31,250 nucleotides of DNA from a virus, in IMG/VR virus record IMGVR_UViG_3300008339_000299, positions 1-31,250 of that record, one strand, 5' to 3'. Below the pieces are notes generated by a model. It was given only the letters and a program-made list of their open reading frames with translations. It was not told the origin of the DNA and searched no databases. A program made the position numbers and the translations under genes. This document shows positions 1 to 31,250 of the stretch, piece by piece; the first letter of the stretch is position 1, and each line of letters starts with the position of its first letter.

Positions 1-109
1 CTGCGGCAGCTCCGATAGCTGTACCCCAACCTGGCATAACTGACGTTCCAGCTGCGGCTCCTGATGCGGCTCCTGATAATGCTCCTGCCTCTGCTGTTCC
101 TGCTCCCAT
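1..109 (-). CDS. Ala/Gly-rich internal virion protein, N-terminus only (runs off the left edge)
   Basis: Only the first 36 codons lie in the window. The protein starts MGAGTAEAGALSGAASGAAA and continues through a stretch with Met-Pro-Gly-Trp-Gly and more Ala/Gly. It begins two bases after the stop of the GNAT-like gene upstream, so it belongs to the same transcript. Low-complexity Ala/Gly amphipathic starts of this kind are common in ejected internal virion proteins of short-tailed phages, and the position just after the tail-hub genes fits. Function is inferred from start composition and position; no domain can be seen in this fragment. Confidence 0.6.
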   Translation of the reverse strand, partial: MGAGTAEAGALSGAASGAAAGTSVMPGWGTAIGAAA

Positions 110-111
110 AC

Positions 112-507
112 TTATATGTTTTTTACGTATTCTTTAATGTTTTTGTTTGTAATAAAGAAGTTAGACTCTATTAATGATTTATCTATAAAGCTATTACTAG
201 TTATTGTAAATAAAAGTTTATATCCTGTGTGCTGTAAAAAGTCAGACACTGAGTTTAAACCAAACGTCAAGGACCCTTCTCTTTCTATCTTTGATGCCTT
301 CTTGTTACCAGTAATAAATCCTACCCAACAAAAGTTTGAGTCTGAAAGATACAATGGTATTGCGTAAACCTCTTGCTCTTCATGATAAATTACAACTATA
401 TTTTCAGGTAACGCATCTATACTTAAAACTGGGAACCCCCAGTCATTCCACCACTGCTTCATGGTGTCATAGAAGTCTACCTTGTTCAATACCTTGTAAC
501 TTTTCAT
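112..507 (-). CDS. GNAT-like acetyltransferase-fold phage protein
   Basis: A 131-residue protein. The layout resembles small GNAT-fold proteins found beside internal virion genes in many phages: an aromatic start (QWWNDWGFPVLSIDALPEN, about residues 17-35), a central strand (AIPLYLSDSNFCWVGFITGN), then a helix and GYKLLFTITSNS near residue 96, ending in KEYVKNI. The classical acetyl-CoA loop (Q/RxxGxG/A) is not evident, so it may be a degenerate or structural member. A TAnnTTTG box ends only four bases before the start codon, which would make the message nearly leaderless; an internal Met16 just before the family-like segment is an alternative start. It sits between the muzzle C-terminal module and the internal virion gene. 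Confidence 0.5.
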   Translation of the reverse strand: MKSYKVLNKVDFYDTMKQWWNDWGFPVLSIDALPENIVVIYHEEQEVYAIPLYLSDSNFCWVGFITGNKKASKIEREGSLTFGLNSVSDFLQHTGYKLLFTITSNSFIDKSLIESNFFITNKNIKEYVKNI

Positions 508-511
508 TTTA

Positions 512-519
512 CAAAGATA
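512..519 (-). promoter_or_regulatory. Bacteroidetes-type -7 box TATCTTTG
   Basis: On the minus strand this reads TATCTTTG, a match to the Bacteroidetes -7 consensus TAnnTTTG. It lies in the 19-base gap between the 250-residue muzzle module and the GNAT-like gene and ends four bases before that gene's ATG. No TTG (-33) element is found 17-23 bases upstream. Confidence 0.5.
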
Positions 520-526
520 CTAAAAA

Positions 527-1279
527 TTATGGATAACTTTTAAATAGATCAGACTGAACAGAGAAAAGCTCTACCCTGTCTGTAGTTTGTATGGTTAACT
601 TAAACTGCATGTAATACCCTAGCTGAGGGTAAGACTCAGCAATTGAGTTCTTTATGAATAATAAGAAGTCACCATTACTAGGAATTGAACCAGATGGTAT
701 GGTCGTGTCTATAGTTACACTTGCTCCAGAAACAGAGGTTATTTTACCCAATAATAAAGGCAATCCAGCGTTATTTTTATACATCAAGTCACCAACACTT
801 ATTATGCTTCCAATAACAAAACTAAATGTTAATACCACCGCAGAAGGAGTAGTAGAGTTTACATTCACAACGTCTCCGATTCCCTGAGCAGACCTCATGT
901 TTATAGTTAAGTCATTACCGTTTCTTCTTATGAATGAATAAAATAACCCTTCCTTATTGTCAAACCATGACTCGTCAATAAGACCACTTGTAATGTTTGT
1001 ATTTACAACAGCGCTCCATGATTTATTTCCATTCAAGCATAACGTCTTGTAGTTCTTTACGTCAAGAGTATTGTCGTTAAATGCAGATGTAATTGTAGAT
1101 GGATACGGCACAATATTTCCGTAGAATGTATTCCTAGCAGCTCCTGTATTGTGCTGATAAAGCTGACCGTTTTTAAATGTATAGAGGTAGCTATTCATCC
1201 CTAAAATCTTTTCAGGAATAAAGGAGTAGAACGAAGTCCACCCCTGTGTAAAATTACTATATGTTAATGTTTTGTCCAT
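527..1279 (-). CDS. Tail muzzle C-terminal module, encoded as a separate protein
   Basis: A 250-residue protein beginning MDKTLTYSNFTQGWTSFYSF. The run of motifs (QGWTSFYSFIPEKILGM, LYTFKNGQLYQHN, ARNTFYG, then FNDN and KNYKTLCLNG) is the pattern I associate with the C-terminal part of the giant tail-hub/muzzle proteins of crAss-like and related phages. Here it has its own start codon one base after the stop of the 1648-residue muzzle protein. The most likely reading is a two-chain muzzle, with this chain at the distal end of the tail. The rest of the protein is beta-rich. No enzymatic motif is seen. Confidence 0.65.
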   Translation of the reverse strand: MDKTLTYSNFTQGWTSFYSFIPEKILGMNSYLYTFKNGQLYQHNTGAARNTFYGNIVPYPSTITSAFNDNTLDVKNYKTLCLNGNKSWSAVVNTNITSGLIDESWFDNKEGLFYSFIRRNGNDLTINMRSAQGIGDVVNVNSTTPSAVVLTFSFVIGSIISVGDLMYKNNAGLPLLLGKITSVSGASVTIDTTIPSGSIPSNGDFLLFIKNSIAESYPQLGYYMQFKLTIQTTDRVELFSVQSDLFKSYP

Positions 1280-1280
1280 G

Positions 1281-4200
1281 TTAACAGGTTCCAGTTATGG
1301 TTATTGATATTCCTCCTTGGGCATTTACGCTTCCTTGTTCTGCACAGAAGGAAGCTGATTCATTTAGTTCTAAAAATAAAAACTGAGGAATACCATCGCA
1401 GTTTGTATATCCAACATTTCCAGGGCCAGAGCTTGCTAATGCAAAGTACTCAATGCAGCCCTTTGGAGATCCGCAACTACCTGAGTACTCAATTGTTAGA
1501 GCTGGGATAACAGAAGGTAAGACTAGCTCTATACTTCCCTGAATAACACATACTCCAGTACCTAAATTTATTTCGTATGCCATAGGTTCTATAGGAGTTG
1601 TATTTGTTGGTATAGGAACAATAATTTCTTGACTTACATTATCGCAATCTAAATAATTGAACGTAGCGTTAAAACCTCCAGCACCTTTAAATGTACCTCC
1701 AGTCCACGTAAAGCAGCCTCCGCAATCTGGGCAAGATATAGGGTCTAGTAAGACTCCAGACAATAACTGTCTGTAAGTTCCTCCTGATTGATACCATCCA
1801 TCAGCAGCTAATGTAGTTAAATTAGAATTAGTATAAATAGATGTAGCTGATGAGAATGTACCTGAATTTATAAAGTAATCATTTGTTTCAGTACACTCGC
1901 AACACGCGTTGTATTCATCTAGACTACTGTAGCATAATGGTATCTCTGTAGATATTCTTAAATCCCATACCAAGTATAAGTACAAGCCAGTGTAAGCGAA
2001 GTCGTTTACAATTGCCTGATACACGCCTGTAGAAGGATTTGTTATAGGTGTTACGTTATTTAATAACGGTATTAATGAAGGTACGTCATAAAGATTATTT
2101 GAAACTAAATACTTAAACGAATTTGAAGGATCAAATGTATAAGTATCTCCAGATTCTTTTACTGATAACAAAGCTATATCACTTCCTATAGCAGGAGTCG
2201 TTCCTTGAGAAGTCAATCCATCTGTCAACTTGTAAAGCGAAACTCCACTTGAGTTAAGGCTTACAAAATCAATATCGTAAGCGCTTATATCTGTTCCAAG
2301 AGCCCATCTATAATTAGCGTGAGTTAGTAATCCTTCAGAAGCAGGTGAATTTAATACCACTTTTACTACTGCTAACGGCTTTAATTTTGGACACGGAGAA
2401 GATATTGTAAACGAGGCGTTATTTGGTATAACTGTAACCCTTACAAGCTCTGGTTCAAATGATGTTTTACTAAACTCAATATCTGTATTTTCTTCTATGT
2501 TTCTGTTAAAAACAATTAACCCGTCATACTCAACAATAACGTCTAAGTCACCAGATGTAACATCTACGTTAAAAGTAACATCACCTATTGTTTTTCCTAA
2601 GTCAACGTAGAATGTGCTTTCTTCGCTGCTATCGTATTTTGAAAGAACAGATCCGCAAGGATTTATATCATCATCCACTGGAAGTAGATCTTCCTTTAAA
2701 GACAACACGTACTCACTCATGTATGGATCGTACCCTCCAATTTTTAAGTTGTTTAATGAGTTTTTAAATTCATCTCTAAACCAATGCTTCATACCAAAAT
2801 CTGATATAACATCTAGCTGGTCAGCGCTATAAGAACCTCCTCTTAAGTTTAACACAGAAGCTCTCTTTACATCTGTAAAAAATGTTTCTGCTCCGTCAAC
2901 TATAAATGTTTCAGGATTATTACTTATACCGTTATCTTCAATTCTTGATACCTGAGTACCAAGTACTTCTGGAATAGAAAAAAGCGCTCCACCTCCAGCT
3001 GCGTCAGACAATAAGTTTTTACCTTGTAATAGATAAGAAATTTTATCCTCTTGAAGAACAAGAAGGTCTGTCTTCCTACCGTGCAATATTTCTATAGTAC
3101 CAAATACTTTTTCTAAATCTCTATAATTACCTAGAGCTAGGTTGTACTCGTTTAGTTTATTTATGTTTGTGTCTTGATTATATACCCCACTATATGTAAC
3201 TGAAGCATACCTATGTGCTTTCCTGTAGTCCTCTTGAGAAACAGCTGTAACCCTGCTACCTAAGTAGAAAGGAACACCTACTAACGCGTCATTTATTTTA
3301 TAGCTTTCACATCCGTTACCAAATGAAAAGCAGTTAAAGAAATCTAAATCAGAAACAGCTGAGTTAAAACCAGATGTTTGGTTAGAAACATTACCCTGGT
3401 GTAATCCATTTGCTATATCAAACACTTGATCGTTCTCATAAAATATCTCGTCGTTAGAATCTAATGGTTCTGTTTCAAATATAAAAGAAGACGTAGATTG
3501 TTGTACTGATATAAAACCACTTATGTAAGAATTTTTACTATTACATTTAGGAGTACCAGATTGAATTATAAGAAACAACCTACCATCCTTTGGTTGTAAC
3601 GGGTCATTATTTATGTATCCTTCTGCAAATTGATATTGATTTACTCCAGCTATTTCTGTTACAACATCTTGACAATCATAAAGATTATTTCCATAAGTTA
3701 TACCGTCAAAATCAATTATATTATGATACTGAACGTTTGTATTTAAGTCATCGTCCTCTCCGCTTGTAATACCTGAAGTTAAATCTACTTCCTGTCCTTC
3801 TACAAAATCATAAAAATTGTCATAATCCTCATTAACTACAAAGTTTTTTTTGTAGTCATAGTATCTAGAACCACAACCACGAGTCGCTCCGTTATCTCTC
3901 CAAACTCTAAAATCTATAGTAACAAGAGATCCAGCTGGTAAATTTATAGGTATATACGGTTGATTTCCAGGGGTTACTGGTAATGAAGAGTTGTAGTTTG
4001 GATTATCTTCATACATTCGTAAAGAGGCTGAAGGATAACTAAAACTACACTGTTCTATGCTTCTTACAATAAAAGAGTTTTCTTGGTAAATAGCTTGAAA
4101 ATTAGCAGCGTTTAACCTCATGTATGTTCCAGCTGGCTCTAACGGGCCTCCTGTTATAAAACCACTTCCTTTAGCCTGAACGTCTAAAATTTTTGCCTTT

Positions 4201-6227
4201 ACTAGTGTATTTAAAGGACCAGATGAATCTGCCTTTACTATTAACGTATCGTTTTCTTTTGCCTTACTTCTATTATCTCCATCCAGCTTAAACCAAGTAT
4301 AACCGTCTTCGTCTATAAAGAATATATTACAAAAAATTGTTTCATACCCTGCCTTAGAAGGTTTTAATACAAACTCATATTTTTTAGCCCATGAAGGCGC
4401 TATGTTATTTACAGATACCTGTAAGTAGTTTCTTGTATCAGAATCACCAGCTGGGAAAAAGACTGTGTTATTTGTGCATGTTAAGGCCGTACTTCTTCTA
4501 CCGTAATCATCCATATAAACTATTCCTAGCTCATAATCCCTGTTACTGTGTAAGCTTTTCTTGCTACCTGGCGTTGATATATAAGCCTCTGTAGAAGTAT
4601 TCTCAAAGTACTCGTAAGCATAATTATCAATACCCGTCGGGTGTTCTACAAAGAACTCCATGGCTGGTGCTTGTATACCTAATATGTTTGATTCAGGACC
4701 TGTTTGTTCTACTGATATTTGAAACCCTCCATTATTATTACTAATTCCACTACCTGTTTTAGTCCATGCTGGTACAGCACCTGCTACCTGCTTTGTTCTA
4801 ATAGCGCAGTTAAATGCGTCAGTCAGAGATAATCCGCTATCACATAGAGCTACGGTATTATGTGTAAATACCGCATCTATAAATTCCTGATCCGTACCTA
4901 AGTCATGTACACTTGTGTAGTCTCTAGGAAACGTGTAATAAAAAACATATTGAAAATTATTTAAAGGAGCGCCAGAAGGGTATAAAGAACTTCCCGAGAA
5001 ACCCGCGTGAACTAAGTTCATGTCTATAACCAATGTAAGCCCTTCGTTTAATGGGATACCTGATAAATCTATGTTTACTCTGGAGTTATTTATAAAATCA
5101 ACAAATGTAGGGTCTATAGTATAAACCATTCCATCTACTTCTGTTAAGTTTAGTTCATCTGAACCTATTTTTTCTTTTATCTTAGTTATACCGTAATCTA
5201 TGTTTACTCCTACATCATATCCATCAACATAGTTACCGTAAAAAATTCTATTACCCATTGTTGTTTGGGCTTTAGCAACTAATGGCACATTGTCATAAAG
5301 TCTTAAGAGCTCGCTCTCTGGAAGAACGGTGTATATTTTCTTGTTGTTAAAAATAATTTCTTTAACCTGGTTATCTCCCCATCCTTGCTCTTGTTTTCTA
5401 TACTTCTCTATAATATTTACTACGTTTGTATTTGAAAACTTAAAGCAAACATCCACACCAATAACAGTATCGTCTCCAGTGTCAAAAGAAACCTTTACAG
5501 AATTAAAAATATTCTGCATACCAGCGTTTGTATATGTAGAATAGTCTATATTAAAAGTACCTGGCTCAAAGGCTATGTCTGTAAATTTAGATAACGCACT
5601 GTATTCATTGTCTAAGTATTTGTATCTGTAAGAAAAAGAAATAAACTTGTCAATTATATAGTTCTCCTCTCCAGCTACGTTTAATAGCTCAATAATAGGG
5701 GCTTCCATAGGAGGAGCAACGATAACGTTTATATCCTCAGCTGTTATTTGGTCTGTAGGGTTAGGGAATGGGTATGATCTGTTTACGTTAATTTTTCTAG
5801 GAGGGTTTAAGTTATCCGTCCAAAAAAGTAAGTCATCAATTAAGTTAACCCCGTTTATTTTATATTTTTTATCAAAGTTTAAAACGCCAACTGTCTTAAC
5901 GTGATACTTAAGTGTCTGAGTATTAATGTTATAAGAAACAATCATGTCAAGCGCCAGTGGATCTGCAATGAACCAGTATATGGTTTCGTTTGCTCCATCC
6001 TGAAGAGCGCCTATGCACTCTGCTTGTGCAGAAAGTCCGTCTACATTACCTAGCTTAACGTTACCTATAGCATTTTCAATAGCACCCAAGCTGCTTAATT
6101 CAGTTGAGCCTATTCTTATGTTTAATGCGTCAATATATTCTCCATCTGGTAAAAGTCTCTCATCGATAGACTTGTTCATTTTACCACCGATAAATGTTAC
6201 TACTTCGTTTGTACCTACACCTGCCAT
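1281..6227 (-). CDS. Tail muzzle / tail-hub (nozzle) protein, 1648 residues
   Basis: The largest gene in the window. It starts MAGVGTNEVVTFIGGKMNKS, followed by DERLLPDGEYIDALNIRIGS, a signature I associate with the muzzle (tail stabilisation) proteins of crAss-like phages, which close the distal end of a short tail. The body is beta-rich and propeller-like. Near residue 1150 it reaches YDPYMSEYVLSL, after which family members usually go straight into the module encoded here by the separate 250-residue gene. Instead this protein continues with a beta-sandwich-like stretch (FYVDLGKTIGDVTFNVDV) and then a Cys-rich C-terminus of about 220 residues with CCEC and CPDCGGC clusters. It begins directly after the stop of the 305-residue connector gene, so the two are co-translated. 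Confidence 0.75.
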   Translation of the reverse strand: MAGVGTNEVVTFIGGKMNKSIDERLLPDGEYIDALNIRIGSTELSSLGAIENAIGNVKLGNVDGLSAQAECIGALQDGANETIYWFIADPLALDMIVSYNINTQTLKYHVKTVGVLNFDKKYKINGVNLIDDLLFWTDNLNPPRKINVNRSYPFPNPTDQITAEDINVIVAPPMEAPIIELLNVAGEENYIIDKFISFSYRYKYLDNEYSALSKFTDIAFEPGTFNIDYSTYTNAGMQNIFNSVKVSFDTGDDTVIGVDVCFKFSNTNVVNIIEKYRKQEQGWGDNQVKEIIFNNKKIYTVLPESELLRLYDNVPLVAKAQTTMGNRIFYGNYVDGYDVGVNIDYGITKIKEKIGSDELNLTEVDGMVYTIDPTFVDFINNSRVNIDLSGIPLNEGLTLVIDMNLVHAGFSGSSLYPSGAPLNNFQYVFYYTFPRDYTSVHDLGTDQEFIDAVFTHNTVALCDSGLSLTDAFNCAIRTKQVAGAVPAWTKTGSGISNNNGGFQISVEQTGPESNILGIQAPAMEFFVEHPTGIDNYAYEYFENTSTEAYISTPGSKKSLHSNRDYELGIVYMDDYGRRSTALTCTNNTVFFPAGDSDTRNYLQVSVNNIAPSWAKKYEFVLKPSKAGYETIFCNIFFIDEDGYTWFKLDGDNRSKAKENDTLIVKADSSGPLNTLVKAKILDVQAKGSGFITGGPLEPAGTYMRLNAANFQAIYQENSFIVRSIEQCSFSYPSASLRMYEDNPNYNSSLPVTPGNQPYIPINLPAGSLVTIDFRVWRDNGATRGCGSRYYDYKKNFVVNEDYDNFYDFVEGQEVDLTSGITSGEDDDLNTNVQYHNIIDFDGITYGNNLYDCQDVVTEIAGVNQYQFAEGYINNDPLQPKDGRLFLIIQSGTPKCNSKNSYISGFISVQQSTSSFIFETEPLDSNDEIFYENDQVFDIANGLHQGNVSNQTSGFNSAVSDLDFFNCFSFGNGCESYKINDALVGVPFYLGSRVTAVSQEDYRKAHRYASVTYSGVYNQDTNINKLNEYNLALGNYRDLEKVFGTIEILHGRKTDLLVLQEDKISYLLQGKNLLSDAAGGGALFSIPEVLGTQVSRIEDNGISNNPETFIVDGAETFFTDVKRASVLNLRGGSYSADQLDVISDFGMKHWFRDEFKNSLNNLKIGGYDPYMSEYVLSLKEDLLPVDDDINPCGSVLSKYDSSEESTFYVDLGKTIGDVTFNVDVTSGDLDVIVEYDGLIVFNRNIEENTDIEFSKTSFEPELVRVTVIPNNASFTISSPCPKLKPLAVVKVVLNSPASEGLLTHANYRWALGTDISAYDIDFVSLNSSGVSLYKLTDGLTSQGTTPAIGSDIALLSVKESGDTYTFDPSNSFKYLVSNNLYDVPSLIPLLNNVTPITNPSTGVYQAIVNDFAYTGLYLYLVWDLRISTEIPLCYSSLDEYNACCECTETNDYFINSGTFSSATSIYTNSNLTTLAADGWYQSGGTYRQLLSGVLLDPISCPDCGGCFTWTGGTFKGAGGFNATFNYLDCDNVSQEIIVPIPTNTTPIEPMAYEINLGTGVCVIQGSIELVLPSVIPALTIEYSGSCGSPKGCIEYFALASSGPGNVGYTNCDGIPQFLFLELNESASFCAEQGSVNAQGGISITITGTC

Positions 6228-7145
6228 CTATTTTAGCCACTTATTTTGACCTCTAAGGTTCATTAATAACCTACCTGGGTGCATATTACTAATTCTTATC
6301 CTTGCGTTCCTTAAAAGGGCTGATTTGTCTTTCTTAGCTCTGTTAACCACGTACTCATTAATTCCTGTCTTATTATTTAATAATGCGTACTTAATGTATG
6401 CGTAAATGTATTCTTCAAATAACTTGTTCACACTCACCTTTGCATCGTCTCCAGCCTCCATTCCATCTGAAATATATTCTAAAATACAAATTTCACCAGA
6501 CATCTCTGAGCTAAAGTTGATAACTCCATTAGCCTTGTCTATGTTATATGTAGGGTTAGAGTTTGCTGTCTCTGTATTTAAACCGAAACGAGATCCAACC
6601 TTATAATCAAATACCCAGTTACCATCGATAGACCATCCCTGCTTTCCAGAAAAAGGTCCAGCCCCTAAGTATATTGATTTGTTTTGATGTGTAAGCCTGT
6701 CATAATCTAACAACGATGTACCCTCAAGAATGTTCCCGTCAATATCAAATAAAACGTTGCAGTTGTTATCCTGAAGGTAGCTATTACTAGACATAACCTG
6801 AATGTTCTCAGACAATGGTCTTAAAACACCATCACTATAAACAGAAATTCTAACATAGTTAACATAGTCTGGAGGTAATATAAATTTAAGGTCATCACAG
6901 ATGCTCATCTCAAGAACCTTGATTTCCTTCATTGCATCGTAGTTCAATTCCTGAATCCCTCTCTTTGCATGAAATAAAACATTGTACTTGCTAACGTTGT
7001 TTATAAGCTTGTCATTTCCTACATACATCAGCATGAAGTTATTCACAATATCTCCTAGTGATGAATACTGATAGCTTCCCCAGTTCTCGTTCTGAGGAAC
7101 GTTTCCAGAGTTCTCGTAGTATTGGTATCCGTTTAAATATGCCAT
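6228..7145 (-). CDS. Tail adaptor / stabilisation (ring) protein
   Basis: A 305-residue soluble protein starting MAYLNGYQYYENSGNVPQNE. Characteristic blocks are NNVSKYNVLFHAKRGIQELN (about 46-65), FILPPDYVNYVRISVY (about 87-102) and a C-terminal helix-rich segment with NNKTGINEYVVNRAKKDKS. The set 'helical start, ILPPDYVxYxR, basic helical tail' recurs in structural proteins between capsid and muzzle genes of Bacteroidetes short-tailed phages and resembles head-tail adaptors of the T7 gp11/P22 gp4 functional class. It lies three bases after the 231-residue gene and abuts the muzzle gene, which supports a role at the head-tail joint. The exact ring assignment (R1-R4) cannot be made from sequence alone. 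Confidence 0.6.
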   Translation of the reverse strand: MAYLNGYQYYENSGNVPQNENWGSYQYSSLGDIVNNFMLMYVGNDKLINNVSKYNVLFHAKRGIQELNYDAMKEIKVLEMSICDDLKFILPPDYVNYVRISVYSDGVLRPLSENIQVMSSNSYLQDNNCNVLFDIDGNILEGTSLLDYDRLTHQNKSIYLGAGPFSGKQGWSIDGNWVFDYKVGSRFGLNTETANSNPTYNIDKANGVINFSSEMSGEICILEYISDGMEAGDDAKVSVNKLFEEYIYAYIKYALLNNKTGINEYVVNRAKKDKSALLRNARIRISNMHPGRLLMNLRGQNKWLK

Positions 7146-7148
7146 ATC

Positions 7149-7844
7149 TTATCCTTGTACTTGTTGGTTCTTTAATTCCTCATTGTTTCCAAAGCTATTA
7201 ACTTCCATCTCTCTAATAGATAATCCAGCAAATTCTAGTATCTTAGAAACCAATAAAGGCTCATCAGTTAATGGTAACTCAAAGTCTTGGTAGTCATTCG
7301 CTGATTGGTCAAATAATGGTTCACCGCCCACAATGTTTGTGTACGTCCACTTAGGATCTCTTGGGTATCTTATATACTGCAAAGAAACACCTGACGTTAT
7401 TGTTGTTGGATAAACAGTAACCAGGTTACCGTTTAAAACATATGCTGGGTATAATGTGCTAGGTGCAGTAAGATTCGATGAATTAAGATATAGAATTTTA
7501 TCAGCTGTAACCTTATCAATCTCTTTGTTTGCATATCTTAAGCTATTCATATAATACGATTCGGCAGGAACTGTAAAGTTAGAAGTTGTAGGTACATTTA
7601 CTAATGGACTAACAACAGATAACGTGTCAATTACATTCTCAATATTTTTTACAATATCGGATAGCCCAGCCCCAGATTGCCTTGCATTCTGCTTTATAAT
7701 CCATAAATTATACTGGTAAAAGTAGTCCTCGAAAATAGAAAGCTGAGCCTGCTTTGCAAATAAATTAAAATCCTCTGGCGTAATGTAACCAAAATTATTC
7801 TTATTAGCAGCAGACATTACAGTAGCTCTTACTGAATTAATCAT
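7149..7844 (-). CDS. Head-tail connector (ring) protein
   Basis: A 231-residue protein starting MINSVRATVMSAANKNNFGY, then ITPEDFNLFAKQAQLSIFED (about 21-40), which is helical, followed by beta-rich sequence and a segment reading QYIRYPRDPKWTY (about 158-170). A helical N-terminus that recognises a ring neighbour followed by a YPRDPKW-type strand is a pattern I know from connector proteins between capsid and muzzle genes of Bacteroidetes phages. It is the first gene after a terminator-promoter junction, so it starts a new transcript shared with the adaptor, muzzle and muzzle C-terminal genes. The A-rich leader after the -7 box is 16 bases. Confidence 0.55.
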   Translation of the reverse strand: MINSVRATVMSAANKNNFGYITPEDFNLFAKQAQLSIFEDYFYQYNLWIIKQNARQSGAGLSDIVKNIENVIDTLSVVSPLVNVPTTSNFTVPAESYYMNSLRYANKEIDKVTADKILYLNSSNLTAPSTLYPAYVLNGNLVTVYPTTITSGVSLQYIRYPRDPKWTYTNIVGGEPLFDQSANDYQDFELPLTDEPLLVSKILEFAGLSIREMEVNSFGNNEELKNQQVQG

Positions 7845-7860
7845 ATTTAAAAAGTTTTTA

Positions 7861-7868
7861 CAAAGATA
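7861..7868 (-). promoter_or_regulatory. -7 box TATCTTTG before the connector-muzzle operon
   Basis: Minus-strand TATCTTTG, 16 bases before the ATG of the connector gene. It lies two bases beyond the T-tract of a terminator, so one transcript ends and the next begins almost at the same place. No clear TTG -33 element; its place is taken by the terminator hairpin. Confidence 0.65.
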
Positions 7869-7870
7869 CT

Positions 7871-7900
7871 AAAAAAAAAGCACCCTAAAATAGAGTGCTT
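7871..7900 (-). terminator. Rho-independent terminator after the 248-residue gene
   Basis: On the minus strand the inverted repeat 7891-7900 / 7878-7887 forms a ten-pair stem (AAGCACTCTA with TAGGGTGCTT, one G-U pair) with a three-base loop, followed by a run of nine T (7879-7871, two of them paired in the stem). It starts 19 bases after the stop codon at 7920. Confidence 0.85.
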
Positions 7901-7919
7901 GTTTGTAATGTATAAAAGC

Positions 7920-8666
7920 TTACAGCTTGTTTTCCAGTAACCTTAAAACCTCGATACCTTCATCTGACTGTAGGAATGATGTTAAGATAAATAATGGATC
8001 CTCACCGAAAGGAATTGTCAATAATTTTTTCTTGTTCTGAGCTAAGTTGTAATAAATATCCCTGTTGTTGTTCTTTAAAACCAACAAGTTTTGGTCTAAA
8101 AATTTAGCAGCAGTATTCTGTAACTCTAGCATCGGATCGTTTAACACCTCTAAAAATTCTTGAGGGTTTACCTTAGCATAGATTAACACGTCTCTTTTAA
8201 GTTCTGCTGTAGACATCTTGTCAATCTTAGAACCTAATAAAACACGGGCAACCGTTTCTAACTTATCAACAGTTAAATCTCTTGCTGATAACTGAGCATC
8301 TAGCTCGTAGTTTAATTTTTCAATTTCAGAAGAAGCATCCTTTTCGGTATTTACTTCCTCAAATATTGGTCCGTTACCAGGATGGTAACTTAAGAACTCC
8401 TGTAAAACAGGATTTGTTCTTGGAACAATTAGTGCTCCATCAACAAATACAATAGGCTCTAAAATTAGATTACCATCTTGCATGTCTTCAAAAGGACTTT
8501 TTTGATTCTTAGCGTATCTTAACGCTCTGTTTGTTTGCTTTGTTTCATCAAAATAAAACAGATTTGATCTGGTTGTATTTTTAGATGGTAGCATGTAGCT
8601 TAAAGGTTTGAACTTTCTTTTTAAGACATAGATTTTGTCTGTTGATACTTTTGTTGTAGTTTTCAT
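7920..8666 (-). CDS. Conserved capsid-neighbour protein of Bacteroidetes phages, function unknown
   Basis: A 248-residue soluble protein. The N-terminal part is basic (KRKFKPLSYMLPSKNTTRSN) and followed by YFDETKQTNRALRYAKNQKS and PFEDMQDGNLILEPIVFVDG, blocks I recognise from proteins encoded next to the major capsid gene in Bacteroidetes phages. The C-terminal half is helical and acidic. The start at 8666 is preceded by an A-rich leader and not by a TAnnTTTG box, so expression probably depends on read-through of the capsid terminator 40 bases upstream. It has its own terminator. A head-completion or capsid-associated role is inferred from position only. Confidence 0.5.
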   Translation of the reverse strand: MKTTTKVSTDKIYVLKRKFKPLSYMLPSKNTTRSNLFYFDETKQTNRALRYAKNQKSPFEDMQDGNLILEPIVFVDGALIVPRTNPVLQEFLSYHPGNGPIFEEVNTEKDASSEIEKLNYELDAQLSARDLTVDKLETVARVLLGSKIDKMSTAELKRDVLIYAKVNPQEFLEVLNDPMLELQNTAAKFLDQNLLVLKNNNRDIYYNLAQNKKKLLTIPFGEDPLFILTSFLQSDEGIEVLRLLENKL

Positions 8667-8705
8667 TTGATATGATTTAATTTATTTATAATTTATTAAA
8701 AGAGT

Positions 8706-8737
8706 AAAAATTACCCCCGTAGATTCAACGAGGGTAA
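8706..8737 (-). terminator. Strong rho-independent terminator after the major capsid gene
   Basis: The inverted repeat TTACCCCCGT (8711-8720) / ACGAGGGTAA (8728-8737) gives a ten-pair stem with one G-U pair and a seven-base loop; in the minus direction it is followed by TTTTT (8710-8706). It begins 18 bases after the capsid stop codon. The GC-rich core in an AT-rich region makes this the best terminator in the window. Confidence 0.9.
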
Positions 8738-8755
8738 AATTTACAATTATTTATT

Positions 8756-10183
8756 CTAGTTTTCGAACAACACGAAGTTGTTAGCACCTAAAGTACATAA
8801 AGCTCTTTCTGATAAGAAATGAACCTCCATTGCATCTAAGCTTGAATTAGAAGCTCCTCCAGCAGATCCTGTGATCCACGTTTTGTAACGTCTGTCTTCA
8901 GTTTCAGAAGCACGGTATCTTACGTGTAAGAATGGTCTCTTAGCGTTTTTACCTAATACTTGGTCGTAAACAGTTGTAGAACCAGCTGGAACTAAAACTC
9001 CATTTACAGCACCTCCAACAATACCACCACGAGTAGTTGCATCGTTTAAGTATTTCCAGTCAGTCTTGTAGAAGTCGTAACCTCTTCTGAATCCTGTAAA
9101 TCCTAAGTTTAAAGCCATTTCTTTATCGTTATCGAATAAACCATATGAAGTACCACCAGCTCCGTAAGAGTTTTGTTGTGCTAACATATCATCAATATCG
9201 AAAGAGAACTGACGGTTAACGAATAATGCATTTTCTTGGATAGAACCTTGCTTATCTAATCTTTGGATAATTGAGTCAAAGTCAGCTAAAGAAGTTGGAT
9301 TACCACCAGCATAAACGTTACCTCTTTGTCCTACAACGTAGAATAAACCTTCAGATCCTTTATTACCAACGTCACCTGTGGCAGCAATAGCTCCTGAACC
9401 TGCTTCAGCTGGAACAGCTTCAATCATAGACATTTCTAAGTAGTCTTCGAAACGTAAACGAGTTTCGTGCTCAGCCTTGATGTACCATAAGTAACCAGTA
9501 GCTCCATTTTCAGTTGTAACTTCAACCCATCCGATTTGAGCCATGTCAGAACCTGAAACAGCGTACTTATCTTTGATGATGATTGGAGAGTTCTCGAAGA
9601 TGAAATCTGATGGCTCAACTGATTCAGTCATTCCTGCTGTTCCTTTTTTGAACTCAGAACCGTAAACGAATGCAGTAAAAGTTCTACCAGCACCTGCAAC
9701 AACCATACCACCAGCTTCGTAAAAAGCAACAGTGAATTTAGCGCCAGGATAATCTACAATAGTAATAATCGCCTTGTAAGAAACGTTAGAAACGTTATCA
9801 GAAAGGAATACAGTTTGACCAACTCTGAAAGCAATTTGTCCACTACTTGCAGTAGTAGCACCTGGTACTAAAGTATCAGCAACTGTAAATTCAGCAGTGT
9901 CAGCACCTAATGCAGCGGTAGTTGAACAGTTAATGTATTTAGTATGTAAACGTCCTTGTTCTGCCCACTTGATAAGGTCAGAGTTAGATGGCATTTCAGC
10001 ACCAACTGCTCTTAAGAAAGATGCAATTGTTCTGTTACCATATCTTTCAAATTCTTTTTCGTATGTATCAGGTAAGTACTGATTTAAGAAATCAAAATTT
10101 GTAATGTAGTTTGATGCAAGAGTTTGTCTCTCTGCACTTGGTTGTAGGTTAAAACCTGGAACCGATTGTAATGTACCAGCCAT
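8756..10183 (-). CDS. Major capsid protein (crAss-like family)
   Basis: A 475-residue protein. The N-terminal region contains YLPDTYEKEFERYGNRT (about 36-52), FLRAVGAEMPSNSDLIKWAE (56-75) and QGRLHTKYIN, blocks I recognise from crAss-like HK97-fold capsid proteins. Residues about 93-175 look like an inserted Gly/Ala/Val-rich beta domain, which could be exposed on the capsid surface. The C-terminal part has HVRYRASETEDRRYKTWITG. The gene follows the scaffold-like gene by 19 bases, and a strong terminator follows at once, so it ends its transcript. The leader repeats AACAACTAAAA twice just before the ATG, with no Shine-Dalgarno. It is the main candidate client for the phage chaperonin. Confidence 0.85.
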   Translation of the reverse strand: MAGTLQSVPGFNLQPSAERQTLASNYITNFDFLNQYLPDTYEKEFERYGNRTIASFLRAVGAEMPSNSDLIKWAEQGRLHTKYINCSTTAALGADTAEFTVADTLVPGATTASSGQIAFRVGQTVFLSDNVSNVSYKAIITIVDYPGAKFTVAFYEAGGMVVAGAGRTFTAFVYGSEFKKGTAGMTESVEPSDFIFENSPIIIKDKYAVSGSDMAQIGWVEVTTENGATGYLWYIKAEHETRLRFEDYLEMSMIEAVPAEAGSGAIAATGDVGNKGSEGLFYVVGQRGNVYAGGNPTSLADFDSIIQRLDKQGSIQENALFVNRQFSFDIDDMLAQQNSYGAGGTSYGLFDNDKEMALNLGFTGFRRGYDFYKTDWKYLNDATTRGGIVGGAVNGVLVPAGSTTVYDQVLGKNAKRPFLHVRYRASETEDRRYKTWITGSAGGASNSSLDAMEVHFLSERALCTLGANNFVLFEN

Positions 10184-10202
10184 TTTTAGTTGTTTTTAGT
10201 TG

Positions 10203-11309
10203 TTAATTGTTTTTTATACTTCTAATCTTTAGTCCTGAACTGCTCTCTGAACTGATTGCTTTAATTTGAAAATCATTGTTCACATATGCCTGAGGAGAAT
10301 TTCTCGTCTGCATATCAATATTCTTCATCTTCATGTCTGAATCCTTTAGAGCGTCTGACTTTCCTTGTTCGTAGAAAAATTTAGCCATCTTCTCTGGATT
10401 CATAGCAGCAGAAAGAGATCTATGCCATCCAGCAGCGTCTTTAATTAAACCATCCTCTCCAATATACTTTGAAATAAAGTTATCTAAATTCGATTGGGTT
10501 GATTTTAATTCATTTGCATCTCCAGGAGCGAACGTAATTGACTTTTCACCAAGATTGAACTCAAAACCTTTGAACTCTTTGTTGAAAACCTCCTCCGTTT
10601 TTTTCTGAAAATACTCAGATTTTTTTTGACCTTCTTGCTGAGAAGCACTTGCTTCTTGAACGTATTTCTTGTAAGCCTCATAGCCTTCTTTTTCCCCATC
10701 AGGAACTAAACCTCCCCTTGACTCAAGAGGTGTTCTGTATTGTTCCTTTAAAGAATCCAAATACTTCTTAGCTTTAGCAAGCTCTTTTTTCTTAGCCATT
10801 TCCTTCTTCTTGATATCCCTTTCGTCATCAAGATCCTCATCATAACCAAACTTATCCTCAATCATATACATGATATCATCCTGGTCTAAGTCTTCCTCTG
10901 TCTGAGCGTAGTACTCTGCTAATATTGATTCTGGTTTTGATTCGTCGTATCCCTTATTTAATCTAATAAAGTCATCGATTCCTCTTCCAGTTTCTTTTTT
11001 ATATTTAAAGAATGCCGAAACATCCTCTGGTAAATCCTCAGTATTGGATCTTTGTTCAAACAAGTCCTCCAATGAGTTTACCTCCTTATTGTATCTATTC
11101 TTAATATATGAAAGAACGTCTTCATCTTTTAACTCTGTAGAACCTCTGTCTTGCTCGACTACTTGTTCTACTACCTGTTCATTAACGACCTCCTCATTGT
11201 TATGAGTGCCGTTCATTTTTTCTTCGTGCTTCTGAAGCAACTCGTTTTCAACCTCTTGAATTGATTTTTGTTCAGCTACACCGAGGTCTTTTACAGTGAA
11301 ATTTTCCAT
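10203..11309 (-). CDS. Scaffold-like capsid assembly protein
   Basis: A 368-residue, highly charged, mostly helical protein with no hydrophobic segment. The N-terminus is Glu/Gln/Val-rich (NEEVVNEQVVEQVVEQ), the middle has acidic EEDLDQDDIMYMIEDKFGYD followed by a Lys-rich coiled coil (KKKEMAKKKELAKAKKY), and the C-terminus is shorter and mixed (SPQAYVNNDFQIKAIS). Composition, length and place directly before the major capsid gene are those of phage scaffolding proteins, which sit inside the procapsid and leave before DNA entry. It has its own TAnnTTTG box 16 bases before the start. Scaffolds share little sequence, so this is inferred from features and context. Confidence 0.65.
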   Translation of the reverse strand: MENFTVKDLGVAEQKSIQEVENELLQKHEEKMNGTHNNEEVVNEQVVEQVVEQDRGSTELKDEDVLSYIKNRYNKEVNSLEDLFEQRSNTEDLPEDVSAFFKYKKETGRGIDDFIRLNKGYDESKPESILAEYYAQTEEDLDQDDIMYMIEDKFGYDEDLDDERDIKKKEMAKKKELAKAKKYLDSLKEQYRTPLESRGGLVPDGEKEGYEAYKKYVQEASASQQEGQKKSEYFQKKTEEVFNKEFKGFEFNLGEKSITFAPGDANELKSTQSNLDNFISKYIGEDGLIKDAAGWHRSLSAAMNPEKMAKFFYEQGKSDALKDSDMKMKNIDMQTRNSPQAYVNNDFQIKAISSESSSGLKIRSIKNN

Positions 11310-11325
11310 TTGATTTAATTTTTTG

Positions 11326-11333
11326 CAAAGTTA
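11326..11333 (-). promoter_or_regulatory. -7 box TAACTTTG before the scaffold-capsid operon
   Basis: Minus-strand TAACTTTG, 16 bases before the scaffold start codon, in the 51-base gap after the portal gene. The leader AATTAAATCAA immediately before ATG is the same as that of the 44-residue gene before groEL. It would drive scaffold and capsid together. Confidence 0.65.
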
Positions 11334-11360
11334 TTAATAAAATTTATAGTATTTTAAGCT

Positions 11361-13796
11361 CTATCTAGGCTCAAACTCAGCTAAATCAAACGCATCCAAG
11401 CTATCTTCATTACTCTCGAAGTTAACTGGAGGCAGGTTGTTCTTTCTTTGCTCTATAAGCTTAGACTGCTGAGTGTTTTGTATGCTTATTCTTTTATCTT
11501 TAGCCGCCTCCTTCTTGTCTTCTTTAGACATCTGAAGCTCTGTGTCTATTCCTCTTAACTGCATGTTAAGGCTAAACTCCTTATCCATCAGCTGAGTTTT
11601 TAGCATTGCCTCGTTCTTAAGTTTTTCAATCTCAAATGCCACCTCTGCCTGCTTGATTTGTATCTTAGACTGAGTCTCTGCTTGTATCTTCATCATAGAG
11701 GTTTGTGCCGCCATCTGCTGAGACTGAGAGTTTATCTCTGCCTGCTGCTGAGACATCATCATCTGATTCTTCTGGTCGTTCTCTTGCTTCTTCTTTCTCT
11801 TAAGCTTAAGTATTTGATTGGCTAGCTTTATATTTCTAACCTCTCTAATGTCAATAGCGTCCTCAAGGTTTATATCCCCTTTAGACAATGCCATCTGAAC
11901 ATTCGCTTCAAGCTGTGCCTTCTCTTCAATGTCTGGAGTTACCTCAATAAATATTCCAAAGTCGTAAATATATAGGTCCTTAATCTCATCAAGAATACCT
12001 ACATTATACTTACCGATTTGTAAAATAAACTCATCCTTGAAGTCAGAATACTCTAAGATATCAGCAACCCTGTAAGAAACAGCCTCTGCTAATGATCTTG
12101 TTATGTGCAAGCTTCCTTCTAGTATGTGTCTTGTAGCTGTGTTTGAGTTTGCTGATGCAAGCTTCTGTAATCCTACTAATGAGTTAGGATCTGGCATAGA
12201 ACCATCCCTAGCCTCGTTTAATCCTGTTACGTCTCTAAGCATGCCTAGGTAGTGGTTATAACTTCCAATTAAGCTATTCATCTTACCCTGTCCGCTGTTT
12301 GTGTTTAGCTCCTGAATAGGAATCCTAGCATTATTAAATTCACCGTCTCCAGTATAGCTTCTACCAATAACAGAACCCGTTTGGAAGTACATCCTTAACG
12401 CATCCTCTGGGTTGTACGCAGCTCCAGTACCTAGGTCAACCTCATTAATACCATCGGCATCAATGAAAACCCCATCTGGTACAACTCTTTGTATTACCTG
12501 CTGTAACTTTAAGTGAGTCATCTGAATTAAATCAGCGAATGGTATCATCCTTCTAACTAGTGACTCTATCTTTCCTTTATATAATTTAGGTGCTACAGCA
12601 ACGTAATTAGGTATCGCATACTGAGATGCTGACTTAGGCCTAACCATGTTCTTAGAAAGCGCCCACTTTAAAAGTATGTTAGTACCCATAACCATAACTC
12701 CATCATACCAAACATCAATAGTCTTTTCAACCTTCTCGAACCCTCTCTCCTTCATCATGTCTTCAGTAGGATTGAACGTGTCGTCTTTTTCTATTAGTAT
12801 ATCTGTACCGTCTTCTTTTATCTTCTTTTTATATACAATCTTCTTTGTTGTCTTGTAGTTAAAATACATTAACGTAGCCGTGTCCTGTGAAAACAAGCTG
12901 TTATTGTATGCCTGAGCTGAGCTGTAGTAGTTATACCAGGCACTGCTGTATTGAGCTATCTCTGCTAAATCTTCGTTGGTTAGGCTCTGGTCTATCTTAG
13001 GTAGCTCAGTAATTGGAACCGTCTTAATCTCTCCCCAGTAGAAGCAATCCCTAAACTTAGGATCCTCCGTGTAGGAGTAAACAACGTTAGCTGGGTCAAC
13101 ATAGTCTAGCTTAACACCCGCTCCTGGAAGGAACTGATGCTTAGCCATTCCTATACCTAGAGTAACAATATCGTAATCTACCTGTTTTTTTATGTCGTAG
13201 TATCTATTCTGCTCTAGGATAGTATTAATAGCTTCCTCTTCAGCGATTTCAATAGCTGGCTTGTAGTTCATCTGCATGAACAATGACAGCTCCTCGCTTG
13301 TCTCTGGTAAGTCATCAGGCTTTGTTTCAAATGCATCAATACCAAAGTCATTCTTAACCTGTAGTAATAAATCCTTTGACACCATGTCAGCCTGAACTGA
13401 CTCCTGAAATTTTGATCTGTTCTCAGTAGACATAGCGTCCTGAGCAAATGCCTTAACAACAAACATCCTGTCATTCATTCCGTTGACAACAATGTCTAAG
13501 AACTTAGGAATGATAGGCACTGGAGTCCAGTCAATATTTAAGTGTGACAGGTCACCATCTATAGATAATTCATTCTTATACTTTGCTATAGACTGCTCCC
13601 CTCTCGAGTACAACCTTAGCCTATGGTAATCAGACCACTGGTTATAAAAGCGACAAGACTGCCCGTCCTTTCTAAACCACTCATACTGAATGCTTTGGCC
13701 TATTTTTAATCCGTATTCAAATGATTCCTTCTCCTTGTCAGTTGCAAACTGATTTGGGAAGCCTATCTGATTAATTGATATCTGTACGTCTCTCAT
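11361..13796 (-). CDS. Portal protein
   Basis: An 811-residue protein of the length usual for crAss-like portals. It follows TerL directly (stop and start codons abut) and precedes the scaffold and capsid genes. The middle part has portal-style segments such as GIGMAKHQFLPGAGVKLDYV (about 215-234) and GRSYTGDGEFNNARIPIQEL followed by LIGSYNHYLGMLRDVTGLNE (about 490-530), matching the stem/clip region where portals carry a Met-Leu-Arg-(Asp)-(Val/Ile)-Thr-Gly motif. From about residue 655 to 790 it becomes a Gln/Met/Lys-rich coiled coil (NQMMMSQQQAEINSQSQQMA), a long helical barrel that would reach into the capsid. Twelve copies form the DNA channel in the family. Confidence 0.8.
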   Translation of the reverse strand: MRDVQISINQIGFPNQFATDKEKESFEYGLKIGQSIQYEWFRKDGQSCRFYNQWSDYHRLRLYSRGEQSIAKYKNELSIDGDLSHLNIDWTPVPIIPKFLDIVVNGMNDRMFVVKAFAQDAMSTENRSKFQESVQADMVSKDLLLQVKNDFGIDAFETKPDDLPETSEELSLFMQMNYKPAIEIAEEEAINTILEQNRYYDIKKQVDYDIVTLGIGMAKHQFLPGAGVKLDYVDPANVVYSYTEDPKFRDCFYWGEIKTVPITELPKIDQSLTNEDLAEIAQYSSAWYNYYSSAQAYNNSLFSQDTATLMYFNYKTTKKIVYKKKIKEDGTDILIEKDDTFNPTEDMMKERGFEKVEKTIDVWYDGVMVMGTNILLKWALSKNMVRPKSASQYAIPNYVAVAPKLYKGKIESLVRRMIPFADLIQMTHLKLQQVIQRVVPDGVFIDADGINEVDLGTGAAYNPEDALRMYFQTGSVIGRSYTGDGEFNNARIPIQELNTNSGQGKMNSLIGSYNHYLGMLRDVTGLNEARDGSMPDPNSLVGLQKLASANSNTATRHILEGSLHITRSLAEAVSYRVADILEYSDFKDEFILQIGKYNVGILDEIKDLYIYDFGIFIEVTPDIEEKAQLEANVQMALSKGDINLEDAIDIREVRNIKLANQILKLKRKKKQENDQKNQMMMSQQQAEINSQSQQMAAQTSMMKIQAETQSKIQIKQAEVAFEIEKLKNEAMLKTQLMDKEFSLNMQLRGIDTELQMSKEDKKEAAKDKRISIQNTQQSKLIEQRKNNLPPVNFESNEDSLDAFDLAEFEPR

Positions 13797-16085
13797 TTAC
13801 TTAATTAATTCGCTATACAATCCTAAATTTTTGTATCTTGCAAAGTTAATACTTATTTTTGACTCTTTTTTAACTGGAGTATACATGTGTTTTTGTATAG
13901 CCATAATAGCTAAACCTGAACTAATGGCAGCATCAAACTTGGTTCTATTGTTTATATCAAACTTGGCCCAGTCCTCTAAAGTTCTTGTGAAGTACATAGA
14001 GCCCATTTCATCAGGGTCCCTGTACGTAGACTCAAGATCTAATCCTACGTGCTTTTCTATGTACGTCTCAATAGAAGACGCGTGAGCTTGCTTTATATCC
14101 TCAGATGAGTTTGGCATCCCTCCTAGCTCTCTTTCTGTCTTAGATAGCTTAGAATAGTGCTTGTCTGGTCTGTTCATTGAATACTGCCTGTATCCGTTGT
14201 TCTTTATATGGTAAAGAAGCCTCTGCTTGTTATTCTCAACAAGAACTGGCATCCCGTAGAATATACACGCCATTAGCACGTCATCAAAGAATATCTCTGC
14301 TGTCTGTGGTCTTGATATGTACTCCAGGAAGAACTGATTTGTAGGAGCCTCCTCCATGTGAAACTTAGTTATCCCATGAAGCGATCCGTTAGACCCCCTG
14401 CCATCAACCGTTCCTGATATATCATAAGGGTCACATCCAAACGCGCCAAGGTGTTCATTACCTGGGAACTTTACCCCGTTGCGTATTTCTACCCTATTCT
14501 GCAAATGCTTAGGCGGTATCCAGCTAACAAGGAATCTGCCCCTAGGGTCTGGAGTCCAGACAACCTTACCGTCTCTAATTCCGTCTAGCCAGTGAAACGA
14601 TCCCTTCGTAAGTACGCGCTCCTTAATAAGTGAGTCGTTGTAGTCTATCTGCTGGTAAATCTTTGTAAGATTAAACAGAGATGACTTGCTCTCATCCCTA
14701 AACGCGTGAGACTCTGTCCTAGGGAACTGGCGATAAAATTCATTAAGGGAGTCAGGGTGACTTTTTAATGATTCAACCTCGTTATTCCAGTACTCAATAG
14801 CCCCTATTTTTATCATCATCCCATCTATACCCTTTACTGGCTTCTCAGGTGTTTCAAAAACAGGCATCCCGTATCTGTCTATATAACCCTCAAAGTTCCA
14901 CTCCATAGGAATGAAAAGGTTGTATAGTCCAGACCTTGTTTGTCCGTTTGAGTTTCTAGTAGAAACATCAGAATCCTCGTAAAGAGATTTAAAGTTCTTA
15001 CCTCCCTTTTCTAAAGCATTAGAGGTAGAACCCATCATACACTTACCAATAATTCTAGATCCTAATCGCAGACATGTTTTAGTTACACGCCAGTTGTTCA
15101 GGATGTTATCAGGTTTAAGCCATTTACCAGATTCGTCATGAATAAGGAGCTTTAGTTTTTCCCCATCATACGAGTTGTCTCCAGTATTCTTCCAGTCAAT
15201 AGATGTGTCAAGGCCTTCGATCTCGTCTTGATTTTCATCGTACATGTTCTTCTTTGTAATCTTTGACGCAGGCATCCTATAGGCAAGCTCAGTCTTTGGC
15301 TTGTCCATACCGTCCTGAATAGGCTTGAAAAAGAACGGGTAGTTACTAGATATAGGCACAACCTTGTCCGTGAACATCGTCTTGGCATCACCACCCGTCT
15401 TGGATAGAATACCTATCCTAGCGTTCTTTGTAATTGAACCTGTGTTAACGCTTTCTGAGGATCCCATAAACGAGAATCCAGAACGTCTAATCTTAAGGTA
15501 TATCATGCCAAAGCATCTGAAGTCAGCCTTGCACGCCTCCCAGTATACCCAGAATATTCTGTTGGCCTCACGGTAATCTGGAAGACCAACGTCAATCTTT
15601 GTCCACTGAAGGTACATGTAGTTAGAACCCGTGATGTATGTGGGTGTGCCGTTATTCATGAACCAGAATCCAGCCTCCCTCCTATCAAACTCAGCCTCTA
15701 TGTAGTCAACCCAGTTTGACTTGAAGTCCTTAGGCATTGTATGCCACTGGAATATGCTCTTGATTCTTTGTAGCTCCTTTGGGTACTCGAATGGCTCCCA
15801 GTATTGTAGCTCCTTCTTGTTATCCCTTTTATAAATTAAATCAGGGACAGCTGGCAGACCTATGTATAACCCATTTATGTTATAAACGTCTCCTAGTGTC
15901 CCGTCCTTTGATATAATAACTATGTTATACTTCTCGTCGTAACCATATACCCAAGACTTCTTGTTGTTTCTATTCCTTACAACGTTCTTATCTATGTGGT
16001 CGGTTACAACTGTGTATAGTTTACTTTGATCTTCGTTCTGCAAATCCGCCTTTGTCTTCATTCTTTGAACTTGGTTTGTGGTCAC
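13797..16085 (-). CDS. Terminase large subunit (TerL)
   Basis: A 762-residue packaging motor. ATPase part: an Arg-rich Walker A variant at about 198-206 (KIRRSGFSF), Walker B with catalytic Glu at 313-318 (LLIHDE), and a coupling motif at 351-354 (MGST). Nuclease part: first acidic motif in LGAFGCDPYDISG (Asp552), second in PVLVENN (Glu616), third near residue 717 (KFDAAISSG). This is the layout of crAss-like TerL. The frame overlaps the small-terminase candidate by 65 bases if Met1 is used; Met9 (16061) is an alternative start with a 41-base overlap. The portal gene starts directly after its stop (TAAATG), so the two are translationally coupled. Confidence 0.85.
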   Translation of the reverse strand: MTTNQVQRMKTKADLQNEDQSKLYTVVTDHIDKNVVRNRNNKKSWVYGYDEKYNIVIISKDGTLGDVYNINGLYIGLPAVPDLIYKRDNKKELQYWEPFEYPKELQRIKSIFQWHTMPKDFKSNWVDYIEAEFDRREAGFWFMNNGTPTYITGSNYMYLQWTKIDVGLPDYREANRIFWVYWEACKADFRCFGMIYLKIRRSGFSFMGSSESVNTGSITKNARIGILSKTGGDAKTMFTDKVVPISSNYPFFFKPIQDGMDKPKTELAYRMPASKITKKNMYDENQDEIEGLDTSIDWKNTGDNSYDGEKLKLLIHDESGKWLKPDNILNNWRVTKTCLRLGSRIIGKCMMGSTSNALEKGGKNFKSLYEDSDVSTRNSNGQTRSGLYNLFIPMEWNFEGYIDRYGMPVFETPEKPVKGIDGMMIKIGAIEYWNNEVESLKSHPDSLNEFYRQFPRTESHAFRDESKSSLFNLTKIYQQIDYNDSLIKERVLTKGSFHWLDGIRDGKVVWTPDPRGRFLVSWIPPKHLQNRVEIRNGVKFPGNEHLGAFGCDPYDISGTVDGRGSNGSLHGITKFHMEEAPTNQFFLEYISRPQTAEIFFDDVLMACIFYGMPVLVENNKQRLLYHIKNNGYRQYSMNRPDKHYSKLSKTERELGGMPNSSEDIKQAHASSIETYIEKHVGLDLESTYRDPDEMGSMYFTRTLEDWAKFDINNRTKFDAAISSGLAIMAIQKHMYTPVKKESKISINFARYKNLGLYSELIK
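13841..13848 (-). promoter_or_regulatory. Possible internal -7 box TAACTTTG within terL
   Basis: Minus-strand TAACTTTG inside the last 50 bases of terL, 44 bases before the portal start. The match is perfect and identical to the scaffold-operon box, but the distance to the start codon is longer than at the other sites and the sequence also codes for protein. It could give extra portal expression. Confidence 0.25.
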
Positions 16086-16299
16086 CTGTTATCATTTCGC
16101 TCTCCAAATCTATTCTAGCTAGTATCTGAAAGGCATCCTCTATAGCTAATCTTTTAGTAGCTGCGGCATTCTTAAGCTTGTCGGCAGAAAGGTCTCCCTC
16201 CATACCCGTAATAATTTTATCCTCAGCAACCTTAATAAGCTCATCAACAGCCTTGTATCCAGCGTCAATTATTCTCTGCTTTATATCGTTTGTTGTCAT
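16021..16299 (-). CDS. Small terminase subunit candidate (TerS)
   Basis: A 92-residue, helical, charged protein placed directly before TerL, with the reading frames overlapping. It starts MTTNDIKQRIIDAGYKAVDE and continues through a Lys/Ala-rich helix (KLKNAAATKRLAIEDAFQIL) to a basic tail (GGFAERRSK). I recognise this as a family conserved before TerL in Bacteroidetes phages. Position, size, helical character and basic tail fit a DNA-recognising small terminase, but no helix-turn-helix can be assigned with confidence. Start overlaps the stop of the upstream GroES-like gene (ATGA type), so the three genes are coupled. Confidence 0.5.
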   Translation of the reverse strand: MTTNDIKQRIIDAGYKAVDELIKVAEDKIITGMEGDLSADKLKNAAATKRLAIEDAFQILARIDLESEMITGDHKPSSKNEDKGGFAERRSK

Positions 16300-16859
16300 A
16301 GCTTAATTTTTATGTTACTGGTAAACATCCTGTACAGCTTCTCTTCGTTAATGTAGAAAGGGTACTCGCTATCTGGCTCGAATGCTATCTCATCACCTAC
16401 GGATAATCCTAAGTCAATTAGCTCCTGGTTTATGTACCTTATCTTTCCGATAAGTGGTTCCTCTGTACCTGGCTTTGCTAGGTAGTAATCCTTAACCTCT
16501 ACTGGCTCTATGAAGCAATACTTTGAGTAGCACTTCCACTGCTCGTTACTGAAGAACATAAAGAACTGGTCCTCATCAACAAAGAACATGTCGTCCTTAA
16601 AGAAGTTGTGACTGCTCTGCTGTCTACCCCTCATGTCATAGTAAAACTTAAAAACATTGTGGTGAACTAAAAGCAGGTCACCAACCTTAACCTCCCCATC
16701 ATATCCTATTGGTGTAGACACAACCTCTGCAAACCTGTTAGAGGCCATGTGGTCCTCCTGAGATGTGCTTGTTATGAAGTTGATTTCACCTATTGACTTG
16801 ATGTTATCGTATCGCCTTCCTTTTAGGGGCTTTACAATAAATGAAAATGGTGATCTCAT
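16296..16859 (-). CDS. Putative tandem GroES-like (Cpn10-fold) protein
   Basis: A 187-residue protein that reads as two GroES-like barrels in a row. First unit, about 6-104: FIVKPLKGRRYDN, a loop of about 20 residues in the mobile-loop position, AEVVSTPIGYDGEVKVGDLL (44-63), then a closing strand FFVDEDQFFMFF that lines up with the GroES end pattern (LIMSESDILAIV). Second unit, about 115-182: FIEPVEVKDYYLAKPG, PLIGKIRYINQEL, LSVGDEIAFEPDSEYPFYI and EEKLYRMFTSNI. The VKVGD and SVGDE turns match the conserved KVGD of GroES. It sits two genes before TerL and starts four bases inside the 75-residue gene upstream (ATGA). A client-specific co-chaperonin or a virion protein that borrowed the fold are both possible. 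Inference from manual alignment only. Confidence 0.45.
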   Translation of the reverse strand: MRSPFSFIVKPLKGRRYDNIKSIGEINFITSTSQEDHMASNRFAEVVSTPIGYDGEVKVGDLLLVHHNVFKFYYDMRGRQQSSHNFFKDDMFFVDEDQFFMFFSNEQWKCYSKYCFIEPVEVKDYYLAKPGTEEPLIGKIRYINQELIDLGLSVGDEIAFEPDSEYPFYINEEKLYRMFTSNIKIKL

Positions 16860-17083
16860 TCAAAGTTTATGTTATATTCTAGTGATATAGGCATGTTTGA
16901 ACCGAAGTTCTTCCATAGGTACTGCTCATTGTTTTTTTCAATGTAGATACTTACGGATTCATTATCCTCAAGCCTGATGTGACATATGTTATAGGTCTTG
17001 TCAAGCACAGGCTGGCCTATAAGGTAGTGCATTGCATTACTCTTATAGTCTGCCCCTACTGATATTTTTCTAATGTCCACCAT
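16856..17083 (-). CDS. Small conserved Bacteroidetes-phage protein
   Basis: A 75-residue protein if started at the ATG at 17083 (MVDIRKISVGADYKSNAMHY). A longer reading to 17143 adds 20 residues with a Lys/Arg-rich composition, but it overlaps the upstream gene much more; the shorter start overlaps it by only 14 bases and begins at the conserved block. The sequence continues LIGQPVLDKTYNICHIRLED and ends NMPISLEYNINFE. I recognise the ISVGADYK...NAMHY...NMP.S.EYNINF pattern from crAss-like and related phages, without a known function. Its stop overlaps the start of the GroES-like gene. Confidence 0.7.
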   Translation of the reverse strand: MVDIRKISVGADYKSNAMHYLIGQPVLDKTYNICHIRLEDNESVSIYIEKNNEQYLWKNFGSNMPISLEYNINFE

Positions 17084-17324
17084 CTGTTTTCGGCTCTGTA
17101 ATCTCTCCCGTTTGAAGATTGATTTCAACATTACCAAATTCATCCTCTAGCTCCTTTTTGAACTCGTTAAATGTTTGCTGGTTCTGTCCGATGTCGTTGA
17201 TTATTTGAGCCTTCTTAGATTCGTACTGAAGCTGAAGATCTCCTAAAACTGATGACGCGTTAATCATGAACTGATTAAACTCTTGAAGTTTTTGTAACTG
17301 TGATTCTGAAACTTTGTTTTCCAT
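17070..17324 (-). CDS. Small coiled-coil protein, function unknown
   Basis: An 84-residue, charged, nearly all-helical protein (MENKVSESQLQKLQEFNQFM at the start, a Gln/Lys/Glu heptad-like middle, DGGH at the end). It has no hydrophobic segment. It opens the operon that leads through the GroES-like protein to TerL and portal, with a TAnnTTTG box 17 bases before its start. Small coiled-coil genes in this place are frequent in Bacteroidetes phages, but no role is known to me. Confidence 0.65.
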   Translation of the reverse strand: MENKVSESQLQKLQEFNQFMINASSVLGDLQLQYESKKAQIINDIGQNQQTFNEFKKELEDEFGNVEINLQTGEITEPKTDGGH

Positions 17325-17341
17325 TTTGATTAAATTTTTTA

Positions 17342-17349
17342 CAAATATA
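17342..17349 (-). promoter_or_regulatory. -7 box TATATTTG before the packaging operon
   Basis: Minus-strand TATATTTG, 17 bases before the ATG at 17324, in a 32-base gap. The leader reads AATTTAATCAAA directly before ATG, close to the leader shared by two other genes. It would drive the coiled-coil gene through TerL and portal. Confidence 0.65.
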
Positions 17350-17356
17350 CGACTTT

Positions 17357-17704
17357 TTATTTAACTTCTACAGCAGACTCTTCTGTGTTAGCAAAAGGAG
17401 GCGGTAAAGTTACTATTACTGGGTTAATTATTAGTTCAATTTGCTCAGCAATGTTTAACTGCATAGCTGGAACATCCATTGTCTCTTCCATCCATCCAAT
17501 AACTTGCTCCTCGTTTAATTCAGGGTAAGGTGTGAACGCGTCAGGAGTAGGTGTTCCTACGGCCTGTGCTCCATAAATTTCCGCTGATATTCCATCTTCG
17601 GTTGTACCGTTGTACCTCCAATGCACTGTTGTAACAACATCCTGCATTCCATCTTCGTCTACTCTGCAATCAAATGCAGAAAAAATCCACTTGTAAGTAA
17701 TCAT
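17357..17704 (-). CDS. Conserved phage protein, DUF7936-like
   Basis: A 115-residue acidic protein. It begins MITYKWIFSAFDCRVDEDGM, continues QDVVTTVHWRYNGT, then SAEIYGAQAVGTP...FTPYPEL and NEEQVIGWMEETMDVPAMQL, ending in a Pro-rich segment (VTLPPPFAN). This 'YKW...D...V..VHWR...YG...FTPY..L....V..W.E' pattern is widespread in marine and freshwater tailed phages, usually among tail genes, and I associate it with DUF7936. It follows the large tail-fibre gene by 28 bases. Its short, modular, beta-rich form and place suggest a tail-fibre accessory or virion protein; no biochemical role is established to my knowledge. Confidence 0.6.
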   Translation of the reverse strand: MITYKWIFSAFDCRVDEDGMQDVVTTVHWRYNGTTEDGISAEIYGAQAVGTPTPDAFTPYPELNEEQVIGWMEETMDVPAMQLNIAEQIELIINPVIVTLPPPFANTEESAVEVK

Positions 17705-17732
17705 AGTTTATTTATTTATTTAGTTATTTATT

Positions 17733-20700
17733 TTATACAAAAGCAACTCTCTGCCAATTTGTTCCATCAAACACTTCTATTGTTCTTATATCAGTATTCC
17801 ATATTATTAATCCTTCAGCGGGGGAAGCTATGTTGTCTCTGCTGGTTCCATTCATTCTAGGAGGTAAGAAACCTTGTGTTGTTGAGGAAACATCTAAAGC
17901 AGCAGAATTACTAGGTGCAGATGTTCCAATACCTACATTACCATTATTAGTAATACGCATACGTTCTGTTGCGGCTGTTTCAAATATATTTTCATTTGAT
18001 CCGCTTATATAATTTGTATCTCCATTAATGTAGTTATTTCCTGATGAATTTTGTAAAAAACCAAAGTTACTACCACCATCATAGGCAATATGCCCAAACC
18101 TTGCAAAAGCTGTACTTAAAGACCAGGTTCCTATTTTAGCAGCTCCAAAAACTCCGTTACCATTAACCTCTAATTTATGTCCTGGCGTTGTCGTTCCAAT
18201 ACCTACGTTGCCAGTCCCTGTAATTCTAAAATATTCATTTGTACCTATATTTGTTCCATCACCACCCGCTACTTTAAAAGTATAAATTGCAGAAGTATTT
18301 TGAGAAGTTTCAATAGCCATACCATACCCATCAGCGTGAGCTGAGTATACAGCAGACTTAGAATTACTTTGTAACAATGTAGACCAACTAGTTCCCGCTG
18401 TTCCAGATACTTGAAGTTTGTGTCCAGGACTACTTGTTCCAATACCTACATTGCCTGCTGTATCAACACGCATTCTTTCAGAACCATTTGTACTTACTAT
18501 AAAATTTAAAGAAGTTGCAATTCCTTGCCAACCTATATTCAATGTTTGCGTTTGATTTAAAGGTCTTACTACAATAGCATCAAAACTGTCATTTGTTGAA
18601 GAAACTACGTCTAACATTTTTGTTGGACTAATCGTTCCAATACCCAGGTAGCCCGCTGGCGTAATTCGCATTGCTTCTGTTAAACCTGTAGATCGCCAAG
18701 TAAGGAAAGATAAATAGCCGTCAGCATTACCTGATGAACCATTTGCTTTTCTACCTGTTATAGCAGCATAAGCTATTCTAGTTTGATTACCAGTAATAAA
18801 ATTACCTCCAAACAATAAAGAAGTTCCTATATTTGCAGCTTGTGCGTCAGTAGAAGCCAAAGATAAAGTTCCTTGTGCAACTCCTGCAACATTATTTGTT
18901 AATACTTTTGTAACATCCTCTATATGTAGTTTTGTTTCTGGTAAACTTGTTCCTATTCCTAGATTTCCTGTTGAAGATAATCTCATTACTTCTCCTCCAG
19001 CATTATTAAATTTCAAAGGACCACCCCCCCCACTTGCCCAAGAATAAGTAAGAGTAGTTCCTAAAGCAGCTGATGTTCCGTCTGTTGTAATTGTAAATAA
19101 AGAATTACTTGTTCTAAAATCTAAAACTCTAGAAGCAGCAATACCGTAATCTCCAATATGTATATCTCCTATTACATTTAATTTAGCACCTGGACTTGTC
19201 GTTCCAATACCTACATTCCCTGTGTTTGCTATCAACATTGCAGGTGCAGAATAACTTAGGCCTGAATAACTTGTTGTATTAGGAGCATAAGAAAAAGTTA
19301 ATGACTGACCATAAGTATCATTATTGTTTGCTATTCTCCAAGATGCTGCATTAGATACTCCCGTATGTGCAACTAATTCTAATTTTCCCCCACCATTACC
19401 ATCATAATTACTTAAATATGATCCATCAAAATTATAAGTTCCTGGTACGTATATTCTTTTTACTCCGCCGCCTAAACTACCAACAACTAATTTTTCACTT
19501 GGAGAACTATTTTCAATACCTACATTTCCTGATTTTCTTAATGTAATAGCCGCTGAGTTAGATGTGCTACTAGCAACCAATAGCTGTGTATAATCCGTAC
19601 CGTCCCAATCTGTTTTTAAAACAGCAGTGTTAGACCAAATTGGCTGTCCTATTGAAATTAAAGTTCCGTGATTTGTGCCTATTGATAAAGGACTTTGTGG
19701 AGTTGAAGTTGCAATTCCAAACCTGCCACTAGAATCTAGGCGCGCTCTTTCTCCACCGTTTACAGAAAATTTAATACTACTTATGTCATATATTTCAAAT
19801 CCATTGCCGTCTTGATATAAATAAGATTTAAAAACACCTCCGTTTTGAAACTCCATTAAAGTAGAAGTAGGTCCATTTAATGTTAAAACAGTTCTGCCTG
19901 CTGTAGCAAATCCAGGACTTGTCGTACCAATACCTACGTTTCCGCCAATTAAAGACAATTGATTTGTAAAATTTAATTGAGCAACTGACGAAGCATTTGA
20001 AGAAATTTCTAAACTTGCTGAACCGCCACCCGAATTACTTACTTTTATTTTAGCACCAGACGCCCCATTTTGAACTTCTAATTTTTCACTTGGACTTTCA
20101 GTTCCAATACCAACGTTTCCGTTCGAAGTAATACGCATTCTTTCTGCAAAACTTCCAAACGCTTGGGTTGATGTTGCGAATCGCAAAGAAGTTCCGTCTT
20201 GCCAATTTATTAAATTTTGCGAAGCAATATCACCTAAAATTCGAACAAATGAAGTCGTTGAAGAAGTATCAACGGACATAATGCCACCACTCGCAGACGC
20301 ACCACTAACAACAAGTTTTGCATCGCCAGGACTTGTCGTTCCAATACCTACGTTACCTAATTCATTAATACGCATTCTTTCTAAAACACCATTACCCGTA
20401 TTACCTGTTGTGCTAAATGTTAATTTTGAACCCCATTGTGCATATAAGTTACTATAAGATCTAATTGCACTTACATTTCCACCTCCGTTTGCATATTGAT
20501 CTTGCAATGATATACCAACATAAGATTGTGCACCATCACCATCAATCTGATCACTTACAACACATAGAACATCTGTATTTCTTGGGTTACTAGCAATAGT
20601 TGTTTTATATGACGGACTACTTGTTCCAATCCCAACGTTACCGCTTGAAGTGATACGCATACGTTCCGTTCTTAATGAACTTGCTCCACCAGTGTGAAAA

Positions 20701-22091
20701 GTTACAATACCATTAGAATTACCTGCTGCTTGTAGTTGTAAAACATCATCAGTAGTATAAGTGTTAATTATAGCGTATCTTGCAGCTGCAGTACCATCTC
20801 CAAAAGATATTCCTGTTCCGTAATTTAAGTTTAAATCTCCTCTAACATCAAGTTTTGCTACAGGACTTGTCGTTCCGATACCTACATTACCGTTTCCTCT
20901 AATAGTCATTAGAGTGTTTGAATTGTGTCCTGAATTATATAAACTACCAAACGTCATACTAACCATTGTACCATCGTACTCTGTGCTAATTTGACCTGTG
21001 GTATTTCCTCCATCGTACCAATTAATACCTCCTCTTAATGAACGAATTGTATTATATTGAACACCAAGTCTTAAAAGTTGTTCTGACGAATCAAAATTAC
21101 TAATTTGTAATTTATTTCCAGGTGATGTCGTTCCAATACCAACGTTTCCGCTTGTTGCTAATCGCATTACTTCGGCATTATTAGCACGAAATTGAACTGA
21201 AGTATTTGCAAGACCACCAATAATTGCAAGGTTACTATCCCAACTTAAAATTCCGTTTCCATTTGTAACACCCCAAGTTGTAACACCATCATTTGATACT
21301 TTAAAATTGTTACCTATTTGAAATTTTTCACTTGGCGAAGTTGTTCCAATACCTACATTGGTTCCATTGTCAAATATTTGACTATTACCTAATTGAGTTG
21401 TTCCTGTGAATTTAGAAACGTAATTAACTGTACCGCTTGCATTAGCTGGCGTATAACCTAACCAACCCGCAATTGTTTTGTTAACCCATAGAGTACCATT
21501 ATACCCTAATATATCTCCATTTATAGGCACTGTTGTTTTTAAGTCAACATCGTGGATTTCATTAAGTTCAAATCCGTTTTGTACCGTTATAAATATCTCA
21601 CCATTACTAGCATTAACTCTAGTAACTACACCAATGAAAACTAAATGTGCTGGAGCATAAGGCTTGTTGGTTAATCCATAAATAAGATTACCATTTGTAC
21701 CTAACCATACTGGATCGCCTACTACAGCTCCAATTGTATTAAGCCCAGCTAATCTACCTATCTGTACAACGTCAGCCTTACCATTGATAGCGACTGTTGC
21801 ATTAAGTAAACCTAAAGTTTTTGATGAGGTAGCCTCAGATGTGTTAGATGCCAATCCTACAATTATATTTGTTCCGTCAGCTCCTGTTACATATACAGCC
21901 TGCCCTTTGTTTATAGCTACACCTGCCTTAACTTCATTCTGAACGTCTCTAGCAACCGTATTTAATGTGGGCGTCACCCAACTAACATTGCCACTAGTTG
22001 AAGATAGTATTTGCCCAGAAGCACCAAGAGCACCTGAAGAATCCTTCAGGCCCGCTTTTACTTCTATGTCGCTTAAAAACTTTACAGACAT
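17733..22091 (-). CDS. Giant repeat tail-fibre protein (1452 residues)
   Basis: A long fibre with an N-terminal domain of about 240 residues (starting MSVKFLSDIEVKAGLKDSSG, likely the virion-attachment end) followed by fifteen copies of a GNVGIGTTSPxxKL-type repeat, spaced roughly 60-110 residues apart, each linked to variable beta-strand modules ending in E(R)MRI or similar. The C-terminus is the short ALDVSSTTQGFLPPRMNGTS type followed by a Trp-containing end (FDGTNWQRVAFV). Repeats of this kind occur in host-recognition fibres of many phages and in Bacteroidetes surface proteins, often with a C-terminal S74 chaperone domain; I do not see the S74 domain here. Variable spacers between repeats probably bind surface glycans. 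Confidence 0.8.
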   Translation of the reverse strand: MSVKFLSDIEVKAGLKDSSGALGASGQILSSTSGNVSWVTPTLNTVARDVQNEVKAGVAINKGQAVYVTGADGTNIIVGLASNTSEATSSKTLGLLNATVAINGKADVVQIGRLAGLNTIGAVVGDPVWLGTNGNLIYGLTNKPYAPAHLVFIGVVTRVNASNGEIFITVQNGFELNEIHDVDLKTTVPINGDILGYNGTLWVNKTIAGWLGYTPANASGTVNYVSKFTGTTQLGNSQIFDNGTNVGIGTTSPSEKFQIGNNFKVSNDGVTTWGVTNGNGILSWDSNLAIIGGLANTSVQFRANNAEVMRLATSGNVGIGTTSPGNKLQISNFDSSEQLLRLGVQYNTIRSLRGGINWYDGGNTTGQISTEYDGTMVSMTFGSLYNSGHNSNTLMTIRGNGNVGIGTTSPVAKLDVRGDLNLNYGTGISFGDGTAAARYAIINTYTTDDVLQLQAAGNSNGIVTFHTGGASSLRTERMRITSSGNVGIGTSSPSYKTTIASNPRNTDVLCVVSDQIDGDGAQSYVGISLQDQYANGGGNVSAIRSYSNLYAQWGSKLTFSTTGNTGNGVLERMRINELGNVGIGTTSPGDAKLVVSGASASGGIMSVDTSSTTSFVRILGDIASQNLINWQDGTSLRFATSTQAFGSFAERMRITSNGNVGIGTESPSEKLEVQNGASGAKIKVSNSGGGSASLEISSNASSVAQLNFTNQLSLIGGNVGIGTTSPGFATAGRTVLTLNGPTSTLMEFQNGGVFKSYLYQDGNGFEIYDISSIKFSVNGGERARLDSSGRFGIATSTPQSPLSIGTNHGTLISIGQPIWSNTAVLKTDWDGTDYTQLLVASSTSNSAAITLRKSGNVGIENSSPSEKLVVGSLGGGVKRIYVPGTYNFDGSYLSNYDGNGGGKLELVAHTGVSNAASWRIANNNDTYGQSLTFSYAPNTTSYSGLSYSAPAMLIANTGNVGIGTTSPGAKLNVIGDIHIGDYGIAASRVLDFRTSNSLFTITTDGTSAALGTTLTYSWASGGGGPLKFNNAGGEVMRLSSTGNLGIGTSLPETKLHIEDVTKVLTNNVAGVAQGTLSLASTDAQAANIGTSLLFGGNFITGNQTRIAYAAITGRKANGSSGNADGYLSFLTWRSTGLTEAMRITPAGYLGIGTISPTKMLDVVSSTNDSFDAIVVRPLNQTQTLNIGWQGIATSLNFIVSTNGSERMRVDTAGNVGIGTSSPGHKLQVSGTAGTSWSTLLQSNSKSAVYSAHADGYGMAIETSQNTSAIYTFKVAGGDGTNIGTNEYFRITGTGNVGIGTTTPGHKLEVNGNGVFGAAKIGTWSLSTAFARFGHIAYDGGSNFGFLQNSSGNNYINGDTNYISGSNENIFETAATERMRITNNGNVGIGTSAPSNSAALDVSSTTQGFLPPRMNGTSRDNIASPAEGLIIWNTDIRTIEVFDGTNWQRVAFV
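17900..21375 (-). repeat. Fifteen in-gene copies of the NVGIGTxSP repeat
   Basis: On the plus strand the repeats appear as recurring (G)TTCCAATACCTAC(A/G)TT blocks, for example near 17924, 18196, 18438, 19200, 19929, 20338, 21129 and 21345. Eleven of the fifteen protein copies keep NVGIGT exactly; the most divergent are GRFGIATSTP and GNVGIENSSP. The DNA identity between copies is high enough to allow recombination that changes fibre length. Confidence 0.85.
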
Positions 22092-22094
22092 ATA

Positions 22095-23072
22095 TTATTT
22101 TTTAATTATAATTCTATATTGATTTGTTGATGGAGCCGAAGCAAAGGTAACCGTAACTACGTTTACACTTGTTCTAGCTACATCCGTGAAGACAGTGTCT
22201 CCTGTTGATACCTCTACAACCTGAACAATAACGTCTAGCGTGTTTAAGTTATGTGTTACAGCAAATGATAACGAACTTCCGTTACCAACATTAGCAGCGT
22301 AACCACCTACAGCGGTATCGAAGAACGTCTTTAATTTTAATGGAGTAACAATGTTCGTGTCGTTTGTACCTGTATTTGTTTCTGCCTGAGTCGCTATCTT
22401 AGCAATACCAGCAACAGTCTCTGTAGCCTGGTCAACGTTAGTCTGAAGAATTATCCAGTCAGTTGTGGTGTTTACGTTTGGATTATTAATGGCAGCAATA
22501 ATAACATCACCAACCTTTAATATAGCCCCGTTAACCGTACCGTTACTCGTAACGTACCAGTAGTCTCCCTTCTTAGTACCTCCAGCAGCGGTAGGGAACT
22601 CAGTAGCTGAACCAGCAGCAAATCCTCCCTCTAAATTACCTATACCCGCAACAGCTGCGTCAACGTAAGTCTTAACTGCGTTCTCAGTTGTAAGCTTAAC
22701 AGAAGAGTTTCCTGTAATTGAATCCGTCCAAGCTCCAGTTGCTAGCTTAGCAAATGTTACCCCTCCGTCCTTAATTCTTATAGAGTTAGTGTCAATCTCA
22801 ATGGTTGAGTTGTCCACAACAACCTGTAACGTAACAACACCTGAAGAAGCACCTCCTGATAAAGCAGATCCCCCTGGTGTAAGCACAGAGGTAATATCTC
22901 CAAAAGTTTGCCAAGCCGTACCATTGTAGTAGTAAAGCACGTCATCAACCGTGTTATAATAAACCTGTCCTTCAACAGGAGATGATGGAGCTGAACTCCT
23001 TGGGTCAACAACAAGATTTATAATACTTGTCCCATTGGACATGTTAATGTCCGTTAAAAACTTTTGTGCCAT
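22095..23072 (-). CDS. Modular tail-fibre protein
   Basis: A 325-residue beta-rich protein. The start MAQKFLTDINMSNGTSIINL shares the M-x-x-KFL-x-DI opening with the giant fibre next door. Residues about 34-57 (VEGQVYYNTVDDVLYYYNGT) are a small bead found in many phage tail fibres. A central part with Ala/Val/Thr-rich strands contains KLTTENAVKTYVDAAVAGIG, and the C-terminus (AVTHNLNTLDVIVQVVEVST) is a domain also present at the end of the 268-residue gene upstream. Three bases separate it from the giant fibre, so the two are probably co-translated and may form one fibre. Confidence 0.75.
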   Translation of the reverse strand: MAQKFLTDINMSNGTSIINLVVDPRSSAPSSPVEGQVYYNTVDDVLYYYNGTAWQTFGDITSVLTPGGSALSGGASSGVVTLQVVVDNSTIEIDTNSIRIKDGGVTFAKLATGAWTDSITGNSSVKLTTENAVKTYVDAAVAGIGNLEGGFAAGSATEFPTAAGGTKKGDYWYVTSNGTVNGAILKVGDVIIAAINNPNVNTTTDWIILQTNVDQATETVAGIAKIATQAETNTGTNDTNIVTPLKLKTFFDTAVGGYAANVGNGSSLSFAVTHNLNTLDVIVQVVEVSTGDTVFTDVARTSVNVVTVTFASAPSTNQYRIIIKK

Positions 23073-23078
23073 TTTATG

Positions 23079-23885
23079 TTAGTTTAAATACGCCTCGCCT
23101 TTTATAGCTTGAGCAAATGTTAGTGTTAATTGATCGCTTGTGTTATATGTTATGTCCCCATTTACAACGTCACCGTCTAAATCTATCACCGTAACAGAAG
23201 GCCTAAACCCTAGGTTATGAATAATAGTCCAGCTATTACTGTTTGAGGACTGTATGTGTCTAAAGGACTGAGCAAACTCTATAGGGATAACGCTTCCGTT
23301 CTCCTTTATAAGGTCTATGATATAGTTTTCACCAGTGGTTACAGTAGCCGCAACTATTTCTGAGCTATCAGTTATGCTGTCTACAACAAAAGAAAAAACG
23401 TAGTCAATGTCCTTGTTTATCCCTCCGTTACCCTCAACAAATTCTAATGTAAGTACAAAAAAACTAGGGTCTGGAATGTACTCATCTACAGATAATACCT
23501 TATAGAATCCGAACGTGTTTATATCCCTTGTCCTTGATATTACAATCTTTGACTCGTTAAAGAACTCTATGAAGTTAGGCACAAGAGCACCTGCTGTGTT
23601 CTTGTTGCTTAGTATGAATGTTGATATTCCAGAGAATGGAACAAAGTTAGACTGCTGAGGTTCAAATGTAATAGATCCGTAAGGCCTTTCCTCTCCTACA
23701 TCAAGAACCACATACCTAAACCTTACATTTAATCCAGTATCAATTACTTGACCCTCGTTAAAGTACTTGGCAACCTTATCTGGTGTAAAGTTTTTAGTAG
23801 CATTATAGAACTCAGCATCAGAGCCAATCCACTTGTCGGATCCGCTTACTTCTGTGTCTATAGGATACCTGCTTATCTTTGTCAT
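23079..23885 (-). CDS. Modular tail-fibre/virion protein with MTKI-type N-terminus
   Basis: A 268-residue protein. Its N-terminus (MTKISRYPIDTEVSGSDKWI then GSD...ATKNFTP) closely resembles that of the 110-residue protein at 27975-28307, so this is a shared module, perhaps the virion-docking end. The middle is beta-rich. The C-terminus (WTIIHNLGFRPSVTVIDLDG followed by TLTFAQAIKGEAYLN) is the same kind of 'HNL' domain that ends the 325-residue fibre. The stop is six bases from the next fibre gene, and a TAnnTTTG box lies 42 bases before the start, inside the upstream spanin-like gene. Confidence 0.65.
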   Translation of the reverse strand: MTKISRYPIDTEVSGSDKWIGSDAEFYNATKNFTPDKVAKYFNEGQVIDTGLNVRFRYVVLDVGEERPYGSITFEPQQSNFVPFSGISTFILSNKNTAGALVPNFIEFFNESKIVISRTRDINTFGFYKVLSVDEYIPDPSFFVLTLEFVEGNGGINKDIDYVFSFVVDSITDSSEIVAATVTTGENYIIDLIKENGSVIPIEFAQSFRHIQSSNSNSWTIIHNLGFRPSVTVIDLDGDVVNGDITYNTSDQLTLTFAQAIKGEAYLN

Positions 23886-24272
23886 CTATCTTGTTATTAG
23901 TAAAATACCTGTCATTCCTAAAGATAGCAAAGATACAACTTTTAAAAATTTATTTTTTGACTTTTCCTTTGAGATTATTTTGTCCTTGTTCTTTATAACA
24001 AGATTTAGGTCGCCAACCTGTAGTTCTTTTTCCTTGTAGGCAAGCATTAGCTTGTCATTTGAGCTTAAAAGTGTCTGTATTCTTATTCTAGACAGACTGT
24101 CCATCCTTACGAGTGTCTTGACTTCTAGTGTCAAGAAGTCCTTCTGAACAAGCTCTGTTATTATTTTATTGGCCTGAATACTGTCCAGTATTACCACCTT
24201 CTTTTGTGCGCTCATCGAAGTAATGCTGCATATCAGAAACAGAATACTTATTAATAACCTTGATTTTTTCAT
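23886..24272 (-). CDS. Spanin-like exported protein nested with the upstream gene
   Basis: A 128-residue protein with a clear signal peptide (MKKSRLLISILFLICSITSM, then SAQ; signal peptidase I site likely after SMSA), a charged helical periplasmic part (about 24-105), and a C-terminal membrane segment (LKVVSLLSLGMTGILLITR). A signal at one end and a membrane span at the other is the topology of unimolecular spanins, although the only Cys (in LFLIC) makes a poor lipobox. Its first 36 codons lie, in another frame, inside the 3' end of the upstream spanin-like gene, as in Rz/Rz1 pairs. Its position after the endolysin supports a role in the last step of lysis. Confidence 0.5.
   Translation of the reverse strand: MKKSRLLISILFLICSITSMSAQKKVVILDSIQANKIITELVQKDFLTLEVKTLVRMDSLSRIRIQTLLSSNDKLMLAYKEKELQVGDLNLVIKNKDKIISKEKSKNKFLKVVSLLSLGMTGILLITR
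23928..23935 (-). promoter_or_regulatory. -7 box TATCTTTG before the tail-fibre operon
   Basis: Minus-strand TATCTTTG inside the 3' end of the spanin-like gene, 42 bases before the start of the 268-residue fibre gene. It is a perfect match to TAnnTTTG, but it is coding sequence and the distance is longer than at the other sites. Confidence 0.35.
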
Positions 24273-24525
24273 TATACTGTGTTTTAATTATAGTTCTAAC
24301 TCTTGATACGCTATCATATTTTGTTTTTAAGACACTATCTTGCTTCTTTAATGTATCGTATTGAGATAATAAGAATTTAGCTCTTAAATCGTGTTTTTCA
24401 GCCTCTATTAAAAGCCTGTCGTTTTTTATTTCTAGTGAAGCTGTTCTAGTCACCAACAAAATAAAAAGTACCGCTATAGCAATGTATGGCAAGTACTTCC
24501 TTGTATTAAATATGTTAATTTGCAT
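24166..24525 (-). CDS. Rz-like inner-membrane spanin
   Basis: A 119-residue protein with an N-terminal membrane anchor (KYLPYIAIAVLFILLVT, about 10-26) followed by a long charged helical region (about 30-100) predicted to span the periplasm as a coiled coil. This is the i-spanin layout. It starts two bases after the endolysin stop and its last 36 codons overlap the start of the signal-peptide protein in another frame. Sequence conservation in spanins is low, so assignment rests on topology and gene order. Confidence 0.6.
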   Translation of the reverse strand: MQINIFNTRKYLPYIAIAVLFILLVTRTASLEIKNDRLLIEAEKHDLRAKFLLSQYDTLKKQDSVLKTKYDSVSRVRTIIKTQYNEKIKVINKYSVSDMQHYFDERTKEGGNTGQYSGQ

Positions 24526-24527
24526 AC

Positions 24528-24992
24528 CTATTCCTTTATTTGAAAATGCATCCAGTCATAATTTTTTTCCCTACCTAACGACTCAAAACCGTGCTTGTAA
24601 AATATATCAATCATCTTCTTGTACTCTGGTCTTGCAAATAGAGCTGTTTTACTTGTTTCCTTTAGCTGATTTTTAGCTGGATGTAAGTCAACGGCTATTC
24701 CCCAAGAATGAGTTGACCAATCATCTCCGCCTCGCATCTTTCTGAAGTTAAAGCATCCTCCAAATAAGTCTATACCTAGCTCCTTTATCTTAGAATATCC
24801 GTACTCACGATGAATCTCGTTGAATACCGCTAAGAATCTTCCAGAAACTAGCTTATGGCATCTCATCTTTGTAACAACAGCATCTGTATCCCAGGCCAAC
24901 CTCATAGGATAAGGCAGTAGTATAGTAATCAAGTAACCCTCTCCAGTTACATTAGGCTTTCCATACTTAGATATTATCTCCCTTGTTGTCAT
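24528..24992 (-). CDS. Endolysin, M15-family peptidase
   Basis: A 154-residue enzyme of the VanY/L-alanyl-D-glutamate peptidase group that cuts peptide cross-links of peptidoglycan. The zinc site is visible: SxHxxGxAxD as STHSWGIAVD (His95, Asp102) and DWMHF (Asp146 as general base, His149 as third ligand). There is no signal peptide, so passage to the periplasm would need a holin, and two holin candidates lie just upstream. It overlaps the 50-residue gene before it by 26 bases and is followed two bases later by the Rz-like gene, forming a lysis operon. Confidence 0.88.
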   Translation of the reverse strand: MTTREIISKYGKPNVTGEGYLITILLPYPMRLAWDTDAVVTKMRCHKLVSGRFLAVFNEIHREYGYSKIKELGIDLFGGCFNFRKMRGGDDWSTHSWGIAVDLHPAKNQLKETSKTALFARPEYKKMIDIFYKHGFESLGREKNYDWMHFQIKE

Positions 24993-25119
24993 TTTTCTTA
25001 TTTCTTATTGTTTCTACCGTCTTTAGTAAAGTATAAAAAATAGACGCTACTAACAAAATTATTTTTAACGCGCTTTCTATATTAGAAAAACTTAGTGCCA
25101 TTGCTATACTGTTTACCAT
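24967..25119 (-). CDS. Small single-span membrane protein, holin or antiholin candidate
   Basis: A 50-residue protein (MVNSIAMALSFSNIESALKI at the start). One hydrophobic segment (about 17-32, ALKIILLVASIFYTLL) is followed by a charged tail (RNKKNDNKGDNI). Its coding region overlaps the endolysin start by 26 bases and lies 16 bases after the 66-residue holin candidate. The codon frame is continuous with a sensible start and the charged C-terminal tail after a single span is typical of small holins or their antagonists. It is short, so coding potential should be taken as likely rather than certain. Confidence 0.6.
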   Translation of the reverse strand: MVNSIAMALSFSNIESALKIILLVASIFYTLLKTVETIRNKKNDNKGDNI

Positions 25120-25135
25120 GTATAATTTTAAATCG

Positions 25136-25336
25136 TTATGCGACATTTTTAACCTTCATTAGACGTTCAACAATATTTGTTACTCCCTCAATAGTTATAT
25201 AAGAAGTAGCAATAATTACCCAATCAGTAGAAGTAATAACTCCAGAGAATAAACCCGCTGAAGCAATTACAAATACTGTAAGCTTTCTACTTAACCACTT
25301 ACTTAAAATAAAATCTATTTTTTCTTTATTGCTCAT
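25136..25336 (-). CDS. Two-span holin candidate
   Basis: A 66-residue protein with a charged N-terminus (MSNKEKIDFILSKWLSRK), two hydrophobic segments (about 20-35 and 39-56: TVFVIASAGLFSGVI and WVIIATSYITIEGVTNIV) and a basic C-terminal tail (ERLMKVKNVA). Two spans with charged ends is class II holin topology, and the gene opens the lysis cassette ahead of the endolysin. Small proteins of this form precede lysins in many marine and freshwater phages. Confidence 0.65.
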   Translation of the reverse strand: MSNKEKIDFILSKWLSRKLTVFVIASAGLFSGVITSTDWVIIATSYITIEGVTNIVERLMKVKNVA

Positions 25337-25338
25337 TT

Positions 25339-25668
25339 TTATATAAGTATTCCGTTACTACCAGCGTAAGCACTTGTTCCGTCTAAATCTGTTGCCGCAA
25401 CCCTACAGCTAATAACAAAACCAAGGTCTGCTGACTCTAATACATACGTATTGTTTGTAGCGTCGTTTATTGGATTATCTTCTCTGTACCATTGGTACAA
25501 ATAACCAATTACTCCAGTATCACTTGTCCATGTTCCTGTTGTAGATGTTAAGGTTTCTCCTACTATAGCTATTCCGCTAATTACAGGTGCAACCGTATTT
25601 ACTGGCACGTTTCCGTCAGATCTAAATCCTCCGCCTCTTCCTATTGCGTTAGCTATAGCTATAAACAT
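25339..25668 (-). CDS. Ig-like domain virion protein
   Basis: A 109-residue protein with one bacterial/phage Ig-like domain, about 26-105: TVAPVISGIAIVGETLTSTT, GTWTSD, YLYQWYREDNPINDATNNTY, then VLESADLGFVISCRVAATD. The TYxLxxxDxGxxxxCxVxAT pattern is classic for this fold, which is common on phage capsids and tails and thought to bind carbohydrate on cells weakly. The N-terminus (MFIAIANAIGRGGGFRSDG) is short and Gly-rich. It starts one base after the stop of the 88-residue gene. Confidence 0.75.
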   Translation of the reverse strand: MFIAIANAIGRGGGFRSDGNVPVNTVAPVISGIAIVGETLTSTTGTWTSDTGVIGYLYQWYREDNPINDATNNTYVLESADLGFVISCRVAATDLDGTSAYAGSNGILI

Positions 25669-25669
25669 A

Positions 25670-25936
25670 CTACCAAAGAGCTACGATGTTAGACGCGGTA
25701 GTACCTGTTGAGAATACCTTTAAAACTTGAACAGGAATAAAGCTTCCATCCTGAATGTTTGTAAATGTAACCTCATCACCACCAACCGTCATAACCTTTA
25801 GGTTACCCTTTGTGCCTACATACAGTACGCATCCGTTGTTTCCTGAACCATCCTGAGATGATACACTTGGTATGTTAGCAGTGTTACTAGGTGTTACAGC
25901 TGCTGCCCTTCCTGCTTGTAATTTTTGATACGCCAT
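25670..25936 (-). CDS. Small virion protein, spike-base/decoration type
   Basis: An 88-residue protein (MAYQKLQAGRAAAVTPSNTA, then GCVLYVGTKGNLKVMTVGGD, EVTFTNIQDGSFIPVQVLKV and FSTGTTASNIVALW). The 'LQxGRA..VTPSDT...CVLYVG..G.L.V.T..GD.V.F......F.PVQVL.V..TGTTA..IVALW' pattern is one I know from many unrelated phages and prophages as a small structural protein near tail or head genes, sometimes called a spike-base or head-fibre protein. Role in this phage is inferred. Confidence 0.65.
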   Translation of the reverse strand: MAYQKLQAGRAAAVTPSNTANIPSVSSQDGSGNNGCVLYVGTKGNLKVMTVGGDEVTFTNIQDGSFIPVQVLKVFSTGTTASNIVALW

Positions 25937-25939
25937 GAT

Positions 25940-26104
25940 TTATTTATTTTTGTAGATTATCTTATTTATTAATAGCCCTGGTTTATTTAACGCGGCCTTT
26001 CTTTTACCGCATCCGCAGTCCTTGTTTGCTTTCTTAGCCAAGTAGTCAACAGCTCTTTTAACGCCAGTCGCCTTAGTTACTCTTTCTATGTCGTCTCCTA
26101 ACAT
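25940..26104 (-). CDS. Small DCGCGxR-motif protein
   Basis: A 54-residue basic protein. I chose the ATG at 26104 (MLGDDIERVTKATGVKRAVD), one base after the upstream stop; a longer reading begins at a TTG at 26128 and would overlap the gene before it by 23 bases. The block ANKDCGCGKRKAALNK (about 28-43) is a conserved Cys-Gly-Cys motif that occurs in small proteins of Bacteroidetes phages. The two Cys alone are too few for an ordinary zinc ribbon, so metal binding would need dimerisation. Function unknown. Confidence 0.65.
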   Translation of the reverse strand: MLGDDIERVTKATGVKRAVDYLAKKANKDCGCGKRKAALNKPGLLINKIIYKNK

Positions 26105-26105
26105 G

Positions 26106-26210
26106 CTACTTCTTTTTAATTTTACCAACGTTACCCTTTAAGAACTTCATCTTTCCATCTAGTGACTTCTTTGACTCGTATTCCTTAGCTTTTTTTATAA
26201 TTTTTTTCAT
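26106..26210 (-). CDS. 34-residue Lys-rich protein
   Basis: A tiny, very basic reading frame (MKKIIKKAKEYESKKSLDGK, ending VGKIKKK) between two better supported small genes: it starts one base after the upstream stop and ends one base before the next start. It closes the only gap in a tightly packed row, which is the main argument that it is a gene. No function can be proposed beyond possible nucleic acid binding from charge. Confidence 0.5.
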   Translation of the reverse strand: MKKIIKKAKEYESKKSLDGKMKFLKGNVGKIKKK

Positions 26211-26211
26211 A

Positions 26212-26448
26212 TTATCTAAATTTTGATACCTTCTTAGCTATTGCCTTAGGTTGTTTTACAAACTGCTTTCCTTTAGAATTACCTTCTGCCTTAGCCCTGT
26301 TGGTCGACGCCTTTTCAGAAGCGCTTAATGAATCCCAGGTAGCTGATGGTAAGTATCTTTTCTTACCATTTGAAGGCTTACCATCTGACGTCTTCCATTT
26401 TTGGTCAGTCCATTTTTTTAAGGACTTTTGTGATTTAGCTAATGCCAT
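26212..26448 (-). CDS. Small basic protein, SQKSLKKWTDQKW family
   Basis: A 78-residue strongly basic protein (MALAKSQKSLKKWTDQKWKT, SDGKPSNGKKRYLPSATW, then SASEKASTNRAKAEGN and a Lys-rich end). The KSLKKWTxQKWxTxxGKPS...RYLP...W..L..SE.A.T...K pattern recurs in cyanophages, marine phages and giant viruses; I associate it with DUF5872-type proteins. No function is established. Start codon overlaps the previous stop as TAATG. Confidence 0.7.
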   Translation of the reverse strand: MALAKSQKSLKKWTDQKWKTSDGKPSNGKKRYLPSATWDSLSASEKASTNRAKAEGNSKGKQFVKQPKAIAKKVSKFR

Positions 26449-26624
26449 TATCTATACCCTCCTCCTGCTTTTTTATACTGAGAGGCTAGTAATTGTGCCT
26501 TTCTAGCTGACCACTCCCCAGGATCTCCACCCTTAGTTCCTGCCTTTATTTTATTAAATAATGCCTTCCTCATAGTAGGCTTGGTATAGTTACCTGCCGC
26601 ATTTACTTTTGATTTTGTAGCCAT
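26448..26624 (-). CDS. Small basic protein, AGNYTKPTMRK family
   Basis: A 58-residue basic protein: MATKSKVNAAGNYTKPTMRK, ALFNKIKAGTKGGDPGEWSA, then RKAQLLASQYKKAGGGYR. I recognise the 'AGNYTKP.MRK.LF..IKAG.KGG.PG.WSARKAQ.LA..YK..GGGY' pattern as widespread in aquatic phages and some large DNA viruses. Its stop and the next start share an A (TAATG), as do its own start and the previous stop, so it is translated by re-initiation. Its role is unknown; a DNA-associated virion component is a reasonable guess. Confidence 0.8.
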   Translation of the reverse strand: MATKSKVNAAGNYTKPTMRKALFNKIKAGTKGGDPGEWSARKAQLLASQYKKAGGGYR

Positions 26625-26908
26625 TAGTACTTTCCTTTACGATTATCAGGGTTACTTGTCTTCCTTCCTCCAGCCTTCCACAGCTCCGTGCAAGCTAAAT
26701 GCTTAGCTGTTCCTGGCGTTGCCGTTGAGCACTTATGCCTAGCATTGAATGACTTACGAGCAGCTGCCGAGTAGTTGTTACCGTATCCTTTAGCTCCTGC
26801 ATGTACAAGCTTTTCCTTGCCATCATTGCAGTACAGCTTCATTATCTTTTTACCTGGACGAGAAGAAGGCTTAACCTCTCCGCATCTCATCTTGCTCTTT
26901 ACGCTCAT
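26624..26908 (-). CDS. Small basic Cys-containing protein, DUF6321-like
   Basis: A 94-residue basic protein (MSVKSKMRCGEVKPSSRPGK, then KIMKLYCNDGKEKLVHAGAK, GYGNNYSAAARKSFNARHKC, TPGTAKHLACTELW and a Lys/Arg tail). The 'GKEKLVHAGAKGYGNNYS..ARKSF.ARHKC......K..A...LW' pattern is widespread in aquatic phages and large viruses and I associate it with DUF6321. It has four Cys and several His (C9, C27, H58/C60, C70), which could bind zinc. Stop overlaps the next start as TAATG; start overlaps the previous stop as ATGA. Confidence 0.75.
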   Translation of the reverse strand: MSVKSKMRCGEVKPSSRPGKKIMKLYCNDGKEKLVHAGAKGYGNNYSAAARKSFNARHKCSTATPGTAKHLACTELWKAGGRKTSNPDNRKGKY

Positions 26909-27177
26909 TTCTTTACTCCTCTAGCTCTTCTATCACCTGGCATAGCTGTTTTAGAACCCCTGTTTATTGAGGCCTTCTTCATTACTATACCCCTTTTTGT
27001 GTGACTGGCATCAAGTCCATCTCCGTTTCCATAAGTCCCACGCTCTCTGTTCAACTTATTAAGCTCAACCCTTTTTTTTACCTCTCGGCCCTGCTTGTTG
27101 TACTCACGCTGGTAATCCAGACGCTTTTTTCTAGCGTCTGGATTGTTCGCGTAATATTTTGCAGTCCTACCTAGCAT
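26905..27177 (-). CDS. Small basic protein, NNPDARKKRLDYQREYN family
   Basis: A 90-residue very basic protein (MLGRTAKYYANNPDARKKRL, DYQREYNKQGREVKKRVELN, then YGNGDGLDASHTKRGIVMKK and SINRGSKTAMPGDRRARG). The first half is an Arg/Lys-rich helix, the second half a Gly-rich loop with DxSH. The 'N.PEAR.KK..Y...YN..P...K.R.EL...R...G..G.GDG.D.SH' pattern is widely shared among aquatic phages. Some people read the GDG...SH part as HNH-like, but the catalytic set is not complete here. Function unknown. Confidence 0.75.
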   Translation of the reverse strand: MLGRTAKYYANNPDARKKRLDYQREYNKQGREVKKRVELNKLNRERGTYGNGDGLDASHTKRGIVMKKASINRGSKTAMPGDRRARGVKK

Positions 27178-27179
27178 TG

Positions 27180-27725
27180 TTAGATAGTATCAACCTCTGT
27201 ATACGTTATTATTACTATCAAATCACCAGTTCCTCCAGTTATTACACTTGGAGACACTAAACTTCCAGACGCTACATGTAAAGTATTTCCAGTTATAAGA
27301 GAGAAGTTAGTAGTGGATACTGGAGCAATAGTTGTTGCTGGTGTTGCGCTTTGAAATACAGCGTCTAATGTTCCATTTCCAACTGATGATGAACCAGCAT
27401 TACTGCTACTGAACAACCTTACTGAATTTCCAATTGTATAAGCAGTACCGCCAACCTTTCTGAAAGCACTAAGAGATACTGGAACTAATGTTTTACCAGT
27501 AACAGCGCTTACTAATAACTCAGAAAAACCTGACGCGTTTAAAATTTCAGCCTCAGTAATTGTAACCTGAACAGCTTTTAAAATGGAATCTCCTCCTGCC
27601 GTATCCACAATGTCTTGCATTGTAAATGGCTGAGTCTCAGCGTTTAACACAGCAGACTTTCTCTCCGTTAGGTTCACGTTCTCAGATATACCGATAAATC
27701 GTGTAGTTAAAGGTACATTTGCCAT
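27180..27725 (-). CDS. Putative virion structural protein
   Basis: A 181-residue, Ser/Thr/Val-rich, beta-rich protein without charged clusters (MANVPLTTRFIGISENVNLT at the start; AVQVTITEAEILNASGFSEL near 48-67; a final strand IVIITYTEVDTI). The composition is very different from the Lys-rich proteins around it and fits a decoration or fibre protein. I do not recognise a domain. Its start codon shares one base with the stop of the Met/Lys-rich 36-residue gene (TAATG). Confidence 0.55.
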   Translation of the reverse strand: MANVPLTTRFIGISENVNLTERKSAVLNAETQPFTMQDIVDTAGGDSILKAVQVTITEAEILNASGFSELLVSAVTGKTLVPVSLSAFRKVGGTAYTIGNSVRLFSSSNAGSSSVGNGTLDAVFQSATPATTIAPVSTTNFSLITGNTLHVASGSLVSPSVITGGTGDLIVIITYTEVDTI

Positions 27726-27835
27726 TACTTCTTAGTAGTTTTTACCATTACTTTTTTAGTCATTGACTTGCTAGTCATTGGTTTTTTGTCAGACATTTTC
27801 ATTTTGCCTGCCATCTTCATTTTACAATTTTTCAT
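27725..27835 (-). CDS. 36-residue Met/Lys-rich protein
   Basis: A tiny reading frame (MKNCKMKMAGKMKMSDKKPM, then TSKSMTKKVMVKTTKK) with eight Met and fourteen Lys. It starts two bases after the stop of the 44-residue gene and its stop overlaps the next start as TAATG, so it fills the space exactly. Composition is extreme and function unknown; DNA binding in the capsid is a possibility. Confidence 0.6.
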   Translation of the reverse strand: MKNCKMKMAGKMKMSDKKPMTSKSMTKKVMVKTTKK

Positions 27836-27837
27836 AT

Positions 27838-27972
27838 CTATTTCTTTTTTTTAGTTTTTCCTGCTTTTGATAAAGCAATTGCAATTGCTTGCTTTTGCGG
27901 TTTTCCTGCTTTAATCTCCGTTCTTATATTCGAAGATATTATTTTCTGAGATGATCCTTTTTTTAACGGCAT
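27838..27972 (-). CDS. 44-residue basic protein, [10 protein letters not shown] family
   Basis: [20 protein letters not shown] followed by [20 protein letters not shown] and a run of Lys. The 'MPLKKG.S.K.IS.NI...............GKPQKQA.AIAL..AGK' pattern is familiar from small proteins of many phages; it probably forms a helix (residues about 25-36) between basic ends. It sits two bases from the 110-residue gene upstream and two bases from the next gene. Function unknown. Confidence 0.75.
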
Positions 27973-27974
27973 AA

Positions 27975-28307
27975 CTATACAATTACCTTGTCTCTAACAT
28001 CTAACGCCCATGCTCCAGAGTCATAGCACGTGTAAACGTATACCTTATTAACTAAAAGAACTCCCTCAAGTGCTCCGCATATAACCTGAGTTCCTAGCAC
28101 CGCGTTAGGGTAAGAGAAGTTAAGGCTAGCGTTAGAAAGAGGAATTGGTGTTAGGTTTTGAAAAATTAACGAGTTAAACACGTACGCCTTTAAATCACCA
28201 ACGCTAAAGTTCTTAGTTATTCTATTAGGAGTATCCTCGTCTGTTCCGATTAAAATATCATCCTCCTGTATATTTGTATCTAATGGATACAGAGCAATTT
28301 TAGTCAT
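27975..28307 (-). CDS. 110-residue virion protein with MTKI-type N-terminus
   Basis: I chose the ATG at 28307 ([20 protein letters not shown]). A longer frame reaches 28457 but would run through the divergent promoter and across the plus-strand gene. The N-terminus matches that of the 268-residue fibre protein: MTKI, YP, DT, D, IG, D, TKNF at the same spacing. The C-terminal half is a beta-rich domain ([20 protein letters not shown]). It is the first late gene left of the palindromic promoter. Confidence 0.65.
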
Positions 28308-28322
28308 GTCGTTTATTTGTTT

Positions 28323-28330
28323 TATCTTTG
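28323..28330 (+). promoter_or_regulatory. -7 box TATCTTTG, plus-strand half of a palindrome
   Basis: Plus-strand TATCTTTG, 22 bases before the ATG of the winged-helix gene. It abuts its own reverse complement, forming the perfect palindrome TTATCTTTGCAAAGATAA (28322-28339). The two promoters face away from each other. Confidence 0.65.
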
Positions 28331-28338
28331 CAAAGATA
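28331..28338 (-). promoter_or_regulatory. -7 box TATCTTTG, minus-strand half of the palindrome
   Basis: Minus-strand TATCTTTG, 23 bases before the ATG at 28307. A TTG (28363-28361) lies 22 bases upstream, a possible -33 element. The two halves share no base but the polymerase footprints would overlap fully, so only one direction can be used at a time. Confidence 0.7.
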
Positions 28339-28352
28339 ATAATAAAAATTAA

Positions 28353-28814
28353 ATGAAAATCAAGAGTAATATCAGAAAGGCATACGATAGAAGGGAGCCA
28401 AGTAACGACTACCTGAAGTACTGGCGAGTGGTTCGTCAGTGGGCTAAGACCAAGCACAGTATATCAGCAGCAGACCTGGACATGATACTGTTCCTGTACT
28501 CAGAGAAGCTGTTCAACAGGCAGGACTTCGATGAGTTCTCCATGACAATGCACTGGGATACAGCAAGGTTCAACAGGATGCTTGCCGATGGATGGGTAAC
28601 AATATGGCGAAAAAGAGTAGGCCAGGAGGCAACCTTATACGAGATATCATTCAAGGGTAAGAGCCTTTGCCGATCTGTGTATAGGAAGCTAAACGGTGAA
28701 GAGCGGATATCCGATAACTACCAGAACAATCCAATGTACGCAAAAAATGCGTCGTACACCAACAAGAGGTATAGACGCATTATTGAAAGAATGAATAACC
28801 CTAAAACACGATAA
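28353..28814 (+). CDS. Putative winged-helix DNA-binding regulator
   Basis: The only plus-strand gene: 153 residues, basic. Residues about 35-105 (SISAADLDMILFLYSEKLFN, then RFNRMLADGWVTIWRKR and TLYEISFKGKSLCRSVYRKL) form helix-helix-helix-wing as in MarR/PadR-like winged helices; the C-terminus (NPMYAKNASYTNKRYRRIIE) is a basic tail. I recognise the family from aquatic phages but know no function for it. It faces the late operon across the palindromic promoter and ends 14 bases inside the end of groES, tail to tail. Its codons are richer in G and C than those of the neighbouring structural genes. A role as a switch of late transcription is inference. Confidence 0.6.
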   Translation: MKIKSNIRKAYDRREPSNDYLKYWRVVRQWAKTKHSISAADLDMILFLYSEKLFNRQDFDEFSMTMHWDTARFNRMLADGWVTIWRKRVGQEATLYEISFKGKSLCRSVYRKLNGEERISDNYQNNPMYAKNASYTNKRYRRIIERMNNPKTR

Positions 28815-29058
28815 CCACGTCCTTTTCAGAGATAAGTGTAAGCTGCTCACCATTTAGGATCATAGTGTAGCCAGCACGCTTATCGTAATAAATTTCATCA
28901 CCCTCCTTAATTGTAAGTACCTCCGTGCCAGTATTCACCACGGTGGCCTTCTTGTACCTGATCTTGTCAGACTCCTCGCCAGAAAGAACAAGACCAAAGT
29001 CGGTCTTGATCTGTTCATCAATTGGCTTAATAATTATGTTCTTTCCTATTGCCTTCAT
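28801..29058 (-). CDS. groES: Co-chaperonin GroES
   Basis: An 85-residue Cpn10: MKAIGKNIIIKPIDEQIKTD, a mobile loop with GLVLS (about 22-26; the usual hydrophobic tripeptide that contacts GroEL), ATVVNTGTEVLTIKEGDEIY (37-56) and the ending TLISEKDVVIVF. It is some ten residues shorter than bacterial GroES, mainly through a short loop before the KEGDE turn. It lies one base after groEL (groEL-groES order is the reverse of the bacterial operon) and converges on the winged-helix gene with 14 bases of overlap. Confidence 0.9.
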   Translation of the reverse strand: MKAIGKNIIIKPIDEQIKTDFGLVLSGEESDKIRYKKATVVNTGTEVLTIKEGDEIYYDKRAGYTMILNGEQLTLISEKDVVIVF

Positions 29059-29059
29059 G

Positions 29060-30667
29060 TTACGCTCTTGCTATTGTTATTATTGCATTTGTACTTAGTA
29101 TTGTTGATGCCACAGACACAGCGTTCTTCAACGCGTTCTTCGTTACCTTCAGCGGGTCAATTACACCCATCTCATACATGTCACCGAACACACCGTTCTT
29201 AACATCATACCCGTATGACATCCCCTTCACAGACTCAGTCATTATGTCCCATGGGTTCAACCCCGCGTTCACCATTATCTGACAAAGAGGCGACCTCATG
29301 GCGCTAGACATGATATGGTACGCAACGTACTGCTCCTTGCTAATCTCCTCAATGTTCTCATCAGCCAGATACGTTAACTCATCAGCAATATTGAAAAGCG
29401 CCAGCCCACCACCTGGTAGTATGCCCTCCTCAATAGCCGACCTAACCGCGCAGATAGCGTCATCAACCCTGTCATACTTCTCCTTCTGCTCGATGTCAGA
29501 TGACCCTCCTACGAAGATAACACCAACACCGCCAGTCAAGGACGCAATCCTCTCCTTAATGAAGTCCTTGTCAGCCTTTCTTGACGTGTTCTCGTGTGCC
29601 TGCCATAGCTGGTCAATCCTGTCCTGCATCTCTGGACTTACTTCTTCAGACCTAACAATCACGCTGCTATCCCTTCCGATTATAATCCTCTCAGCTCTAC
29701 CAAGGTGCTCCATGCCTATCAAGCTAAGGTCATCACCAGTCATCTCACTGAAGTACTTAGCACCAACAGCCAGCGCGATGTCTCCCATCAGCTCCTTCTG
29801 CTTGTACCCAAACTGAGGCGGAGAAATATTACACATCTTCACCTTGTTCTGAACAACGTTAGCAGCCAAAGTGTTAATCACGTTCCCAGAGCATGGCGCA
29901 ATAATCAGAAGCTTCTTACCCTCGTTAATGATTGGTCTTAAAATACGCTCGATTGACAAAATATTGTTTATCTCCTGGTCACTCACTAGTACATACACAT
30001 CCTCCATCACGCACTCGTCCTTCTTGAAGTCGTTTATGAATAGATTCGAGGTGTACCCCCTGTCGATCTTTATACCATTAGTGAACTCATAATAAGTCTC
30101 AGCAGTCTGTGAGTTGTTAGCCGTAACTATCCCGTTCTTCCCAACCTTCTTATAGACCTCAGCGATAATCTTACCTATCTCCTTGTCATTGTTAGCAGAG
30201 ATTGTGGCAACGTCCGACAGAGTCTTACCGCTCACCTTCTTGGACCTCTTCCCTAAAATCCCAATCACGTCCTCCGTTATCCTGTTCATGTGACGAATCA
30301 CCTCACTAATATTGTGCCCGTCGTTCAACAGCTCAACACCAGTCTTGACAATGGCCTCCGTGATAACAATCGCGGTGGTAGTCCCATCACCAGCCATGGA
30401 AGCTGTCCTGTCAGCCGCCTCCTTCATCATACGAACCGCTAGGTTCTCAACTGGGTCTAGTAGGTCGATGCTCTTGGCAACCGTAACCCCATCCTTTGTA
30501 ACCGTGATACCGTGTGTATGGTTCCTAGATTCAATAAGCACCGTGTTACCCCTTGGGCCTAAGGTGCTCTTAACCGCCTTGGCGATTGTGCTTATTCCCT
30601 TGATTAGTTTTTCCCTTCCTTCCGTGTCGAACACTAGGTCCTTCGGACTGTAATTAAAGTCTGTCAT
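29060..30667 (-). CDS. groL: Chaperonin GroEL
   Basis: A 535-residue group I chaperonin that would fold phage or host proteins in the cytoplasm. Key parts: TLGPRG (35-40), TKDGVTVAKSI (57-67), the nucleotide motif GDGTTTA (93-99), YDRVDDAICAVRSAIEEGI (398-416, with the catalytic Asp of the RVxD motif at 403), LPGGGLAL (417-424) and GVIDPLKVTKNAL (501-513). The apical domain (about 190-375) is much diverged. The usual C-terminal Gly-Gly-Met tail is missing; it ends ITIARA. It follows a 44-residue gene by four bases. GC content is clearly higher than in the structural region. Divergence and operon order show that this is a long-established phage copy rather than recent host capture. Confidence 0.95.
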   Translation of the reverse strand: MTDFNYSPKDLVFDTEGREKLIKGISTIAKAVKSTLGPRGNTVLIESRNHTHGITVTKDGVTVAKSIDLLDPVENLAVRMMKEAADRTASMAGDGTTTAIVITEAIVKTGVELLNDGHNISEVIRHMNRITEDVIGILGKRSKKVSGKTLSDVATISANNDKEIGKIIAEVYKKVGKNGIVTANNSQTAETYYEFTNGIKIDRGYTSNLFINDFKKDECVMEDVYVLVSDQEINNILSIERILRPIINEGKKLLIIAPCSGNVINTLAANVVQNKVKMCNISPPQFGYKQKELMGDIALAVGAKYFSEMTGDDLSLIGMEHLGRAERIIIGRDSSVIVRSEEVSPEMQDRIDQLWQAHENTSRKADKDFIKERIASLTGGVGVIFVGGSSDIEQKEKYDRVDDAICAVRSAIEEGILPGGGLALFNIADELTYLADENIEEISKEQYVAYHIMSSAMRSPLCQIMVNAGLNPWDIMTESVKGMSYGYDVKNGVFGDMYEMGVIDPLKVTKNALKNAVSVASTILSTNAIITIARA

Positions 30668-30671
30668 TATA

Positions 30672-30806
30672 TTAAAAGTATTTGAATGTTATCGTGAAGA
30701 ATGCAAAGTAAATATTGAACTCATTGTAGTTGAAGTCCTTGTCCTTTTCATAAAAGGCCATCCCAAACAAGAAGATGCTCGGGTCGAAGTAGAAGTCTAT
30801 TATCAT
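30672..30806 (-). CDS. 44-residue aromatic small protein
   Basis: MIIDFYFDPSIFLFGMAFYE, then KDKDFNYNEFNIYFAFFTIT and FKYF. It has thirteen Phe and five Tyr in 44 residues: two hydrophobic aromatic stretches separated by a charged turn (YEKDKDFNYN), which could form a beta hairpin or two short membrane segments. It has a TAnnTTTG box 16 bases before its ATG, the shared leader AATTAAATCAA, and ends four bases before groEL, so it is probably the first gene of the chaperonin operon. I know of no function. Confidence 0.7.
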   Translation of the reverse strand: MIIDFYFDPSIFLFGMAFYEKDKDFNYNEFNIYFAFFTITFKYF

Positions 30807-30822
30807 TTGATTTAATTTTAAG

Positions 30823-30830
30823 CAAATATA
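30823..30830 (-). promoter_or_regulatory. -7 box TATATTTG before the groEL operon
   Basis: Minus-strand TATATTTG, 16 bases before the ATG at 30806. The leader AATTAAATCAA directly before ATG is identical to that of the scaffold gene 19.5 kb away. A TTG (30848-30846) is 15 bases upstream, closer than the usual spacing. It would drive the small aromatic gene, groEL and groES. Confidence 0.7.
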
Positions 30831-30850
30831 CACAAAAAATCAATACAAAA

Positions 30851-31072
30851 TTAATTCTTAAACACGCTAACTAATCTACCAGATTTATCATAGAGCCTGT
30901 TCAGCTTGAACTCACCGTCCAGGTGCTCAAGCGCAGCGTCTAAGTTCCCAAGCTGGAACGTGTGCTGGAACGTTAACGCGTCCATCTTACCTCCCTTACT
31001 CACGAAGTACCTATAGAACCAATTCACATCGTAGTTATTAGTCCTCCTCATTTTAATGTAGCTGTCTATCAT
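30851..31072 (-). CDS. 73-residue protein of unknown function
   Basis: A small soluble basic protein (MIDSYIKMRRTNNYDVNWFY, RYFVSKGGKMDALTFQHTFQ, then LGNLDAALEHLDGEFKLNRL and a Ser/Val end). The middle could form a helix-turn-helix (MDALTFQHTFQLGNLDAALEHLD), but this is weak. It has its own TAnnTTTG box 15 bases before the start, so it may be transcribed apart from the chaperonin operon. Not recognised. Confidence 0.7.
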   Translation of the reverse strand: MIDSYIKMRRTNNYDVNWFYRYFVSKGGKMDALTFQHTFQLGNLDAALEHLDGEFKLNRLYDKSGRLVSVFKN

Positions 31073-31085
31073 AGTATATATTTAT

Positions 31086-31108
31086 GGCAAATATACATAT
31101 TTTTTGCC
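31086..31108 (-). promoter_or_regulatory. -7 box TATATTTG within an inverted repeat
   Basis: Minus-strand TATATTTG (31095-31088), 15 bases before the ATG at 31072. It lies in the inverted repeat GGCAAA (31086-31091) / TTTGCC (31103-31108), which may be a regulator site overlapping the promoter. Confidence 0.55.
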
Positions 31109-31110
31109 AA

Positions 31111-31207
31111 TGTCGCTATGTCAAGGCTATGCTGATAAAAAAATAAGTTTGTCATACCTCTAAGCCAAGCTAGTAAAGGAAAGCTTATAGAAAATGTCGA
31201 AATGTCA
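31111..31207. repeat. Two copies of TGTCGNNATGTCA near the right end
   Basis: TGTCGCTATGTCA (31111-31123) and TGTCGAAATGTCA (31195-31207) are 13-base direct repeats 84 bases apart, differing only at the two central positions. A weaker TTTGTCATA lies between them (31148-31156). They flank no gene here and could be binding sites for a phage regulator or replication protein. Confidence 0.45.
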
Positions 31208-31250
31208 ATATAAAGTCTATATACAGCTATATATAAATATATATATATAT
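31208..31250. other. AT-alternating end of the window
   Basis: Nearly pure alternating A and T in the last 20 bases (ATATATATATATAT at the very end), with only six G or C in the last 43. No gene is seen. It may be a DNA-melting region, a promoter zone for rightward genes beyond the window, or simply spacer. Confidence 0.4.

Follow-up and report, generated by a model that had tools for sequence, protein, structure and literature searches.

The window, our term for the whole stretch of DNA that was analyzed, is a 31,250-base virus record. Its minus strand encodes portal, large terminase, and virion proteins, GroES, GroEL, and a crAss-type muzzle C-terminal domain. By its terminase, the nearest annotated record is Caudoviricetes sp. 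MW202828 (72%); further named relatives are Flavobacterium elemo phages, Cellulophaga phages, and Maribacter phages. Just one gene on the plus strand is plausible (28353–28814), and the other long plus-strand open reading frames are antisense to GroEL. The features at the junction between this gene and the late genes are as follows.

27975–28307, minus strand: 110-amino-acid protein without a PHROG or Pfam match, encoded by the gene that opens the late run
28322–28339, no strand: palindrome TTATCTTTGCAAAGATAA, probable common core of two opposed promoters (same 18-mer in 43 IMG/VR stretches)
28323–28330, plus strand: putative -7 box TATCTTTG for rightward transcription of the regulator gene (TAnnTTTG positional peak)
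28331–28338, minus strand: putative -7 box TATCTTTG for leftward transcription of the late gene run (TAnnTTTG positional peak)
28335, plus strand: predicted rightward transcription start (the sigma-A box is -12 to -5 in F. psychrophilum; PMC9723704)
28326, minus strand: predicted leftward transcription start (same basis; PMC9723704)
28353–28814, plus strand: 153-amino-acid protein, MarR-like winged helix by predicted fold (match to PHROG 17028, of unknown function)
28801–29058, minus strand: GroES co-chaperonin, convergent with the regulator gene and overlapping its 3' end

The original prediction was that an 18-bp palindrome made of two back-to-back TAnnTTTG boxes divides the sole plus-strand gene from the late run, with both start codons 22–23 bases from a box. 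All of this is present exactly as claimed: TTATCTTTGCAAAGATAA is a perfect palindrome with TAnnTTTG on both strands and 0 bases between them, and we counted 22 bases from box to ATG rightward (ATG at 28353, plus strand) and 23 bases leftward (first base of the ATG at 28307, minus strand). The double-box palindrome at a divergent junction is confirmed; both boxes and the junction can be read directly from the DNA. The window contains one copy of the 18-mer, even if 3 mismatches are allowed, and we found no Rho-independent terminator beside it.

The double box TAnnTTTGCAAAnnTA did not arise in any of 100 dinucleotide shuffles of the window, and TAnnTTTG is mildly enriched in the window as a whole (50 observed versus 36.8 expected). 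A shuffled window is expected to hold 0.15 perfect palindromes with a length of 18 bp or more. The window has another such palindrome, AAGCAATTGCAATTGCTT (27873–27890), which corresponds to AIAIA codons in a 44-amino-acid gene (27841–27972, minus strand) and is explained by coding. Because of this expected number and the second palindrome in a coding repeat, the length of the palindrome is by itself weak evidence. The expected number is also what would favor a functionless chance palindrome, which is refuted by conservation (of the 43 viral copies, about 40 are at the same gene), and we give it a negligible probability. It is conservation in relatives that provides the strong evidence for the site.

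TAnnTTTG is the sigma-A -7 box, spanning -12 to -5, in F. psychrophilum and flavobacteria (PMC9723704), and B. fragilis and F. johnsoniae have it as their consensus (PMC7366714). In a set of 615 distinct genes, taken from the window and from loci of related phages, TAnnTTTG peaks 37–24 bases before the ATG, with about 1 occurrence per position outside the peak. Because of this peak, we consider TAnnTTTG to be a working promoter motif in this phage group. The Bacteroidota sigma-A -7 box is found on both strands of the palindrome, and since this box spans -12 to -5, we predict starts at 28335 (plus strand) and 28326 (minus strand), which are separated by 9 bp. The -33 element (TTTG or TTG) is weak on both sides: leftward, there is a TTG at 28361–28363 (gap of 22), and the rightward match is weak as well. 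In F. johnsoniae, a -33 element could not be identified (PMC7366714). In Crassvirales, whose structural genes are related, the RNA polymerase of the host probably transcribes the late genes (PMC10136315); the host-type boxes before the structural genes here would be consistent with this.

We found the exact 18-mer in 43 IMG/VR stretches, and in about 40 of these, it lies between a relative of the 153-amino-acid gene and a divergent gene. In those stretches, the regulator gene is usually 13–14 bp from the 18-mer and the divergent partner varies; at many loci, the divergent genes to its left and right each begin 13–14 bp from the palindrome. This sample was selected by the palindrome itself, so we also collected relatives by their protein. 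Among 91 protein-found clusters (85% identity), a rightward and a leftward box lie within 8 bases of each other in 76, and another six have the flipped order. Similarly, the opposed boxes are back to back in 89 of 107 representative relatives and in the other order in 6. The flipped-order relatives retain one box for each gene. All four relatives with a 74–89% identical regulator carry the identical 18-mer, which bears out the expectation that related phages retaining the regulator gene keep the layout. In 1.0 Mb of DNA from relatives, we found 60 distinct back-to-back pairs (with a gap of 0–6) at the regulator gene versus 2 elsewhere.

The spacing of the boxes was not conserved. Among the 76 clusters, the gap was 0 (29 clusters), 1 (1), 2 (19), 3 (10), 5 (8), 6 (7), 7 (1), or 8 (1). 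On a tree of the 107 representatives, the gap state changed at least 38 times while both boxes stayed, so what is conserved is the two boxes and not the geometry of the palindrome. These changes, along with chromosomal copies of the 18-mer that have no regulator (described below), argue against the exact geometry being essential. We also noticed that the gap among relatives (loci L045–L124 and L482–L561) is 0, 2, 3, 5, or 6; a gap of 1 is very rare, and a gap of 4 does not occur.

If a dimeric protein reads the palindrome, then the nn bases of its two halves should match. They are symmetric in 21 of the 29 clusters with a gap of 0 (versus 13.5 after permutation), in 2 of 19 clusters with a gap of 2, and in 2 of 10 with a gap of 3. 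For the clusters with a gap of 0, this excess goes back to few ancestral states, with at least 8 changes on the tree. We rejected covariation as proof of an operator because the excess is confined to this group and is inflated or confounded by ancestry. By these comparisons, the promoter boxes are kept and the operator geometry is not.

The regulator was described in the original prediction as a putative winged-helix protein, and structural modeling supports this. The AlphaFold2 model of the 153-amino-acid protein is a winged helix (pLDDT of 82), the top Foldseek match of this model is the E. coli MarR-operator structure (E = 7e-4), a VIA structure comparison of the model gives a Z score of about 9, and all of the leading structure matches are MarR-type regulators. 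We therefore describe its winged-helix MarR fold as predicted. The site resembles those of MarR-family regulators whose palindromic operator lies between divergent genes, in that a predicted MarR-like fold lies beside an 18-bp palindrome. Unlike members of that family, the protein is not placed there by sequence profiles: the best MarR chain has E = 0.083, which is not significant, there is no Pfam match, and Pfam and NCBIfam scores are below their cutoffs.

MarR proteins bind palindromes of 16–20 bp and often regulate the divergent neighbor. The palindrome might then be mainly an operator for a dimeric MarR-like protein that acts as a repressor of its own gene and regulates the late promoter, with the boxes overlapping the operator so that the repressor blocks the promoters. 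The predicted fold, this habit of MarR proteins, and the symmetric nn bases of the gap-0 group would all fit, as would a gene of MW202828 that is annotated as "repressor protein" and has a longer inverted repeat across its flipped boxes. However, half-sites whose spacing drifts among 0, 2, 3, 5, and 6 and whose order flips would be unusual for a rigid dimer, the gap-2 and gap-3 groups have no nn symmetry, chromosomes use the same 18-mer without a relative of the regulator, and the single copy of the 18-mer in the window leaves no visible regulon. We consider an operator in this sense improbable. In MW202828 (locus L479, 2965–2995), the flipped boxes lie inside the repeat TGTCACAAA..TTTGTGACA, which precedes the annotated repressor gene and is possibly an operator in that phage.

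A second use of the same evidence is to combine the two ideas: a two-way promoter to which the MarR-like protein binds as well, biasing its direction, as originally proposed. The points in favor of an operator apply here too, and furthermore the regulator gene adjoins the site in nearly all relatives. On the other side, the homologous genes of the cultured relatives phi38:1, Calle_1, and elemoF are co-directional with the late genes and have no divergent promoter, so the regulator's function does not require the palindrome site. Among named phages, we found no cultured relative with the layout. We regard this combination as possible but rather doubtful. The fuller proposal, that the MarR-like protein binds the core and sets the direction of the polymerase, giving a one-site switch between regulator and late genes that is retained throughout a large group of Bacteroidota phages, is somewhat more doubtful still. 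The original interpretation is supported in part. Binding of the regulator to the palindrome is plausible, and the direction switch is a plausible and testable idea, not a result. We also considered a serine-invertase site, as there is an invertase near the phi38:1 homolog, and rejected it because we identified none close to the palindrome itself. In the literature we searched, we found no published transcription starts at this locus, and phi38:1 lacks the divergent layout.

The 18-mer is also found in chromosomes. In the genome_contigs collection, 61 of 120 loci with the 18-mer (51%) are at divergent junctions; random positions fall at such junctions in 3.7% of cases, and single boxes do so in 19.8%. 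Nearly all of the loci listed are from Bacteroidota, and we found no relative of the 153-amino-acid regulator in the 120 loci. In a broad sample of the phylum, the 16-mer was present in just 1 of 148 genomes (and that genome was chosen for having it), so the layout is rare in hosts. Two related searches were set aside. A spacing preference across Bacteroidota was dropped because the 148 genomes gave too few hits (1, 0, 1, and 1 for gaps of 0, 1, 2, and 3), and other back-to-back pairs in host loci were no more frequent than in shuffles after masking of the selected 18-mer.

Other phages have similar arrangements. A separate and unrelated pair of phage genes, encoding a nuclease-like protein and a 120-amino-acid protein (loci L291, L301, L333, and L342), has gap-0 boxes with unequal nn bases (TACTTTTG directly followed by CAAACCTA, 10 and 14 bp from the starts). 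We rejected the general pattern TTAnnTTTGCAAAnnTAA across IMG/VR: 74 of its 115 matches are inside genes and have random nn bases, which is little above the reversed control. Only the specific TC/TC form of TTAnnTTTGCAAAnnTAA is concentrated at one gene.

In a 235-kb jumbo phage (IMGVR_UViG_3300028887_000069; loci L305, 980–11160, and L264, 5442), about ten copies of TTAnnTTTGCAAAnnTAA are found in promoters. On one side only, a TTAAAAATTT-type element precedes them at a distance of about 20 bases, and most then have a AAAGAAAGGAG-like ribosome site. In this phage, TTAnnTTTGCAAAnnTAA looks like a phage-wide promoter motif. Because the upstream element is one-sided, the CAAAnnTA that lies downstream is not necessarily a second promoter. 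By analogy, only one direction at our site might be a real promoter, with the other half being an extended downstream element or due to chance. This sits poorly with the divergent genes whose starts, at many loci, lie 13–14 bp to either side of the palindrome, with the flipped-order relatives that keep one box per gene, and with the 51% of chromosomal copies that lie at divergent junctions. We think that a one-way promoter is quite improbable.

Overall, we have high confidence that the palindrome is the common core of a bidirectional promoter for the host's sigma-A RNA polymerase, at which the binding of two polymerases would be mutually exclusive. Each half of the palindrome would be a -7 box (TAnnTTTG) that is used by the host RNA polymerase with sigma-A: the rightward box would drive the MarR-like gene from about 28335, and the leftward box would drive the late gene run from about 28326. 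As these starts are about 9 bp apart and the footprint of a polymerase is tens of base pairs, only one polymerase could be bound at a time. Host polymerase would then compete for one site in two orientations, and transcription in one direction, when strong, should hold back that in the other. We infer the mutual exclusion from the predicted 9-bp separation and from the bidirectional promoters of E. coli (PMC12825309), and we likewise infer the activity of both promoters, their exact starts, and the timing of the late genes. A shared promoter core would explain the drift of the gap, the pattern of nn bases, the chromosomal copies, and the unrelated gene pair, and binding by the MarR-like protein on top of this is possible.

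Bidirectional promoters have been defined as having opposed starts that are 7–25 bp apart (PMC10268837). The phage site has promoter elements on both strands within one site, lies between divergent genes, and has predicted starts within this range, much like the bidirectional promoters of E. coli and Salmonella; about 10 bp is one of the common start spacings in E. coli (PMC12825309, PMC10268837). In those bacteria, too, the promoters are between divergent genes and polymerases cannot bind together, as we expect for the phage. In E. coli, competition matters only once one direction is strong, and activating one direction then represses the other (PMC12825309). There, one and the same near-symmetric -10 element serves both strands, and starts are mostly 18 bp apart, whereas TAnnTTTG is not self-complementary and the phage site has two adjacent, non-overlapping boxes. 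Also unlike in E. coli, a phage family has kept the layout as one unit. Another comparison is the pLS20 plasmid (PMC4207663), which is described, in outline, as having a genetic switch with overlapping divergent promoters that regulates conjugation genes; its Gram-positive host and its use of DNA looping set it apart from the site proposed here.

Bidirectional promoters have so far been described for E. coli-type -10 elements, and in the literature we searched, we found no description of ones built from the asymmetric Bacteroidota -7 box, as here. The natural series of gaps (0, 2, 3, 5, 6, and flipped) is suited to testing how competition between polymerases depends on geometry. The site is also a candidate control point for late genes in phages related to Pervagoviridae and Crassvirales, where late regulation is poorly known. 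Elsewhere in the window, beside the terminase, a 187-amino-acid protein (16296–16859) matches PHROG 13932 (GroES-like; 9e-20), so this phage may carry two GroES-type proteins besides GroEL.
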